A DNA stretch of 64,000 nucleotides from Rhodopseudomonas palustris (GTDB taxonomy: Bacteria > Pseudomonadota > Alphaproteobacteria > Rhizobiales > Xanthobacteraceae), in contig JACRJB010000014.1 of assembly GCA_016215605.1 (NCBI GenBank), positions 124,001 to 188,000 on the forward strand, read 5' to 3'. The first letter of the stretch is position 1; the number at the start of each line of letters is the position of its first letter. Both the position numbers and the translations under genes were made by a program. Under the pieces are notes generated by a model. That model was not told where the DNA came from, did no database searches, and saw only the letters and a list, made by a program, of their open reading frames with translations. This document shows, in pieces, positions 1-64,000 of the stretch.

Positions 1-2
1 AC

Positions 3-380
3 CGCGTCGTGCACAAGCAGTTTCCGGCGATCAGCCGGCATCGGCTGGCGCTGTATTGCGGCGCCTCGGGCGACCACAATCCGATCCACGTCGACATCGA
101 CTTCGCCAAGGCGTCGGGATTTCCCGACGCGTTCAGCCACGGCATGCTGGTGATGGGCTATCTCGGACAGGCGCTGAGCGACGCGTTTCCGCCGAGCCGG
201 ATCCGCAGCTTCTCGACTCGCTTCGCGGCGATCACGCAAGTCGGCGCCGAGCTGACCTGCGAAGGCACCGTCGCCGAGCTGTTCGAAGCCGGCAGCGAAC
301 GCCGCGCCCGCATCGCGCTCACCACTAAGGACCAGCACGGCGAAACCAAGCTCGCCGGCGAGGCGGTGGTGGCTCTTTAG
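3..380 (+). CDS. MaoC-like (R)-specific enoyl-CoA hydratase, 5' partial
   Basis: This hotdog-fold protein probably hydrates an enoyl-CoA or works on a related acyl-CoA thioester. The hydratase-2 motif is visible as GDHNPIHVD, followed by the SHGMLVMGYLG helix typical of MaoC domains. The frame is open to the left edge of the window, and the GTG at 9 lies inside what should be the first strand, so the true start is almost certainly outside. The next three genes on the same strand are a short-chain dehydrogenase, an acyl-CoA dehydrogenase and an enoyl-CoA hydratase, which suggests a beta-oxidation-like pathway. The family is clear; the substrate is unknown. Confidence 0.8.
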   Translation, partial: RVVHKQFPAISRHRLALYCGASGDHNPIHVDIDFAKASGFPDAFSHGMLVMGYLGQALSDAFPPSRIRSFSTRFAAITQVGAELTCEGTVAELFEAGSERRARIALTTKDQHGETKLAGEAVVAL

Positions 381-393
381 CACTCACCTATCC

Positions 394-482
394 GTCATGG
401 CCGGGCTTGTCCCGGCCATCCACGTCTTTGCTGTCGTTGACCGCCGTAAGGCGTGGATGCCCGGGACGAGCCCGGGCATGAC
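394..482. repeat. Palindromic intergenic element, GGGCTTGTCCC family
   Basis: The outer ends are GTCATG and CATGAC, and each half is itself a hairpin (GGCCGGG-CTTGT-CCCGGCC at about 399-417 and GCCCGGG-ACGAG-CCCGGGC at about 459-477). The same element recurs at 33586-33674. It fills the gap between the MaoC and SDR genes. Confidence 0.85.
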
Positions 483-513
483 AATCCACTCCTAAGAACC
501 CGAAGGAAATCAG

Positions 514-1341
514 ATGTCCAAACTGCAAGGCAAGGTGGCGCTGGTCACCGGATCGGGCCGCGGCATCGGCCGCGCCATCGCGCTGAAGCTCGCGTCCGAA
601 GGCGCGCGCGTCGTCGTCAACGATCTCGACGTCGAACCGGGCGACGCCGTCGCCGCCGAGATCAAGGCGATGGGCAGCGACGCCATCGCCATCAATGGCA
701 GCGTGTCGGAGCCCGGCTTCGCCGATCGCTTCGTCGGCGCTGCGGTCGAGCAGTTCGGCGGTCTCGACATCATCGTCAACAATGCCGGCTACACCTGGGA
801 CTCGACCATCCAGAAGATGACCGACGAGCAGTTCCAGGCGATGCTCGACGTACATCTGGTGGCGCCGTTCCGCATCCTGCGCGCCGCCGCCGAGCCGATC
901 CGTATCTTCGCCAAGAAGGAAGCCGAGGCCGGCCGCGAAGTGTTCCGCAAGGTCGTCAACATCTCGTCGATCGCTGGGCTCTACGGCAACGCCGGGCAGG
1001 CCAGCTATTCGTCGGCGAAAGCCTCGCTGGTCGGGCTGACGCGGACGCTGTGCAAGGAATGGGGCCGCTACAAGGTCAACGTCAATTGCGTCGCGTTCGG
1101 CCTGATCAACACCCGCCTCACCCAGCCGATCGAGACGCAGCAGAAGACCATCGACGTCGCCGGCCGCGACATCAAGGTCGGCGTGCAGCCGCAATTGCTC
1201 GACGCCATGGCGCGGATGATCCCGCTCGGCCGCGGCGGCACGCCCGAAGAGGCGGCCGACGCCGTCTATCTGTTCTGCAGCCCGGAATCAAACTACATCA
1301 GTGGGCAGGTCGTCGTGTGCGGCGGCGGACTTATTCTGTAG
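514..1341 (+). CDS. SDR family NAD(P)-dependent oxidoreductase
   Basis: This is a classical short-chain dehydrogenase of 275 residues, probably a 3-hydroxyacyl-CoA or 3-oxoacyl dehydrogenase of the FabG type. The nucleotide-binding TGSGRGIG motif is at residues 12-19, NNAG near 89-92, the catalytic serine near 151 and the YSSAK active site at 165-169. Compared with a typical 245-residue FabG it has an insertion around residues 126-145 (IFAKKEAEAGREVF), seen in SDRs tied to acyl-CoA catabolism. AAGGAA lies just before the ATG. The acyl-CoA dehydrogenase gene starts 9 bases after the stop, so the two are likely cotranscribed. Confidence 0.85.
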   Translation: MSKLQGKVALVTGSGRGIGRAIALKLASEGARVVVNDLDVEPGDAVAAEIKAMGSDAIAINGSVSEPGFADRFVGAAVEQFGGLDIIVNNAGYTWDSTIQKMTDEQFQAMLDVHLVAPFRILRAAAEPIRIFAKKEAEAGREVFRKVVNISSIAGLYGNAGQASYSSAKASLVGLTRTLCKEWGRYKVNVNCVAFGLINTRLTQPIETQQKTIDVAGRDIKVGVQPQLLDAMARMIPLGRGGTPEEAADAVYLFCSPESNYISGQVVVCGGGLIL

Positions 1342-1350
1342 CGAGGAAAA

Positions 1351-2496
1351 ATGCAGTATCGATCGCCCTGGATGACCGAAGAGCTGGAGGCGTTCCGCCA
1401 CCAGTTCCGCAAGTTCTTGGAAAAAGACCTGGCGCCGCACGCCGAGAAATGGCGCAAGCAGAAGATGGTCGATCGCTCGGCCTGGCTGAAGCTCGGCGAG
1501 ATGGGCGCGCTGGTGCCGAGCGTGCCGGAGGCCTATGGCGGGCTCGGTGCGAGCTTCGCCTATGACGCGGCGATCTACGAGGACATGGAGGCGATCGTGC
1601 CGGAGGCGCTGTCCGGCGTCACCGTGTCGAGCGGCATCGTCGCGCATTACATCCTGAACTACGGCTCGGAAGACCAGAAGCAGCGCTGGCTGCCGGCGAT
1701 GGCGCGCGGCGAACTGATCGGCGGCATCGCGATGACCGAGCCCGGCACCGGGTCGGATCTGCAGGCGGTGCGCACCACGGCCAAGCTCGACGGCGACAAC
1801 TACGTCATCAACGGCCAGAAAACCTTCATCACCAACGGTCAGAACGCCGACCTGATCATCGTGGTGGCGCGCACCGGCGGGCCCGGTGCCAAGGGCCTGT
1901 CGCTGATCGCGATGGAGACCAAGGACAATCCCGGCTTCAAGCGCGGCCGCAACCTCGACAAGATCGGCCTGCACGCCTCCGACACCTCGGAGCTGTTCTT
2001 CGAAAACGCGATCGCGCCGAAGGAGAACCTGCTCGGCGGCGAAGAAGGCAAGGGCTTCGTCCAGTTGATGCAGCAGCTGCCGCAAGAGCGGCTGATCATC
2101 GCGGTCGGCGCCGTCGCGGCGATGGAGCGTGCGGTTAAGCTGACCACCGACTACACCCGTGAGCGCAAGGCGTTCGGACAACCGATTCTCGATTTCCAGA
2201 ACACCGCGTTCAAGCTCGCGGAGCGCAAGACCGAAGCGTTCATCGCCCGCGTGTTCGTCGATTTCTGCATCGAGCGGCTGATCGCCGGCGATCTGGATGC
2301 GGTGACGGCGTCGATGGCGAAATGGTGGACCACGCAGAAGCAGGTCGAGACCGTCGACGAGTGCCTGCAACTGCACGGCGGCTACGGCTATATGCAGGAA
2401 TATCCGATCGGCCGGATGTTCGTGGATTCGCGCATCCAGAAGATCTACGGCGGCACCAATGAGGTGATGAAGCTGCTGATCGCGCGGTCGCTGTAA
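1351..2496 (+). CDS. Acyl-CoA dehydrogenase
   Basis: This FAD enzyme of 381 residues introduces an alpha-beta double bond into an acyl-CoA. The family signature IAMTEPGTGSDL is near residue 126, the RKAFGQPI motif lies in the C-terminal helical domain and the C terminus carries IYGGTNEV. The position that is the catalytic Glu in medium-chain enzymes (YEGT) is Gly here, so the base probably sits elsewhere, as in isovaleryl- and long-chain-type enzymes. That reading comes from family knowledge and was not aligned. The gene lies between SDR and enoyl-CoA hydratase genes in an apparent operon. Confidence 0.9.
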   Translation: MQYRSPWMTEELEAFRHQFRKFLEKDLAPHAEKWRKQKMVDRSAWLKLGEMGALVPSVPEAYGGLGASFAYDAAIYEDMEAIVPEALSGVTVSSGIVAHYILNYGSEDQKQRWLPAMARGELIGGIAMTEPGTGSDLQAVRTTAKLDGDNYVINGQKTFITNGQNADLIIVVARTGGPGAKGLSLIAMETKDNPGFKRGRNLDKIGLHASDTSELFFENAIAPKENLLGGEEGKGFVQLMQQLPQERLIIAVGAVAAMERAVKLTTDYTRERKAFGQPILDFQNTAFKLAERKTEAFIARVFVDFCIERLIAGDLDAVTASMAKWWTTQKQVETVDECLQLHGGYGYMQEYPIGRMFVDSRIQKIYGGTNEVMKLLIARSL

Positions 2497-2529
2497 GGCG
2501 CGCACGAGACGCGGGCAGGGAGGACGAGT

Positions 2530-3306
2530 ATGGCGTGGGTGAAGTCGGAGACGCGCGGCGCGGTCGCGGTGCTGACGCTCGATAATCCCGAGCAGTACAA
2601 CGCGATGCGTCCCGGCCTGCTCGCCGATCTCAATGCAGCGCTCGACGCCGCGCTGGCGGATGCGGCGGTGCGGGCGATCGTGCTCACCGGCGCCGGCAAG
2701 GGCTTCTGCGCCGGCGCGCAGCTCGGCGGTGCAACGTTCGACGCCGGCGCCAATGTCGCGCCGTGGATGCGCGCCGAGCTGAGCCCGCTGCTGGAGAAGA
2801 TGCGCGGTGCGAATAAGCCGATCGTCGTCGCCGTCAACGGCCCGGCGGCCGGCGCCGGCGTCGGCCTCGCGCTCGCCGGCGATATCGTGCTGGCGGCGCG
2901 CTCGGCGAAGTTCGTGCTGAGTTTCGTCAAGCTCGGCGCCGCGCTCGACGCGGGGACCTCGCTGTTCCTGCAGCGCTCGATCGGCGTCGCGCGGGCCCGT
3001 GCGCTCGCCTTGCTCGGCCGGCCGCTGAGTGCCGAGCAGGCGGCGGAGTGGGGCCTGATCTTTCAGACCGTCGACGACGCCGCGCTGATGACCGAGGCGA
3101 TGGCGATCGCCGAGCAGCTCGCGAATGGTCCGCCGATCAGCATCGGCCTGATCAAGCAGCAGATCGAACGCGCCTGGGATGCGTCATTGGCCCTGACGCT
3201 CGACGACGAAGCCGAGCGTCAGGGCCAGGCCTTCGTCACCGCCGACCTCCGCGAAGGCGCCGCCGCCTTCGTCGAAAAACGCGCGGCGCGGTTCACGGGG
3301 CGGTAG
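2530..3306 (+). CDS. Enoyl-CoA hydratase/isomerase, PaaG-like
   Basis: This crotonase-fold protein of 258 residues has the oxyanion-hole segments GFCAGAQLGG and NGPAAGAGVGLALAGD. In the second active-site region it reads KLGAALDAGTS, with Asp where hydratases usually have Glu. This resembles the PaaG group (ring 1,2-epoxyphenylacetyl-CoA isomerase, which has a PDSGG-like segment), so isomerase activity is possible. A GGGAGGA Shine-Dalgarno precedes the ATG. It is the last gene of the rightward run and faces an acyl-CoA synthetase gene across a palindromic repeat. Confidence 0.85.
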   Translation: MAWVKSETRGAVAVLTLDNPEQYNAMRPGLLADLNAALDAALADAAVRAIVLTGAGKGFCAGAQLGGATFDAGANVAPWMRAELSPLLEKMRGANKPIVVAVNGPAAGAGVGLALAGDIVLAARSAKFVLSFVKLGAALDAGTSLFLQRSIGVARARALALLGRPLSAEQAAEWGLIFQTVDDAALMTEAMAIAEQLANGPPISIGLIKQQIERAWDASLALTLDDEAERQGQAFVTADLREGAAAFVEKRAARFTGR

Positions 3307-3352
3307 AGGCGCTCTGCTTTTGATGCACTCAGAGCTCGCAACTCATTCCGCC

Positions 3353-3471
3353 GTCATCCTGAGGTGCCCGCCGGGCCGCGCATGTGCGCGGCGCGGAGGG
3401 CCTCGAAGGATGGGCCGCGCGCACCTTGGCCGCATCCTTCGAGGCGCGCTGCGCGCGCACCTCAGGATGAC
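3353..3471. repeat. Palindromic intergenic element, GTCATCCTGAGG family
   Basis: The ends are GTCATCCTGAGG and CCTCAGGATGAC, with an inner inverted pair CCTCGAAGGATG / CATCCTTCGAGG. It sits between two convergent genes, where its hairpin could act as a bidirectional terminator. Confidence 0.85.
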
Positions 3472-3530
3472 GACTCAACCTTTGAGAAGGCTGCCTCGCT
3501 TCTCTCAGACGATGAAGCGCTAGCGACTTC

Positions 3531-5057
3531 TCACGCGTCCGCCTTCTCCCGCGCGAGAAACCGTTCGCGCAGTGTCGGCTTGTGTACCTTGCCGGTGGCG
3601 TTGCGGGGCAGGGCTTCGACGAAGATCACGCGCTGCGGGCATTTGAAGCGGGCCAGCCGCTCGCGGCAATGCGCGTGCAGCGTCGTCTCGGCCAGCTCGT
3701 GGCCGCTCTTCACCGCGACGATCGCGACGCCGGTCTCGCCCCATTGCGGGTCCGGCTGACCGATCACCGCGGCCTCGGCGATTTCCGGCAACTGATACAA
3801 CACGTCCTCGACCTCGGCCGGATAGACGTTCTCGCCGCCCGAGATGTACATGTCCTTGGTGCGATCGACGATGTAGTAGAAGCCTTCGTCGTCGACGCGC
3901 GCCGCATCGCCGGTGTGTAGCCAGCCGTCGGTGAAGCTGGTGCGGTTGGCGTCGGGACGATTCCAATAACCGGGCGTGATGTTCGGGCCCTTCACCCAGA
4001 GTTCGCCCATCTCGCCGGGCGCGACCGTCTCGCCGTCCGGCCCGACGATCTTCAGCTCCGCGTGCAGCACCGGCTTGCCGGCCGAGCCGGCTTTGCGCGC
4101 GGCGTCGTCGGCGTCGAGCATCAGCACGGCCGGGCTGGTCTCGGTCATGCCGTAGCCCTGCATCAGCACGCAGCCGCGGTCCTGCCAGATCTTCAGCAGC
4201 GGCACCGGCATCGGCGCGCCGCCGACGCCGGCGACCTGCAGCCGCGACAAATCGGTAGCGGCGAAGGCCGGGTGCTGGCACATGAACTGATAGATCGACG
4301 GCACGCCGAAGAAATGCGTCAGGCCGATACTTGCATCGCCGATCAGCCGCAGCGTTTCGGCGGGATCGAACGCACGCATCAGCATCACCGTGCCGCCGGC
4401 GTGCAGCACCGGGTTGGTGTAGCAGTTCAGCCCGCCGGTGTGGAACAGCGGCATCACGCAGAGAAACACCGTTCGCTGCGAGATGAAGGTCGGGATGCCG
4501 AGATTGACCGCGTTGATGAAGGTCATGCCATGGGTGATCATGGCGCCCTTGGGTTTGCCGGTGGTGCCCGACGTGTACATGATGGTCGAGACGTCATCGA
4601 GCGTCACGGCTTCGGTGCGGCCGAGCCGCGGCGCGGCGTCGATCGCCGCTTCGTACGGCGCGCCGAACTGCAGCAGATGCGGGACGCTGCATTGGCCCTG
4701 AAGCTCGCCGGACATCGCGGCGAAGTCGTTGTCGTGCGCCAGCACGCGCGGCGCGGCGTCGCCGACGATGAAGGCGAGTTCGTGTACCGTCAGCCGCACG
4801 TTCAGCGGCACGAAGATCGCCCCGAGCCGGAAGCAGGCGAACTGCACTTCGAGCGTGTCGGTGGTGTTGGCGGCCAGCACCGCGACGCGGTCGCCGCGGC
4901 CGACGCCGAGCGTGTCGAGGTGTGAGGCCAGCCGATCGATCCGGTCGTCGAGCGCCCGGTAGGTCAGCCGGCGCTGGGTGGCGAGATCGACCACCGCGAG
5001 CCGGTCGGGTCGAACTTCGGCGTGGTGGGTGATCCAGTCGAAGTAACCAAAGCTCAT
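3531..5057 (-). CDS. Acyl-CoA synthetase (AMP-forming)
   Basis: This ANL-superfamily ligase activates a carboxylic acid as its CoA thioester by way of an acyl-adenylate. Visible motifs are the P-loop YTSGTTGKPKGAM, YGMTETSP, the hinge region GWLHTGD...YYIVDRTKD and the C-terminal catalytic lysine in NATGKVHKPTL. The start at 5057 gives 508 residues beginning MSFGYFDW and has a strong GGGGGAGGA ribosome site; the frame stays open upstream but that part lacks family features. It is convergent with the beta-oxidation genes and probably supplies their CoA substrate. The chain length or ring type accepted cannot be read from the sequence. Confidence 0.9.
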   Translation of the reverse strand: MSFGYFDWITHHAEVRPDRLAVVDLATQRRLTYRALDDRIDRLASHLDTLGVGRGDRVAVLAANTTDTLEVQFACFRLGAIFVPLNVRLTVHELAFIVGDAAPRVLAHDNDFAAMSGELQGQCSVPHLLQFGAPYEAAIDAAPRLGRTEAVTLDDVSTIMYTSGTTGKPKGAMITHGMTFINAVNLGIPTFISQRTVFLCVMPLFHTGGLNCYTNPVLHAGGTVMLMRAFDPAETLRLIGDASIGLTHFFGVPSIYQFMCQHPAFAATDLSRLQVAGVGGAPMPVPLLKIWQDRGCVLMQGYGMTETSPAVLMLDADDAARKAGSAGKPVLHAELKIVGPDGETVAPGEMGELWVKGPNITPGYWNRPDANRTSFTDGWLHTGDAARVDDEGFYYIVDRTKDMYISGGENVYPAEVEDVLYQLPEIAEAAVIGQPDPQWGETGVAIVAVKSGHELAETTLHAHCRERLARFKCPQRVIFVEALPRNATGKVHKPTLRERFLAREKADA

Positions 5058-5407
5058 GTCGTCCTCCCCCATCGTCGCCGGCTCTTCTGGCCGGCTGGCA
5101 CGATCGAGTGAAGTCGCGGTTCGAAAGGAAGTCAATCGGGCCGACTTGTGCGGTGCAGCGCGCCGATGAGCGTCGGCGATCGGATCGAGTTGACGCAAGC
5201 TGTGATGACCCACGACCGGCCGTATTGTCCGCGACGCGGAAGAGCAACGATCAGTTCGACTCCAGGCTGGTCGTCGCTGGCAGTGGAAAGGTAATCCTGT
5301 AGAGAATTGTTGCGCCGCTTCAACGCGGGATTGTGGAAAACGATGAGGTCGCTGGCGTTTGCTTTGGAGGAGCAGATACTTTGAGCAAGTGAGTCGGAGT
5401 ATTGGTT
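5058..5407. other. Intergenic region between divergent genes
   Basis: I find no convincing gene in these 350 bases. A short hairpin (GCCGG with CCGGC, near 5087-5105) lies about 30 bases before the acyl-CoA synthetase start. Open frames here are short and have no ribosome site. Promoters for both flanking genes must lie within it, but none can be pinned down. Confidence 0.5.
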
Positions 5408-5857
5408 GTGTCGGTGCATGTGGCGATCCTGAAGGTTCTGTCGAGTTATCCCGACGGCCTTGCTGCACCCGCGGCCTTGAACGCTGATCTGGCCATTCTG
5501 TCCGGCAGTCAGGACTGGACGTTGCGCATGCGGAAGCTGGCTGCGCGCCTGCCCGGGCTCGATATCTTCAGTCAGAAGCTCGTTGTCCGCGGGGCGTATG
5601 GTTGGCAGCTCACCGCCGCGGGTCGAGCGGTGCTCGATCTGCTCGAAGATCGCAGAGACAGTGGCAGCACGCTTCGCGACGCCGAGGCTGGCGAGGCGCA
5701 GGCAGCGGACCAAATCGGAAGCGACGAACTTCAGCCTGATCCGGCTTTGCAGCCGAGGCCGCAGCTGACGCTGATCCAGGGTGGCAGAACTCATCCACGC
5801 GACCCTCGGCTTTCGCCCGGCAGTGTCGCCATGAAGGGCGCCGTGTCACGGCCCTGA
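5408..5857 (+). CDS. Hypothetical protein, possible winged-helix N terminus
   Basis: I do not recognise this protein of about 149 residues. The first 70 residues (VAILKVLSSYPDGLA, then an LTAAGRAVLDLLE segment) have the spacing of a small winged-helix domain like those in MarR/PadR-type proteins, where an L-T-x-x-G-R turn precedes the last helix. The C-terminal half is polar, proline-rich and probably disordered. I chose the GTG at 5408 because GGAG at 5396-5399 stands 8 bases before it; the TTG at 5402 is too close. A DNA-binding role is only a guess. Confidence 0.5.
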   Translation: MSVHVAILKVLSSYPDGLAAPAALNADLAILSGSQDWTLRMRKLAARLPGLDIFSQKLVVRGAYGWQLTAAGRAVLDLLEDRRDSGSTLRDAEAGEAQAADQIGSDELQPDPALQPRPQLTLIQGGRTHPRDPRLSPGSVAMKGAVSRP

Positions 5858-5894
5858 GCTGCGGGTCACCCGAGCCCGTGTGCCTCGGACTGAA

Positions 5895-6119
5895 TCAAGT
5901 CTTGTCCTTCGACAGATGAGCTCCCAATTCGTCGAGCGCGTGGGGCGACGGCGGCGCATTGCGAAATTCGCGAATGGCCTGCGCCAGCTCCTGATCCGAC
6001 ATCGGTTTGATGGGTTGTTGCAGGCGGCCTTTGGCGAGAGCATCGGCGATCAGATCGAGATGTTCGCTTGGGCCATCGAAGAACCTGCGAATTCTCTCGA
6101 GGAATTCCCGGTAGGGCAA
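5895..6119 (-). CDS. Small hypothetical protein
   Basis: The predicted 74-residue soluble protein is mostly helical and charged, with a conserved-looking core around MSDQELAQAIREF. The start is a TTG with AGGGA about 8 bases upstream; no ATG is available except an internal one at residue 40. It lies between two rightward genes, and a similarly long frame exists on the opposite strand, so it could be spurious. No function can be assigned. Confidence 0.4.
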   Translation of the reverse strand: MPYREFLERIRRFFDGPSEHLDLIADALAKGRLQQPIKPMSDQELAQAIREFRNAPPSPHALDELGAHLSKDKT

Positions 6120-6309
6120 TGATTCGTTCCCTGGATCGTGGTCACCGAGCCCCGGGCCTGCCCTTGCAGGTCCACTGAACTGCCGAAGTCCGGTCCCGAC
6201 GTCCGCCGATCCGGTTGCTCCGATGAAACTCGCCGCCGAGCGGGGAGTTTAGTCGTCGGACGATCGATCGACGTATCATTTGATCGGAATTGGTTCGAAG
6301 GAGGCGGGT

Positions 6310-7053
6310 TTGGAAAGAATTCATCGGATCCTGATCGACAAGCTCAAGGAGCATTCGCGGATCGGCCACGAGGATATGGTTGCAATTCAGGCCCTCAGCT
6401 TCACGATCCGAGAACTCGGCCGCAACGAGGATTTCATCCGCCAGGGCGATGCGCCGAAAGTCTCAGCGCTCGTGGTCGAGGGCATGGTCGGTCGCTATCA
6501 TTTGCTGCCGAACGGCCGGCGGCAATATTTGTCGTTTCACATGGCCGGCGACATGCCCGACTCGCAGACGCTGTTTCTCGATAGGATGGATCACGCCGTT
6601 TGCGCCATCAGCCCGGCGGTGGTCGCATCGATTCCGCACAAGCAACTGACACGGATGTTTGAATTGCGGCCGCAGGTCGGCTTTGCGATCTGGCGCGAAA
6701 CGCTGATCGATGCGGCGATCTTCCGCGAAGCCATCACCAACAACAGTGCGCGCGACATGGCTGCACGAATGGCGCATCTGTTCTGCGAGCTGTTCTACCG
6801 CGCCGACGCGTCACGCCTGACCCGCGGCAACGTGATGGCGCTGCCGATCGGGCTGGCACAGCTCGGCGAGACGCTGGGCATGGCGATTGCCACCGTCAAC
6901 CGGACGCTCGCCGAGCTGCGTGCCGCGCGGACGATCGAATTTCGCGGCGGCGAGCTCGAGGTGCTGGATTGGCCACGCCTGGTCGAGATCGGCCAGTTCG
7001 ATCCGAGCTATCTTCACCTCAAGAAAGCACCCGCCTTCACGCCCGGCGAATGA
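6310..7053 (+). CDS. Crp/Fnr family transcriptional regulator
   Basis: This protein of about 247 residues has an N-terminal cyclic-nucleotide-binding-like beta barrel (GDAPKVSALVVEGMVGRY) and a C-terminal winged helix-turn-helix (QLGETLGMAIATVNRTLAEL). The N terminus lacks the cysteine cluster of FNR, so it is unlikely to hold an oxygen-sensing Fe-S centre. I chose the TTG at 6310 because AAGGAGG at 6298-6304 is 5 bases ahead; the frame continues upstream to 6280 without a site. The regulator stands alone and converges with the GTPase gene, so its targets cannot be inferred. Confidence 0.8.
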   Translation: MERIHRILIDKLKEHSRIGHEDMVAIQALSFTIRELGRNEDFIRQGDAPKVSALVVEGMVGRYHLLPNGRRQYLSFHMAGDMPDSQTLFLDRMDHAVCAISPAVVASIPHKQLTRMFELRPQVGFAIWRETLIDAAIFREAITNNSARDMAARMAHLFCELFYRADASRLTRGNVMALPIGLAQLGETLGMAIATVNRTLAELRAARTIEFRGGELEVLDWPRLVEIGQFDPSYLHLKKAPAFTPGE

Positions 7054-7098
7054 TCGCGGGGCGCGACGCGCGAAGGTCGGGACCGGAGCGCTTGGGGG

Positions 7099-8310
7099 TT
7101 ACGAGGCCTTCGCGGCCGTCCAGTTCGGGAACGGGTCGGGCAAAGTCCGCCAAGCGTCGGGCGTGAACTGCGCCGGGTCGCCGACCAGGCAGGCGTCGAG
7201 CTGCCGGCGCAACGCGGCCTCGTCCATGTCGCCGGTGCCGATGAACACGATCTCCTGGCGGCGATCGCCCCAGACCGGATCGAAATAGGGCTGCATCGCT
7301 TCGCGCCACGACTCCTGATCCGGCCATCGTGTCTTGGGCACCGCCGACCACCACAGACCGCGCTTCGAGGTCCGGACCATCGCCCCGGCCTGCGCCAGCT
7401 CGCCGACGAAATGCGGCCGGGTGGCGAGCCAGAAGAAGCCCTTGGCGCGGATCACGCCGGGCCAGTTGCGGTTGCAGAAGCCCTGGAATCGCGCCGGGTG
7501 AAACGGTCGCCGTGCGCGATAGACGAACGAGCGGACACCGTATTCCTCCGTCTCCGGCACGTGATCCTTGAAGCCGTTCAGTTCCTTGAACCACAACGGA
7601 TGCTGATGCGCCCGATCGAAATCGAACAGGCCGGTGTGCAGCACCGACTGCAGCGGGACATCTCCGAAATCGGTCTCGATGATCTGCGCGTCTGAATTCA
7701 GCGAACGGATGATCGCGCGTGCGGACTCACGGCGGGCGGGGGAGGTGGCCGAGACCTTGTTCAGCACGATGACGTCGGCGAATTCGATCTGCTCGACCAG
7801 CAGGTCGACCAGCGTGCGCTCATCCTCGTCGCCGGCGACCTCGCCGCGGTCGCGCAAAAATTCCTGGCTCGAATAGTTGGCGAGCAGGCTGGCCGCGTCG
7901 ACCACGGTCACCATGGTGTCGAGCCGGGCGATGTCGGACAGGCTGTCGCCGTTCTCGTCGCGGAATTCGAACGTGGTCGCGATCGGAAGCGGCTCGGCGA
8001 TGCCGGTGGATTCGATCACCAGGGCGTCGAACCGTCCGCTTTCCGCCAGCTTGCGTACCTCGACCAGCAGGTCTTCCCGCAGCGTGCAACAGATGCAGCC
8101 ATTGGTCATCTCCACCAGCGATTCTTCCGACCGGGTCAGACCGCCATCCTGCCGCACCAGCTCGGCGTCGATGTTCACCTCGCTCATATCGTTCAAAATG
8201 ACCGCGATGCGCTGGCCTTCACGATTGGTCAGCATGCGGTTGAGCAAGGTGGTCTTTCCAGCGCCGAGAAAGCCGGACAGCACAGTGACCGGAAGCAGCG
8301 ATTCAGCCAT
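7099..8310 (-). CDS. COG0523/CobW-family GTPase, probable zinc metallochaperone
   Basis: This G3E GTPase of 403 residues probably delivers zinc to, or supports, a metalloenzyme when zinc is scarce. It has the Walker A motif GFLGAGKTTLL, the metal-binding CxCC motif NGCICCTLREDLL, the ESTGIAEP switch and LNKVS in place of NKxD, followed by a CobW C-terminal domain. The start at 8310 (MAESLLP) has AGGA at a good distance. A perfect 18-base Zur-like palindrome lies 44 bases upstream, which supports a zinc-limitation role like that of ZigA/ZagA-type members over the cobalamin CobW role. No cobalamin genes are nearby. Confidence 0.9.
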   Translation of the reverse strand: MAESLLPVTVLSGFLGAGKTTLLNRMLTNREGQRIAVILNDMSEVNIDAELVRQDGGLTRSEESLVEMTNGCICCTLREDLLVEVRKLAESGRFDALVIESTGIAEPLPIATTFEFRDENGDSLSDIARLDTMVTVVDAASLLANYSSQEFLRDRGEVAGDEDERTLVDLLVEQIEFADVIVLNKVSATSPARRESARAIIRSLNSDAQIIETDFGDVPLQSVLHTGLFDFDRAHQHPLWFKELNGFKDHVPETEEYGVRSFVYRARRPFHPARFQGFCNRNWPGVIRAKGFFWLATRPHFVGELAQAGAMVRTSKRGLWWSAVPKTRWPDQESWREAMQPYFDPVWGDRRQEIVFIGTGDMDEAALRRQLDACLVGDPAQFTPDAWRTLPDPFPNWTAAKAS

Positions 8311-8353
8311 GACGAGCATCCTGAGGTGGGATTTGCGAATGTGATCTAAGGTC

Positions 8354-8371
8354 GTTATGTTATAACATAAC
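8354..8371. promoter_or_regulatory. Zur-like operator
   Basis: The sequence GTTATGTTATAACATAAC is a perfect 18-base palindrome and matches the known proteobacterial Zur box. It lies 44 bases before the start of the COG0523 GTPase gene on the minus strand and 249 bases before ilvD on the plus strand, so the GTPase is the likely target. Confidence 0.85.
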
Positions 8372-8619
8372 ATTCGCATCCAGCAACCCAGCAACCGGAC
8401 CTTGGACAATTCGGCCATTGTTCCATTTGCGCGGGCGGCATCGCTGCGGCGCAAACTCGCATCGGCCCGCGCCCAATCGCATGTCGTCGACCATTGAGAG
8501 GCTGTCAGTTCTCAAGTAAGGCTTGAACCAGACGACGATTTGTAACGGTCCGTCGCGTCGGGCGCTGAATGCGATTGCGGGCGCCATGACCGGCGACGGA
8601 CATTTTCACGGACATAGTC

Positions 8620-10479
8620 ATGCCTGCATATCGATCCCGAACGACCACTCACGGCCGCAACATGGCCGGCGCGCGCGGCCTTTGGCGCGCCACCGGCATG
8701 AAGGATTCCGATTTCGGCAAGCCGATCATCGCCGTCGTCAACTCGTTCACCCAGTTCGTGCCGGGCCACGTGCATCTCAAGGACCTCGGTCAGCTCGTCG
8801 CACGCGAGATCGAGGCGGCCGGCGGCGTCGCCAAGGAGTTCAACACCATTGCGGTCGACGACGGCATCGCGATGGGCCATGACGGCATGCTGTACAGCCT
8901 GCCGTCGCGCGAACTGATCGCCGACAGCGTCGAATACATGGTCAACGCGCATTGCGCCGACGCGATGGTGTGTATTTCAAATTGCGACAAGATCACGCCC
9001 GGCATGCTGATGGCCGCGATGCGGCTCAACATCCCTGCGGTGTTCGTCTCCGGCGGGCCGATGGAAGCCGGCAAGGTGGTGCTGAAGGGCAAGACCCACG
9101 CGGTCGACCTGATCGACGCGATGGTTGCGGCTGCCGACAGCAGCATGACCGACGAAGACGTGCAGACGATGGAGCGTTCGGCGTGCCCGACCTGCGGCTC
9201 GTGCTCCGGCATGTTCACCGCCAATTCGATGAACTGCCTCGCCGAGGCGCTCGGCCTGGCGCTGCCCGGCAACGGCTCCGTGCTCGCCACGCACGCCGAT
9301 CGTAAGCGGCTGTTCGTCGAGGCCGGTCACACCATCGTCGATCTGGCGAGGCGCTACTACGAGGGCGACGACGAGTCGGTTCTGCCGCGCAAGATCGCCA
9401 GCTTCGAGGCGTTCGAGAACGCCATGACGCTCGACATCGCGATGGGCGGCTCGACCAACACCGTGCTGCATCTGCTCGCTGCGGCGCGCGAGGCCGAACT
9501 CGACTTCTCGATGAAGGACATCGACCGGTTGTCGCGCAAGGTGCCGTGCCTCAGCAAGATCGCCCCGTCGGTGTCCGACGTTCACATGGAGGACGTGCAT
9601 CGCGCCGGCGGCATCATGGCAATCCTGGGTGAGCTCGATCGCGGTGGCCTGATCCACAATTCCTGCCCGACGGTGCATTCCGAGACGCTCGGCGCCGCGC
9701 TGGCGCGCTGGGACATCCGCCAGAGCAACAGCGAAGCCGTCCGCACCTTCTACCGCGCCGCGCCGGGCGGCGTGCCGACCCAGACGGCGTTCAGCCAGGA
9801 TCGGCGCTACGACGACCTCGACCTCGACCGGCAGAAGGGCGTGATCCGCGATGTCGAGCACGCCTTCAGCAAGGATGGCGGCCTCGCCGTGCTGTACGGC
9901 AACATCGCGCAGGACGGCTGCATTGTGAAAACGGCGGGCGTCGACGCCTCGATCCTGACCTTCTCGGGTCCGGTGAAGGTGTTCGAAAGCCAGGACGACG
10001 CGGTGTCGGCGATCCTGACCAACAAGATCGTCGCCGGCGACGTCGTGGTGATCCGCTACGAAGGTCCGCGCGGCGGTCCGGGCATGCAGGAAATGCTGTA
10101 TCCGACCAGCTATCTGAAATCGAAGGGCCTCGGCAAAGCCTGCGCGCTGATCACCGACGGCCGGTTCTCGGGCGGCACCTCGGGCCTGTCGATCGGCCAC
10201 GTCTCGCCGGAAGCGGCGGAAGGCGGCCTGATCGGTCTGGTACGTAACGGCGACCGGATCTCGATCGACATCCCGAACCGCACGATCACACTCGACGTCT
10301 CGGACGCCGAGCTGGCGAAGCGCGGTCAGGAGGAAGAGGCCAAGGGTGACAAAGCCTGGCAGCCGGTCGATCGCACCCGCAAGGTCTCGGCCGCCCTGCA
10401 GGCCTACGCGGCGCTGACCACCAGCGCGGCCAACGGCGCGGTCCGCGACGTCAATCGCCGGCTCGGCAAGGGCAAGTAG
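8620..10479 (+). CDS. ilvD: Dihydroxy-acid dehydratase
   Basis: IlvD dehydrates 2,3-dihydroxy-isovalerate and its methylvalerate homologue to 2-keto acids in valine and isoleucine synthesis, using an Fe-S cluster. The N terminus [20 protein letters not shown] matches long-form bacterial IlvD, as does the length of 619 residues. Cluster ligands are visible in [10 protein letters not shown] and [11 protein letters not shown]. The gene stands alone, followed by a hairpin terminator. An overlapping 501-residue frame on the opposite strand is a composition artefact. Confidence 0.97.
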
Positions 10480-10530
10480 CACGCGCCTGGCGTGGCGCCG
10501 CCACGTGCGGTCCGCAGTCTGATAATAAAG

Positions 10531-10561
10531 AACGAGCGCCGCGATGGGGCTCGTTTCATTT
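10531..10561 (+). terminator. Probable ilvD terminator
   Basis: AACGAGC and GCTCGTT form a stem around an 11-base spacer, followed by the weak T-rich run TCATTTT. It starts 52 bases after the ilvD stop. Confidence 0.6.
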
Positions 10562-10633
10562 TGGGCCTGACGTCATCGCTGTTGAACTTTGGACGCCGGG
10601 TGGCGGGACGCCTTGGTGGGACGAGCGGCGTTG

Positions 10634-11437
10634 CTAACCCGATTTTCTCAGCCCGGTCGGCTGGCGGCGCCGGAGCTGATAGGCGCGCAAGGCTTCGCCG
10701 AACGCCAGGAAAATAGCGCGGTTGATCGGGTTGTGCTGCGGGTCGTATTCCGCATGCCACTGCACGCCGAGCGCGAAGCCCGGCGCCCCGTCGATACAGA
10801 TCGCCTCGATCGTGCCGTCCTCGGCGATGCCTTCGATCACGATCCGCCCGCCGGGGTCGAGGATGCCCTGGCCGTGCAGCGAGTTGACCCGGATCAGGTC
10901 GCGGCCGAGCAGCCGCGCGAACACGCCCTCCGGCTTGAGCTGGACGTCGTGGCGATCCGCGAACACCACGGTCGCGTCGGGGTGGATTTCGCCGGTCTCG
11001 AGTCGCGGCATGCGGTGGTTGATGCGGCCCGGCAGTTCGCGGATCTCCGGATGCAGCGATCCGCCGAACGCCACGTTCATTTCCTGCAGGCCGCGGCAGA
11101 TGCCGAGCAGGGGGATGCCGCGGTCGACGCAGGTGCGGACCAGCTGCAACGCCAGCCCATCGCGGGCTTCGTCGTAAGGCTCGTGGCGCGGGTGGGGTTC
11201 GGCGTTGAAATGGGTCGGATGAACGTTGGCGCGTCCGCCGGTGAGCAAGATACCGTCCACGACTTCGAGCAGTTCCTCGATATCGGTGATTTCGGAGCAT
11301 CCGGCGAACATCAGCGGCAGGGCGTTGGCAACCTCCGACACCGCGCGCAGGTTGCGCTCGCCGACGTGCTGAACGGCAAATCGATTGTCGACGAGATGGG
11401 CGTTGCCGATCACGCCGACCACCGCTCTGCGCGTCAT
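10634..11437 (-). CDS. Gamma-glutamyl-gamma-aminobutyrate hydrolase family protein
   Basis: This class I glutamine amidotransferase-like hydrolase of 267 residues resembles PuuD, which frees GABA from gamma-glutamyl-GABA in putrescine breakdown. The catalytic Cys is in LGICRGLQEMN and the His/Glu pair in GVQWHAEYDP; the GGRANVHP segment is typical of the peptidase C26 branch. The start at 11437 has an AAGGAGGA site. No other putrescine genes are adjacent, so the exact gamma-glutamyl substrate is open. Confidence 0.85.
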   Translation of the reverse strand: MTRRAVVGVIGNAHLVDNRFAVQHVGERNLRAVSEVANALPLMFAGCSEITDIEELLEVVDGILLTGGRANVHPTHFNAEPHPRHEPYDEARDGLALQLVRTCVDRGIPLLGICRGLQEMNVAFGGSLHPEIRELPGRINHRMPRLETGEIHPDATVVFADRHDVQLKPEGVFARLLGRDLIRVNSLHGQGILDPGGRIVIEGIAEDGTIEAICIDGAPGFALGVQWHAEYDPQHNPINRAIFLAFGEALRAYQLRRRQPTGLRKSG

Positions 11438-11456
11438 TCGATTCCTCCTTGACATT

Positions 11457-11479
11457 CTTTTGGACCATACATCCAAAAG
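11457..11479. promoter_or_regulatory. Inverted repeat upstream of the C26 hydrolase gene
   Basis: CTTTTGGA and TCCAAAAG are exact 8-base arms separated by 7 bases, about 20 bases before the start at 11437. The form suits a dimeric repressor site; the cognate factor is unknown. Confidence 0.45.
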
Positions 11480-11676
11480 GGGAAAAATCGAGTGCGAGGA
11501 TCATCCGGATTCGACTGACAGCCCTGCGCTGGCGCGAATCCAGACCTCCAGACCGAGCAGCAACAGGCCATGGACACAGTCTCGTCGCGAGGGTCGGCTG
11601 AACTGCGCGATGCTAGGTCCGAACTGATCGCCGCCGCGGCCGCCCCTGTGAACATCCATTCATCCCGGATCGACCG

Positions 11677-13488
11677 ATGAGCGCGCCCTCGCGGCCCGAG
11701 GTCAAGGCGGCTGCCGCGCAATCCAGCGCTTCGCCTTCTTCCGGCCGTTGGCTGTTTCCCGCCGGCCTGCGCAATTTCGTCCGCAATCGGGAAATCGGTC
11801 TGGTGATCGTCGCGGCGATGATCGGGCTGGCGTCGGGTCTGCTGGTGGCGGCGATCGCGACGCTGAGCGAACTCGCCCATTCCGTGTTGTTCGATATCCC
11901 GTTCGAGTCCCGGCTGAGCGCGACCGGAGTGATCTCCTGGCAGCGGACGCTGCTGGTGCCGATCGCCGGGGCGATCGTGCTGGCGCTGATCAGCATCTAC
12001 TATGTCGGCCGCTTCAAGGGTCAGCTCGCCGACGCGATCGAGGCCAATGCGCTGTACGGCGGCCGGGTGTCGATGCGCGGCAGCCTGCTGATCTCGATCC
12101 AGACCCTGCTGTCGAACGGCTTCGGCGCGTCCGTCGGGCTCGAAGCCGGATACACGCAGATCTGCGCCGCGTTCAGTTCTCATATCGGACAGCGGTTGGC
12201 GGCGCGCCGCGCCGACATGCGGCTGCTGGTGGCGTGCGGCGCCGCCGGTGCGATCAGCGCGGCGTTCTCGGCGCCGCTGGCCGGCGCGTTCTTCGCCTTC
12301 GAGGTGGTGCTCGGCGCCTACACTGCAGCCAGCCTGGTGCCGGTGATCGCCAGCGCCGTGGCGGCCTGGCTGGTGACCCGGCATCTCGCGCATCAGCAAT
12401 TCCTGATGGTGCCGGGGGTGCCGACGCCGGTGTCGGTCGAGATGATCGGCCAGGTCATGGTCGTCGGCATTCTCTGTGCGTTCTTCAGCATCGTGGTGAT
12501 GCTCGCGGTGGCGTTCGCAGAGCGGATGCTGCAGCGGATCACCTGGCTGCGCGGGGCGGTTCGGTTCGTCGTCGGCGCGGCGATGCTGGGGGGCCTTGGG
12601 CTGTTGACGCCGACCGTGCTCGGTTCCGGCCACGGCGCGATGCAGATCCTGCTGGTCAGCAATCCGACCTGGCTGATGCTGACGACCACGATCCTGCTCA
12701 AGACCGCGGCGTCGGCGATCTCACTCGGCGCCGGCTTTCGCGGCGGCCTGTTCTTCGCTTCGCTGATGCTGGGCTCGATGATCGGCCAGCTTTACAGCAC
12801 GGTGCTGAGCGGGCCTTTCCCCAGCCTCGCGCTGCAGCCGGGGACCGCGGCGGTGGCAGGCATGGCGGCGCTCGGCACCGGCGTGCTCGGCGCGCCGTTC
12901 AGCATGATCTGTCTCGCGCTCGAACTCACCGGCGATTTCTCCGTGACGGTCGGCGCCGTGGTCGCGGCCTCGATCAGCGCGATGATCGTGCGCGAATTGT
13001 TCGGCTACAGCTTCGCCACCTGGCGTTTCCATCTGCGCGGCGAGGCGATCCGCGGGCCGCAGGATATCGGCTGGGTTCGGCAGATCAGCGCGGCGACTTT
13101 GATGCGTTCGGACTTTGAATCAGCGCCGGCCGGCCTGCCGATTGTCGAGGCGCAGAAGCTGTTTCCGCCGGGCCGGATCAAGCAAGTGGTCTTGAGGCAA
13201 ACCGATGGCAGGTACGGCGGAATAGTGGAGGCCCCGGAGTTGCACGGGACCGCCCATCCCGGCGACCAGAGTCTCGATCGCCTCGCGCATCAGCGCCACG
13301 AGTTCCTGCTGCCGGACGTCACCGTGCGCGACATCCTCGCCGCGTTCGATCGCAGCGAGGCCGACGTGCTGGCGGTGGTGAACAACGCCGATGAGCGGGT
13401 GACCATCGGTCTCGTCAGCGAGGCGCATGTGCTGCGCACCTTCGCCACCGAACTCGAACGGCGCAATCAGGAAGTGTTCTTCCGCTGA
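11677..13488 (+). CDS. CLC-family chloride channel or H+/Cl- antiporter
   Basis: This membrane protein of 603 residues has about ten hydrophobic segments over residues 30-440. The CLC filter regions can be traced as LGSGHGAM, SVGLEAGYTQ (the gating Glu in a variant of GxEGP) and RGGLFFASLMLG (a variant of GxFxP). The last 140 residues form a cytoplasmic tail with at least one CBS-like segment (DVTVRDILAAFDRSEADVLAVV). The replacement of Pro by Ala in the Glu motif departs from ClcA. It converges with the GntR gene with only 12 bases between them. Confidence 0.85.
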   Translation: MSAPSRPEVKAAAAQSSASPSSGRWLFPAGLRNFVRNREIGLVIVAAMIGLASGLLVAAIATLSELAHSVLFDIPFESRLSATGVISWQRTLLVPIAGAIVLALISIYYVGRFKGQLADAIEANALYGGRVSMRGSLLISIQTLLSNGFGASVGLEAGYTQICAAFSSHIGQRLAARRADMRLLVACGAAGAISAAFSAPLAGAFFAFEVVLGAYTAASLVPVIASAVAAWLVTRHLAHQQFLMVPGVPTPVSVEMIGQVMVVGILCAFFSIVVMLAVAFAERMLQRITWLRGAVRFVVGAAMLGGLGLLTPTVLGSGHGAMQILLVSNPTWLMLTTTILLKTAASAISLGAGFRGGLFFASLMLGSMIGQLYSTVLSGPFPSLALQPGTAAVAGMAALGTGVLGAPFSMICLALELTGDFSVTVGAVVAASISAMIVRELFGYSFATWRFHLRGEAIRGPQDIGWVRQISAATLMRSDFESAPAGLPIVEAQKLFPPGRIKQVVLRQTDGRYGGIVEAPELHGTAHPGDQSLDRLAHQRHEFLLPDVTVRDILAAFDRSEADVLAVVNNADERVTIGLVSEAHVLRTFATELERRNQEVFFR

Positions 13489-13500
13489 TCGCGGTTCGGC

Positions 13501-14271
13501 TCAGGGACGCAGGTCCATGTCGATCCGGATGAAATCGCCCCGATAGGTGACTTCCGCGAGGTAGATCACGCCGCGATCGGCGGTGGTGAACACCCGGCGG
13601 ACTTCCGCGACCGGCGAGTTCAGAGGCACCTTCAACAGCTTCGCCACTTCGATGTCGGCGGTGCCGATCGTCAGGGTTTGGCGGGCGGTCGCGATCTTGA
13701 GCCCAGGCATCTCCTTCATCACCTGGATCACGGTCTGCTTGCGGAATTTCGCCGGGGCGCGCTTGAAGATCTTCTCGTCCAGGTAGATCAGGATCACGCA
13801 ATACGGCTGGCCGTCGCGCGAGTGCACCCGGCGCATGAAGACGTAGCGATCCGCGGCCTTGCCGTCGCTGGGCTGCAACGGCGCCTCCGTCAGGCTTTCG
13901 TTGATGTTGATGATCTGCGGAGAGGTGTCGCGATAGACCTCGGCAAGTTCGGCGACCGAGGTCTCGACCTTGAGCCAGCGATCCTGCTTCACCGAGCCGG
14001 TGATGAAAGTGCCGCGGCCCTGTTGCGCTTCGAGAAGGCCGTCCCGCGCCAACAGCTCGACCGCCTGCCGGATCGTCACCCGGGACACGCCGAACTCTTC
14101 GGCCAGCGCTTCGTTCGCCGGCAGCCGCATGCCGCGCGACCAGATCTGGCGCGCGATCCGCTGCCGGAAGATGTCGGCGATCTGCGCGTATTTCGGCACG
14201 TGGCTGTCGGTGCTCAGGTCCATGCCGTGAGCTTGGCGATCCGGGTTGCGAGGCGCCTTGATCCTGCTCAT
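13501..14271 (-). CDS. GntR family regulator, HutC/UTRA type
   Basis: This regulator of 256 residues has an N-terminal winged helix (LAEEFGVSRVTIRQAVELLA, about residues 60-79) and a UTRA-type effector domain of about 150 residues ending in VTYRGDFIRIDMDLRP. Its ATG overlaps the TGA of the GMC oxidoreductase gene (ATGA), so it is the last gene of that operon and probably controls it and the divergent transporter. The effector is likely the substrate or a product of the pathway. An alternative start is the ATG at 14223. Confidence 0.85.
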   Translation of the reverse strand: MSRIKAPRNPDRQAHGMDLSTDSHVPKYAQIADIFRQRIARQIWSRGMRLPANEALAEEFGVSRVTIRQAVELLARDGLLEAQQGRGTFITGSVKQDRWLKVETSVAELAEVYRDTSPQIININESLTEAPLQPSDGKAADRYVFMRRVHSRDGQPYCVILIYLDEKIFKRAPAKFRKQTVIQVMKEMPGLKIATARQTLTIGTADIEVAKLLKVPLNSPVAEVRRVFTTADRGVIYLAEVTYRGDFIRIDMDLRP

Positions 14272-15863
14272 GACGCGATCAGGGCGGCGCCCTTTTCCCC
14301 GATCATCAGGCTCGCGGCGTTGGTATTGGCCGAGGTGATCAGCGGCATCACCGAGGCGTCGACCACGCGCAGCCGCTCGACGCCGCGCACGCGCAGGCGC
14401 GGATCGACCACCGCGCCGTCGTCGGAGCCCATCCGGCAGGTGCCGCAGGCGTGGAACACCGTGCCGCCGGTGCTGCGCGCGAATTCCCACAGTCCGGCGG
14501 CGTCGTTGACGGCCGCGCCCGGCACCACGTCGAGGTCCCAGCGATCGCGGAACGAAGGCTGCCGATAGATGTCGCGGAGAATCTCGAGGCCTGCGACGAT
14601 CGTCTTGCGATCGATCTCACGCTCGAAATAATTCGGCACGATGGTGGGCTGCTCGAACGGATCGGTCGAGCGCACCGTGAGATGGCCACGCGATTCGGCG
14701 TGACATTGCCACACCGAGGCGGTGAAGCCCGAGTAGCTGTGCAGCGGCTCGCCGGGCTTGTCGACCGACAGCGGCATCACGTTGAACTGCACGTCGGGGC
14801 GGCCATTCCGTGCGTGGCGCGTACAGGCCGCGCCGCCGACCTGTCCGGCGCCGGCGGTGAGCGGCCCGTTGCCCGCGAGCAGCCATTGCAGGCCCATCTT
14901 GGCCAGGCCGACCGGGCTGCGCACCTGATCGTTCAGCGAATGCTTCTGCTTCAGCCGCACGATCATCCGCGCCTGATAGTGATCCTGCAGGTTGCGCCCC
15001 ACCTCGGGCGACTCGGCCACTAGCTTGATGCCGAGGCCGCGCAGCAGCGCTGCGGGCCCGATGCCGGAGAGCTGCAGCAGTTGCGGCGATTGCAGCGCGC
15101 CGGCCGACAGGATCACTTCGCTCTCGGCGCGTGCCTGGACGGTTTGTCCGTCCTTGATCCATTCGACGCCGGTGGCGGTGGTGCCGTCGAACAGCACCCG
15201 GCTCGCTTGCGCCCCGGTTACGATCGTGAGGTTGGCGCGGTGCCTGATCGGATGCAGGAAGGCCGAGGCCGAACTGCTGCGCCAGCGCCGTCCGATGCCG
15301 AGCTGGTACGCGCCGACGCCGTAGGTCGTCTCGGCGTTGAAATCCGGATTGCGCGGCAGGCCGAAGTCGACGCCGGCCTGTACCCACGCCGCCGCCGCTT
15401 CGCTGCCGGTGCGCAGATCCGAGACTTCGAATTCGCCGAAGCCGCCGTGAAACTGGCTGTCGCCACCGCGATAGCGTTCGTAGCGCCGGAAATAGGGGAG
15501 CAGATCGCGATAGTTCCAGCCGGTCGCGCCGAGCCGCTCCCAATCGTCGAAGCCGTCGGCCTGACCGCGAATGAAGATCAGCCCGTTGATCGACGACGAT
15601 CCGCCCAGCACCCGGCCGCGCGGCCAGACGATGGCGCGCCCGCCGGAGCCTTCGCCGGGCTCTGTGATGAATTTGCGCGAGAAGCGGTCGTCGTAGATCG
15701 AGCGATAGTAGCCGACCGGCAGCTTCAGCCAGATGTTGCGATCCGATCCGCCGGCCTCCAGCAGCAGCACGCGACAGGCCGGATCGGCGGACAGCCGATT
15801 GGCGACGACGCAGCCCGCCGAACCGGCGCCGACGATGATGTAGTCGTAACCCTGCGCCATCAT
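14268..15863 (-). CDS. GMC-family FAD oxidoreductase (choline dehydrogenase-like)
   Basis: This flavoenzyme of 531 residues oxidises an alcohol to an aldehyde or acid. The ADP-binding motif VGAGSAGCVVANRLS is at the N terminus, GMC signature 1 is GRVLGGSSSINGLIFIRG, signature 2 is ILSAGALQSPQLLQLSGIG, and the C terminus has HACGTCRMG and ANTNAASLMIGEKG with the catalytic His/Asn pair. The start at 15863 begins MMAQGYDY after GAGGA. The neighbouring enolase-superfamily dehydratase and ABC transporter suggest breakdown of a hydroxylated small molecule rather than choline, since no betaine genes are present. Confidence 0.9.
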   Translation of the reverse strand: MMAQGYDYIIVGAGSAGCVVANRLSADPACRVLLLEAGGSDRNIWLKLPVGYYRSIYDDRFSRKFITEPGEGSGGRAIVWPRGRVLGGSSSINGLIFIRGQADGFDDWERLGATGWNYRDLLPYFRRYERYRGGDSQFHGGFGEFEVSDLRTGSEAAAAWVQAGVDFGLPRNPDFNAETTYGVGAYQLGIGRRWRSSSASAFLHPIRHRANLTIVTGAQASRVLFDGTTATGVEWIKDGQTVQARAESEVILSAGALQSPQLLQLSGIGPAALLRGLGIKLVAESPEVGRNLQDHYQARMIVRLKQKHSLNDQVRSPVGLAKMGLQWLLAGNGPLTAGAGQVGGAACTRHARNGRPDVQFNVMPLSVDKPGEPLHSYSGFTASVWQCHAESRGHLTVRSTDPFEQPTIVPNYFEREIDRKTIVAGLEILRDIYRQPSFRDRWDLDVVPGAAVNDAAGLWEFARSTGGTVFHACGTCRMGSDDGAVVDPRLRVRGVERLRVVDASVMPLITSANTNAASLMIGEKGAALIAS

Positions 15864-15873
15864 GGCCGTGTCC

Positions 15874-17001
15874 TCAAGCGGTGCGATAGCGTTCGATCGA
15901 GGCCAGATCCGGCACAAAGCCGAGGCCCGCATCCTCGCCGAGCGAGACGCGGCCGTCGGCGATCGCGGCGACCGGCCCACAAAACTCTTCGCGCAGCGGA
16001 TTGTCGTTGGCGTCGACCTCCAGCAGGCCGTCGCCGCCGATGCCGGCCAGCACATGAGCCGAAGCGAGCAGGCCGATGCCGCCGCCGAGATAGTGCGGAC
16101 AGAATCGCTTGCCGGCGGCGAGAATTTCGCGGGCGATCGGAGCGCAGGCGGAGATCCCGCCCCATTTGGCAATGTCGGGCTGGATCACGCCGAGCGTATC
16201 GTCGGCCAGCGCCTGGCGAAACGCATCGCGGCCTGCGAAGTTTTCACCTGCGGCGAGCGGCATTCCGGCGACGTCGTGCAACTTCTGCCAGTCCGGCCAA
16301 GGGCAATCGGCGCGGATCGGTTCTTCCAGCCAGGCAAGGCCGTAGTCGCGCAGGCTTGGTGCGATCTCGCACGCTTGTTGCAGCGTCCATGCCTGATTGG
16401 CGTCGACGGCGAGCATGCCATCGCCGATCAGCGCGCGCAGCGACGCGAGATTGGCGCAATCGGTCTGCGTCCCGAAACCGATCTTCAGCTTCAGGGCGCG
16501 GTGGCCGCGGGCGAGCGCGGCCTCGGCCATCCGACGCGTCCCGGTCGGATTGAGGCCGCTGGCGTAAACCTTGATCGTCGCGTTCGCGCCGCCGAGCAAC
16601 CGCCACAGCGGAGTCCGATGTCGTCTGGCGAAAATATCCCACAGCGCGAGATCGATCCCGGCAATCGCCTGCGCGAACGGACCCTGCTCGCCGGACTGCA
16701 GCGCCAGCACCGAGGTGCGCTGCGTCGCCATCGCCCACAGCTCGGAGGGATGTTGCGCCTTGCCGCCGCCGAGCATCGGCGCCAGGATCTCGTTGACGAT
16801 GCGGGTGCGATGTTCCGCGCCGGTCGACGGAAAATTCGCCCACACCTCGCCGAAGCCGACGACACCGTCTTCATCCGTCGCCTTCACGAACACGGCAGGG
16901 CGATCGAGCATGCGGCCGAACGAGGTCACCACCGGCGCCTCGAGCGGATAGCGATAGCACCGCGCCTCGATGCTGCGGACGACAAGAGCCGACGCTGTCA
17001 T
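15874..17001 (-). CDS. Mandelate racemase/muconate lactonizing enzyme family protein
   Basis: This enolase-superfamily enzyme of 375 residues removes a proton alpha to a carboxylate to racemise, dehydrate or cycloisomerise its substrate. Visible catalytic parts are the KLKIG lysine pair, metal ligands in VDANQAW, WLEEPI and AAGENF, and a C-terminal His in HYLGGGIGL. A Lys pair plus a distal His suggests the mandelate racemase or acid-sugar dehydratase group. It is the first gene of the leftward operon and is divergent from the ABC transporter. Confidence 0.88.
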   Translation of the reverse strand: MTASALVVRSIEARCYRYPLEAPVVTSFGRMLDRPAVFVKATDEDGVVGFGEVWANFPSTGAEHRTRIVNEILAPMLGGGKAQHPSELWAMATQRTSVLALQSGEQGPFAQAIAGIDLALWDIFARRHRTPLWRLLGGANATIKVYASGLNPTGTRRMAEAALARGHRALKLKIGFGTQTDCANLASLRALIGDGMLAVDANQAWTLQQACEIAPSLRDYGLAWLEEPIRADCPWPDWQKLHDVAGMPLAAGENFAGRDAFRQALADDTLGVIQPDIAKWGGISACAPIAREILAAGKRFCPHYLGGGIGLLASAHVLAGIGGDGLLEVDANDNPLREEFCGPVAAIADGRVSLGEDAGLGFVPDLASIERYRTA

Positions 17002-17056
17002 GCGATCATCCGAATTCGACCCCGTCCGATCGCGCGTCGTCGGGGTCCACTTGTAT

Positions 17057-17080
17057 GGTCATCCTATTCATAGTATGACC
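17057..17080. promoter_or_regulatory. Candidate operator between divergent operons
   Basis: GGTCAT and ATGACC form an inverted repeat with a 12-base spacer whose core CTATTCATAG is itself nearly palindromic. It lies midway between the enolase-family gene (start 17001) and the permease gene (start 17121), the expected place for the local GntR regulator to act. Confidence 0.5.
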
Positions 17081-17120
17081 TCGCCGCCGGATGATCAACA
17101 CAGATTGACGCAGGGCTGGG

Positions 17121-17891
17121 ATGGACCGCAACAAGGGCACGCGCTTTTTGCTGGCATTGACGCCGTGGATCGGCGTCATCGCCGTCTGGTACGCGGTGCG
17201 CTGGAGCGGTCTGGTCAATCCGGCGCTGATCCCGGCGCCGCACCGGGTGGCAGCGAGGTTCGTCGAGCTCCTGATGAACGAGGGGCTGCTGTGGGACGTG
17301 TTCGCCTCGACCCGCCGCGTGCTGATCGGCGTCGTTCTTGGAATCTCCGCGGCGGTGCCGGTCGGGTTCCTGCTCGGCTGGTATCGCAACGTCCGCACGC
17401 TCGCCAATCCGATGATCAACTTCTTCCGCGCGTTGCCGCCGATCGCGCTGATTCCGTTGGTGATCGTGTATTTCGGCGTCGACGAGGTCGCCAAGATGGT
17501 GATCCTGTTCTACGCCTCGTTCTTCGCCGGGGTGATCGTGATGTACGAGGGGGTGTCGCAGATCACGCCGCTGTATATCCGGGTGGCGCAGACGCTCGGC
17601 GCCAGCGAATGGGAGATCTTCCGCAAGGTCATCATCCCGCTCACCGTGCCGCACATCCTGACCGCGCTGCGGGTCGCGCTCGGCGTCGCCTGGGCGACGC
17701 TGGTGGCGTCCGAACTGATCGCGGCGCAGCGTGGCTTGGGCGCGCTGATCCAGAACGCGTCGACCTATTTCCTGCTCGACGTGATCTATGTCGGCATCAT
17801 CTGCATCGGCTGTATCGCGCTGATCATGGACACGATCCTGCGTCGATTCAGCGCGCGGCTGTTGGTCTGGCAGGAAAGGGCCTCGGCATGA
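17121..17891 (+). CDS. ABC transporter permease, SsuC/TauC-like
   Basis: This inner-membrane permease of 256 residues has about six hydrophobic segments and the EAA loop AQTLGASEWEIFRKVIIPL that docks to the ATPase. It belongs to the nitrate/sulfonate/taurine importer group. Its TGA overlaps the ATG of the ATPase gene (ATGA), which shows an operon. No desulfonating enzyme is nearby, so sulfonate need not be the cargo. Confidence 0.9.
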   Translation: MDRNKGTRFLLALTPWIGVIAVWYAVRWSGLVNPALIPAPHRVAARFVELLMNEGLLWDVFASTRRVLIGVVLGISAAVPVGFLLGWYRNVRTLANPMINFFRALPPIALIPLVIVYFGVDEVAKMVILFYASFFAGVIVMYEGVSQITPLYIRVAQTLGASEWEIFRKVIIPLTVPHILTALRVALGVAWATLVASELIAAQRGLGALIQNASTYFLLDVIYVGIICIGCIALIMDTILRRFSARLLVWQERASA

Positions 17892-18718
17892 GCGACCAGA
17901 TGCCCCTCAAGACCCATCGCGCCCGCTTCGACAACGTCTCGTTGTCGTTCGACACGCCGAAGGGCAGGCTGCAGGTCGTCGACAATGTCAGCTACGACAT
18001 CAACGATGGCGATTTCGTCGCGGTGATCGGCCCATCCGGCTGTGGTAAGACCACGATGATGAGCATGCTGGCCGGCTTCATGAAGCCGACCACCGGCCGC
18101 GTGCTGTTCGACGGCGCGCCCGTAAAGGGGCCGGGGCCGGAGCGCGGCGTGATCTTTCAGGAATACGGCGTGTTCCCCTGGCTCACGGTGCGCGAGAACA
18201 TCGCCTTCGGCCTCGGGCTTCAGGCCAATCGGGAGATGGCGGCGGAGCGTGACGCGGTCTGCGACCATTATCTGTCGATGATGGGGCTGACCGATTTCGC
18301 CGGTGCGTTTCCGAAGCATCTGTCGGGTGGCATGCGGCAGCGGCTGGCGATCGCGCGGGCCTATGCGGTGAAGCCGCAGTTCCTGCTGATGGACGAGCCG
18401 TTCGGTGCGCTCGATGCGCAGACCCGTTCCAACATGCAGAACCTGCTGCTGGAGGTGCTGCACTCCGAGAAGAAGACCGTCATGCTGATCACCCACTCGG
18501 TCGAGGAGGCGATCTACATGGCGTCGAGGATCGTGGTGGTGACGGCGCGGCCGGCGCGGATCAAACAGATCATCGAAGTGCCGTTCGCCTATCCGCGCGA
18601 GGAGTCGATTCAGGAAAGGCCTGAATACGGTGAGTTGCGCAGCCACATCCGGGATTTGGTGATGAGCGAATATCGCGCGCAGCAGGCGCAGACCGCGAGG
18701 GCGTCGTTTTCCGAATAA
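17888..18718 (+). CDS. ABC transporter ATP-binding protein, SsuB/TauB-like
   Basis: This ATPase of 276 residues has Walker A GPSGCGKTTMM, the signature LSGGMRQRLAIARAYA, Walker B FLLMDEPFGALD and the switch His in LITHSVEEA. It energises the permease encoded just before it. The start at 17888 overlaps the permease stop by four bases. The substrate-binding gene follows after 31 bases. Confidence 0.93.
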   Translation: MSDQMPLKTHRARFDNVSLSFDTPKGRLQVVDNVSYDINDGDFVAVIGPSGCGKTTMMSMLAGFMKPTTGRVLFDGAPVKGPGPERGVIFQEYGVFPWLTVRENIAFGLGLQANREMAAERDAVCDHYLSMMGLTDFAGAFPKHLSGGMRQRLAIARAYAVKPQFLLMDEPFGALDAQTRSNMQNLLLEVLHSEKKTVMLITHSVEEAIYMASRIVVVTARPARIKQIIEVPFAYPREESIQERPEYGELRSHIRDLVMSEYRAQQAQTARASFSE

Positions 18719-18749
18719 GCCGACACAATAACCACAGGGAGGATCGATC

Positions 18750-19739
18750 ATGGACCGCAGACAATTTCTCGCCTCGACGGCCGGCCTCGCGCTGAGCGGC
18801 GTCGCCGCCCCGGCCATCGCGCAGAGCAGGACCAAGGTGCGGGTCGGCTATCTGCACACCGTCGCGGTCGATGGCCAGATCTGGACCGGCATGGATCGCG
18901 GCTCGTTCGAGAAGCAGGGGCTCGATTTCGAACTGCGGCAGTTCAACACCGGGCTCGAGATCTTCCAGGCGCTGATCGGCGGCAGCATCGACGTGCTGGC
19001 GACCGGCGCGGCGATCGCGAGCTTTCCGGCGCGCGGCCAGGGCAAGGTGTTCCTGCTCAACGATATCGAAGTCGCCACGGCGCAATTGTGGGTGCGGCCC
19101 GACATGGGCGTGAAGAGCTTCGCCGACCTCAAGGGCAAGCGGATCGCCACCACCGCTGGCACCACCGCTCACGTCTTCCTCGACACGGCGCTGCGCGCCA
19201 ACAAGATCGACCCGAAGGAAGTCGAACTGCTCAACCAGTCGATGCCGGCGGCGGTGACCTCGTTCATCTCCGGCGCGGTGCCGGCGGTGGCGCTGTGGGT
19301 GCCGTTCAACATCACGGTGCGCGACAAACTGCCCGGTGCGGTCAAGCTCTCCGACGCTTCGGCTTATTATCCGCAGGCTGCCATCATCGGCGGCTGGACC
19401 GCCAGCAACGACTATTACGACGGCAACAAGGAAACGCTGATCAAGATCATCAAGGGCTGGGCCGACGCCAACGACTACATCGTCGCCAACAGCACCGAGG
19501 CGATCGAAGCCCTGCAGAAGAAGCACTACAGCCAGGTGCCGCTGTCGGACATCATGGAGGCGTTCAAGGCGCAGAAGATGTTCTCGTCGCGCGACTGGGT
19601 CAAATACTATTCCGACGGCACCGTCGCGAAATGGCTGCAGCAATCGACCAACTTCTTCATGACCAACGCCAACGTCAAGGACTTCACGCCCGTCGAGAAG
19701 TACTTCGACCCGAGCCTGTATCTGAAAGCGATCGGTTGA
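18750..19739 (+). CDS. ABC transporter substrate-binding protein, NMT1/THI5-like
   Basis: This periplasmic protein of 329 residues starts with MDRRQFLASTAGLALSGVA, a Tat-like signal ending near AIAQS. The body (KVRVGYLHTVAVDGQIWTGM, FQALIGGSIDVLATGAA) matches SsuA/NMT1-type receptors for sulfonates, nitrate analogues or pyrimidine-like ligands. It completes the importer. Its divergence from GMC and enolase-family enzymes suggests the ligand is their substrate. AGGGAGG precedes the ATG. Confidence 0.9.
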   Translation: MDRRQFLASTAGLALSGVAAPAIAQSRTKVRVGYLHTVAVDGQIWTGMDRGSFEKQGLDFELRQFNTGLEIFQALIGGSIDVLATGAAIASFPARGQGKVFLLNDIEVATAQLWVRPDMGVKSFADLKGKRIATTAGTTAHVFLDTALRANKIDPKEVELLNQSMPAAVTSFISGAVPAVALWVPFNITVRDKLPGAVKLSDASAYYPQAAIIGGWTASNDYYDGNKETLIKIIKGWADANDYIVANSTEAIEALQKKHYSQVPLSDIMEAFKAQKMFSSRDWVKYYSDGTVAKWLQQSTNFFMTNANVKDFTPVEKYFDPSLYLKAIG

Positions 19740-19915
19740 GCGCGCGGCGGCGCTCGCCCGTCCGAGTTGGTGTCGATAGACCGAATGGAGTGATGGCATC
19801 GCATCGCCGCGCGCGCTTGGAACCGCGCTGCGCGCCGATCAGCCATGCCATTGAGTCGGCCGGTTGTCTCCCCATCTCTCGAGGTGCGCCCGCGGTTGGG
19901 CGCTCTACGGAGAAA

Positions 19916-20395
19916 ATGATGCCGCACCACGACAACATCGCCCTATCGGGCGTGATCCAGCACGTCTTTGCTCATCGCTTCACGCTCGAAGCGCAAGGCG
20001 AAACCCATCTCGCAGATCTCGGCCCGAAGGGGGCGGAAGCGTTTCCGCTTCGCGCAGGACTTCAAGTGAAGTTGGAGGGCGAGCGTCGTCCTTCAGAGAT
20101 CAAGGTGACGCGGATCGCTGCGCAAGGCCGCGACGCCGTGCTGATCCACCACAAGAAGCCGCACCATGCGCCGGGGCATCACCACCCCGACGTGCCGGCC
20201 AATCCGGACCGCGTGCTCGCGGCCGTCAAGGAGGCCGGCTGGACGCCGAAGGGCGAGCCGCAGCGCAAGCCGAAGCATTTCGAAGTGCTGGCGCGCCAGG
20301 GGCGGGGTCCGTGGACGGAACTGCACGTCGATTTCGAGGGGACGATCTACAAGCAGAAGCCTGCCGACCCGGCGAAATGGTCGATCCAGGCTTGA
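19916..20395 (+). CDS. Conserved hypothetical protein with His-rich linker
   Basis: I do not recognise a family for this soluble protein of 159 residues. The first 65 residues alternate hydrophobic and polar residues (SGVIQHVFAHRFTLEAQGET, PLRAGLQVKLEGERRP) like a small OB-fold-type beta barrel. A linker follows with HHKKPHHAPGHHH, then a C-terminal part rich in aromatic and basic residues (AGWTPKGEPQRKPKHFEVLA). The histidine run could bind metal, which is a guess. GGAG precedes the tandem ATG at 19916. The gene lies between the ABC operon and the convergent amidase gene. Confidence 0.65.
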   Translation: MMPHHDNIALSGVIQHVFAHRFTLEAQGETHLADLGPKGAEAFPLRAGLQVKLEGERRPSEIKVTRIAAQGRDAVLIHHKKPHHAPGHHHPDVPANPDRVLAAVKEAGWTPKGEPQRKPKHFEVLARQGRGPWTELHVDFEGTIYKQKPADPAKWSIQA

Positions 20396-20401
20396 GCGAT
20401 C

Positions 20402-20429
20402 CGGGGGCTGCGCCAATGCGCGGCCCCCG
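20402..20429. terminator. Hairpin between convergent genes
   Basis: CGGGGGC pairs with GCCCCCG and the inner GCGC pairs extend the stem to about 12 pairs around a CAAT loop. There is no T-run, but the place between convergent genes suits bidirectional termination. Confidence 0.55.
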
Positions 20430-20437
20430 CGACTTCG

Positions 20438-22237
20438 TCAGTTTGCGGCCACCGACTCGGCCATGAAGGCGCGCCAGCCGCCGAACTCCGTGATGTCGCG
20501 CGCGCCGTCGAGCGCGGCGGGTTCGACCAGGAAGCCCTTGACCTGGGCGCCGTCCGCCAACGTGATCGTGCCGATCGACAGGGGTTGCGGAATCGAAGCG
20601 ACGAACCGTCCGAACGCGGCCGGCGACAGCGACCAGACTTCCAGAGCAATCGCCGCACCCGCGCCGGGCGCGACGCGCAGCATGCCGGGCTTCGGCGGCG
20701 TCGTGCCCTTCAGCGCAAACAGCTTGTAGTCCGGCGCGGTGCTGGTTGCGCAAACCAGCCTTCCGTCGAGCAATGTCAGTTCGCCATTCAACGCCATGCC
20801 GCTCAGATGTGCGCCGACGACCGCAATCTGAATCTGACCGGTGCCTGCAGTCGCCTCCAGCTCGTTGAGCGGCGGCTGTGATTGGCCGGTCGCGCCCATC
20901 GGCAGCTCGGTGTCGGCGTGGAACAGCCGGCCGAGGCTGGCGAGCTGGGCGTCGCGGCCGCCCGGCGCGAGCAGGGTGATGCCGAACGGAATGCCGTCGA
21001 TGCGGATCGAGGCCGGGATCGCGAGGCCGCAGAGGTCGAGCAGATTGACGAAATTGGTGTAGGTGCCGAGCCGGCTGTTGAGCGCGATCGGATCGGCGAG
21101 CACCTGCTCGACCGTGTAGGCGGTCGGCGCGGTCGGCAGCACCAGTGCGTCGAAGCCGGCAAATAACTGGTCGGCGATCTTGCGCAGCGCCTGCAGCCGG
21201 TACAGCGCGGCGAAGGTGTCCGCGGCGGTGATCGCCTTGCCGCCGAGCGTGATCTCGCGCGTCACCGGATGCACGGCGTCGGGAGTGGAGTCGATCAGCT
21301 CGCGAATGGCGAGATAGCGTTCGGCGACCCACGGTCCTTCGTAGAGCAGCCGCGCGGTCTCGTAGAGCGGCGCGACATCGACTTCGATCAGCTCCGCGCC
21401 GAGCTTGGTCCAGCGCTGCAGCGCATCGGCATAGGCCTGCTCGGCCTGCGCATCGCCGAAGAATTGCAACTGATCGGGCCGCGGCACGCCGATCCGCGGT
21501 TTCGCGGGCAGCGCCGTCATCGCCGCGAGCGGACGGTCGCGCGAATAGGGATCGGTGGCGTCGGGAACGCCCATCACCCGCAGCGCGGTGACCGCGTCGT
21601 CGACGGTCAGCGCGAACACCGAGATGCAATCGAGGGTGCGGCAGGCGGGGACGAGGCCGGTGGTCGAGATCAGGCCGAGGCTCGGCTTCAGTCCGACGAT
21701 GTTGTTGAGCATCGCCGGGACACGGCCGGAGCCGGCGGTGTCGGTGCCGAGCGACAGCGGCACCAGACCGGCGCCGACCGCGACCGCCGATCCGGAACTC
21801 GAACCGCCCGGCACCAGATCGGCGCGCATCGCGTTGCGCGGGATGCCGTAGGGCGAGCGCACGCCGACGAGGCCGGTGGCGAACTGGTCGAGATTGGTCT
21901 TGCCGATCACGATCGCGCCGGCGGCGCGCAGCTTAGCCACCGCGGTGGAATCTTGCGCCGGCTGATAGGCGAAGGCCGGACAGGCCGCGGTGGTCGGCAG
22001 CCCGGCGACGTCGATGTTGTCCTTGACCGCGACCGGCACGCCGTAGAGCGGCAGCGCCGGGTCGCGCGCGGCGAGCGCGACCGCTTCGGCGATGGCGTCG
22101 GCCTCGTCGCGCAGCGTGATGAACAGCGCGGGGTCGGCATGAGCACGGATCCGCGCGTAGCAGCGCGCGATCGTCTGCGCGGGCGTCGCGGTGCCGGCGC
22201 GATGCGCGGCGAGGATGTCGACGATGGTTTCAGTCAC
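20438..22237 (-). CDS. atzF: Allophanate hydrolase
   Basis: AtzF splits allophanate to ammonia and CO2, the last step of biuret, urea-carboxylase or cyanuric-acid nitrogen use. The amidase-signature domain (residues 1 to about 440) has the Lys of VAVKDNIDV and the Ser-cisSer pair of GGSSSGSAVAV. A C-terminal domain of about 140 residues (QIQIAVVGAHLSGMALNGEL to FGGWRAFMAESVAAN) is specific to allophanate hydrolases. I chose the GTG at 22237 because GGAG lies 6 bases ahead; a GTG at 22249 directly after the gntR stop is the alternative. It is last in a leftward operon with atzGEH-like genes. Confidence 0.9.
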   Translation of the reverse strand: MTETIVDILAAHRAGTATPAQTIARCYARIRAHADPALFITLRDEADAIAEAVALAARDPALPLYGVPVAVKDNIDVAGLPTTAACPAFAYQPAQDSTAVAKLRAAGAIVIGKTNLDQFATGLVGVRSPYGIPRNAMRADLVPGGSSSGSAVAVGAGLVPLSLGTDTAGSGRVPAMLNNIVGLKPSLGLISTTGLVPACRTLDCISVFALTVDDAVTALRVMGVPDATDPYSRDRPLAAMTALPAKPRIGVPRPDQLQFFGDAQAEQAYADALQRWTKLGAELIEVDVAPLYETARLLYEGPWVAERYLAIRELIDSTPDAVHPVTREITLGGKAITAADTFAALYRLQALRKIADQLFAGFDALVLPTAPTAYTVEQVLADPIALNSRLGTYTNFVNLLDLCGLAIPASIRIDGIPFGITLLAPGGRDAQLASLGRLFHADTELPMGATGQSQPPLNELEATAGTGQIQIAVVGAHLSGMALNGELTLLDGRLVCATSTAPDYKLFALKGTTPPKPGMLRVAPGAGAAIALEVWSLSPAAFGRFVASIPQPLSIGTITLADGAQVKGFLVEPAALDGARDITEFGGWRAFMAESVAAN

Positions 22238-22249
22238 GCAAGGCTCCAC

Positions 22250-22993
22250 TCACACCGAGACGGCGTAGATTTCGTATTCGTCGCGCACCAGTTCGATGTG
22301 GCCGCGCATCGCGGCCGCCGCACCGGCGCGATCGCCGCGCATGATCGCGACGACGACGCGGTCGTGCTCGGCGTGCGATTTCGCCAGCCGGCCGAGATTG
22401 CGGAACTGCGCGCGGCGGAACGGCTGCACCCGGACCCGCGTCGCCAGCGTGATCTCGGCGATGTAGTCGTTGTGCGAGCCGGCGTAGATCGCGTTGTGGA
22501 AGCGTTCGTTGACGTCGTGGAAGCGTTCCGGATTGCCCTGATGGCTCAGCATCCGCAGTTCCTCGTGGATCGCTTCGAGGTCGCGGCGCTCGAGCGGCGA
22601 CATCCGCTCGGCCGCGAAGCCGGCGCACATCGCCTCCAGTTCGGCCATCGCCTCGAACATTCCCGCCAGCCGCTCGAACGAGGGCTTCGCCACCACCGCG
22701 CCGTGATGCGGCCGCGACTGGACGAGCCCACTCGTCACCAATTGCCGCAGCGCCTCGCGGACCGGCGTGCGGGAGACCTCGAAGCGGTTGGCGATCTCGG
22801 TTTCGTCGAGCGGCGCACCGGGCGGCAACGCGCCGCGCACGATTTCGTCGGCGAGCTGGCGGCGCAGTTCTTCGGCGCGGGTGATCTTCGGCGGCGCGAG
22901 CGGCGGACGGCTGCGGCGCACGCTCGGCTTCGCTTGCGGTGGCGCCGCCGGCCCGTCGCCGCCGCGCGGCGTGGTGATGTCGTCGAAGGTCAT
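22250..22993 (-). CDS. GntR family regulator, FCD type
   Basis: This regulator of 247 residues has an N-terminal winged helix (NRFEVSRTPVREALRQLV) and a C-terminal all-helical FCD ligand domain, with histidines in RFHNAIYAGSHN and KSHAEHDRVV that usually hold a metal. It lies between the atzH- and atzF-like genes, overlapping the former by four bases, so it probably senses an intermediate of the pathway and controls the operon. The first 35 residues are a proline-rich extension. A candidate site lies upstream of the operon at 30988. Confidence 0.88.
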   Translation of the reverse strand: MTFDDITTPRGGDGPAAPPQAKPSVRRSRPPLAPPKITRAEELRRQLADEIVRGALPPGAPLDETEIANRFEVSRTPVREALRQLVTSGLVQSRPHHGAVVAKPSFERLAGMFEAMAELEAMCAGFAAERMSPLERRDLEAIHEELRMLSHQGNPERFHDVNERFHNAIYAGSHNDYIAEITLATRVRVQPFRRAQFRNLGRLAKSHAEHDRVVVAIMRGDRAGAAAAMRGHIELVRDEYEIYAVSV

Positions 22994-23385
22994 GTCGCGG
23001 CCCGCGGTTCGTCGATGACGCTGACATGGGCGGCGACGATGCGCCAGCCTTCCGGGAAGCGCACCCAGGTCTGCATCTGGCGGCCGACCTTTCCCGGCGC
23101 GTTGTCGCGATAGAACAGCGTCGAGGCGACCGCGGTGTCGCGGCCATAGGCGGTGATCACCGTGCGCGCCGTCTTGCGCATCAGCCCGACCGGCGAGCGC
23201 GCCGCGCGAAATCCCTGGATCTCGTCGTAGCCGTAGAGATTCTCGCCGATGCCGTAGCGCAGCGTCCGCGGGTCGTTGCGGAACAGTTCGCCGAGCGTGG
23301 CGACGTCGTTGGTCACCAGTGCGGTTTCGTAGCGGGCGAAGGCTTCGCCGACTTCGGCGAGCACGTCGGGCAGGTCGATATCCAT
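22990..23385 (-). CDS. atzH: AtzH-like protein (DUF3225, SnoaL-like fold)
   Basis: This 131-residue protein has an NTF2/SnoaL-like pattern (RNDPRTLRYGIGENLYGYDE, VRFPEGWRIVAAHVS). In the Pseudomonas sp. ADP cyanuric acid operon, the equivalent AtzH follows atzE and is thought to act on the 1-carboxybiuret pathway; similar proteins (HpxZ) occur in purine ureide operons. The start at 23385 has AAGGA 8 bases ahead. It follows the atzE-like gene with one base between, which supports the name, though the substrate may differ. Confidence 0.75.
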   Translation of the reverse strand: MDIDLPDVLAEVGEAFARYETALVTNDVATLGELFRNDPRTLRYGIGENLYGYDEIQGFRAARSPVGLMRKTARTVITAYGRDTAVASTLFYRDNAPGKVGRQMQTWVRFPEGWRIVAAHVSVIDEPRAAT

Positions 23386-23386
23386 C

Positions 23387-24799
23387 TCAAACATCCTTCG
23401 GGCGCGGCGCGCGGGCGACGCCGGCTTGCTCCAGCGCATGGGCGACGCGCATCGCGAGGTCTTCACGCCACGGCGCGGCGATGATCTGGACGCCGATCGG
23501 CATCGGCTCCAGCGGGATCGGCACCGCGACCACCGGCAGGCCGATGAACGAGATCGGCTGGGTGTGGATGCCGATATTGGCGCGCACCGGCAGCTCGACG
23601 CCGTCCAGCACGAACGTCTGCTGTCCGAGTTTCGGCGCGACGCAGGGTGTCGCCGGCGCGATGATCACGTCGACCTCCTTGAACAGCTCGAGCACCCGGG
23701 CGCGATACCAGCGGCGGAATTTTTGCGCGCGATCGACCAGCGGCGCGGGGATCATTGCGCCGGCGATCAGCCGGTCGCGCACGGCGGGATCGAAATCGTT
23801 TGGCCGGGTGCGCAGCCGATCGAGGTGCAGCGACGCGCCCTCGGTGGTGGTGATGACATAGGCCGCCGCACGAGCCCGCGCCGCTTCGGGCAGTTCGACG
23901 GTCTTGCTGACGGCGAGCGCCGAGCCGACGCGATCGATCGCCTCGCGCGCTTCGGGAAACAGGTTCTGCGCGAAGTAACCACCGGCGCGGGCGATGCGCA
24001 GGCCGTCGAGGCCTTGCGCCAGCGAGGCGTGTACCGGTTCGAGCGGCCGCGTCGCACAGCCCGCATCGGCTTCGTCGGGGCCCTGCATCGCGTCGTAAGC
24101 GAGCGCCAGATCGGCGGTGCTGCGTGCGAACGGGCCGAGATGGTCGAAGCTCGCGACGAACGGGAAGGAGCGGGCGCGCGACAGCCGGCCGTAGGTCGGC
24201 TTCAGTCCGAAGATGCCGCAGAACGACGACGGCACGCGGATCGAGCCGTTGGTGTCCGAGCCGAGCGCGAGCGGCACTTCGCCGCCGCCGACCGCGGCGC
24301 CCGAGCCGCCGGACGAGCCGCCGGTCATCCGGGTCGGATCGTGCGGGTTGCGCGACGGGCCGTCGTGGATGTTCTCGCCGGTGAAGTCGTAGGCGTATTC
24401 GCCCATGTTGAGCGCGCCGATCAGCACCGCACCGGCGGCCTCCAGACGCTCGATCAGCGTGGCGTCGCGCTTCGCAGGGGCGAGGTCGCGATTGATCTTG
24501 GAGCCGGCGCGGGTCGGCAGCCCCTCGACATCGAACAGGTTCTTCACGGCGAACGGCACGCCGGCGAGCGGCCCGAGTTTGTCGCCGCGGGCGATCGCCG
24601 CGTCGATCGCGCGGGCGCGGCCGCGGGCGCGCTCGGCGACGATGTCGGTGAAGGCGTTGAGCGTCGCGTCGCGCTGCTTGACACGAGCCAGCGCCGCCTC
24701 GGTGGCGTCGAGGGCGGTCATCGTCTTCGCCTTGACGGCAGCGGCAATCTCGGCGGCGGTCATCCAGTCGCTGGACATATCGGAGGTCACATCAGGCAC
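23387..24799 (-). CDS. atzE: AtzE-like amidase (1-carboxybiuret hydrolase type)
   Basis: This amidase-signature hydrolase of 470 residues has the catalytic Lys in PFAVKNLFDVEG and the Ser-cisSer pair in GGSSGGSGAAVGGG. AtzE works with the small subunit AtzG to hydrolyse 1-carboxybiuret. The atzG-like gene lies directly upstream and overlaps by 8 bases, which is the key context for this call over generic amidase. The GTG at 24799 is the longest start; the ATG at 24778 (MSSDWMTAAE) is possible, and neither has a clear ribosome site, consistent with translational coupling. Confidence 0.82.
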   Translation of the reverse strand: MPDVTSDMSSDWMTAAEIAAAVKAKTMTALDATEAALARVKQRDATLNAFTDIVAERARGRARAIDAAIARGDKLGPLAGVPFAVKNLFDVEGLPTRAGSKINRDLAPAKRDATLIERLEAAGAVLIGALNMGEYAYDFTGENIHDGPSRNPHDPTRMTGGSSGGSGAAVGGGEVPLALGSDTNGSIRVPSSFCGIFGLKPTYGRLSRARSFPFVASFDHLGPFARSTADLALAYDAMQGPDEADAGCATRPLEPVHASLAQGLDGLRIARAGGYFAQNLFPEAREAIDRVGSALAVSKTVELPEAARARAAAYVITTTEGASLHLDRLRTRPNDFDPAVRDRLIAGAMIPAPLVDRAQKFRRWYRARVLELFKEVDVIIAPATPCVAPKLGQQTFVLDGVELPVRANIGIHTQPISFIGLPVVAVPIPLEPMPIGVQIIAAPWREDLAMRVAHALEQAGVARAPRPKDV

Positions 24800-24992
24800 T
24801 GAAAACGCTCGCAGGTTCGGTCTCGTCGGGCAGCGCGAACTCGTCGACCTGCCGCGCCAGCTTCAGCGACACGTCGAGATTGGCGCGCACCGCGGGCTTC
24901 CAAGCCGGGTCGATCGTCAGGCCGAGGGCTGAGCCGACGGCATCGATGTAGTTATCAAGAGAGTCGGTCAAAGCGGGCCTCGTCAAGATCAT
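24792..24992 (-). CDS. atzG: AtzG-like small subunit (DUF4089)
   Basis: This 66-residue protein contains the DUF4089 pattern: an N-terminal helix (LDNYIDAVGSALGLTIDPAW) followed by VRANLDVSLKLARQVDEFAL and an acidic end. AtzG is known as the small partner needed for AtzE folding, in a GatC-like way. It overlaps the atzE-like gene. The arrangement G-E-H matches the Pseudomonas sp. ADP cluster. Nothing here shows which carbamoyl compound is cleaved. Confidence 0.8.
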   Translation of the reverse strand: MILTRPALTDSLDNYIDAVGSALGLTIDPAWKPAVRANLDVSLKLARQVDEFALPDETEPASVFSA

Positions 24993-25000
24993 TGGCGTTC

Positions 25001-25098
25001 GTCATTCCGGGGCGCGCGTAGCGCGAACCCGGAATCCATAACCACTGCCAGGGAATATGGATTCCGGGCTCGCGCCAAGAGGCGCGCCCCGGAATGAC
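25001..25098. repeat. Palindromic intergenic element, GTCATTCCGGGG family
   Basis: Perfect 17-base ends, GTCATTCCGGGGCGCGC and its complement, enclose an inner pair of CGGAATCCATA / TATGGATTCCG. A relative lies at 44505-44621. It separates the ABC ATPase gene from atzG. Confidence 0.9.
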
Positions 25099-25122
25099 GG
25101 GGAAATGCAGTGCTCAATTCCA

Positions 25123-26946
25123 TCACGTCACCGGGAGCGGCGGATGCGGGATCGCCGTCAGCAATTCGCGGGTGTAGGCGTCTTGCGGAGCGCCGAGGAC
25201 TTGTTCGGAGGTTCCCTGCTCGACGATTCGTCCCGCGCGCATCACGATGACACGATCGCACAGCAGCCGCACCACGTTGAGATCGTGCGAGACGAACAGG
25301 TAGCTCATCCCCATCGATTGTTTCAGATCTTGCAGCAGGTTCAGCACCACGGCCTGCACCGAGACGTCGAGCGCGGCGGTCGGCTCGTCGAGGATGATCA
25401 GCTTCGGCTTCAGCGCGATCGCGCGGGCGATGCCGACGCGCGCCTTCTGGCCGCCGGAGAGCTGATGCGGAAAGCGGTCGAGCAGATCGAGCGGCAGGCC
25501 GACCTGCAGGGCCAAGTCCTCGCATCGCGCGCGCAGCGCGTCGCGGCCCTTGATGTCGCCGAGCTGCAGGATCGGATCGGCGATCGCGCGCGCGGCGGTG
25601 AAGCGCGGATTGAGGCTGTCGGTCGGATCCTGAAACACCATCTGGATCGCCTTGCGCTGCGGCAGCCGGGCAAAGGCATGCGGCAGGATCGCGCCGATCT
25701 CCTCGCCGTCGAAGGTGATCCGGCCGGAGGTCTGGTCCAGCAGCCGCATCACCATCATCGACGTGGTCGACTTGCCACAGCCGGATTCGCCGACCAGGCC
25801 GACGCTCTCGCCATGGCCGACGTCGAAGCTGATGCCGTCGACGGCCCGAAACGCGTCGGGTTCGACCGGTGGGGTTCGCGAGAACAGTCTGCCGAGCACC
25901 GCAGTCGCGCCCTGGCGGGGATATTCCTTCACCAGCTTCTCGACGCGGAGGAGGGGCGATGGATGCTTTGCTACAGCTTCGCCCGCGCCACTCGCCTCAT
26001 CGTCACCCCCGGGCTTGACCCGGGGGGGCATCTGTTTCGAAGAAGCTTCTTGCGAAGCTGGATGGATCGCCGGGTCAAGCCCGGCGATGACGGATGTTGG
26101 TGTGGCTGGCGCCGTGCCTCGATCGTCCTCCGGCAGCAAGTCCCGGAGTCCGACGCCGAGCCGCGGCGTCGCGCGCATCAGTTTCTGAGTGTAGGGGTGC
26201 TGCGGGTTCGCGAAGATGTCGGCGGCGAGGGCGGTTTCGACGACGCGGCCCTTTTCCATCACCACCACGCGGTCGCAATAAGCCGCGGCGAGGCCGAGGT
26301 CGTGGGTGATCAGGATGGTCGACAGGCCGCGGCTCCTGGTCAGCTCGACGATCAGATCCATCACCGCCTTCTGGGTGGTGACGTCGAGCCCGGTGGTCGG
26401 CTCGTCGGCGATCAGCAGTTGCGGATTGCAGGCCAGCGCCAGCGCGATCACGACGCGCTGGCACATGCCGCCGGACAGCTGGAACGGATAGGCATGATAG
26501 CGCTCGCGCGGCCGCGCGATCTTCACCGCCTCCAGCGCCGCGATCGCCTTCTCGCCGCGGTCGGACGACGTCGACTGGACGTGCTGGCGCAGCACGTCCT
26601 CTATCTGATCGCCGACCTTGCGGATCGGGTTCAGCGCGGCGCGCGGGTTCTGGAAGATCATCGAGATTTCGCGGCCGCGCAGGTCGCGCATCTGGTCTTC
26701 GGTCGCGGCCTTGATGTCGATGCCGCCGAACATCACGGAGCCGTCGGCGATCCGACCGGCGCGGTCGAGAATTCGCATCACCGCATAGGACGTCACCGAT
26801 TTGCCGGAGCCGGATTCGCCGACGATCGCCAGCGTCTCGCCCTTGCCGACACTGATGTCGACATGCTGCACCGCCTTGACGATGCCCCGCCGGGTGGCGA
26901 ATTCGACGGTGAGGTCGCGGACGTCGAGGAGAGGCTGAGTGGTCAT
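25123..26946 (-). CDS. Fused dipeptide-type ABC ATPase (DppD-DppF-like)
   Basis: Two complete ABC ATPase domains are joined in 607 residues. The first has GESGSGKSVTSYAV, LSGGMCQRVVIALALA and LLIADEPTTGLD; the second has GESGCGKSTTSMMV, LSGGQKARVGIARAIA and LIILDEPTAALD. Each half ends with the oligopeptide-transporter tail (NPQHPYTQKLM, APQDAYTRELL). The start at 26946 (MTTQPLLDV) has GGAGAG; the open frame runs further upstream, but that part is translated intergenic repeat. A 92-base palindromic repeat lies in frame in the linker, adding about 31 residues (VIAGLDPAIH...PRVKPGGDDE). The gene follows two permease genes and precedes atzG. Confidence 0.93.
   Translation of the reverse strand: MTTQPLLDVRDLTVEFATRRGIVKAVQHVDISVGKGETLAIVGESGSGKSVTSYAVMRILDRAGRIADGSVMFGGIDIKAATEDQMRDLRGREISMIFQNPRAALNPIRKVGDQIEDVLRQHVQSTSSDRGEKAIAALEAVKIARPRERYHAYPFQLSGGMCQRVVIALALACNPQLLIADEPTTGLDVTTQKAVMDLIVELTRSRGLSTILITHDLGLAAAYCDRVVVMEKGRVVETALAADIFANPQHPYTQKLMRATPRLGVGLRDLLPEDDRGTAPATPTSVIAGLDPAIHPASQEASSKQMPPRVKPGGDDEASGAGEAVAKHPSPLLRVEKLVKEYPRQGATAVLGRLFSRTPPVEPDAFRAVDGISFDVGHGESVGLVGESGCGKSTTSMMVMRLLDQTSGRITFDGEEIGAILPHAFARLPQRKAIQMVFQDPTDSLNPRFTAARAIADPILQLGDIKGRDALRARCEDLALQVGLPLDLLDRFPHQLSGGQKARVGIARAIALKPKLIILDEPTAALDVSVQAVVLNLLQDLKQSMGMSYLFVSHDLNVVRLLCDRVIVMRAGRIVEQGTSEQVLGAPQDAYTRELLTAIPHPPLPVT
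26001..26092. repeat. Palindromic element inside a coding region
   Basis: The element runs from CGTCACCCCCGGGCTTGACC to a CGGCGATGACG-type end, like the intergenic elements at 394 and 33586. It is translated on the minus strand between the two ATPase domains and leaves the frame open. Confidence 0.85.
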
Positions 26947-26968
26947 CGGACTCTCCGCATATCGTTCC

Positions 26969-27083
26969 GTCGTCCCCGCGAAGGCGGGGACCCATACCCC
27001 CTGGCGTCGCGATCGGAAGAAGGTGTCGACTTCGCAGAACAATCTCGCTGCGGCGTATGGATCCCCGCCTTCGCGGGGATGAC
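26969..27083. repeat. Palindromic intergenic element, GTCCCCGCGAAGGCGGGGA family
   Basis: Each half is a hairpin (CCCCGCGAAGGCGGGG and CCCCGCCTTCGCGGGG) and the whole is an inverted repeat ending in GATGACG. Read in the ATPase frame it gives the false leader GVWVPAFAGTT. Confidence 0.88.
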
Positions 27084-27109
27084 GAACGTAAGCTCGGGAT
27101 TGTTCATCC

Positions 27110-28021
27110 TCACGTCCTCCGCTGCGGATCGAAGATGTCGCGCAGGCCGTCGCCGAGCAGGTTGAAGCAAAACACCGCGGTCATCAGCGCGAGGCCGGGG
27201 AACAGCGCGATCCACCATTCGCCCGACACCATGAAGCTGGCGCCCTCGGCGACCATGATGCCCCATTCGGCAGTCGGCGGGCGGACGCCGAGGCCGATGA
27301 AGGACAGGCCGGCGGCGTTGAGGATGGCGTAGCCCATCGTCAGCGACATCTGCACGATCATGATCGGCATGATGTTCGGCAGGATGTGCACCAGCAGGAT
27401 CCGCATCTCGCTGTTGCCCGACAGCCGCGCCGCCATCACGAAGCCGGCGTCGCGGCGGACATTGGCTTCGGCGCGGGCGACGCGGGCGTAGAGCGGGAAG
27501 TTGACGATCGCGGTGGCGATGATGATGTTCTGCACGGTGTTGCCTAGCGCCGCGACGATGCCCATCGCCAGCACGAACAGCGGGAACGCCATGATGGTGT
27601 CGGCGATGCGGCCGACGATGCGGTCGGTCCAGCCGCCGAAGTAGCCGGCGGCGATGCCGGCGAGCCCGCCCATCAGGAAGACCAGCGCAACGGACGCGAC
27701 CGCGATGAAGACGTCGAGCCGCGTGGCGACCACGACGCGGCTGAAGATGTCGCGGCCGAGCTGGTCGGTGCCGAACCAGTGCGCCGCCGAGGGCGGCTTC
27801 AGTGCCTGCGCGGTGTCGCTGGCGAGCGGATCGTAGGGCACGATGTAGGGCCCGAACAAAGCGGCGAACACGATCACCACCAGCAGCCCGAAGGCGAAGG
27901 CGGTGACGCGGTTGTCGCCGAGCACGTAGCGGGTGTGCGCGATCATCTCGCCGAGCCCGGAGCGGCGCGCGGGCTTGGCCGGTGGGGCGGATTCGCTGAT
28001 CGGAGGCGCGACGCTGCTCAT
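27110..28021 (-). CDS. ABC transporter permease, DppC/OppC-like
   Basis: This permease of about 303 residues has an N-terminal membrane segment, a periplasmic loop with HWFGTDQLGRDIFSRVV (a hallmark of DppC-type proteins), then five membrane segments and the EAA loop AARLSGNSEMRILLVHILPN. Three in-frame ATGs lie at 28030, 28027 and 28021; AAGGA spacing favours 28021. It overlaps or abuts the DppB-like stop. Together with the fused ATPase it forms a peptide/nickel-type importer. Confidence 0.92.
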   Translation of the reverse strand: MSSVAPPISESAPPAKPARRSGLGEMIAHTRYVLGDNRVTAFAFGLLVVIVFAALFGPYIVPYDPLASDTAQALKPPSAAHWFGTDQLGRDIFSRVVVATRLDVFIAVASVALVFLMGGLAGIAAGYFGGWTDRIVGRIADTIMAFPLFVLAMGIVAALGNTVQNIIIATAIVNFPLYARVARAEANVRRDAGFVMAARLSGNSEMRILLVHILPNIMPIMIVQMSLTMGYAILNAAGLSFIGLGVRPPTAEWGIMVAEGASFMVSGEWWIALFPGLALMTAVFCFNLLGDGLRDIFDPQRRT

Positions 28022-28026
28022 GCTCA

Positions 28027-29040
28027 TCATCCTTCCAGCCGCACGCGCGGATCGATCACGCCGTACAGGATGTCGATCAGCAGATTCAGCAGCACATACA
28101 TCACCGCCATGGTGAGCACGAAGCCCTGCACCGGCGCGAAGTCCGAGGCGATCAGCGCCTCGACCGCGTAGGAGCCGATGCCGGGCCAGGCGAACACCTT
28201 CTCGACGAGCACATTGGCGCCGAGCAGGAACGAGAACACCATGCTCAGTGTAGTGAGCACCGGCAGCATCGCGTTGCGAAAGGCGTAGGTCATCGTCACC
28301 TTGGTCGGCGACAGGCCGCTGGCGCGCGCCGTGCGGACGAAGTCCGACGACAGGATCGCCAGCATCGAGGCCCGGGTCATGCGGGCGATCGGCGCCAGCG
28401 AGAAGATCGCCAGCGTCGCCGCCGGCAGCAGCAGCTGGCTCAATGCCGAGCGGAAGGTCTCGAGATCGCGCGCGAGCAGGCTGTCGATCAGATAGAAGCC
28501 GGTGACGGTCGTCGGCGCCGAGTAGAACACGTCGAGCCGGCCGAGCGGAGCGGGCGACCAGCCGAGCTTGAAGTAAAACACATAGACCAGCAGCAGGCCG
28601 GTGAAGAACACCGGCAGCGACACGCCGGCCGTGGTTGTCACGCGGCAGAGGTGGTCGATCCACGACCCCGGCCGGGTCGCCGCCATGATGCCGAGCGGGA
28701 TCGCGATGACCACGGCGAGTGCGAGCCCCAGCAACGTCAGTTCGGCGGAGGCGGGCAGGCGGTTGCGGATTTCGGTCGCGACCGGCTGGCCGGTCGTCAG
28801 CGATTGGCCGAGATCGCCCTGGGCGAGCTCGGTGGTGTAGCGGACGAACTGCTCGGCCAGCGATTTGTCGAGCCCGAGCTTCTTGCGGATCTGCTCGATC
28901 GCTTCCTTGCTGGCGGCGGGCCCGGCGAAATACGCCGCCGGATCGCCGGGCAGCGCCCGGGTCAGCAGGAAGGTGACGATCACCACCCCGATCAGACTCG
29001 GGATCGCGAACATCAGGCGCTTGCCGATCATGGTGAGCAT
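28027..29040 (-). CDS. ABC transporter permease, DppB/OppB-like
   Basis: This permease of 337 residues has the N-terminal segment RLMFAIPSLIGVVIVTFLLT, the DppB pattern LPGDPAAYFAG and the EAA loop ARASGLSPTKVTMTYAFRNA. About six membrane segments are visible. It pairs with the DppC-like protein encoded next. A palindromic repeat of 98 bases separates it from the binding-protein gene. Confidence 0.93.
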   Translation of the reverse strand: MLTMIGKRLMFAIPSLIGVVIVTFLLTRALPGDPAAYFAGPAASKEAIEQIRKKLGLDKSLAEQFVRYTTELAQGDLGQSLTTGQPVATEIRNRLPASAELTLLGLALAVVIAIPLGIMAATRPGSWIDHLCRVTTTAGVSLPVFFTGLLLVYVFYFKLGWSPAPLGRLDVFYSAPTTVTGFYLIDSLLARDLETFRSALSQLLLPAATLAIFSLAPIARMTRASMLAILSSDFVRTARASGLSPTKVTMTYAFRNAMLPVLTTLSMVFSFLLGANVLVEKVFAWPGIGSYAVEALIASDFAPVQGFVLTMAVMYVLLNLLIDILYGVIDPRVRLEG

Positions 29041-29098
29041 GAGGTGATACCCTCTACGGTCCGTTCGGTGCGAAAGGTCGCCGCATGTCGCGGCTCAC

Positions 29099-29196
29099 TC
29101 CCCTCCCCCTTGCGGGGAGGGGTCGGGGGTGGGGGTCCGCGAGCACTGGGCCCGCGTCGCCCTCACCCCGCCCTCTCCCGCAAGCGGGAGAGGGAG
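29099..29196. repeat. Palindromic element, CTCCCCTCCCCC family
   Basis: The left part is CCCCTCCCCCTTGCGGGGAG with a G-rich flank, and the right part has CCCTCTCCCGCAAGCGGGAG. It is an imperfect inverted repeat between the binding-protein and DppB-like genes. It lacks the CGTCAT ends of the other elements. Confidence 0.75.
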
Positions 29197-29210
29197 AAGA
29201 GCGCTCACGC

Positions 29211-30830
29211 TCAGCCCTTCACCATCGTCCGGTAGTCGAGCCGGCGGTGGAACCAGTAGGCGAAGCCGCTGATGTTCTTTTGCATCGCGACGTTGAGATA
29301 GGGCTGGTACAGCGGGACGCGCGGGATGTCCTTGAACGCCAGATCGACGAAGCCCTTGACGTCGTTGTCGTAGGTCGGGATGTCGCCGGTCGCGGCGGCG
29401 ATGCGGGCGCTTTCGATCAGCTTGTCCATCTCCGGTGAGTCGTAGGCCATGGTGTTGAAGATCGACTTGCCCGAGTGGTAGCACCAATAGAAGAAGTACT
29501 CGGGGTAATCGAGCCAGCCGGAGAAGATGTTGACGTAGAGCGGCATCACCTTCTTGTTCAGCTCGGTGCGCCAGTTGGCGCCGGGGATCTTGTTGATGGT
29601 GCAGCGGATGCCGATCTGCGCCAGGCTTTCCTGAATCAGGATGCACATCGGCTCGTTGACGCCGGCGAAGCCGAGGTCGAACGACAGCGTGGTATCGAAG
29701 CCGTCGGCGTGGCCGGCCTCCGCCATCAGCGCCTTGGCCTTGGCGATGTCGGTGTTGTACTTGGTCGGCTGCGGCCATTTCACTTCGGTCGCCTTGTCGG
29801 CGGCGGCGCCGAACATCGGGTTGGCGAGGCCGAACATCACCGCATCGATGATCTTCTGATACGGCACCGCATAGGCGACCGCTTCGCGCACCTTGGGATT
29901 GTTGAACGGCGGATTGCTGACGTTCATGCCGAGATACTGGATGCCGTTGCTGATCGGCAGCGAGACGACGTTGATCTTGCCGTCCCGCTTCATCTCGGCG
30001 AAGTCCTGGTTCGGCAGCTCGTAGGAGATGTCGGCGTCGCCGCGTTCCAACAGGGCGCGGCGGTTGCCGGCCTGCGGCACCATGCGCCAGATCACGCGCT
30101 TGATCTTCGGCAGCGGGCCGCCGACCCATTTGTCGTTGCGCTCCATGATCACTTCGGTGCCGGCGGTCCACTTCACCACCCGATAGGCGCCGGAGCCGGC
30201 GGTGTTCTGCTTGGTGTATTCGAGGCCCCACGGATCCTTCTCGCTGGCGTTCTTCTTCACCAGCTCGGAATTGACGACGCAGGGCACGATCACCGCGAGA
30301 TCCGGGATCGTCAGCTTGTCTTTCTTGAGGAAATCGACCCGCACGGTGTGGTCGTCGACCACGACGAACTGCTCCGGCTTGGTCAGTGAGCCGGCGCTCA
30401 TCTGGAAGGTCGGGAAGCCGCCGACGCTGACGGCGCGGTCGAGCGACCACTTGACGTCCTTGGCGGTGACCGGCGTGCCGTCCTGGAAGGTGGCGTTCTT
30501 CTTCAGCTTGAAGGTCGCCGACATGTCGCCGACCACCATGTCTTCGGCGAGCTCGCCCTTGAACTTGTCCTTGTCGTAATACGGGACGCCGCCGGGGCCT
30601 TCCTTCATCTCGTGGGTGATCAGCCGGTCGTAACAGTTCCAAGACACCTCGTAGCCGGGCACGTTGGTGCCGACGCCGTGGATGTCGAGATTGTTCGGGC
30701 CGCTCTCCGAGACGACCAGCAGGGATTCGGAACGGGCGTCGGCCTTGGCGGCCGACCAGATCGCGGGCGCCGGAACCATGGCGCCGGCGGCAAGGGCGGT
30801 GGCGGATTTGAGAAAGTCGCGACGTTTCAT
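29211..30830 (-). CDS. ABC transporter substrate-binding protein, family 5 (DppA-like)
   Basis: This periplasmic receptor of 539 residues starts MKRRDFLKSATALAAGAMV, a twin-arginine-type signal. The family 5 body is recognisable by DGTPVTAKDVKWSLDRAV, GSGAYRVVKW and NPPFNNPKVREAVAYAV. The start at 30830 is preferred over an upstream one that would bury the signal. It heads the leftward run dppA-B-C-DF-atzG-E-H-gntR-atzF, so its ligand is probably the amide or ureide that AtzE and AtzF degrade, and not a peptide. Confidence 0.92.
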   Translation of the reverse strand: MKRRDFLKSATALAAGAMVPAPAIWSAAKADARSESLLVVSESGPNNLDIHGVGTNVPGYEVSWNCYDRLITHEMKEGPGGVPYYDKDKFKGELAEDMVVGDMSATFKLKKNATFQDGTPVTAKDVKWSLDRAVSVGGFPTFQMSAGSLTKPEQFVVVDDHTVRVDFLKKDKLTIPDLAVIVPCVVNSELVKKNASEKDPWGLEYTKQNTAGSGAYRVVKWTAGTEVIMERNDKWVGGPLPKIKRVIWRMVPQAGNRRALLERGDADISYELPNQDFAEMKRDGKINVVSLPISNGIQYLGMNVSNPPFNNPKVREAVAYAVPYQKIIDAVMFGLANPMFGAAADKATEVKWPQPTKYNTDIAKAKALMAEAGHADGFDTTLSFDLGFAGVNEPMCILIQESLAQIGIRCTINKIPGANWRTELNKKVMPLYVNIFSGWLDYPEYFFYWCYHSGKSIFNTMAYDSPEMDKLIESARIAAATGDIPTYDNDVKGFVDLAFKDIPRVPLYQPYLNVAMQKNISGFAYWFHRRLDYRTMVKG

Positions 30831-31188
30831 GCAAGGCGCTCCAGGGCACGAGGGGCAGGCTCTGGAACCAGGGTTCGCAAGCTTCGTGCCAGCGGCCATC
30901 GCGCGTGCGATTTTGAGCTAAGTTGATGTTATGTCTACTTCTTCGAGCGAAGCGATGCGTCCGGCGCGAAATCCGCAATGTCACTCATTGCATACAAAGC
31001 ATGGTCATTTGCTTAAATTATAAGCATTAATGAGAGGCTGCGACAGAGGGCGGCGATCGTCGCGCTGCATCCTCTGGCTTCCGGCCAGCGCTCATATCCG
31101 ACGGTCGAAGCTACGGCCAGACACGCGAACGGCGGCGAGGAGGGCTCCCCGCCGCCGTTCGAAAGGTGCTGCATTTGGCAGTCGCAGA
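30831..31188. other. Promoter region of the transporter/atz-like operon
   Basis: No gene is seen in these 358 bases. The stretch 30900-31030 is clearly richer in A and T than its surroundings. It contains TTGCATACAA at 30988-30997 and the inverted repeat TGCTTA-AATTA-TAAGCA at 31010-31026, both possible regulator sites. The rest, up to the end of the small membrane-protein gene, shows nothing I can name. Confidence 0.5.
30988..30997. promoter_or_regulatory. Candidate FCD-GntR operator
   Basis: TTGCATACAA differs by one base from the symmetric TTGTATACAA-type site known for several FCD-family GntR regulators. It lies 158 bases before the DppA-like start, in the operon that encodes an FCD regulator. 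Confidence 0.35.
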
Positions 31189-31656
31189 TCAGTTCATCTT
31201 CGCCGTCTCGCTGCGCGGCGCAGCGGCGTAGATGACCTTGTCGGCGGCCGGCTTGGATTCGATCGCGACCGTCGGGCGCAGCAGCGGCCGATGGCTACGA
31301 TAGACTTCGAACGCGTACCAGGCGGCGACGGCCAGTGCGATCAGGCCGACCTGACTGGCCGGCAGGATCAGCGACAAGGCGATCAGCGCCACCGCGATGG
31401 TGCCCGCCTTCACGACGCTTTCGCTGTCGGTGAACATCGCGTTGAAGCGTTCCCAGTTCTCCCCCTTCCAGAACGGCGCGGTGAAGCGGTCGAGACCGAA
31501 CCGGGTCCACGCACCGCCGAAGCCGAGTTTGCGTGCCCACATCAAGTACAAGGAGCCCGCAAAGGCGAGCAGCGAAATCACGGCGCCGACCGGACCGGCC
31601 GCGTAGCCGATCACCACGACGAGCGCGGCAGTGAATGCAATGATCCGGTATTGCAT
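31189..31656 (-). CDS. Hypothetical membrane protein
   Basis: This 155-residue protein has two N-terminal hydrophobic segments (IIAFTAALVVVIGYAAGPVG and AVISLLAFAGSLYLMWA), an amphipathic middle with aromatic residues (FWKGENWERFNAMF), and two more hydrophobic stretches (SVVKAGTIAVALIALSLIL, VGLIALAVAAWYAFEVYR). The C terminus is basic and polar. I do not recognise a family. An AAAGGG site precedes the ATG, and a hairpin lies just before that site. It stands alone. Confidence 0.65.
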   Translation of the reverse strand: MQYRIIAFTAALVVVIGYAAGPVGAVISLLAFAGSLYLMWARKLGFGGAWTRFGLDRFTAPFWKGENWERFNAMFTDSESVVKAGTIAVALIALSLILPASQVGLIALAVAAWYAFEVYRSHRPLLRPTVAIESKPAADKVIYAAAPRSETAKMN

Positions 31657-31669
31657 CGGGTTACCCTTT

Positions 31670-31686
31670 CACCTGCTTTGCAGGTG
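31670..31686 (-). promoter_or_regulatory. 5' leader hairpin of the membrane-protein gene
   Basis: CACCTGC-TTT-GCAGGTG is a perfect 7-pair hairpin just upstream of the AAAGGG ribosome site of the gene starting at 31656, where it could influence translation or mRNA stability. A 12-base perfect palindrome, CTTTAGCTAAAG, lies further upstream at 31792-31803. The remaining sequence to 31924 holds nothing recognisable. Confidence 0.4.
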
Positions 31687-31924
31687 CCTTTCCAATTGAT
31701 TCGTTTGGCGGCATGAGCCGAGCAGAGTATGTGCTGAAATCTGTGAATTCACCGCAAAAATATTGACTGCTAATCGTTCGCGTGCCTAGCACTTTAGCTA
31801 AAGGTAATAGGATGTGGTAATCGCGGCGTTCAGCGCGAGGATGCGGCGACCTGTCGCGCTCACCGCTACAATGTCCCGGCCAGACTGGATTTTATTCGAA
31901 TGGAGGGCGAGCCGCGCCAGCGGC

Positions 31925-32194
31925 TCAGCGGTCGCTGCTCGCCGCCGCGGCATGTGTTCGCAGCGGCACGCTTTCCGCGGCCGCGATCTTGGCGTCCCTT
32001 AAGCGCTTGGCGTCGCGGCTGGCCATGAACGGCATGCCGAGCTTGCGCGCCTTCACCTGCACGGACGATCGCGCGCGTTTCAGCGCGGCCGCCGCCCGCA
32101 CGGCGGAGGCGCCGCTGGAGATCAGTTCCTTCAGGCGCTCGACCTGCTCATCGTCCCAGGGTCTGCAGGCATTGGATTTTGCGGACATCGGCAT
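31925..32194 (-). CDS. Small SANT/HTH-like DNA-binding protein
   Basis: This 89-residue protein contains WDDEQVERLKELISSGASAV followed by ALKRARSSVQVKARKLGM, the pattern of small GcrA- or Myb/SANT-like proteins common in Bradyrhizobium-type genomes, where the second helix resembles a recognition helix. The C-terminal tail is charged and probably flexible. AGGGA precedes the ATG at 32194. No neighbour points to its target. Confidence 0.6.
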   Translation of the reverse strand: MPMSAKSNACRPWDDEQVERLKELISSGASAVRAAAALKRARSSVQVKARKLGMPFMASRDAKRLRDAKIAAAESVPLRTHAAAASSDR

Positions 32195-32552
32195 CGTCGA
32201 CTTCCCTTGGTGTGAGCCCCGGTGCGGATGCAATCATCCGTCGGACCGGGCTGCGATCTGTTGCTATGCGTTCATTTCCAGCGGATCGGTCCAGCGCGGG
32301 CTCGAGGGCATCTGGTTTCCGATCAAGTGACCCGGTGGCGCTGCCCGCCGCTTGGGAGTTCTGCCGAACGTCCCGGACCTGCAATCTCCTCAACCAATCG
32401 CGCGTGCCCCGAAAAGTTCCATTGCGAGCTGCGGCACCTGCCCGCAGCGAAATGCAAGACTGTCGCAAACCTGTCATCCGCCGCCGATAGGTGGAGCGCG
32501 TGCAAGTGCGAAGGTCGTTTGGCTTCGCGATGCCTGCTCACCGGGAGAGATC
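32195..32552. other. Intergenic region without a recognised gene
   Basis: Short overlapping frames occur on both strands in these 358 bases, but none has a ribosome site or a plausible protein composition. The end supplies the CCGGGAGAGA ribosome site of the next binding-protein gene. I see no clear promoter or repeat. Confidence 0.5.
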
Positions 32553-33560
32553 ATGAAGGTTGCTCGTTTCGCCGCGGCGTTGCTCGCGCTGTCGCTGCTC
32601 GCCATCGCCCAGCCCGCGAGGGCTGCGGACGTGATCTGCTACAATTGTCCGCCGCAATGGGCGGACTGGGCGTCGATGCTGAAATCGATCAAGGCCGACC
32701 TCGGCTACGACATCCCGTTCGACAACAAGAATTCCGGCCAGGCGCTGTCGCAATTGCTGGCCGAGAAGAGCAATCCGGTCGCCGATATCGGTTATTTCGG
32801 CGTCAATTTCGGGATGAAGGCGAAAGCCCAGGGCGTCACCCAGCCGTACAAGCCGCAGCACTGGAACGAGGTGCCCGCCGGCCTCAAGGATCCGGACGGT
32901 GAGTGGACCGCGATCCATTCCGGTACGCTCGGCCTGTTCGTCAATGTCGACGCGCTCGGCGGCAAGCCGGTCCCGGCGTGCTGGAAGGACCTGCTGAAGC
33001 CCGACTACAAGGGCATGGTCGGCTATCTCGATCCGCCGTCGGCGGCGGTCGGCTACGTCGGCGCTGTCGCGGTCAATCTCGCGCTCGGCGGCAGCGACGC
33101 CGACTTCTCGCCCGCGATCGCGTTCTTCAAGGGACTGCACGCCAACGATGCGATCGTGCCGAAGCAAACTTCCTACGCGCGCGTGGTGTCGGGTGAAATC
33201 CCGATCCTGCTCGACTACGATTTCAACGCCTATCGGGCCAAATACACCGAGAAGGGCAAGTTCGCCTTCGTGATTCCGTGCGAAGGCTCGGTGGTGTTTC
33301 CCTACGTCGTCAGCCTGACCAAGGGCGCGCCGAACGCCGAGAAGGCCAAGAAGGTGATGGACTATCTGCTGTCCGACAAGGGCCAGGCGATTTGGACCAA
33401 TGCCTATCTGCGCCCGGCGCGGCCGATCGAGCTGCCCGAGGCGGTGAAGTCGAAATTCCTGCCCGACAGCGACTATGCGCGCGCCAAGAGCGTCGACTGG
33501 GCCAAGATGGAAGCGGCGCAGAAGGCGTTCACCGAGCGCTATCTGGCCGAGGTGCGGTGA
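32553..33560 (+). CDS. ABC transporter substrate-binding protein, Fe3+/thiamine-like
   Basis: This periplasmic protein of 335 residues has the Sec signal MKVARFAAALLALSLLAIAQ ending PARAA. The mature part (DLLKPDYKGMVGYLDPPSAA, AYLRPARPIELPE) matches the type 2 fold of iron, thiamine, spermidine and phosphonate receptors. A short pair YNCPPQW near the start of the mature protein is unusual. It heads an operon of two permeases, an ATPase and a metallophosphoesterase, which suggests a phosphorus-containing ligand such as a phosphodiester. Confidence 0.88.
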   Translation: MKVARFAAALLALSLLAIAQPARAADVICYNCPPQWADWASMLKSIKADLGYDIPFDNKNSGQALSQLLAEKSNPVADIGYFGVNFGMKAKAQGVTQPYKPQHWNEVPAGLKDPDGEWTAIHSGTLGLFVNVDALGGKPVPACWKDLLKPDYKGMVGYLDPPSAAVGYVGAVAVNLALGGSDADFSPAIAFFKGLHANDAIVPKQTSYARVVSGEIPILLDYDFNAYRAKYTEKGKFAFVIPCEGSVVFPYVVSLTKGAPNAEKAKKVMDYLLSDKGQAIWTNAYLRPARPIELPEAVKSKFLPDSDYARAKSVDWAKMEAAQKAFTERYLAEVR

Positions 33561-33585
33561 GGGATATGCTCTCACAGACAAGCCC

Positions 33586-33674
33586 GTCATGCCCGGCCTT
33601 GTGCCGGGCATCCACGGCTTGCAGCGCCAATCGGGAAGAAAGACGTGGATGGCCGGGACGAGCCCGGCCATGAC
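33586..33674. repeat. Palindromic intergenic element, GGGCTTGTCCC family
   Basis: The ends are GTCATG and CATGAC, with inner hairpins GCCCGGC-CTTGT-GCCGGGC and GGCCGGG-ACGAG-CCCGGCC. It is the sister of the element at 394-482. It lies between the binding-protein and first permease genes of one operon. Confidence 0.9.
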
Positions 33675-33680
33675 GAACTA

Positions 33681-34496
33681 ATGTCGCAACGATCGTTCTC
33701 GCTGGTCTGCCTGGCGCCGCTGGCGGTGCTGACCGCGGCGTTCTTCGTGCTGCCGATGGCCCGTCTGGTGGTCGTCGGCGCCGAAGGACCGCAGGGCCTA
33801 GCCGGCTATCTGGCGATCGTGCTCGAGCCGCGCTACCGCGCCACGCTGATCAACACCGTGCTGCTGGCGAGCGCGACCACGCTGGCGACGCTGGTGATCG
33901 CCACGGTCGCGGCGATCTTCCTGCAGCGGCATCGTCTCCCTGGCCGCGCGGTGCTGGTCGCGATGCTGACGTTTCCGCTGGCGTTTCCCGGCGTGGTGAT
34001 CGGCTTCCTGATCATCCTGCTCGCCGGGCGTCAGGGCCTGATCGGCGACGTCACGCGTCTGCTGACCGGAAGCAAGGTGGTGTTCGCCTATTCGATCTGG
34101 GGGCTGTTCCTCGGCTATCTGTACTTCTCGATCCCGCGCGTGATCCTCACCATCATGGCGGCGGTGCAGAAGCTCGATCCCGGCCTCGAGGAAGCCGCGC
34201 GCTCGCTCGGCGCCAGCCCCTGGGCGGTACAGCGCGACGTCGTGCTGCCGGCGCTGGGGCCCGCCTTCGTCGCCTCAGGCGCGATCGCGTTCGCCACCGC
34301 GATGGGGGCGTTCGGCACGGCCTTCACGCTGGCGACCAATATCGACGTGTTGCCGATGCTGATCTACACCGAGTTCACGCTGGCGGCGAACTTCGCCACC
34401 GCGGCGTCGCTGTCGGTCGGGCTCGGGCTGATCTCCTGGGCGATGCTGGCGCTGGCGCGCTCGCTCAGCGGCGGCACGGTCGCGGCGACCGGATAG
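33681..34496 (+). CDS. ABC transporter permease (first)
   Basis: This permease of 271 residues has six membrane segments and the EAA loop ARSLGASPWAVQRDVVLPAL, as in PotB/CysT/phosphonate-type systems. The start at 33681 (MSQRSFS) excludes a false leader (MDGRDEPGHD) that is translated repeat. Four bases separate it from the second permease. Confidence 0.9.
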   Translation: MSQRSFSLVCLAPLAVLTAAFFVLPMARLVVVGAEGPQGLAGYLAIVLEPRYRATLINTVLLASATTLATLVIATVAAIFLQRHRLPGRAVLVAMLTFPLAFPGVVIGFLIILLAGRQGLIGDVTRLLTGSKVVFAYSIWGLFLGYLYFSIPRVILTIMAAVQKLDPGLEEAARSLGASPWAVQRDVVLPALGPAFVASGAIAFATAMGAFGTAFTLATNIDVLPMLIYTEFTLAANFATAASLSVGLGLISWAMLALARSLSGGTVAATG

Positions 34497-34500
34497 TGCC

Positions 34501-35286
34501 ATGCGCGATCGCCTGATCTTCACCGCCCAATTGCTGTTCACGTTGCTGGTCGCGGCGTTCCTGGTGGTGCCGGCGTTGCTGTCGATCTCGGCGGGCGTCA
34601 CCGTCAACTACTTCCGCGGCATCTCGTCCGGCGTGACCCTGCAATGGGTCGTGCAGGTGTGGGACCTTTATGCCGACACGATCCTGCTGTCGTTCGTGAT
34701 TGCGTTTGCGACGCTGGCGGTAACCCTGATCGTCGGCGTGCCCGCGGCCTATGCGCTGCACGTGCGGGGCGGCCGGCTGTCGCGGCTGATCGAGGAGGTC
34801 ATCACGCTGCCGCTGGCGATCCCCGGCCTCGCCATCGCGCTGGCGTTGCTGCTGACCTATGGCGGCTTCGGCACGTTCCGCCGCTCCTGGCTGTTCATCC
34901 TCGCCGGTCATGTCGTCTTCACCATGCCGTTCATGGTGCGCTCGGTGATGGCGGTGTTCGCCACCATCGACGTCCGCACCCTCGACGAAGGCGCGGCCTC
35001 GCTCGGCGCAGCGCCGTGGCGGCGGTTCGTCGATGTCATCGTGCCGAATGCGATGCCTGGCATCGTGGCCGGCTCGCTGATGGTGGTGACGCTGTCGCTC
35101 GGCGAATTCAACCTGACCTGGATGCTGCACACGCCGCTGACCAAGACGCTGCCGGTCGGGCTCGCCGACGCCTACGCCTCGATGCGGCTCGAAGTGGCGT
35201 CGGCCTACACGCTGATCTTCTTCATCATGATCGTCCCGCTGCTGGTGGCGATGCAATTGCTGGCCGAACGGGAGCCGAAATCATGA
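34501..35286 (+). CDS. ABC transporter permease (second)
   Basis: This permease of 261 residues has six membrane segments and the EAA loop GAASLGAAPWRRFVDVIVPNAM, as in PotC-type proteins. The segment LGEFNLTWMLHTPLTKTLPVG is typical of the spermidine/2-aminoethylphosphonate permease group. Its stop overlaps the ATPase start (ATGA). Confidence 0.9.
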   Translation: MRDRLIFTAQLLFTLLVAAFLVVPALLSISAGVTVNYFRGISSGVTLQWVVQVWDLYADTILLSFVIAFATLAVTLIVGVPAAYALHVRGGRLSRLIEEVITLPLAIPGLAIALALLLTYGGFGTFRRSWLFILAGHVVFTMPFMVRSVMAVFATIDVRTLDEGAASLGAAPWRRFVDVIVPNAMPGIVAGSLMVVTLSLGEFNLTWMLHTPLTKTLPVGLADAYASMRLEVASAYTLIFFIMIVPLLVAMQLLAEREPKS

Positions 35287-36344
35287 AGGCGGATACCGGA
35301 CACGGCGTATCGGTGCGGGTCGAGGCCTGCGGCAAGACCTTCGCCGACGGCACGCGGGCGCTGGAGCCCGCGACGCTCGACATTGCGCGCGGCGAGACGC
35401 TGGTGCTGCTCGGCCCGTCCGGCTGCGGCAAGACCACGATGCTGCGCATCATCGCCGGGCTCGAACAGCCCGACGCCGGAGGCCGCGTGCTGTTCGACGC
35501 CGCCGACATGACGGCGGTGCCGATCGAGCAGCGCAATGTCGGCATGGTGTTTCAATCCTACGCGCTGTTTCCGAACATGACGGTCGCCGACAACATCGGC
35601 TACGGCCTCAAAATCCGCGGTGTGCCGCAGCGGGAGCGCGCGGCGCGGGTCGCGGAGCTGGTCGCGCTCACCAACATCACCGGCCTGGAAAACCGCCGGA
35701 TCGATCAGCTCTCCGGCGGCCAGCGTCAGCGCGTGGCCTTGGCGCGGGCGGTGGCGATCCGGCCCGGCATCCTGCTGCTCGACGAACCGCTCACCGCGCT
35801 CGACGCCGCTCTGCGCGACCGGTTGCGCGGCGAGCTCGACCGGCTGCTGCGCTCGCTCGGCATCACCACGATCTACGTCACCCACGATCAGTCCGAGGCG
35901 ATGGAGCTCGGCGACCGGATCGTGGTGATGAGCAAGGGCACGATCGCGCAGATCGGCGCACCGCGCGACATCTACTTTCGCCCGGAAAGCCGTTTCGTCG
36001 CCGAATTCGTCGGCGCCGCGAACATCCTCGAAGCCGAGATCAGCGACGGGCATCTGCGGTTGCCGGGCGGGCGGCTGGCGCTGGCCGAGAGCGGTACGCG
36101 GCCGCGTGCGGTGGCGATGATCAGGCCGGAGACCATCACCATCGTCGCGCCCGACGCCGCGACGCTGACGGGCATCGTCGACAGCGTCAGCTTCATCGGC
36201 GATCGCCAGCGCGTCGTGGTTCGGGGCGCGGCCGACAGGCCGCTCGCGATCGACGCATCGAACGCGGCGGCAATCCGGGCCGGCGACCGGATCGGGCTCG
36301 CGGTGGCGCCGGAATCGATCCGGTTGCTGCCCGACGGCTCATGA
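35283..36344 (+). CDS. ABC transporter ATP-binding protein, PotA/FbpC-like
   Basis: This ATPase of 353 residues has Walker A GPSGCGKTTMLRI, Q-loop VFQSYALFPNMTV, signature LSGGQRQRVALARAVA, Walker B ILLLDEPLTALD and the switch His in YVTHDQSEA. A TOBE-type regulatory domain forms the C-terminal 110 residues. It powers the two permeases just upstream. Confidence 0.94.
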   Translation: MKADTGHGVSVRVEACGKTFADGTRALEPATLDIARGETLVLLGPSGCGKTTMLRIIAGLEQPDAGGRVLFDAADMTAVPIEQRNVGMVFQSYALFPNMTVADNIGYGLKIRGVPQRERAARVAELVALTNITGLENRRIDQLSGGQRQRVALARAVAIRPGILLLDEPLTALDAALRDRLRGELDRLLRSLGITTIYVTHDQSEAMELGDRIVVMSKGTIAQIGAPRDIYFRPESRFVAEFVGAANILEAEISDGHLRLPGGRLALAESGTRPRAVAMIRPETITIVAPDAATLTGIVDSVSFIGDRQRVVVRGAADRPLAIDASNAAAIRAGDRIGLAVAPESIRLLPDGS

Positions 36345-36363
36345 CACGATGGACGAGGGGACG

Positions 36364-37215
36364 ATGGCACAGCAACTGATTTTGAACGCTCCGATTTTGA
36401 TCGCACAGATTTCCGATCTGCATATCAAGGCGCCGGGCAGCCTCGCTTACGGCAAGGTCGATACCGCCAAGGCGCTCGAGCGCTGCGTCGCGACGCTGAA
36501 TGCGCTCGCGCCGCGCCCCGACCTCGTGGTGATTTCCGGCGATCTCGCCGATACGCCGACTCAGGAGGAGTACGCCCACCTCGCGCGGCTGCTGGAGCCG
36601 CTGCAGATTCCGTTTGTGGTCGTGCCTGGAAACCATGACTCGCGCGAGTTGATGCGCACTGCCTTCGCGCAGCCGCTATTCCCGGCGGACGGCGCGCTCA
36701 ATCAGGTCCAGCCGGTCGGCGACATCGACATCGTCTTGCTGGACTCCAGCGTTCCCGGCCAGCCGCACGGCGAACTCGACGCCGAAACTCTGCAATGGCT
36801 CGACGCCGTGCTGTCGTCGTCCGACCAGCGTCCGGCGTTGCTGTTTCTGCATCACCCACCGTTCCGGACCGGCATCTGGCACATGGACCGGCAGAACCTG
36901 CGCAACGCGGCAGAGTTCGCCTCGATCGTCGAGCGCTATCCCTGGGTCCGGCTGGTCGCGTCTGGCCACGTCCATCGCGCGACGCTGACGCTGTTCGCCG
37001 GGATCCCGGCCACGATCTGCCCCGCGCCCAACCACGCGGTCGCGCTCGACCTCGGCGAAATACTGGAGCCGTCGTTCCAGGTCGAGCCCCCGGCGTTTCA
37101 TCTCCATGCCTGGTATGCGGGCGAAGGCTTCGGCGATCTCGTCACTCATCAGGTGCCGATCGGGGCCTTCGACGGGCCGCATCCGTTCTTCGGCCCGGAT
37201 GGCCGATTGTTGTGA
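36364..37215 (+). CDS. Calcineurin-like metallophosphoesterase (GpdQ/CpdA-like)
   Basis: This binuclear metal phosphoesterase of about 283 residues has all five motifs: ISDLHI, SGDLAD, VPGNHDS, LFLHHPPF and ASGHVHR. The family includes the cAMP phosphodiesterase CpdA and the glycerophosphodiesterase GpdQ. It follows the ABC ATPase by 19 bases, so breakdown of an imported phosphodiester is more likely than cAMP turnover. The start at 36364 has GAGGGG; the ATG at 36349 has no site. Confidence 0.88.
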   Translation: MAQQLILNAPILIAQISDLHIKAPGSLAYGKVDTAKALERCVATLNALAPRPDLVVISGDLADTPTQEEYAHLARLLEPLQIPFVVVPGNHDSRELMRTAFAQPLFPADGALNQVQPVGDIDIVLLDSSVPGQPHGELDAETLQWLDAVLSSSDQRPALLFLHHPPFRTGIWHMDRQNLRNAAEFASIVERYPWVRLVASGHVHRATLTLFAGIPATICPAPNHAVALDLGEILEPSFQVEPPAFHLHAWYAGEGFGDLVTHQVPIGAFDGPHPFFGPDGRLL

Positions 37216-37344
37216 GTTCCGTCCCGGGAGTGCACCCGAGAACCTGATTTGTTCGAGAACTGCACTGGTACATTCACCGATTTGAGTATTTTCCGGAACG
37301 AACGGCCGCCAGAACCTTTGAATGACCTCAGCACGAGGTCAAGG

Positions 37345-37719
37345 ATGTCAGAGTTGGTGAGCAGAAAGCCGGTCGTTCTCGTCGTGGAAGACGACGCGCT
37401 GCTGCGGATGAACGCGGTCGACATCATCGAAGATGCCGGATTCGAGGTGCTGGACGCGAGTAACGCCGACGATGCCATCGCTATTCTCGAAAGCCGCGAC
37501 GACATTCGCGTCGTCTTCACCGATATCCAGATTCCAGGGTCGATGGACGGGCTGAAACTGGCACGCGCCGTGCGCGGCCGCTGGCCGCCGATCAAGATCG
37601 TCGCCACCTCGGGCCGGGTCAGGGTGTCCGGTGACGATCTGCCGGATGGCGGCCGGTTCTTGGCCAAGCCCTACACGTCCGGTCAGGTGATGACGGTTCT
37701 GCGCGAACTCACCGCCTGA
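37345..37719 (+). CDS. Single-domain response regulator
   Basis: This protein of 124 residues is a lone receiver domain. The acidic pocket is in VVEDDAL, the phospho-accepting Asp in VFTDIQIPG, the conserved Ser/Thr in VATSGRV and the Lys in LAKPYTS. It has no output domain and no adjacent kinase, so it works through a partner elsewhere. It is separated by 129 bases from the phosphoesterase gene and is probably transcribed on its own. Confidence 0.88.
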   Translation: MSELVSRKPVVLVVEDDALLRMNAVDIIEDAGFEVLDASNADDAIAILESRDDIRVVFTDIQIPGSMDGLKLARAVRGRWPPIKIVATSGRVRVSGDDLPDGGRFLAKPYTSGQVMTVLRELTA

Positions 37720-37867
37720 CGGCATGGTTCGTGGAATCATCGTTTTGCGTTGCAGCGAAAGTCGCGCTTTCCAAAATTTAATCTATCCTGTTCTAAACCA
37801 TGGTCTTTCCGCGTTAGTGTAACGCCCCAAATTGAGTCTTCGAGTAACGGGCCGCAACGGATCGTCG

Positions 37868-38701
37868 ATGAAGCGACCTCTGACAGTGTTCCTGGCGCTG
37901 AGCGCGGTGGCTGCCGCCGCGTATTTCACGTTCAGCCATTGGGCGATCAGGCACGAGACCCTGTCGTTCTACGACGAGACGCGCAAACGCCCGATCGCCG
38001 TCGACCTCGCGGTGCGGCGCGATGCCGAGATGAAGGCGGAAGCCGGCCTGTCGATGTTGCCGGTCGCGATCGTCAGCCACGGCAACACCGTCAAGAACAC
38101 CGAGTACTCGTTCCTCGCCAACGTGCTCGCCGCGCGGGGCTATCTGGTCGCCAGCATCCAGCACGACCTGCCGACCGACGCGCCGCTGATGACGCAGCAG
38201 GGCTCGCTCTATGTCGGCCGGCTGGCGGTCTACGAGCGCGGCGAGAAGAACATCTTCTTCGCCATCAACCAGCTCAAGAAGATCGTGCCGAGCGCCGATT
38301 ACGACCATCTCACGCTGGTCGGCCACTCCAATGGCGGCGACATTTCGATGTTCTTCGCCCAGCAGCACCCCGAACTGGTGCGGCGGGTGGTGACCCTCGA
38401 CAATCTGCGCGTGCCCTTCGTCACCTCCGGCTTCGCCAAGATACTGTCGTTCCGGTCCAAGGATCCGCACTTCAAGACCGATCCCGGGGTTCTGCCGGAC
38501 CCTAAGATCGCCCAACAGGCCGGCATCGAAATCGTCGACACCGGCGCCCAGCACACCGAAATGAGCGACCGCGGCCCGGACAGCGTCAAGGCGCGGATCC
38601 AGGCGACGCTCGATCAGTTTCTCGCCGAGGACGCCAACAGCAAGATCGGTCCGGTCGACACAAGACGGCTGAACAGCGATCCGCGGGCGATGGGGCCGTA
38701 G
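37868..38701 (+). CDS. Secreted or membrane-anchored alpha/beta hydrolase
   Basis: This hydrolase of 277 residues has an N-terminal hydrophobic segment (TVFLALSAVAAAAYFTFSHW), an oxyanion region IVSHGNTVKN and the nucleophile elbow LVGHSNGGD. The C-terminal His is likely in DTGAQHTEMSD. It is of the dienelactone-hydrolase-like or esterase type. The substrate is unknown, and it converges with the next gene with six bases between. Confidence 0.8.
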   Translation: MKRPLTVFLALSAVAAAAYFTFSHWAIRHETLSFYDETRKRPIAVDLAVRRDAEMKAEAGLSMLPVAIVSHGNTVKNTEYSFLANVLAARGYLVASIQHDLPTDAPLMTQQGSLYVGRLAVYERGEKNIFFAINQLKKIVPSADYDHLTLVGHSNGGDISMFFAQQHPELVRRVVTLDNLRVPFVTSGFAKILSFRSKDPHFKTDPGVLPDPKIAQQAGIEIVDTGAQHTEMSDRGPDSVKARIQATLDQFLAEDANSKIGPVDTRRLNSDPRAMGP

Positions 38702-38707
38702 CGGCCG

Positions 38708-39943
38708 CTACACCGCGCGACGATCCAGGGCGAAGTGATCGAGCTGGCGCGGTCGCTGGCCGTCGAGCAGCCGTCCGATCAGGCGGCTTGCCAGATAGCT
38801 GAAGGTGATGCCGTTGCCGCCGTAGCCATAGGCGGCGAAAATGCGTGCTTGTCCCGGCACCGGCCCGATCAGCGGTAGCCCGTCCACGGTGGTGCTGAAC
38901 GCGCCCGACCAGATGTATTCGGCGAACGGCTGCGCCTGCGGCCACAGCAGATGCAGCTTGTCGAGCAGGATCTTCGCCTTTGCCGGCATCAGCGCGTCGC
39001 GCGCCTCCGGATCGACGACCTGATCGTCGTCCTCGCCGCCGATGATGATCCGGTGCTCCGCCGTGGTGCGCGCATAGAGATAGTCGGTCGAGGCCTCCCA
39101 GATCAGCGCGTTGTCGCGCCACAGCCGGTCCGCCGCCTGGGGCGGCGTCGCCACCACCCAGCTCGATGCGGTCTTGTGCAGGTCCGACTGGACGATGTCC
39201 GGCATGGTGTAGCCGGTGGCGAGCACGACGTTTCCCGCATCGATCGTGTAGCCATGATCGGTGGCGACCATCACCCGTCCGCCGCCGCTGTCGTAAGCGG
39301 TCGCCGCGGCGTCGAACAGCACGGCGCCGCGCGCCGCAGCAGCGGTGAGCAGCGCGTGCGACAGCAACAGCGGATCGACCTCGGCGGAGCCGGGCGACAC
39401 GATCGCGGCCTCGCGGTCGAAGCCGTATTCGCTGCGCAATGTCTTGTAGTCGAGATAGGCCCCCGGCAGGCCGGCGCGCTTGCGGATCTCGTGTTCGGCC
39501 AGCAAGTCGCGCGCGCCACGGTCGCCGGCCGCCAGATACACCGTGTCGCGCGCCTGCAGCGCGCTGGCAAAGCGCAGCGAATGGGCCAGCCGGTACAGCC
39601 CGGCGACGGCCGCGAGGCTCAGACGATACACCTCCGCGGCATTCTCGAACCCGTAGAATTCCGCCAGTTCGACCAACGACCGATCGATCTCCCATTCCAG
39701 CATCGCGGTCGACGCGGCCGTGCTGCCGAAGCCGGGGCGTTCGCGATCGATGATGCAGAGGCTGCGCCCGGGCCGCGCCAGATGTTCCGCCATCATCGAG
39801 CCGGTGATGCCGGCGCCGACGATCAGCACGTCGACGGAAATGTTCTGCGCCAGCGGCTGACGGATCGGCCGTTGCAGGCCGGCCGCCCACGGCGCCACGC
39901 CGCCATGCAGTTCGCTCTGCCGTGTGGCATGGAAATCGTCCAT
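38708..39943 (-). CDS. FAD-dependent oxidoreductase, DadA/GlpD-like
   Basis: This enzyme of 411 residues has the dinucleotide-binding motif DVLIVGAGITGSMMAEHLAR near residue 37 and the C-terminal D-amino-acid-oxidase-type segment FSTTVDGLPLIGPVPG, then YGYGGNGITFSYLAS. It likely oxidises an amine or amino acid. The start at 39943 has AAGGA 8 bases ahead. No Rieske domain is attached. The gene is divergent from pgm. Confidence 0.85.
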   Translation of the reverse strand: MDDFHATRQSELHGGVAPWAAGLQRPIRQPLAQNISVDVLIVGAGITGSMMAEHLARPGRSLCIIDRERPGFGSTAASTAMLEWEIDRSLVELAEFYGFENAAEVYRLSLAAVAGLYRLAHSLRFASALQARDTVYLAAGDRGARDLLAEHEIRKRAGLPGAYLDYKTLRSEYGFDREAAIVSPGSAEVDPLLLSHALLTAAAARGAVLFDAAATAYDSGGGRVMVATDHGYTIDAGNVVLATGYTMPDIVQSDLHKTASSWVVATPPQAADRLWRDNALIWEASTDYLYARTTAEHRIIIGGEDDDQVVDPEARDALMPAKAKILLDKLHLLWPQAQPFAEYIWSGAFSTTVDGLPLIGPVPGQARIFAAYGYGGNGITFSYLASRLIGRLLDGQRPRQLDHFALDRRAV

Positions 39944-40168
39944 CGCGGTCATCCTTGCGGGTTGGAAGCGGGCCTGTTGCGACCAGGCCCTGCCGTTTGC
40001 TCCCGACCTTGTGGGAACCGGTCGGCGTCCGGCACCTAACCGGCCCGCCGGCGAAGGGTTCCCGAGATGGACCCCGGCTTTGACCGGGCGGCCTTGACGG
40101 CCGGGGCGGGGCAGGCGAGGGATCGCGTCCCGATCCGGGGCGTCCTTGATCATGGTGGGGAGTGCGAA

Positions 40169-41821
<1,653 letters not shown>

Positions 41822-41886
41822 CGCGCGACAACGTCGGAACCTTAATCCCGGCGGATGGTCGCCGAGCAACAGTGTTCGCTGTTGTC

Positions 41887-41968
41887 CGTCATTGCGAGTG
41901 CAGCGAAGCAATCCAGTGCCGTGCCTGGCGTCCTGGATTGCTTCGTCGGCTTCGCCTCCTCGCAATGA
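41887..41968. repeat. Palindromic intergenic element, GTCATTGCGAG family
   Basis: The ends GTCATTGCGAG and CTCGCAATGAC enclose an inner pair GAAGCAATCCAG / CTGGATTGCTTC. A diverged relative lies at 42708-42824, on the other side of the nnrU gene. Confidence 0.9.
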
Positions 41969-42008
41969 CGGCGATCGAATTACACGCGCGAACGCCGAAG
42001 GGCCTCAC

Positions 42009-42701
42009 TTGACCGGCTGGACTGAATTCATCGCCGCCTTCATCGTGTTCCTGCTCAGTCACGCGATCCCGGCGCGGCCGGCGGTGCGGGCGAAGCTGGT
42101 CGGCGCGCTCGGTGAAACCGGTTTCCTTGTCGCCTACAGCGTCGAGTCGCTGATCGTGCTGAGCTGGCTGATCGTCGCGACCGGGCGGGCGCCGTTCATC
42201 GAGCTGTGGCCGTTCGAGCGATGGCAGATGTGGGCGCCGAATCTGGCGCTGCCGCTCGCCTGCCAGCTCGCCGCCTTCGGCATTGGTGCGGCCAATCCGC
42301 TGTCGTTCGGCGGCGATCCCCGCAAGCGCTTCGATCCGGAGCAGCCGGGCATCGTCGGCATCGTCCGGCATCCGCTGCTGTGGGCGATCGCGCTGTGGGC
42401 CGCCGCGCATGCGGTGCCGAACGGCGACCTGGCTCATGTGCTGATGTTCGGCTTTTTCGCGCTGATCGCGTTGGCCGGCATGGCGGTGATCGATCGCCGC
42501 CGGCGCCGTCAGCTCGGTGTGGAGACCTGGAGGCGGCTCGCCGCCCGCACCTCGTTCTGGCCATTTGCGGCGCTCGTCACTGGACGTTTCAAGCCGCGCT
42601 CGTGGCGGATCAGCCTGCTGCGCGTCGCGATCGGCCTTGCCGCGTGGCTGACGCTGCTACTGCTGCATCCCGTGGTGATCGGCGTCTCGCCACTGCCCTG
42701 A
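42009..42701 (+). CDS. nnrU: NnrU family membrane protein
   Basis: This 230-residue protein has about six hydrophobic segments and the NnrU motifs SHAIPARP near the N terminus and GIVRHPLLWAIALWAAAHA in the middle. NnrU was linked to nitrite and nitric oxide reduction in Rhodobacter; its mechanism is unclear. The TTG at 42009 has AAGGG 7 bases ahead, and no better start exists. nnrS follows after a repeat. Confidence 0.85.
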   Translation: MTGWTEFIAAFIVFLLSHAIPARPAVRAKLVGALGETGFLVAYSVESLIVLSWLIVATGRAPFIELWPFERWQMWAPNLALPLACQLAAFGIGAANPLSFGGDPRKRFDPEQPGIVGIVRHPLLWAIALWAAAHAVPNGDLAHVLMFGFFALIALAGMAVIDRRRRRQLGVETWRRLAARTSFWPFAALVTGRFKPRSWRISLLRVAIGLAAWLTLLLLHPVVIGVSPLP

Positions 42702-42707
42702 CGTTTC

Positions 42708-42824
42708 GTCATTGCGAGGAGCCCCCGGATCGGCGCTTCGCGCCGTCCGAGGACAGGCTCCGCGACGAAGCAATCCAGCGCAGAGCACTGGACCTCTGGA
42801 TTGCTTCGCTTCGCTCGCCATGAC
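42708..42824. repeat. Palindromic intergenic element, GTCATTGCGAG family (diverged)
   Basis: The left end is GTCATTGCGAGGAG and the right end CTCGCCATGAC, with inner GAAGCAATCCAG and CTGGATTGCTTC. An extra segment in the left half makes it longer than the copy at 41887. Confidence 0.85.
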
Positions 42825-42959
42825 GATCTGAGAAACAATCCACTGGGAACCATCTGCCAATCGTTCGCGAGTTTGCTCTGGCACAACTTCGCGCCGGCCG
42901 GCTGCTCCTACACCGATCGAACGCTGGCGACAGATCGCCGCGCAGAGCCGGTGAATGCC

Positions 42960-44180
42960 ATGAGCAGCACGACAGTCGAATCCTCCGCAGCCCCGAAGCG
43001 CAAGCCCGTGCCGCGTTATCGTTCGCACAGCGGCTGGACTGTGCTGTCCGCCGGCTTCCGGCCGTTCTTTCTGTTCGGTGCGATCTTCGCGGCCGTCGCG
43101 GTGGCGTTGTGGCTGCCGGTGTATCACGGTGAACTGACGCTGCAGACGGCGTTCGCGCCGCGCGACTGGCACGTCCACGAGATGCTCTACGGCTATCTGC
43201 CGGCGGTGATCACCGGCTTTCGGCTCACTGCAATTCCAAACTGGACCGGCCGGCTGCCGCTGCAGGGCAAGCCGCTGCTGGTGCTGGTGCTGGCCTGGTT
43301 CGCCGGGCGGCTGAGCGTGGCCTTTTCGGCGGACACCGGCTGGCTGGCGGCGCTGCTGGTCGATGCGAGCTTCATGACGCTGGTCGCGCTGGCCGCCGCG
43401 CGCGAGATCGCCGCCGGGCGAAACTGGCGCAATCTCAACGTCGTCGCGTTGCTGTCGCTGCTGCTCGCCGGCAATATCGCCTTCCATCTCGAAGCGCATT
43501 TCAACGGCGGCGCCGACTACGGCATCCGTGCCGGCATCGCGGTGGTGATCCTGCTGATCTCGCTGATCGGCGGACGGATCACGCCGAGCTTCACCCGCAA
43601 CTGGCTGGTGCGCGAAAATCCGGGCCGGTTGCCGCAGCCGTTCAACAAGCTCGACATGGCGATCGTTGCGTTCAGTGCGTTGACGCTGCTGCTGTGGGTG
43701 GTCCTGCCCGTCGGCGCGGCCACCGGCACGGTCCTGCTGATCGCCGGCGTTCTGCATCTCGTCCGGCTGGCGCGCTGGGCCGGCGATCGCACGTTGCGCG
43801 ACCGGCTGCTGCTGGTGCTGCACGTCGGGTATCTGTTCGTGCCGATCGGCTTTCTGCTCACCGCCTGTGCGGCGTTCGGCCTGGTCGCTCCCAGCGCAGG
43901 CATCCATGCCTGGATGGTCGGCGGCGCCGGCATCATGACGCTCGCGGTGATGACGCGCGCTTCGCTCGGCCACACCGGGCAGGAGCTGAAGGCGTCGGTG
44001 CCGACCCAGGCGGTCTACCTCGCCGCCTTGATCGCGGTGACGGCGCGGGTGGCCGCGGCGCTCTTGCCGGCCTGGAGCGATCAGCTGCTGCACGTCTCGG
44101 CGCTGGCCTGGTCGGCCGCGTTCCTCGGTTTCGCGGTGAGCTACGGCCCGACGCTGCTCGCCCGCGGCAAGCCGCACTGA
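42960..44180 (+). CDS. nnrS: NnrS family protein
   Basis: NnrS is a haem- and copper-containing polytopic membrane protein that protects against nitrosative stress and acts alongside nitric oxide reductase. This 406-residue protein shows about twelve hydrophobic segments and the family residues in FRPFFLFGAIFA, WHVHEMLYGYLPAVITGF and TRASLGHTG. The start at 42960 is the nearest ATG before the conserved part. A DUF2249 gene follows after 45 bases. Confidence 0.92.
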   Translation: MSSTTVESSAAPKRKPVPRYRSHSGWTVLSAGFRPFFLFGAIFAAVAVALWLPVYHGELTLQTAFAPRDWHVHEMLYGYLPAVITGFRLTAIPNWTGRLPLQGKPLLVLVLAWFAGRLSVAFSADTGWLAALLVDASFMTLVALAAAREIAAGRNWRNLNVVALLSLLLAGNIAFHLEAHFNGGADYGIRAGIAVVILLISLIGGRITPSFTRNWLVRENPGRLPQPFNKLDMAIVAFSALTLLLWVVLPVGAATGTVLLIAGVLHLVRLARWAGDRTLRDRLLLVLHVGYLFVPIGFLLTACAAFGLVAPSAGIHAWMVGGAGIMTLAVMTRASLGHTGQELKASVPTQAVYLAALIAVTARVAAALLPAWSDQLLHVSALAWSAAFLGFAVSYGPTLLARGKPH

Positions 44181-44225
44181 CTTCGCCGCTGTTGATAGCT
44201 CAATTCACTTCGCAGGAGATCGAAC

Positions 44226-44474
44226 ATGACCGATGCCGCCGCCGTGCCCGAACGCGTTCTCGACGTCCGGGAGATCCCGCCCTATCAGCGCCACGAGATC
44301 ATTCCGCGGCTGTTCGACATTCTGCAGCCGGGGCAGGGCATGCAGATCGTCGTCGATCACGATCCCCGCCCGCTGCGCGCCTTCTTCGAGCAGGTCCACG
44401 GCGACGATTGCCAGTGGAGCTATCTGGAGCAGGGCCCGGACGTCTGGCGCGTGGAGCTGAGGCGGGCTGCTTAG
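44226..44474 (+). CDS. DUF2249 domain protein
   Basis: This 82-residue protein matches the DUF2249 pattern: RVLDVREIPPYQRHEIIPRL, then VVDHDPRPLRAFFEQ and a C-terminal VWRVELRR strand. Such proteins often neighbour nnrS, nor or hemerythrin genes, and resemble the SirA/TusA fold. AGGAG precedes the ATG. It likely serves the same nitrogen-oxide function as its neighbours. Confidence 0.88.
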   Translation: MTDAAAVPERVLDVREIPPYQRHEIIPRLFDILQPGQGMQIVVDHDPRPLRAFFEQVHGDDCQWSYLEQGPDVWRVELRRAA

Positions 44475-44504
44475 CTCCGCTCTCCTTTCTTTGCACCTTG
44501 GCAC

Positions 44505-44621
44505 GTCATTCCGGGATGCGCGCCGACAGGCGCGCGGACCCGGAATCCCGAGCTGATGGAGGAGGGCGCAGAACATCTCCAGATTCCGGGTTCGCTCGCT
44601 GCGCGAGCGCCCCGGAATGAC
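44505..44621. repeat. Palindromic intergenic element, GTCATTCCGGG family
   Basis: GTCATTCCGGG and CCCGGAATGAC form the ends, with inner ACCCGGAATC / GATTCCGGGT. It lies between the convergent DUF2249 and response regulator genes and may terminate both. Confidence 0.88.
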
Positions 44622-44643
44622 GTTCGATCAAACGTGAGTCCAG

Positions 44644-45330
44644 CTATGGATCCGCCAGCCAGCCCATGCTGAGTGCGAAGCGCACCACTTCGACGCGGTT
44701 GTGGAAGCCGAGCTTGGCCATGCCGCGCGCCTTGTAGGTCTCGACGCTCTTGGCGCCGATCTGCAGCTTGGCGGCGATCGTCTTGTTGCTGTGGCCGACG
44801 GCGGCGAGCCGCAGCACTTCGATCTCGCGGGTCGAGAGTTCGGACACCGCGCTGTGCTCGTCGCCGTTGTGAACGTGCGGCGCGGAGCGGCCGATGGCGC
44901 GGCCGGCGATCGCCGGATCGAGATAGATGCCGCCGCTGCCGACGGCGTGGATGCCGCGGATCAGCTCCTCGGTGGCGGAGCGCTTCAGCACGTAGCCGGA
45001 GACGCCGAGGTCGAGCAATTGGCGCAAGTAAGCGCCGTCCTCGTGCACGGTCAGCACCAGCACCCGGCACTCGGGGCAGGCGGCGAGAAATTTCCGCGCC
45101 ACTTCGATGCCGTTGAGCCCGGGCATCGACAGATCGAGCACCGCGACGTCGGGGCGGAGTTCGGTGGCGCGGCGCAGCGCGTTCGGGCCGTCGCTGGCTT
45201 CGCCGACGACCTCGATGGCGGGATCGCCGGCGACGAGAGCCTTCATGCCGCTGAGCACGACCGGATGATCGTCGGCGAGGAAGACGCGCAATCTGGGGGG
45301 GGCCTGCTGGTCCATCGGATGTGCTTCCAT
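44644..45330 (-). CDS. LuxR/NarL-family response regulator, bacteriophytochrome partner
   Basis: This regulator of 228 residues has a receiver domain (DDHPV acidic pair, phospho-Asp in AVLDLSMPGLNG, Lys in YVLKRSATEE) and a C-terminal LuxR-type helix-turn-helix (LSTREIEVLRLAAVGHSNKTIAAKL split over residues 165-190). It starts 3 bases after the bacteriophytochrome stop, so the two are translated together and probably form one pathway. Known R. palustris and Bradyrhizobium systems of this layout control antenna gene expression. The ATG at 45315 with GGAAG is an alternative start. Confidence 0.92.
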   Translation of the reverse strand: MEAHPMDQQAPPRLRVFLADDHPVVLSGMKALVAGDPAIEVVGEASDGPNALRRATELRPDVAVLDLSMPGLNGIEVARKFLAACPECRVLVLTVHEDGAYLRQLLDLGVSGYVLKRSATEELIRGIHAVGSGGIYLDPAIAGRAIGRSAPHVHNGDEHSAVSELSTREIEVLRLAAVGHSNKTIAAKLQIGAKSVETYKARGMAKLGFHNRVEVVRFALSMGWLADP

Positions 45331-45333
45331 GTT

Positions 45334-47661
45334 TTACAACGGAATTCGAGCGAACAGAGCGGTGCCCTGGCCGGGCGCGGATTCGATTTCGAGCGAGCCG
45401 CGGACCAGCGTCAGCCGCTCGCGGATGCCGAGCAGGCCGAGCCGCTCGGGCGGACGATCGGCGTCGGGATTGACGAAGCCACGGCCGTCGTCTTCGACCA
45501 CCATCGTCACCTGCTGGTCCGACAGCCGCAGGATGACGCTGACATGGGTCGCGGCGGCGTGGCGGACGATGTTGGTCAGAGCTTCCTGCAGCACGCGATA
45601 CAGCGTGGTCTCGATCGCCGGCGCCAGCCGGCGGTCGCCGAGCGACATGTGCAGATCGAACTGCACCTGCGCGGTCTCGCTCCAGGCGTCGAGCAGATGC
45701 TGGATCGCGGTCTGGATGCCGAGATCGTCGAGCGCGGTCGGCCGGATCTCCCACGCCAGCCGGTTGACCTGCTGGCCGATGTCGGCGGTGAGGCTGCGCA
45801 TGCCGCCGATGCGGCTCTGCAGTTCGCCGTTGTCGGGCGCGACCTGGGCGAGATTTTCGAAGCCGAGCTGCAGCAGCGTCAGCGATTGGCCGAGCGTGTC
45901 GTGGAGTTCGCGCGCGATCCGCAGCCGTTCGGCTTCCTGATCTTCGACCGTCCGGCGCAGCACCTGCGACAGGTCGGCTTCGACCGAGACGCGCCGGCGG
46001 GTCTCCTCTTGCAATGTCTGCGCGACGTCGTGCGACCGGCGTAGCCCGAGTTCGACTTCCCGCATCAACTGTTCCTGCAGCAGCCGTGCCGACCGCCGCT
46101 CGCGGGCGATGCCGTCGATCCGCCGCAGCACCACTTCGAGCAGCGACAGCCGCAGCCGGTGCGCGGCTTCGATCTCGGAGCTGCGCCACGGCTCGGCATG
46201 CAGCCGCACCGATTCCTGCCACGCGGCGAAGCTGCGGCGCGGCGTCAGAAATTCGCCGCCGGCGCCGACGCTGACCGGCTTGTTGGGATTGCCGGCCCAG
46301 GTCACGGTGCGGACCACTTCGGGCCGAAACCACAGCACGTAGTCGCGCGGCGACTTCGACAGCGACAGCGCGAGCAGGCCGCTGGCGCTGTCGGCGAAGG
46401 CTTTCGCCGGCGGATAGATCAGCGGCAGGCCGTCGGTGTGGAACACACCGTCATTGGCGGTGGCCGTCAGCCAGCCGATCAGCGCTTCGGTCTGCGCCGC
46501 ATCGGGCGTGATCCCGAGACCGGTGAACTGGCCGTCGATCCACAGCGCCACCCCGGTCGCCGGAATGAAGTCGAGCAGATTGGGATGAAACCGGATCAGG
46601 CCTTCGGCGAGATCGGATTCCTGGCTCATCCGCGTCACCAGCTCTTCGTGGATCCGCGTACTGCGCAGCCGCGCCTCGAGCTGTTCGGCGGCGACCTTGG
46701 CCTCGAGTTGTGACGACGCCATCTCGGCGAACAGCTCGCACGCCTCGCGCATCCGATAGGGCAGAGAGCGCGGCGAGCTGTGATGGCACGCGATCAGGCC
46801 CCACAGCCGGCCGTGCTGAATGATCGACAGCGACATCGACGCCACCACGCCCATATGCGCGAGATACAGCCGGTGCGCCGGCGACACGCTGCGGATCACG
46901 CTCTGGCTGAGATCGAGCGGCAGGCCGCTGTGCGGATCGACCGCCGGCAGGATCGGCGCCGGCGCGTAGCGGGCGTCCGGGATCGCGCGGATCCAGTTGG
47001 TGAGATACAGCGCGCGCGCCTGCTTGGGGATGTCGGATTCCGGATAGCGCAGTCCGAGAAAGCTCTCGATGCCGGGCGCGCGCGACTCGGCCTTCACCTC
47101 GCCGCTGCCGTCCGCCGTGAAGCGGTAGATCATCACCCGCTCGAAACCGGTGACGGCGCGCACCTCGGCGGCGACCGCTTCGCAGAACGCCTGCACCGTC
47201 TCGGCGCGCCGCACATGGCGGATCATCGACTGCACCAGCGCCAGCGAATTCTCCGGCGCCGGCTCGCGGCGCGGATCCAGTTCCAGCACCAGCAGCCCCG
47301 AAGCCTGATGCACCACCACGTCGACCGGCGTGCCGTCGGGGGCGGTCAACGCGAAAGCATGCAGCGGCCGCTCGATCTTGCGATCGGGGCCGAGCAAGGC
47401 ACGCAGCCGCGCGATCTGGTCGGCGGAGAAGATCCCGGTGACGCAGCGGCCCGGCAGCGATCCGGCCGGCGCACCCAGCAGCGCAGCGCTGTCGCCACCG
47501 GCGTGGACGACGCGCAGATCATCCGGAGCCAGCGCCAGCAGGGCGCCATGCGGCTGAATCGAACCGGGCAGGTGGATCGCCTCACGGTCGCACCCGGACT
47601 GGCTGGATGCGTCGAAATCGGCGAAAATCAACTCTGCCGAATTGTCAATGCCAGACTGCAT
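45334..47661 (-). CDS. Bacteriophytochrome histidine kinase with biliverdin-binding Cys
   Basis: This red/far-red photoreceptor kinase of 775 residues has PAS-GAF-PHY sensor domains and a HisKA_3/HATPase output. The biliverdin-attachment Cys is present at residue 24 (GCDREAIHLPG). The GAF motif is PESDIP at 207-212, a variant of PASDIP, and the chromophore histidines occur in SPAHRLYL and IACHH. The PHY tongue has PRRSF near 474-478. The H-box RIARELHDTLGQSL (His about 587), N-box LQEALTNIVRH and G-box VEDDGRGF complete a NarX-type kinase. It resembles RpBphP4, which I recall has lost this Cys in strain CGA009. The start is the ATG at 47661; a GTG lies one codon earlier. Confidence 0.94.
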   Translation of the reverse strand: MQSGIDNSAELIFADFDASSQSGCDREAIHLPGSIQPHGALLALAPDDLRVVHAGGDSAALLGAPAGSLPGRCVTGIFSADQIARLRALLGPDRKIERPLHAFALTAPDGTPVDVVVHQASGLLVLELDPRREPAPENSLALVQSMIRHVRRAETVQAFCEAVAAEVRAVTGFERVMIYRFTADGSGEVKAESRAPGIESFLGLRYPESDIPKQARALYLTNWIRAIPDARYAPAPILPAVDPHSGLPLDLSQSVIRSVSPAHRLYLAHMGVVASMSLSIIQHGRLWGLIACHHSSPRSLPYRMREACELFAEMASSQLEAKVAAEQLEARLRSTRIHEELVTRMSQESDLAEGLIRFHPNLLDFIPATGVALWIDGQFTGLGITPDAAQTEALIGWLTATANDGVFHTDGLPLIYPPAKAFADSASGLLALSLSKSPRDYVLWFRPEVVRTVTWAGNPNKPVSVGAGGEFLTPRRSFAAWQESVRLHAEPWRSSEIEAAHRLRLSLLEVVLRRIDGIARERRSARLLQEQLMREVELGLRRSHDVAQTLQEETRRRVSVEADLSQVLRRTVEDQEAERLRIARELHDTLGQSLTLLQLGFENLAQVAPDNGELQSRIGGMRSLTADIGQQVNRLAWEIRPTALDDLGIQTAIQHLLDAWSETAQVQFDLHMSLGDRRLAPAIETTLYRVLQEALTNIVRHAAATHVSVILRLSDQQVTMVVEDDGRGFVNPDADRPPERLGLLGIRERLTLVRGSLEIESAPGQGTALFARIPL

Positions 47662-47712
47662 CACATTCTACTCAATTTTCCGTGTCCGGGAGTCGGCGGA
47701 CCCGTTTGAGGA

Positions 47713-47732
47713 TGTCCGGTATGACACGGACA
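47713..47732. promoter_or_regulatory. Inverted repeat in the bphP-pucB intergenic region
   Basis: TGTCCG and CGGACA are exact arms separated by 8 bases. It resembles a PpsR site with the wrong spacing (14 bases between TGT and ACA), or may be the response regulator's site; it lies 52 bases before the bacteriophytochrome start. Confidence 0.4.
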
Positions 47733-47740
47733 CCCGGCAG

Positions 47741-47758
47741 TGTCATGTTAAATTGACA
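47741..47758. promoter_or_regulatory. PpsR/CrtJ-type site 1
   Basis: TGTCATGTTAAATTGACA fits TGT-N12-ACA exactly. Its right end TTGACA (47753-47758) also looks like a -35 element for pucB, so repressor binding would block polymerase. PpsR is the known repressor of photosynthesis genes in this group. Confidence 0.75.
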
Positions 47759-47766
47759 AAGATGTG

Positions 47767-47784
47767 TGTCAGGATCATCTTACA
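47767..47784. promoter_or_regulatory. PpsR/CrtJ-type site 2
   Basis: TGTCAGGATCATCTTACA again fits TGT-N12-ACA exactly, 8 bases after site 1. Paired sites at this close spacing are typical of PpsR-regulated promoters. It overlaps the expected -10 region for the TTGACA at 47753. A leader of more than 200 bases would then precede pucB. Confidence 0.7.
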
Positions 47785-48020
47785 ATCACTCGGATGTGAT
47801 CGATAGGGTGTTGAGCCCGGCGACACCCGAGCCTGGACGAGCCCCCGCATCGGCCCGCGTCCCAGCGCCAAGTCGCTTGGGGTTGATGGCGACGGAATGG
47901 TGATGAGGCGAACAGGGAAAGTTGCTGAGACCAAACGAACTCTGTTCGGCGTAGCAGCGAAACGACCTACGTGCAGGTTCAGCACGAAACTGATCGAAAG
48001 TCTCTTAGGAGGTTTTTACT

Positions 48021-48176
48021 ATGGCAGACGATCCGAACAAGGTCTGGCCGACTGGCCTGACGATCGCGGAATCGGAAGAGCTCCACAAGCACGTCATCGA
48101 CGGTACGCGCATCTTCGGCGCGATCGCGATCGTTGCGCACTTCCTGGCGTATGTTTACTCGCCCTGGCTGCACTAA
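48021..48176 (+). CDS. pucB: Light-harvesting 2 beta subunit
   Basis: This 51-residue antenna polypeptide has a polar N terminus, one membrane helix and the bacteriochlorophyll-ligating His in [18 protein letters not shown]; a second His in ELHKHVIDG sits in the region that contacts B800 in LH2. AGGAGG at 48007-48012 lies 8 bases before the ATG. pucA follows after 12 bases. The sequence is close to remembered R. palustris PucB proteins. Confidence 0.97.
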
Positions 48177-48188
48177 GGAGTATCTCAG

Positions 48189-48368
48189 ATGAATCAAGGT
48201 CGCATTTGGACTGTCGTGAAGCCGACCGTCGGCCTGCCGCTCCTGCTCGGCAGCGTCACCGTGATCGCCCTCCTCGTTCACTACGCCGTGCTGTCGCACA
48301 CCACCTGGTTCCCGAAGTACTGGAACGGTAAGACTGCGGCGATCGAGAGCTCGGTCACCATCGGCTGA
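48189..48368 (+). CDS. pucA: Light-harvesting 2 alpha subunit
   Basis: This 59-residue antenna polypeptide begins [17 protein letters not shown], has one membrane helix with the B850 ligand His in LLVHYAVL, and continues [12 protein letters not shown]. The Tyr-Trp pair after the helix, which tunes B850 in LH2 and is replaced in the blue-shifted LH3 and LH4 types, is retained, so a B800-850 complex is predicted. The ribosome site AAGGAG overlaps the pucB stop codon. Confidence 0.97.
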
Positions 48369-48371
48369 TTG

Positions 48372-48388
48372 CAGCTTCATCGAAGCTG
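48372..48388 (+). other. mRNA hairpin after pucA (first)
   Basis: CAGCTTC-ATC-GAAGCTG is a perfect 7-pair hairpin starting 4 bases after the pucA stop. Hairpins here commonly stabilise the short pucBA mRNA. Confidence 0.6.
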
Positions 48389-48397
48389 TTGTGGCTG

Positions 48398-48421
48398 GAC
48401 CGGGATCCAAGGGTCCCGGTC
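48398..48421 (+). terminator. Second hairpin after pucA, partial terminator
   Basis: GACCGGGA pairs with TCCCGGTC around an 8-base loop, followed by GCTTGCTTTG, a weak T-rich tract. It probably protects or terminates most pucBA transcripts while some read into pucC. Confidence 0.6.
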
Positions 48422-48554
48422 GCTTGCTTTGTAGCCGCGCTGAATTCACGACGGCGGTTTGATCTGCCGCAGTTCCTCTCCGGCCGCAAAGTGGTGCTGT
48501 TCGTTCGGGTTCGGTGACCGTCGCCGACCGCTTGCAAGCTGGATTTGCTGGACG

Positions 48555-49982
48555 ATGAACACAGTCAGCCGAAATATGATGAAAGTCTGGGCCTCGCTTG
48601 GCCCGCGCTTTTTGCCTTTCGCGGATGCGGCGACGCCGGATCTGCCGCTGTCGCGGTTGTTGCGGCTGTCGCTGTTTCAGGTCGCGGTCGGCATGTCGCT
48701 GGTGCTGCTGGTCGGCACCTTGAACCGCGTGATGATCGTCGAGCTCAGCGTGCCGGCGTCGATCGTCGGCGTGATGGTCTCGCTGCCTTTGATCTTTGCG
48801 CCGTTCCGGGCGCTGATCGGCTTCAAATCCGACGTCCACAAATCGGTGCTGGGCTGGCGCCGCGTCCCGTTCCTGTACAAGGGCACGCTGGTGCAGTTCG
48901 GCGGCCTGGCGATCCTGCCGTTCGCACTGCTGGTGCTGTCCGGCGGCGGCGAGGCCGGCCATGCGCCGGTGTGGATCGGACAGTTCGGCGCGGCCCTCGC
49001 ATTCCTGCTGATCGGCGCCGGCGTCCACACCACCCAGACCGTCGGCCTCGCGCTCGCCACCGACCTCGCCTCGCCGGAGTCGCGGCCGAAGGTGGTCGGC
49101 CTGATGTACACCATGCTGATGTTCGGCATGATCGCCGCGGCGATCATCTTCGGCATTCTGCTCGCCGACTTCTCGCCCGGCCGGCTGATCCAGGTGATCC
49201 AGGGCTCGGCCGTGGTCACCATCGTGCTCAACGGCATCGCGGTCTGGAAGCAGGAAGCCCGGCGCAGCTCGGGCGCCACCCAGGCGACCGCGCATCCCGG
49301 CGCGCCGCAGGCCAGCTTCCGCGAGTCCTGGGACGTCTTCATCCAGGGCGACAACGCGCTGCGCCGGCTGATCGCGGTCGGTTTCGGCACCATGGCGTTC
49401 AGCATGGAAGACGTGCTGCTCGAACCTTACGGCGGCCAGATCCTGCATCTGTCGGTCGGCGACACCACCAAGCTCACCGCCGCGCTCGCGGTCGGCGGCC
49501 TGCTCGGCTTCGGCCTCGCCTCGCGGGTGCTGAGCCGCGGCGCCGATCCGTTCCGGATGGCGAGCGCCGGCGCGCTGGTCGGGATCCCGGCGTTCCTGGC
49601 GGTGATCTTCGCCGCCGAACTGCACGGCGCGGCCTCGGCGCTGACCTTCGGCTGCGGCACGCTGCTGATCGGCTTCGGCGCCGGCCTGTTCGGCCACGGC
49701 ACGCTGACCGCCACCATGAACGCCGCGCCGAAGGATCAGGCCGGCCTCGCGCTCGGCGCCTGGGGCGCGGTGCAGGCCTCGGCGGCCGGCGTCGCGATCG
49801 CGCTCGGCGGCATCCTGCGCGACGTGGTGAGCGCGCTCGCCCCGCAGCTCGGCCCGGCCGCCGGCTACAATGTCGTGTACGGCGTCGAGCTGGTGCTGCT
49901 GCTCGCGACGCTGGTGACGATGGTCCCGCTGATCAGGCGACGGGACACCCTACTGATGCAGGGCCAGCCCTCGCGGCCCTGA
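48555..49982 (+). CDS. pucC: PucC-family light-harvesting assembly/pigment transporter protein
   Basis: This major-facilitator-like membrane protein of 475 residues belongs to the PucC/LhaA/bch2 group needed for LH assembly. About twelve hydrophobic segments are visible. Family sequences include GTLNRVMIVELSVPASIVG, LIGFKSDVHKSVLGWRRVPF, LATDLASPESRPKVVGLMYT and FSMEDVLLEPYGGQIL. It lies 186 bases after pucA on the same strand, and the repeat protein gene follows after 18 bases. It is probably the dedicated assembly factor for this pucBA pair. Confidence 0.95.
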   Translation: MNTVSRNMMKVWASLGPRFLPFADAATPDLPLSRLLRLSLFQVAVGMSLVLLVGTLNRVMIVELSVPASIVGVMVSLPLIFAPFRALIGFKSDVHKSVLGWRRVPFLYKGTLVQFGGLAILPFALLVLSGGGEAGHAPVWIGQFGAALAFLLIGAGVHTTQTVGLALATDLASPESRPKVVGLMYTMLMFGMIAAAIIFGILLADFSPGRLIQVIQGSAVVTIVLNGIAVWKQEARRSSGATQATAHPGAPQASFRESWDVFIQGDNALRRLIAVGFGTMAFSMEDVLLEPYGGQILHLSVGDTTKLTAALAVGGLLGFGLASRVLSRGADPFRMASAGALVGIPAFLAVIFAAELHGAASALTFGCGTLLIGFGAGLFGHGTLTATMNAAPKDQAGLALGAWGAVQASAAGVAIALGGILRDVVSALAPQLGPAAGYNVVYGVELVLLLATLVTMVPLIRRRDTLLMQGQPSRP

Positions 49983-50000
49983 GACTGAAACGGAGCCAAC

Positions 50001-50663
50001 ATGACGCAAATCATCACCCGGTTGTACGATTCCAGCAGCAAGCTCGCTGCGCTGGAAGCCGACCTGAAGAAGAGCAACTACACCTATTCGGTCGTCACCG
50101 GCTATCAGGCGGGCAAGGCCAGCTCGGTCGACGACATCGTCGCGGCGATGGGCAAGGCCTATGTGTCGCGCGGCGACGCCCGGACCTATGCGGACTACGT
50201 CAAGAAGGGCGCCGTCGTGGTCGCGGTGCAGGCCGAGTTCGGCTTCGCCGCCAAGGCCGAGGCGATCCTCGACAGCTACGGCCCGAACAAGATCAGCGTG
50301 CAATCGTCGTCGTCCTCGGCGCTCGAGATGAGCGAGGCGACGCCGTTCTCGAACATGATCCACGCCAGGGCGCTGCTCGACACCTCGGGCAAGTACAAAT
50401 CCTATTCCGGCGACTGGCTGCTCGTCGACAGCGACAAGACGTTCTCCGGAACGCCGCTGGTGATCAGCAGCAAGGGCCCGTACCAGTCGTTCTCCGGAAC
50501 GCCGCTGCTGCTCGACAGAAGCGGCCCCTACAAGTCCTTTTCCGGGACTCCTCTGTTGCTGGACACCAGCGGCCCGTACAAATCCTATTCGGGCGAGCCG
50601 CTGTTGCTCAACAATCCGACCATCTTCTCCTCCTGGCTGGGCCTGCCAGTGCTCTCCAAGTAA
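50001..50663 (+). CDS. Unrecognised protein: GSP17M-like domain plus SGTPLLL repeats
   Basis: I do not know a named family for this 220-residue protein. Residues 1-95 form an alpha/beta domain (RLYDSSSKLAALEADLKK, GAVVVAVQAEFGFAAKAEAI) like the GSP17M/DUF1269-type ferredoxin-like fold. After a Ser-rich linker (101-106), residues 131-202 hold four to five copies of a roughly 16-residue unit such as YQSFSGTPLLLDRSGP and YKSFSGTPLLLDTSGP, and the end (IFSSWLGLPVLSK) is a decayed copy. No signal peptide or membrane helix is seen. GGAG precedes the ATG 18 bases after pucC, so it belongs to the LH2 operon. A role in antenna assembly or surface packing is inference. Confidence 0.85.
   Translation: MTQIITRLYDSSSKLAALEADLKKSNYTYSVVTGYQAGKASSVDDIVAAMGKAYVSRGDARTYADYVKKGAVVVAVQAEFGFAAKAEAILDSYGPNKISVQSSSSSALEMSEATPFSNMIHARALLDTSGKYKSYSGDWLLVDSDKTFSGTPLVISSKGPYQSFSGTPLLLDRSGPYKSFSGTPLLLDTSGPYKSYSGEPLLLNNPTIFSSWLGLPVLSK
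50391..50606 (+). repeat. Tandem coding repeats in the first repeat protein
   Basis: These bases encode four to five units of roughly 16 residues, with consensus Y-[KQ]-S-[FY]-S-G-[TE]-P-L-L-L-D-x-S-G-P. One unit is shortened at TFSGTPLV. The DNA copies are less alike than in the next gene. Confidence 0.85.
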
Positions 50664-50676
50664 AAGGAATTTGACC

Positions 50677-50967
50677 ATGAGCGACTACAAAGGACACTCC
50701 GGTACTCCGCTGATTCTCGAACAGAAGGGCGAGTACGAAGGCTATTCCGGCACGCCGCTGCTGCTGAAGCAGGACGGCGAATACAAGAGCTTCTCCGGCA
50801 CGCCGCTGATCCTCGAGCAGAAGGGCGAGTACCAGAGCTTCTCGGGCACCCCGCTGCTGCTGAAGCAGGAGGGCGAGTACCAGTCGTTCTCCGGCACGCC
50901 GCTGCTGCTCAAGCAGGACGGCGAATACAAGTCCTTCTCCGGCTATCCGCTGCTGCTCAACTTCTGA
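50677..50967 (+). CDS. Unrecognised protein built only of 16-residue SGTPLLL repeats
   Basis: The 96-residue protein is MSD followed by five complete units of exactly 16 residues and a final partial one. Examples are YEGYSGTPLLLKQDGE and YQSFSGTPLLLKQEGE; the end is YKSFSGYPLLLNF. Every unit has S-G-T/Y-P-L-[LI]-L, an acidic-Gly turn and an aromatic pair, a pattern suited to a beta-strand/turn solenoid or stacked hairpins. There is no signal or membrane segment. AAGGA lies 8 bases before the ATG at 50677. It follows its larger relative by 13 bases, and a strong terminator ends the operon. Function unknown; partnership with the previous protein through like repeats is plausible. Confidence 0.88.
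   Translation: MSDYKGHSGTPLILEQKGEYEGYSGTPLLLKQDGEYKSFSGTPLILEQKGEYQSFSGTPLLLKQEGEYQSFSGTPLLLKQDGEYKSFSGYPLLLNF
50686..50964 (+). repeat. 48-base tandem coding repeats
   Basis: Five units of 48 bases plus one of 39 encode the 16-residue protein repeats. Units alternate between LILEQKGE and LLLKQDGE/LLLKQEGE endings in the first four, which suggests duplication of a 96-base pair of units. Confidence 0.9.
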
Positions 50968-50993
50968 GCCGACCGCGACTTCAGGCCACAATG

Positions 50994-51023
50994 CGCCGCG
51001 GGCAGCAATGCCCGCGGCGTTTT
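50994..51023 (+). terminator. Strong rho-independent terminator of the LH2 operon
   Basis: A perfect 10-pair stem (CGCCGCGGGC with GCCCGCGGCG), loop AGCAAT and a TTTT run lie 27 bases after the last repeat-protein gene. Confidence 0.92.
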
Positions 51024-51124
51024 GCGTGTCGGCCCGCTTCCCGATCCGTCGCAAGAAAATGCTGGGCAAAGCGCGGCGCAGGCGTCAATCTGGTTCCAAC
51101 GACAAAAGAAACGTCCGAGGAAAC

Positions 51125-52651
51125 ATGAACCAGCCTGCCGAATCCGTCGCCGCGCGCGACGACCGTTCCGCATTCGCCCAATCATCGCCCGACCATGTCG
51201 ACGTGCTGATCGTCGGCGCCGGCATCTCCGGGATCGGCGGCGCCTATCATTTGACGACGCAATGCCCGGGCACCAGCTTCATCGTGCTCGAGACGCAGGA
51301 CAGCTTCGGCGGCACCTGGCTGACGCATCGCTATCCCGGCATCCGTTCCGACAGCGATCTCTACACTTTCGGCTACCGGTTCAAGCCCTGGACCGGCAAG
51401 CCGATCGCGACCGCCGCTGAAATCCGCGAATATCTCGGCGAGGTGATCGACGACAACGATCTCGACCGCCACATTCGTTACCGCCACCGCATCGTGTCGG
51501 CGGAGTGGTCGAGCGCGGAGAAGCGCTGGACCATCGCGGCGGAGCGCACCGACACCGGCGAGGCCGTCACCGTCACGGCGAATTTCCTCTGGATGTGCCA
51601 GGGCTATTATCGCCACAGCGAAGGCTACACGCCCGAATGGGAGGGCATGGCCGACTTCAAGGGCCGCATCGTCCACCCGCAGACCTGGCCGGAGGATATC
51701 GACGTCACCGGCAAGAAGGTCGTCGTGATCGGTTCCGGCGCCACCGCCGCGACGCTGGTGCCGTCGATCGCGCCGCGTTGCGACCACGTCACCGTGCTGC
51801 AGCGCTCGCCGACCTATTTCATTCCGGGCCGCAACAAGATCGAAATCGCCGACACGTTGCGCGAGCTCGGCATTTCGGAGGATTGGATCCACGAGATCGT
51901 CCGCCGCAAGATCCTGTTCGATCAGGCCGCCTTCACCCGCCGCTCGATGTCCGAGCCCGACGTGGTGCGGCAGGAACTGCTCGCCGGCGTGCGCGCGCAT
52001 CTCGGCCCGGACTACAATCTCGATCCGCACTTCACGCCGACCTATCGGCCGTGGCGCCAGCGCATCGCCTTCGTGCCGGACGGCGACCTGTTCAAGGGCA
52101 TCGCTTCCGGCAAGGCGTCGGTGGTCACCGACGAGATCGAGCGATTCACCGAGACCGGCATCAAGCTCAAATCGGGTGAGACGCTGGAGGCCGACATCGT
52201 CGTTACCGCCACCGGCTTCAATCTCAATGTGCTCGGCGACATCGCGTTCAGCATCGACGGCGCGCCGCTCGACTTCGCCGATACCGTCACCTATCGCGGC
52301 ATGATGTTCACCAGCGTCCCGAACATGGTCTGGGTGTTCGGCTATTTCCGCGCGAGCTGGACGCTGCGCGCCGATCTGGTGGCCGATTTCGTCTGCCGCC
52401 TGCTCGACCATATGAAGCAGCACGGCTATCGCAGCGTCGTGCCGGCGCTGCGTCCGGAGGACACCGGCATGGAACTGTTGCCGTGGATCGATCCGGAAAA
52501 CTTCAATCCGGGCTACCTGATGCGCGGGATGAGTCTGCTGCCGAAGCGCGGCGCCAAGCCGGAGTGGCAGCACAGCCAGGACTATTGGACCGAGAAGGAC
52601 GAACTGCCCAAGATCGACCTCACCGATTCCGCCTTCGTCTACGGTTCCTGA
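51125..52651 (+). CDS. Flavin-containing monooxygenase, Baeyer-Villiger-like
   Basis: This FAD/NADPH enzyme of 508 residues inserts oxygen into a ketone or hydroxylates a substrate. The FAD motif is VLIVGAGISGIGGAYHL, the NADPH motif is VVVIGSGATAATLVPSIA, and the segment TWPEDIDVTGKKVVVIGSGA fits the FMO/BVMO fingerprint region. The C-terminal ATGFNLNVLGD is the conserved ATG-type FAD contact. GAGGA lies 4 bases before the ATG. It is separated from the LH2 operon by a terminator and is probably independent of it. Confidence 0.88.
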   Translation: MNQPAESVAARDDRSAFAQSSPDHVDVLIVGAGISGIGGAYHLTTQCPGTSFIVLETQDSFGGTWLTHRYPGIRSDSDLYTFGYRFKPWTGKPIATAAEIREYLGEVIDDNDLDRHIRYRHRIVSAEWSSAEKRWTIAAERTDTGEAVTVTANFLWMCQGYYRHSEGYTPEWEGMADFKGRIVHPQTWPEDIDVTGKKVVVIGSGATAATLVPSIAPRCDHVTVLQRSPTYFIPGRNKIEIADTLRELGISEDWIHEIVRRKILFDQAAFTRRSMSEPDVVRQELLAGVRAHLGPDYNLDPHFTPTYRPWRQRIAFVPDGDLFKGIASGKASVVTDEIERFTETGIKLKSGETLEADIVVTATGFNLNVLGDIAFSIDGAPLDFADTVTYRGMMFTSVPNMVWVFGYFRASWTLRADLVADFVCRLLDHMKQHGYRSVVPALRPEDTGMELLPWIDPENFNPGYLMRGMSLLPKRGAKPEWQHSQDYWTEKDELPKIDLTDSAFVYGS

Positions 52652-52959
52652 CAGTTACGGTTCCTGCCGCGCCGTTAACCGCTTGGTAACGAAGAGGAAC
52701 GGTATCGCGCACAGCGGCCGCGAGGCGCGTCAACAGCGTGGGGTCACGACACCGTGACTCCGCGAAAGGAAAGCGGCCTCAGGCGGTTCCATCGCCTGTG
52801 ACATTGCGCCGCCACGTCTTGATGTTGTGCTGCACCAATTCAATCTTAATTTCTGTTCATCAGTCGTCATAGCGCCGTGATTGCGGGCGAGCAGCTGCGC
52901 GTCGGTGCATGCGACGCCGCAGATTGGCGGCAATGGAATGTTTCAAGAGGTCATTCGAA
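52652..52959. promoter_or_regulatory. Upstream region of the RND pump with inverted repeat
   Basis: No gene is seen in these 308 bases. GTCACG-ACAC-CGTGAC at 52743-52758 is an exact 6-base-arm inverted repeat, and CGTTAACC...GGTAACG lies near 52671-52691; either could bind a local regulator. An alternative start of the membrane-fusion gene lies at 52933. Confidence 0.4.
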
Positions 52960-54159
52960 ATGCGGGGATCGGTCAGTTTTGCCTTCACGGCGATAGCGCT
53001 CGCGTGTCTCGCCCCGGTACTGGCCGGCTGTAACGAACCGAAGGTGGCGAATGCCGCCACGCCGGAAAAGCCGGAAGTCGGAACGATCACCATCAAGGCT
53101 CATGCGCGCGCCATCGTTCGCGAATTGCCGGGCCGCATCGCGCCGATCCGCGTGGCCGACGTGCGCCCGCGGGTGTCAGGCATCGTGGTGCATCGTCCGT
53201 TCCAGCAGGGCAGCGAGGTCAAGTCCGGCGATCCGCTGTACGTGATCGATCCGCGCCCGTTCGAAGTCGAGCTGAAGGCGGCTGAAGCCGCGCTCGCCAA
53301 GGCCCACGCCGCCCGCGAGCAGGCGACCCTGCAGGCCAATCGTGTGTCGATGCTGGCCAAGGAACAGGCCGCCTCCAAGGCCCAGAACGAAGTCGCGGCC
53401 AGCAATTCCCGGCAGGCCGAGGCCGAGGTCGCGGCGCGCGAGGCCGAGGTCGCCCGTGCCAAGCTCAATCTCGAATACGCCACGGTGCGCGCGCCGATCA
53501 GCGGCCGGATCGGCGCCGCGCTGGTCAGCGAAGGCGCGCTCGTGGTGCAGAACGATTCCAACAGCCTCGCCACCATTCAGCAGCTCGATCGCGTCTATGC
53601 CGACTTCACCCAGCCGGTCGCCGAAATGGTCCGGCTGCGCCGCGCGTTCGAATCCGGCGAACTCGATCAGATCGCCCCCGACGCCGCGCGCGCCCGCCTG
53701 GTGCTCGACGACGGCACGGTCTACCCGCTGCCCGGCAAGCTGTTGTTCTCGGAGTCCAAGGTAGATGCCTATACAGGGCAGGTGACGCTGCGCGCCGAGT
53801 TCGACAATCCGAACCGTGAATTGCTCCCCGGCATGTATGTCCGCGTCCGGATCGAGCAGGGCTTCGACGCCGACGCCATCTCGGTGCCGGAGCAGGCGAT
53901 CCAGCGCAACGGCGGCGGCGGCAGCGAGGTCTTCGTCGTCAAGGAGGACAATCGCGTCGCGGTGCAGCCGGTCCGCGTCGGGTCGCAGCAGGACGGCCAG
54001 TGGCTGGTGCTCGACGGCCTCAAGCCGGGCGCCCGCGTCGTGGTCGAGGGCTTCCAGAAATTCGCGGCCGGCGACGCCGTGGTTCCGGTGAGCACCGAGG
54101 AGACCAAGGCGGCGACCGCGGCACCGCCGGCGCCGGACAGCCCGAAGAAGGTGCAATAA
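52960..54159 (+). CDS. RND efflux periplasmic adaptor (membrane fusion protein)
   Basis: This AcrA-like lipoprotein of 399 residues has a lipobox ending LAGC at residue 24. The barrel-sandwich pattern is in VRPRVSGIVVHRPFQQGSEV and its mate YATVRAPISGRIGAALVSEG, between which lies a helical hairpin rich in Ala and Glu (about residues 105-180). It links the inner-membrane pump to an outer-membrane channel. The start at 52960 follows AAGAGG; the pump gene begins 6 bases after the stop. Confidence 0.94.
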   Translation: MRGSVSFAFTAIALACLAPVLAGCNEPKVANAATPEKPEVGTITIKAHARAIVRELPGRIAPIRVADVRPRVSGIVVHRPFQQGSEVKSGDPLYVIDPRPFEVELKAAEAALAKAHAAREQATLQANRVSMLAKEQAASKAQNEVAASNSRQAEAEVAAREAEVARAKLNLEYATVRAPISGRIGAALVSEGALVVQNDSNSLATIQQLDRVYADFTQPVAEMVRLRRAFESGELDQIAPDAARARLVLDDGTVYPLPGKLLFSESKVDAYTGQVTLRAEFDNPNRELLPGMYVRVRIEQGFDADAISVPEQAIQRNGGGGSEVFVVKEDNRVAVQPVRVGSQQDGQWLVLDGLKPGARVVVEGFQKFAAGDAVVPVSTEETKAATAAPPAPDSPKKVQ

Positions 54160-54165
54160 GCACCG

Positions 54166-57100
54166 ATGCCCGCATTTTTTATCGACAGGCCGATCTTCGC
54201 CTGGGTCGTCGCGCTGTTCATCTGCCTGCTCGGCGCGATCTCGATTCCGTTCCTGCCGATCGCGCAGTACCCGATCATCGCGCCGCCGTCGATTTCGGTG
54301 TCGACGCAATATCCCGGCGCCTCGCCGGAGAATCTCTACAACAGCGTCACCCGGCTGATCGAAGAAGAGCTCAACGGCGCTAACGGCATTCTCAATTTCG
54401 AATCGACCAGCGACTCGCTCGGTCAGGTCGAGATCATCGCCAACTTCCAGCCCGGCACCGACACCGAGATGGCGTCGGTCAACGTGCAGAACCGCATCAA
54501 GCGCATCGAGGCGCGGCTGCCGCGCGCGGTGCTGCAGCAGGGCATCCTGGTCGAGGAAGCCTCCAGCGCGGTGCTGCAGATCATCACGCTGAGTTCGACC
54601 GACGGCACGCTCGACGAAGTCGGCCTCGGCGACTTCATGATCCGCAACGTGCTCGGCGAAATCCGCCGCATTCCCGGCGTCGGCCGCGCCACGCTGTATT
54701 CGACCGAGCGCGCGCTGCGGATCTGGATCGATCCCGACAAGCTGGTCGGCTACAATCTCACCGCCGACGAGGTCACCAAGGCGATCGAGGCGCAGAACGC
54801 CCAGGTCGCCTCCGGCGCCGTCGGCGCCGAGCCGAGCGCCAAGGGCCAGAAGATCTCGGTGCTGGTGCTGGTCAAGGGCCAGCTCTCCTCCGCCGACGAG
54901 TTCGGCGCGATCGTGCTGCGCGCCAATCCCGACGGTTCGACAGTGCGGCTGCGCGACGTCGCCCGGATCGAGATCGGCGGCTTCTCCTATCAGTTCAACA
55001 CCCGCCTCAACGGCAAGCCGGTCGCCGGTCTGTCGGTGCTGATGTCGCCGACCGGCAACGCGCTGGCGACCGCGAGCGCGGTCGAAGCCAAGATGAAGGA
55101 GCTGTCGCGCTTCTTCCCGGCCAATATCAAATACGAGATCCCCTACAACATCACGCCGGTGGTCGAAGCCTCGATCACCAAGGTGGTGCATACGCTGCTC
55201 GAGGCGGTGGCGCTGGTGTTCGTGGTGATGTTCCTGTTCCTGCAGAACATCCGCTACACCATCATCCCGACCATCGTGGTGCCGGTGGCGCTGCTCGGCA
55301 CCTGCGTGTCGCTGTTGCTGTTCGGCTATTCGATCAACATGCTGACGATGTTCGGCATGGTGCTGGCGATCGGCATCCTGGTCGACGACGCGATCGTCGT
55401 GGTGGAAAACGTCGAACGCATCATGGCCGAGGAGGGGCTGCCACCGAAGGAAGCCACCCGCAAGGCGATGACCCAGATCACCAGCGCCATCGTCGGCATC
55501 ACGCTGGTGCTGATCGCGGTGTTCGTGCCGATGGCGTTCTTCCCCGGTTCGGTCGGCATCATCTACCGGCAGTTCTCGGTGACGATGGTGTCGGCGATCG
55601 CGTTCTCGGCGCTGATGGCGCTGTCGCTGACGCCGGCGCTGTGCGCCACGCTGCTCAAGCCGGTGGTCAAGGGCCACGCCCATGCCGAGCGCGGCTTCTT
55701 CGGCCGTTTCAACCGCATTCTCGACGGCACCCGCGAGCGTTATTCGCGGATCGTGCGGTGGAATCTCGGGCGGGCCGGCCGACTGATGATTCTCTACGCC
55801 GTGCTGGTCGCCGTGCTCGGCTGGGGGATCGTCCGGATGCCGGGCGGCTTCCTGCCGATCGACGACCAGGGCTTCGTCACTGTCGACCTGCAGACGCCGT
55901 CCGACTCGTCCTACAACCGGACCTTCGACGTCATCAACAAGGTCGAGGACTATCTGCTGAAGCGCGACGGCGTCGAGAACATCACCTTCCTCACCGGCTT
56001 CAGCTTCCTCGGTCAGGGCATGAACGCGGCGCAGGCCTTCGTCACCCTGAAGGACTGGTCCGAGCGCGACGACAAGTCGTCCGCGGCGGCGATCGTCCAG
56101 GACGCCAACAAGGCGCTCGGGACCGTGCGCGATGCCCGCATCGCGGCGCAGCAGCCGCCGCCGATCGACAACCTCGGCAACTCGTCGGGCTTCAGCTTCC
56201 GGCTGCAGGATCGCGGCCAGAAGGGCTACCCGGCGCTCGTCCAGGCCAGCCAGCAACTGGTCGCGGCCGCCAATGCCAGCCCGATCCTGCAGAACGTCTA
56301 CGTCGAAGGCCTGCCGCCGGCGCCGGTGATCAATCTGGTGATCGACCGCGAGAAGGCGAGCGCGTTCGGCGTCACCTTCCAGGACATCAACAACACCATC
56401 TCGACCAATCTCGGCTCGGCCTATGTCAACGACTTCCCGAACCGCGGTCGGATGCAGCGCGTGATCGTGCAGGCCGAGATCGCCGACCGCATGAAGGCCG
56501 ACGACATCCTGACCTACAATGTCAAGAACAGCCGCGGCCAGCTGGTGCCGCTGTCGTCTTTCGCCACCATCGAATGGTCGAAGGGCCCGACCCAGATCGT
56601 CGGCTTCAATTACTATCCGGCGATCCGCATGAGCGGCGAGGCGCGCCCCGGCTTCACCACCGGCGATGCGATCGCCGAGATGGAGCGGCTCGCCGGGCAG
56701 CTGCCGCGCGGCTTCGGCTACGATTGGACCGGCCAGTCGCTGCAGGAGAAGCTGTCGGGCTCGCAGGCGCCGTTCCTGCTCGGGCTGTCGGCGCTGGTGG
56801 TGTTCCTCGTGCTCGCCGCGCTTTACGAGAGCTGGACGATTCCGGTCGCGGTGCTGCTCACCGTGCCGCTCGGCATCGTCGGCGCGGTCATCGCGGCGAT
56901 GATGCGGTCGCTGCCGAACGACGTGTACTTCACGGTCGGTCTGATCACGATCATCGGGCTGGCGGCCAAGGACGCCATCCTGATCGTCGAATTCGCCAAG
57001 GATTTGCGCAAGGAAGGCAAGTCGCTGCGCGATGCGACGATGGAGGCGTGCCATCTGCGGTTCCGGCCGATTCTGATGACCGGCCTCGCCTTCGTCTCCG

Positions 57101-57327
57101 GCGTGTTGCCGATGGCGATCGCGACCGGCGCCGGCGCCAAGAGCCAGCAGGCGCTCGGAACCAGCGTGATGGGCGGCATGATCGCGGTGGTCGTGCTGGC
57201 GCTGCTTATGGTTCCGGTGTTCTTCGTCGTGGTGCAGCGCGCGTTTGCGGGCGACCGATCCGACGATCCGGTCGTCGCGAAGCACGACGTGCCGATGCAC
57301 CCGCAACTGCCGAAGGACGCCGTGTAG
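54166..57327 (+). CDS. RND multidrug efflux transporter, HAE1 family (AcrB-like)
   Basis: This proton-driven inner-membrane pump of 1053 residues has twelve membrane segments and two large periplasmic loops. The proton-relay Asp pair is in GILVDDAIVVVENVERIM and the partner Lys in IIGLAAKDAILIVEFAK. The N terminus FFIDRPIFAWVVALFICLLG is typical. It acts with the adaptor encoded upstream; no outer-membrane channel gene is in the window, so it probably borrows one. A 1424-residue open frame on the opposite strand is an artefact. Confidence 0.97.
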   Translation: MPAFFIDRPIFAWVVALFICLLGAISIPFLPIAQYPIIAPPSISVSTQYPGASPENLYNSVTRLIEEELNGANGILNFESTSDSLGQVEIIANFQPGTDTEMASVNVQNRIKRIEARLPRAVLQQGILVEEASSAVLQIITLSSTDGTLDEVGLGDFMIRNVLGEIRRIPGVGRATLYSTERALRIWIDPDKLVGYNLTADEVTKAIEAQNAQVASGAVGAEPSAKGQKISVLVLVKGQLSSADEFGAIVLRANPDGSTVRLRDVARIEIGGFSYQFNTRLNGKPVAGLSVLMSPTGNALATASAVEAKMKELSRFFPANIKYEIPYNITPVVEASITKVVHTLLEAVALVFVVMFLFLQNIRYTIIPTIVVPVALLGTCVSLLLFGYSINMLTMFGMVLAIGILVDDAIVVVENVERIMAEEGLPPKEATRKAMTQITSAIVGITLVLIAVFVPMAFFPGSVGIIYRQFSVTMVSAIAFSALMALSLTPALCATLLKPVVKGHAHAERGFFGRFNRILDGTRERYSRIVRWNLGRAGRLMILYAVLVAVLGWGIVRMPGGFLPIDDQGFVTVDLQTPSDSSYNRTFDVINKVEDYLLKRDGVENITFLTGFSFLGQGMNAAQAFVTLKDWSERDDKSSAAAIVQDANKALGTVRDARIAAQQPPPIDNLGNSSGFSFRLQDRGQKGYPALVQASQQLVAAANASPILQNVYVEGLPPAPVINLVIDREKASAFGVTFQDINNTISTNLGSAYVNDFPNRGRMQRVIVQAEIADRMKADDILTYNVKNSRGQLVPLSSFATIEWSKGPTQIVGFNYYPAIRMSGEARPGFTTGDAIAEMERLAGQLPRGFGYDWTGQSLQEKLSGSQAPFLLGLSALVVFLVLAALYESWTIPVAVLLTVPLGIVGAVIAAMMRSLPNDVYFTVGLITIIGLAAKDAILIVEFAKDLRKEGKSLRDATMEACHLRFRPILMTGLAFVSGVLPMAIATGAGAKSQQALGTSVMGGMIAVVVLALLMVPVFFVVVQRAFAGDRSDDPVVAKHDVPMHPQLPKDAV

Positions 57328-57435
57328 CCGGCTGCGGATTCCGCCGCGCGGCCGGAGGAACCTTTCTGAAAAGCTCTCGTTGGTTGTCGACAGGTAGCAG
57401 CAACTACTCATCGACACACCCTCTGGAGGAATTTC

Positions 57436-57903
57436 ATGAACGGAGATCAACCCATTAGCTGGCTGATGTTTTTCACGCTGGCCGCCGGCATCGTGATCGT
57501 CGGATTCGTGTTTCTCAATTTCATCAAGTCGCGGTCCAATCGCGCCGTGGCGGCTGATACGCTCGAAGGCAACGGCACCGGCCGCGGCGCAGCGCCCGAC
57601 GGCGCCCTGCCGGAACTGATCGGCGTCACCGTGTTCGCGCTGGTCGCGATGGGCCTGCTGGCCACCGGCGTCAGCTCGCGTAACGACATGCAGACCGCGC
57701 AGGTGTCGCCCCCGGCGGCGAGTGGCCAGGCCACCGGCGCGCCGAGCGGCAACACCACCGGCATGGCGCAGGACAAGAATGTCCAGAACGAGCCGAAGCG
57801 CTATCAGCCGGCCAATCCGGCCACCGATCAGCGCGTTGCGCCGACCGGCTCCGACGCGGGCGTCGGCAATTCGCCGGGCAGCACCGGAACGGTCACCAAG
57901 TAA
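57436..57903 (+). CDS. Hypothetical two-segment membrane protein
   Basis: This 155-residue protein has two hydrophobic segments (WLMFFTLAAGIVIVGFVFLN and LIGVTVFALVAMGLLATGV), a short polar loop between, and a long Gly/Ser/Asn/Thr-rich C-terminal tail from about residue 85 that is probably disordered and periplasmic. CTGGAGGA precedes the ATG. I do not recognise a family. It lies 108 bases after the pump gene and ends at a bidirectional terminator. Confidence 0.7.
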   Translation: MNGDQPISWLMFFTLAAGIVIVGFVFLNFIKSRSNRAVAADTLEGNGTGRGAAPDGALPELIGVTVFALVAMGLLATGVSSRNDMQTAQVSPPAASGQATGAPSGNTTGMAQDKNVQNEPKRYQPANPATDQRVAPTGSDAGVGNSPGSTGTVTK

Positions 57904-57927
57904 CCAGTCAGTAATGGGCTGAAATGA

Positions 57928-57956
57928 AATCGGGGGCCCAGCGGCCCCCGATTTTT
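57928..57956. terminator. Bidirectional rho-independent terminator
   Basis: AATCGGGGGCC pairs with GGCCCCCGATT, followed by TTTTT on the plus strand. It lies between convergent genes and can serve both. Confidence 0.9.
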
Positions 57957-57978
57957 GGTGTCTGCGCCAGGATCGCGA

Positions 57979-58431
57979 TCACGAGTGGGCCGCCTCATAG
58001 GCCGCGTTCTGCTGTTGCATCAGCTCGATCTTCTCGCGGATCTTGTTGCGCTGCGCCGTCAGCGTGCCGACGATCGCCGGTGCGCTGGCCGAGGCCTGCA
58101 GCGCCTCGTCGTATTTCGCCAGGTTTCGCTTCTCGCCGTCGATCAGGCCGGGCAGCACGCTGCCGTCGAGGCCGTCGAACAGCGAGCGCACGCTCATGAT
58201 GGTCTTGTGCACCACGCTCATGAACGAGCCGGTGTCGTCGGTTTCCTCGCCGGCATTGATCAGCAGGCCGCCGAGTTCTTCGGAATTGGCGTGATGCAGC
58301 GTGATCATGTCACGAAACAGCGACGTCAATCCTTTGCCTTCGGCGTCTTCGAGCGCTTCTTCGTATCCGTTGCGGGCGTCGATGGCGCTGGTATGCAGCG
58401 TCTTGAGGTGGTCGAGAATGTTGCTGTCCAA
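57979..58431 (-). CDS. DUF2383/PA2169-family four-helix-bundle protein
   Basis: This 150-residue helical protein begins LDHLKTLHTSAIDARNGYEE and has the ferritin-like spacing of Glu and His residues seen in the PA2169 family (FRDMITLHHANSEELGGL, DGEKRNLAKYDEAL). The role is unknown, though stress-related functions have been suggested for relatives. The start is TTG, chosen for the GGGAGG site 5 bases ahead. It is not tightly linked to neighbours. Confidence 0.85.
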   Translation of the reverse strand: MDSNILDHLKTLHTSAIDARNGYEEALEDAEGKGLTSLFRDMITLHHANSEELGGLLINAGEETDDTGSFMSVVHKTIMSVRSLFDGLDGSVLPGLIDGEKRNLAKYDEALQASASAPAIVGTLTAQRNKIREKIELMQQQNAAYEAAHS

Positions 58432-58610
58432 GTGAGCCTCCCTGCTCGTTCCAGGATCGAGCGACCGGCCACAGGCGAGCCGCCTCCTGGCCCGCTAACT
58501 TGGAGCGGATGGACGGGTTCCCTTGGAGAGTAGGTGGATCATCAGCAGCGACGCAGTACGCGGGCCCGCGTCAAACGGGCGCGACCAAGCGGCAGTTTCG
58601 ACTGAGGCGA

Positions 58611-59843
58611 CTACTTGCGCTGCTCGGACGGGTCGGGTTCGAGTCCGTAAGGTTTCACCAGCGCCCAGACGTGCGCCGGTACCATGTTCTTGATTTTCTG
58701 TTTGTAGTCGCGGCGCAGATGCAACACGGTCTCCGCTGCCTTCATCTCGACCCGGGCGCGGGCGAACTCCAGGCCGCGCGGTCCGACCTTCGGCATCAGC
58801 CAGCCCATGAACGGCCGCAGCCAGTTCGGCATGCCGCGCACCGGCAGGCCTCCGGCGGCGAGTTCGGTGTTCTTGATGAAGCCCTTCACCGGCGCGGTGC
58901 GATTGCCGGCGCTGGTCGGCTCGTTCAGCTTCACCTCGTCGCCGAGCAGCTTCAGCAGTTCCTCGCCGCGCTCGTTGCGCACCAGCAGCCATTGCTCACC
59001 ACGTCCGGCCATGTAACCGACGGTGATGTCGGCGAGCGTGTTGGTGTAGTCGACGCAGGTGCGGCAGGTGATCGGGAAGAAGTCCGGCTTCAGCTTCGAG
59101 ATCGGCAGCAACAGGAACGGGATCGCCTTCACGCGGCCATCGGTGAAGCGCAGCTCGACATGATAGTCGGCGCGGAATTCGAGATAGGTGATGGTCTCGG
59201 GCTGGTCGGACAGCAGGTCGAGGAATTCGTGGAAATTTTCGGTCGTTGTGTTGTCCGAGCAGGGCGTCCCGATCACGTAGAGGCGCTCGAAGCCGAGCGT
59301 GCGCTCCAGCGCGCGCAGCGCGTGGACCTGGCACGGGATGCCGATCACCGCGATCCGCTTGTAGCCGGCGGCGCGGGCCGGCTCCAGCAGCGCCAGCGAT
59401 GGGGCGTAGCCCATCCGCATGCCGCGGCACTGCGCCATGCCTTCGGGCTTGGTGACCAGCACCGGCATCGGCTTCCATTTGTCGGCCGGGTCCTGCGCCA
59501 TCGTCAGCACCGCGTCGACCGCCCCGGTCTCGAGCAGGCGCTCGCCGATCCTGGTGGTGATGCCGGTCCATTGCGCGTTTTCGCGCGGCTGCTTCATCGC
59601 CGCCTGCAGCATGCTCCGGAACGGACCGAAGAAGAATTCGTCCGGCTTCGATGGATCGCGGTTGCGGCCGTGGACCTGCCGTTCCATCGCCGGATAGTTC
59701 GGTTTGATGAACTGGCAGGCGTGCCCGCATTGCTTGGGATCGCTCATCCGCGATACGCCGCAATCGGTGCACAGCTCGCGCGGCGCGGGATCGTTCAGCA
59801 CCGGCGACCAGACTGGCGCGTGAGCTTCGAGCTGAACTACCAT
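58611..59843 (-). CDS. bciB: BciB-like 8-vinyl reductase / F420 hydrogenase beta-type protein
   Basis: This 410-residue flavin and Fe-S protein resembles BciB, which reduces the 8-vinyl group of divinyl (proto)chlorophyllide with ferredoxin in bacteriochlorophyll synthesis. Cys residues for two clusters occur in ELCTDCGVSRMSDPKQCGHA and in PITCRTCVDYTNTLADITVG; GIPCQVHALRALER is the FrhB-family core. The C-terminal VRNERGEELL segment also matches BciB. The start at 59843 has AGGAA and overlaps the DUF427 gene. An F420-type reductase role is the main alternative, but a phototroph and the nearby antenna genes favour BciB. Confidence 0.75.
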   Translation of the reverse strand: MVVQLEAHAPVWSPVLNDPAPRELCTDCGVSRMSDPKQCGHACQFIKPNYPAMERQVHGRNRDPSKPDEFFFGPFRSMLQAAMKQPRENAQWTGITTRIGERLLETGAVDAVLTMAQDPADKWKPMPVLVTKPEGMAQCRGMRMGYAPSLALLEPARAAGYKRIAVIGIPCQVHALRALERTLGFERLYVIGTPCSDNTTTENFHEFLDLLSDQPETITYLEFRADYHVELRFTDGRVKAIPFLLLPISKLKPDFFPITCRTCVDYTNTLADITVGYMAGRGEQWLLVRNERGEELLKLLGDEVKLNEPTSAGNRTAPVKGFIKNTELAAGGLPVRGMPNWLRPFMGWLMPKVGPRGLEFARARVEMKAAETVLHLRRDYKQKIKNMVPAHVWALVKPYGLEPDPSEQRK

Positions 59844-60334
59844 CCGCGCGTTCCTGGGCCGCCTTTGAACGGGCCGACCACTTGCGAAGTGATCCAGCCG
59901 CCGTAGAAGTCGCCGTCCTGCGGCTGCACGCGCTCGTCGCCGACGAAACACTCGTCGACCCGCGAGGCGTAGAAGGCGAGATGGCCGGCGATCGGCGCGA
60001 ACGCCGGAGAGGGCGTGGGATAGCTCCAGGCTGCGTTCTCGGAGCGACGACCGCCGGCCTCGATCGACCAGTAGCTGGCTTCGCCCTTGAATTCGCACCA
60101 GGACGAGCCCGGCGCCGGCCGCATCACGTCCATCCGGATATCGGCCTGCGGAATGTAGTAGACCGGCGGGTGACTGGTCTCGAGCACGCGATATCCCGAA
60201 TTGCTGTCGGCGATCGTTTCGCCGCCGAACACCACGCGCAGCCGCGCGGCAACGGGTTCCAGTCGCGGTGGGCGCGGATAGTCCCACACCGATTCCTGGC
60301 CGCTCGCGGGCTCGATGCGCCTGGGTCCGAACAT
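59837..60334 (-). CDS. DUF427 domain protein
   Basis: This 165-residue protein has the DUF427 pattern: LRVVFGGETIADSNSGYRVL, then SHPPVYYIPQADIRMD, then WCEFKGEASYWSI and a C-terminal VDECFVGDERVQPQDGDFYGGWIT. The fold is a small beta-tent domain of unknown function. It overlaps the bciB start by 7 bases, so the two are cotranscribed. Confidence 0.88.
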   Translation of the reverse strand: MFGPRRIEPASGQESVWDYPRPPRLEPVAARLRVVFGGETIADSNSGYRVLETSHPPVYYIPQADIRMDVMRPAPGSSWCEFKGEASYWSIEAGGRRSENAAWSYPTPSPAFAPIAGHLAFYASRVDECFVGDERVQPQDGDFYGGWITSQVVGPFKGGPGTRGW

Positions 60335-60417
60335 CGTTCGAATTCTCTATTCGGCGGCGGCGACCGTCGCCATTCGCCATAAGTCAGAACGTTTGCGGCC
60401 GCTCTCGGCTCGACCGA

Positions 60418-60906
60418 TCAATAGAGCCAAAGCCGCGCCACGGATAGATCTGCATCAAACGCCCGGCCGATCGCGACCAGCCCGATCCGCCGCAGCCGTG
60501 CGCTGTTCAGCGGCGTGTCGATGCGGTGAGGCACGAACCGCGCGAACGGCAGATGCAGGACGGTCCATTGCGGCGTCGCAGCGAAGGCTTCGCGATAGGA
60601 TTGTTGCGGGCGAACCATGTCGGTGGTGCGCAGATGGACGCCGTAGCTCTCGCGATTGCCGGACACTTCGAGGCCTATGCCGGTGAAGCCGCTGGCGTCG
60701 TAGGCGCCGCCGTCCGGGGCGAGGTCCATCGCGATCTGGATGAAGCCGCCATTGTTCTCCGTCGACACCGCGCCGCGCATCCGCGCCGCCGGACGGCCAT
60801 CGATTTCGGTCGCCTGCAGCGTGCCCTGCGACACGCCGCCCATCACCGTGTCGGTGACGAGGCGCCAGCGTCGCTCGCCGCCTGCCGGCCAGAGTTCGAT
60901 GTCCAT
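60418..60906 (-). CDS. CIA30/NDUFAF1-like protein
   Basis: This 162-residue beta-sandwich protein has the CIA30 pattern: WRLVTDTVMGGVSQGTLQ at the N terminus and FTGIGLEVSGNRESYGVHLR in the middle. Its eukaryotic relatives help assemble mitochondrial complex I; bacterial ones are uncharacterised carbohydrate-binding-like domains. Its ATG overlaps the stop of the membrane hydrolase gene (ATGA). Confidence 0.85.
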   Translation of the reverse strand: MDIELWPAGGERRWRLVTDTVMGGVSQGTLQATEIDGRPAARMRGAVSTENNGGFIQIAMDLAPDGGAYDASGFTGIGLEVSGNRESYGVHLRTTDMVRPQQSYREAFAATPQWTVLHLPFARFVPHRIDTPLNSARLRRIGLVAIGRAFDADLSVARLWLY

Positions 60907-62516
60907 CAGCGGATCACCATCGGGAACGTCACCGCGATCGCCCAGGCGAACAGGATGGCATTGGCCAGCGCGCCCGGCAAAGGATGATTGGTCGCCTTGT
61001 AGGTCCAGTTGCTGATCAGGCCGAAGGCGATGAACAGCAGCAGGATGGCCGGCACGATGATGATCAGGAAGAACAGCTTGTGCAGATTGAGCGCGACCGC
61101 CGCGGCGAGCGAGGCGAGGAAGCAGAACTTCGCCAGCGCATAGGCGCCGCGCCGGCCGCCTGCGCCATGCGCCATCCATTCCGCGGTGAGAAAATACGGA
61201 ACCGTGCCGCAGGCGACTGCGGCGATCAGATGCAGCCGCGGTTCGATCGGCATGAAGGAAAACGCGTAGGTGTCGAGCGGCAGGCCGAAGCCGATGATGT
61301 TGTAGCCGATCGCCGCCGCCGCGGCGATCGCCAGCGCCGCGTTCGACACCCGCGGATGTGCGGGATCTGGCAGCGAGTCGAGCCTCTCCAGGCCGCGCTG
61401 GTGATGCGGCACGGCATGCGCATGCGTGGGCGCCGCGCCGCCGCGCCACCGGATCAGCAGCAGGATCGCCGCGGTGAGCGCGCCGTACACCAGGAAGTGC
61501 AGCGTCAGATAATCGCCGAGCAGGATGATCAGGAAATCCGTCGGCGCCTTCCACAGGATCAGTGGCGTCAGCACCGCCGGCACGATCGCAGCGATCAGCA
61601 GCGGCCTCCAGGTCAGGCTCGCGCCCATCGGCACCTGCGCGGCCTGCGGCAGCAGCTTCGACAGCGGCCACGCCAGCGCGATCAGGCCGCCGAACAGCAG
61701 CGCCAGCCAGATCGGGCGGCGGTCGATCCAGCCTGAGCTCTGCCGGCCGAACGACTCGTTCATCCATTGCAGCGCTTCGCGCATGCTGTCCTGGCTGTAC
61801 AGCACGCCGATATGTTCGACGCCCGACGACAGCGCCAGCCGCCGCGCCGTGCCCGCTTTGAACTCGCCATAGGTCCGGCCGGCGACCGCGCCGCCGCCGG
61901 TGGACAGATTGACGATGCGCAGGCCCTCGTCGATCAGCATCTCCGGCTCGAGCGCGCCGACGATCACCAACAGGTTGCGCGGGCTGGTCGCCGTGGCGAC
62001 CTTCGAGAACACCGACACCGCGATGGTCGCGTCGACGTCGGGATGCGCCACGCCGTAGCGCACCACGATGTCGGAGGCCATCGAATGACCGAGCACCGCG
62101 GCGCGGCCGTCGCTCTGCGGCAAGGCGCGGGCGTAGTCGGTGACGCGGCCGAGCTCGTCGACCAGCACGCCGGTGATCTTCGTCGGCTCGTCGACGTCGC
62201 CGACCATCGTCACCGGATTGCGACCGTGGCCGGTGCAGTCGAACGTCACCGCGATGTAGCCGTTGCGCGCCAGGGTCTGGGCGAACGGCTGCATCAATTG
62301 CTGCGAGCCGGCGAAGCCGTGCGCGATCACCACCACCGGTGCCCGCGTCACCGACGGCTGCCGGACCACCGTGACGGGCGTCTGACCGACGCTGGCGTGG
62401 CTGACGATCAGATCGCCGGTGGCGCGGTGCAATTGCCACAGCGCGGCGACGATGGCGATCACCGCGGCGATGGCGACGACGATGCGGGCGGGCGTCGCCC
62501 TGCCGCGGCCGCTCAT
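60906..62516 (-). CDS. Alpha/beta hydrolase fused to a polytopic membrane domain
   Basis: This 536-residue protein has an N-terminal anchor (IVVAIAAVIAIVAALWQLH), an alpha/beta hydrolase domain with VIAHGFAGSQQLMQPF and the nucleophile elbow AVLGHSMASD, and from about residue 265 a run of about eight hydrophobic segments (e.g. WLALLFGGLIALAWPLSKLL, LFFLIIIVPAILLLFIAFGL). A His-rich loop (THAHAVPHH) lies in the membrane half. The fusion is uncommon, and lipid or polymer ester hydrolysis is a guess. It is overlapped by both neighbouring genes. Confidence 0.8.
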   Translation of the reverse strand: MSGRGRATPARIVVAIAAVIAIVAALWQLHRATGDLIVSHASVGQTPVTVVRQPSVTRAPVVVIAHGFAGSQQLMQPFAQTLARNGYIAVTFDCTGHGRNPVTMVGDVDEPTKITGVLVDELGRVTDYARALPQSDGRAAVLGHSMASDIVVRYGVAHPDVDATIAVSVFSKVATATSPRNLLVIVGALEPEMLIDEGLRIVNLSTGGGAVAGRTYGEFKAGTARRLALSSGVEHIGVLYSQDSMREALQWMNESFGRQSSGWIDRRPIWLALLFGGLIALAWPLSKLLPQAAQVPMGASLTWRPLLIAAIVPAVLTPLILWKAPTDFLIILLGDYLTLHFLVYGALTAAILLLIRWRGGAAPTHAHAVPHHQRGLERLDSLPDPAHPRVSNAALAIAAAAAIGYNIIGFGLPLDTYAFSFMPIEPRLHLIAAVACGTVPYFLTAEWMAHGAGGRRGAYALAKFCFLASLAAAVALNLHKLFFLIIIVPAILLLFIAFGLISNWTYKATNHPLPGALANAILFAWAIAVTFPMVIR

Positions 62517-63877
62517 TAATCCTCACCCGCGATGTGTTTCCTGCGGATGTTGCGGACCGTCCACCAGATCAGGAAGGCGGCGATCGGCACGAAGCCGGCG
62601 GTGACGACGCTCGGATCGATCCTGATCTGGCCGCTGTCGTAGAGCCCCTTCACCAGATAGCCGAACAGCCCGACCACGTAGTAGGTGATCGCCGCGGTGG
62701 ACAGGCCTTCCACCGTAGTCTGCAGCCGGAGCTGCAGCCGCGTCCGCGCGTTCATCGATTTCAGCAGCTCCTGGTTTTGCTGCTCGAGCTCGACGTCGAC
62801 GCGGGTGCGCAGCAGATTGGCGGCGCGGGCGAGCTTCAGCGACAGGTCCGACTGCCGCGCCTCGGTGGTGGCGCAGGTGCGCATCGCGGGCTTCATCCGG
62901 CGGGCGAGGAACGACGACCAGGTCGGCAGCCCGCCGACCTTGCGCTCGCCGAGCGTCGCCAGCCGGCCGGTCATGATCTCCTCATAGGCGCGGCTGGCGC
63001 TGAACCGGCCGAGGCTGGCGGCGGCGCCGGCTTCGACCTCGGCGGCGAGTTCGGTGAGTTCCTGCAGCAGCCGGTTGTTGATGGCGAGATCGGCCGCCTT
63101 GCGCATCTCGGCGGTGACTTCGGCGAGGCGGCGCTCGCCGTTGCTGATCGACGGGCTCAGCCGCTGCGCCTCCGGCAGGCCGAGCAGCGCCAGCGTGCGA
63201 TAGGTCTCGATTTCCAGCACGCGCTGCACCAGCGCGCCGGCGCGTTCCGGCGCCATGCCGCGATCGATCACCAGCACCCGCACGAAGCCCGACGGGCCGG
63301 CCTGAAAATCCGTCGCATACACCGCCGCGCCGTCGGAATTCTCCGCGACCGCGAGGCTGGCGCGATCGAACAGACGCTCCGGCGCGGTGCGTGGCGGATC
63401 GTCGGGCAACAGATGCAGGTCGACGGCGACCAGGAGTGGCCCCGGCTGCGGCAGCAGCCGCATCGGCGAGGCGAGCGACGAGGCGTCGGGGTGAAACGGC
63501 GTCGCGGTCGGGTCGGCGGTGAATTCCCAGGTGTAGGTGGTGAATTCGGAATGCTGTTCCCAGCGCAGCATCGTCGTGCCGAACGAGGCGCGGTGATGCT
63601 TTTCGCCCGGCGGCGGCGGCTGCAGCCCGCGCGATTCGCAGAAGCTGGTCATCGCCGCGCGGTCCGCCTTGGCCTTGTCGCCGGACGTGTCGAACGCGAA
63701 GTGCAGCACTCGCGACGGCACGGCGAGTGCGGTGAACGGCCGCGCATGGACCTCGCCGAGCACGACCGCCCGCAAAGGATGCGGCGAAAGTCTAGCATCG
63801 CCGTCACCGATCAGAACTTCTGCCGTCATCGCGCTTTTGACCTTGCTCAACATTGCATTGGTTGACTTGAGTAGCAT
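62516..63877 (-). CDS. DUF3422 family membrane protein
   Basis: This 453-residue protein starts its conserved part at HPLRAVVLGEVHARPF and ends with two hydrophobic segments (ITYYVVGLFGYLVKGLYDS, VVTAGFVPIAAFLIWWTV). The middle is helical and coiled-coil-like (LAELTELAAEVEAGAA-type stretches, QQNQELLKSMNARTRL), giving a shape like a tail-anchored cytoplasmic sensor. Function is unknown. Three starts are possible (63877, 63853, 63829) and none has a clear ribosome site. It overlaps the hydrolase gene by one base. Confidence 0.85.
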   Translation of the reverse strand: MLLKSTNAMLSKVKSAMTAEVLIGDGDARLSPHPLRAVVLGEVHARPFTALAVPSRVLHFAFDTSGDKAKADRAAMTSFCESRGLQPPPPGEKHHRASFGTTMLRWEQHSEFTTYTWEFTADPTATPFHPDASSLASPMRLLPQPGPLLVAVDLHLLPDDPPRTAPERLFDRASLAVAENSDGAAVYATDFQAGPSGFVRVLVIDRGMAPERAGALVQRVLEIETYRTLALLGLPEAQRLSPSISNGERRLAEVTAEMRKAADLAINNRLLQELTELAAEVEAGAAASLGRFSASRAYEEIMTGRLATLGERKVGGLPTWSSFLARRMKPAMRTCATTEARQSDLSLKLARAANLLRTRVDVELEQQNQELLKSMNARTRLQLRLQTTVEGLSTAAITYYVVGLFGYLVKGLYDSGQIRIDPSVVTAGFVPIAAFLIWWTVRNIRRKHIAGED

Positions 63878-64000
63878 TGCGGCGCGATGGACTGAAGCTG
63901 AAAGGTTTTGCCCGAGCGGGCAATGTGAGGCCGTCGCTGGCTGCGGAATTGTTCGAAATCAACGACCTCGGCGCCCCGTCGGGGTCTTACGAAAAATCCG
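63878..64000. other. Right-edge intergenic sequence
   Basis: No coding sequence is supported in the last 123 bases. A short perfect inverted repeat, TTGCCCG-AG-CGGGCAA, lies at 63908-63923, and CCCCGTCGGGG near the edge could be part of a terminator cut by the window. Confidence 0.4.

Follow-up and report, generated by a model that had tools for sequence, protein, structure and literature searches.

The window analysed here, a stretch of 64,000 nucleotides from Rhodopseudomonas palustris, carries a puc operon whose last two genes encode repeat proteins. Judged by its sequence, the larger of the two (220 aa) is a paralogue of LH2-gamma, consisting of a compact YflT-like N-terminal domain and a tail of seven gamma-like units, two of which are end caps assigned by eye. 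Proteins with such a belt-like tail make up a family that has apparently not been described before and whose genes are found beside antenna genes in several alphaproteobacterial families. Across the Alphaproteobacteria, this family goes with one kind of LH2 operon, in most cases one that includes pucC, and the larger protein is very probably dedicated to LH2. The best overall explanation, to which we give a probability of roughly 0.55, is that it acts as a partner in LH2 assembly or pigment loading and docks at the rim of the ring in a gamma-like manner, with gamma being a derived copy of its tail.

The puc operon and LH2-gamma

The operon starts with pucB (48021-48176; LH2 beta polypeptide of 51 aa; PF00556 LHC, 9.4e-10) and pucA (48189-48368; LH2 alpha polypeptide of 59 aa, MNQGRIW type with Tyr44-Trp45; PF00556 LHC, 2.8e-14), followed by pucC (48555-49982), which encodes an MFS-type LH2 assembly factor of 475 aa (PF03209 PUCC, 6e-150). 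The open reading frames (ORFs) of the bipartite 220-aa protein, with its N-domain and gamma-like tail (50001-50663), and of a 96-aa protein with six SG units (50677-50967) lie downstream; all five genes are on the plus strand. The TGA of pucC ends at 49982, leaving a gap of 18 bases to the ATG at 50001, and the TAA of the 220-aa ORF ends at 50663, leaving 13 bases to the ATG at 50677; the TGA of the 96-aa ORF ends at 50967. The coordinates and the PF00556 and PF03209 matches thus confirm the preliminary description, in which two adjacent genes follow pucB-pucA-pucC on the same strand. The strong terminator that it had placed behind them corresponds to a GC-rich, terminator-like hairpin at 50993-51020 (plus strand), which has 12 predicted pairs and whose last paired base is the first U of a UUUU run. 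For the 44 bases from 50985 to 51028, the folding energy is -30.3 kcal/mol (z -4.85), and 0 of 200 shuffles were as good; the output of a consensus terminator scanner did not contain the hairpin. Comparisons with relatives yielded dN/dS values of 0.19-0.30 for the 220-aa ORF (five comparisons, whole length) and of 0.13-0.32 for the 96-aa ORF (three comparisons).

The neighbour of the operon is a divergently transcribed gene for a bacteriophytochrome histidine kinase (45334-47664, minus strand; PHY/PAS_2/GAF/HisKA_3/HATPase_c), in which a Cys close to the N-terminus (SGCDREAIHLPG) is retained. This Cys is missing from certain BphP4 proteins of R. palustris.

The preliminary description named no family for the repeat, but it does have a known one. 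In a search of all PDB chain sequences, the 96-aa protein matched chain S of 7zcu, named 'PucA-LH2-gamma', with an E-value of 9e-50 (phmmer, 170 bits), residues 2-95 of the query aligning with residues 3-96 of the chain; an unknown repeat family was rejected on account of this match. The homology extends over the full length, and all six repeats have a Ser before the Gly. The gene at 50677-50967 almost certainly encodes the already known LH2-gamma subunit (RPA1495/Q6N9P5). According to the excerpts available of the cryo-EM study (PMC9618040; Qian 2022), gamma is a ribbon that runs along the outside of LH2 at its cytoplasmic side and wraps six of the nine alpha-beta pairs, each of the six repeat serines ligating one bacteriochlorophyll (BChl). 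Ring attachment and ligation of six BChl are known for this homologue in PMC9618040 only and would apply to the 96-aa protein by analogy. Q6N9P5 was independently detected by mass spectrometry with low-light (LL) LH2, as stated in an excerpt of PMC9897067.

In genome G004, the gamma protein (locus L018) is letter-for-letter identical to Q6N9P5 as printed in PMC9897067; the 216-aa protein encoded upstream of it should therefore be RPA1494, a number that we infer from this identity. The excerpts of the two gamma accounts, PMC9618040 and PMC9897067, do not mention the upstream neighbour of RPA1495. A full-text search of open PMC papers found no paper on RPA1494, and the listings obtained from literature searches in open PMC show nothing on the bipartite protein. 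The genome of the window (G000) contains three more pucBA pairs on contigs C38, C52 and C78, distant from the sole SG-type gamma/bipartite locus found, so gamma would need to act in trans on other LH2 types. Such an action is suggested by the four LH2 structures of R. palustris, as far as the available excerpts describe them.

A YflT-like domain with a gamma-like tail

The gamma-like tail of the 220-aa protein (50340-50660, plus strand) comprises five SG units flanked by two caps, PFSNMIHARALL on the N-terminal and FSSWLGLPVL on the C-terminal side, and matches 7zcu_S with an E-value of 1.3e-28 by phmmer, the best stretch covering 59 residues. Units were defined by the regular expression SGx[PLVWM][LVIM][LIVM], which finds five in the 220-aa and six in the 96-aa protein, whereas composition shuffles (20000 each) never contained more than two. 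The spacing is 16 residues with one exception of 13 in the 220-aa protein; the unit of nearly 16 residues common to both proteins, as noticed in the preliminary description, is confirmed. The end caps, PFSNMIH..LL and FSSWLGLPVL, were assigned by eye and are without Ser-Gly; counting them, there are seven units. The 220-aa protein is homologous to gamma in its tail; instead of six Ser-Gly units it possesses five and two caps, and instead of being a small all-repeat chain of about 97 aa it has 220 aa, including a predicted domain of 100 aa.

The number of units is constant for each protein type (five, six or eight, with one exception), although the spacing varies between 13, 15 and 16 residues. 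Five Ser-Gly units are present in 22 of 23 distinct near bipartite ORFs by regular expression; in the 23rd (L065), four were found in this way and a fifth, SGDMLL, by eye. Six units are found in 20 of 21 gamma ORFs, the exception being a protein in L022 with four, and eight in all four members of a third type of 145 aa (regular expression). This third protein consists of eight Ser-Gly units and a cap and is encoded downstream of gamma (L071, 5665-6102; L072, 3573-4010; L074, 3077-3514; L082, 225-662); in L082, it lies behind a gamma fragment that is cut by the contig start. The pucA genes in operons of the 145-aa protein encode Tyr44-Met45 (L071) or Phe44-Met45 (L072, L074). L072 also contains a shortened gamma with four units (4066-4272); elsewhere in this genome (G008), a gamma with all six units is intact (L073, 1470-1766).

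Residues 1-100 of the 220-aa protein (50001-50300, plus strand) form the N-domain. AlphaFold2, supplied with 14 rows (the window and related-locus sequences), predicts a compact alpha/beta domain with the order strand, helix, strand, helix, helix, strand, helix and a pLDDT of 72-88 per ten-residue block; for the tail, folded alone, no structure is predicted (pLDDT about 34). Homology to YflT/GSP17M-type proteins was found at the profile level: hhalign of the N-domain profile against six GSP17M/YflT-type proteins gave a probability of 97.6 and an E-value of 2.8e-12. The alignment skips the glycine-zipper part, and the membrane segment of the YflT-type stress proteins is thus absent from it. The domain stays below the Pfam gathering cut-off of YflT (PF11181), with zero families assigned to the window protein, and PF11181 matches two of the 17 members of the wide family profile (A3) at E<=0.1, the best at 0.0014. 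The 220-aa protein has neither a Pfam nor an NCBIfam match at E<=1. The repeats gave weak Pfam matches (DUF3823, zinc finger, crystallin and others), which were all under their own cut-offs and were discarded. A Foldseek search of the AlphaFold2 model against the PDB found nothing at E<=0.001; the best matches, NDP kinases with an E-value of only 0.029, hint at a ferredoxin-like fold and no more, and an enzyme identity is not claimed.

The window's own genome contains two paralogues of the bipartite protein on contigs without LHC matches (L004, 1489-2004, on contig C34; and C17, 88171-88641). The L004 paralogue has no SGTPLLL units, while the N-domain and a PFSSMLGLPVL end are present. Proteins of other genomes (L085, L086) possess a single FFSGFPLL unit and are possible intermediates.

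Distribution of the bipartite family

Within the genus sample, 16 of 16 genomes match one of the two queries, and the full-length bipartite protein is encoded in 15 of them; in G012, contig ends interrupt the locus. Among the 218 genomes of the family sample, the 220-aa query matches 19, of which 18 belong to the 32 LHC-positive genomes; the exception, G054, has a weak YflT-type match (6.9e-4). Fourteen of the 18 belong to the window's own genus and are not independent, and the remaining four are G020, G060, G064 and G150. Named genome contigs, scanned with one peptide pattern only, contained 14 loci, all of them in Rhodopseudomonas. For SG-type repeats, the family and named-contig results agree with the excerpts of PMC9618040, in which gamma was confined to Rhodopseudomonas by BLASTp. 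A 212-aa variant of the bipartite protein is encoded in G006 between two pucBA pairs, whose beta chains are identical to P35109 (beta d) and P35108 (beta c) as given in PMC9897067. Its orthologue, as suggested by synteny, would be rpa3011, a hypothetical gene beside pucBAd and one of seven genes that at least 14 of 17 strains express more strongly in low light (excerpt of PMC6879726). In a full-text search of open PMC papers, rpa3011 was found in PMC6879726 alone.

The distant relative in G150 is encoded beside a puc operon, yet no reaction centre was found in that genome. The locus (L079, 3832-9252; C1:1840000-1850000) comprises a bacteriophytochrome gene, pucB-pucA-pucC and the bipartite-like gene. 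The assembly consists of one contig rated 100% complete, has only two LHC matches and gave no match to reaction-centre (PF00124) or PCP_red (PF08369) profiles; it is apparently a non-phototrophic genome with an orphan LH2 operon, although a plasmid may be missing.

For the class level, 385 alphaproteobacterial genomes were searched with a profile of 19 near sequences (A1), which matched 29 of them. Besides the window's own, loci were inspected in 14 of these genomes and the other 14 were judged by match coordinates (query residues 4-126); ten of the inspected loci encode a protein with N-domain and tail beside pucBA, and four encode GSP17M proteins without a tail. The wide profile A3, built from 17 rows, gave a clean separation, with 11 genomes matched at E<=6e-39, the next at 5.8e-8 and 27 genomes in all at E<=0.01. 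LHC genes are present in 27 of the 385 genomes, and all 11 genomes with a strong A3 match are LHC-positive (Fisher p 2e-14); A3 was built from sequences that it then scores, which had first been found by A1 without the use of LHC data. Homologues widespread in non-phototrophs without puc genes, which the preliminary description had named as speaking against a role with LH2, were looked for in the same 385 genomes, and none of the 358 LHC-negative ones gave a strong match. Sixteen genomes have weak matches (E 5.8e-8 to 0.01), three of them being LHC-positive (G502, G553, G567).

In all ten carriers outside the window genome, the bipartite gene lies within about 0.5 kb of an LHC match; the distance is about 520 bases in G315, compared to about 140-200 in the other nine. 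The gene is located downstream of pucA on the same strand in eight of the ten, and on the opposite strand in G318 and G315. pucC is present in nine of the ten fetched stretches; that of G318, which is cut by the contig, has none. The adjoining alpha chain starts with MNQGR[IL]W in nine carriers and is not MNQGRIW-like in G315. The bipartite gene occurs in 10 of 11 genomes with at least four LHC matches, compared to one of 16 with two matches (G318). G347 has four LHC matches and pucBAC, but no bipartite gene, and the LH2 loci fetched from G347 and from five genomes of genus g10, which encode other alpha-chain types, did not match A3 at E<=1. A tblastn search of plasmids with two distant members gave no match. 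The bipartite family is thus found beside LHC pairs in several families of the class and is missing from the examined LH2 loci that encode two other types of antenna. Gamma may accordingly have branched off, in Rhodopseudomonas, from a bipartite family that is older and linked to LH2.

Tails of distant members were counted by eye and contain seven units in L150, L151, L155 and L159 and five or six in L079, L149, L152 and L160; L153, L154 and L156 were outside the count. The distant units mostly follow the pattern S-S-h-(h)-G-h-P-h-L. Among 54 regular-expression units in 11 distant proteins, the residue before the Gly is hydrophobic in 49 and Ser in one, which makes pigment binding by the distant tails doubtful and suggests that the ligand serine is a derived feature of Rhodopseudomonas. 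In searches of the PDB, gamma was the only significant match of profile A3 (E 2.5e-20), a result that is not independent because A3 includes Rhodopseudomonas rows. When distant proteins were used singly, one of five found gamma (L155, E 0.006) and the other four found none, and a gamma-only profile beat all 550 shuffles for four of 11 distant proteins. Taken with moderate confidence, the distant tails are gamma-like.

Proposed role and comparison with known systems

We propose that the bipartite protein, which is encoded right after PucC, would be mainly a partner in LH2 assembly or pigment loading. Its tail would occupy the groove at the cytoplasmic rim in which gamma lies, on LH2 rings that are nascent or mature, and the N-domain would remain in the cytoplasm, where it would work with PucC in assembly or pigment loading; the protein would later be replaced by gamma or share the ring with it. 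Within Rhodopseudomonas, a copy of the tail would have given rise to gamma by loss of the N-domain; with a ligand serine in every unit, the structural belt would have become an extra antenna. Docking of the tail in the manner of gamma is likely, and an assembly role rather than one as a permanent subunit is put forward tentatively, at slightly under even odds. PucC plays an important but non-essential part in the assembly of LH2 in Rhodobacter sphaeroides (excerpt of PMC4949548). Purified LH2 was reported with an extra band around 10 kDa, and no larger one is mentioned in the excerpts of PMC9618040; a 23-kDa partner would therefore not be a major part of purified LH2. Given a gene between or next to pucA and pucC, a ribbon-like tail and a band of about 10 kDa and not of 23 kDa, a transient assembly partner is the simplest reading.

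The preliminary description had also proposed that both proteins act with LH2 at the membrane surface. For the small one, this stands through the cryo-EM structure of its homologue in the excerpts of PMC9618040; the large one tracks puc loci throughout the class, which fits the proposal without proving it. No support was found for the further idea of an interaction between the two proteins through their shared unit; the known gamma structure suggests, by analogy, a single alpha-beta surface as a possible binding site for either kind of tail.

The main rival, which we consider rather unlikely, is a permanent but sub-stoichiometric belt: an alternative gamma carrying five bacteriochlorophylls on some rings, and the normal belt in other Alphaproteobacteria, the N-domain serving as a spacer or packing element in the cytoplasm. 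The homology of the tail to gamma would be explained, as would the five Ser-Gly units in all 23 near bipartite ORFs (L065 being counted by eye), and rim is free for such a belt, since gamma spans only six of the nine pairs in the excerpts of PMC9618040; some genomes even encode extra tails of eight units. However, the extra band reported for purified LH2 in PMC9618040 was around 10 kDa, and the ligand serine is missing in most distant members.

It is improbable that the YflT-like domain is a stress or redox handle by which the tail-bound protein tunes antenna turnover or quenching under stress. To our knowledge, no function has been established for the YflT domain. The homology of the N-domain to general-stress proteins, a bacteriophytochrome homologue at 11 of 17 near loci and the low-light induction of the gene at the place of rpa3011 (excerpt of PMC6879726) would fit such a handle; however, a bacteriophytochrome was found at 0 of 14 class loci, so that this link is local, the glycine-zipper part is gone, and no redox or catalytic motif was noticed. 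That the bipartite gene is a general stress gene merely located in a puc operon is hardly credible: 13 of the 16 genomes with weak matches are LHC-negative and paralogues without SG units exist away from the puc genes in the window's own genome, but every strong match adjoins LHC genes, all four inspected matches of the weak type are tail-less GSP17M proteins, and the non-puc paralogue, used as query, matched 26 of the 218 family genomes, 17 of them at E<=1.2e-23 (all from genera g1, g6 and g46) and nine at 1.5e-4 or worse.

We regard a broader picture as possible though doubtful. In several alphaproteobacterial families, LH2 rings whose alpha chains are MNQGRIW-like would be built with an as yet unseen, YflT-headed belt protein, whose tail of up to seven units runs round the cytoplasmic rim. 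Rhodopseudomonas gamma would be a pigment-binding offshoot, and the 145-aa protein, with eight Ser-Gly units and a cap (nine in all), would go all the way round a nine-fold ring as its belt, at second puc loci with a Met45 alpha chain.

LH2 is a model antenna, and gamma, a third kind of subunit, was first reported in 2022 and from Rhodopseudomonas only; none is known to have been described for the solved LH2 of Rhodoblastus acidophilus. If a wider family with gamma-like tails is indeed encoded beside pucBA/pucC, belt-like LH2 partners would be common in one LH2 lineage, and the bipartite family would offer a possible evolutionary source of gamma. Tails of 5+2, 6 and 8+1 units also bear on why the length of gamma suffices for only part of the ring, a question left open in the excerpts of PMC9618040.

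Compared with LH2-gamma of R. palustris (RPA1495, Q6N9P5; PDB 7ZCU, 7ZDI, 7ZE3, 7ZE8), the 96-aa protein is alike nearly from end to end, with six units and one Ser-Gly in each. The bipartite tail shares the repeat unit of gamma over its 59-residue best stretch (E 1.3e-28); it differs by the added N-domain, five Ser-Gly units, caps without Ser-Gly and one spacing of 13 residues, and its family ranges beyond Rhodopseudomonas. Relative to the heat-induced YflT/GSP17M stress proteins (PF11181), the N-domain is homologous (profile-profile E 2.8e-12), but it is without the glycine-zipper insertion, falls below the Pfam cut-off and is joined to a gamma-like tail. PucC is encoded in the same operon and may have an assembly role in common with the bipartite protein, but, unlike the latter, it is an MFS-type membrane protein (PF03209, PF07690). 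PucE of Rhodobacter capsulatus is an extra small antenna subunit and is likened here by description only. The same applies to LH1-gamma of Blastochloris viridis, another extra small subunit of a purple-bacterial antenna (excerpt of PMC10212510).
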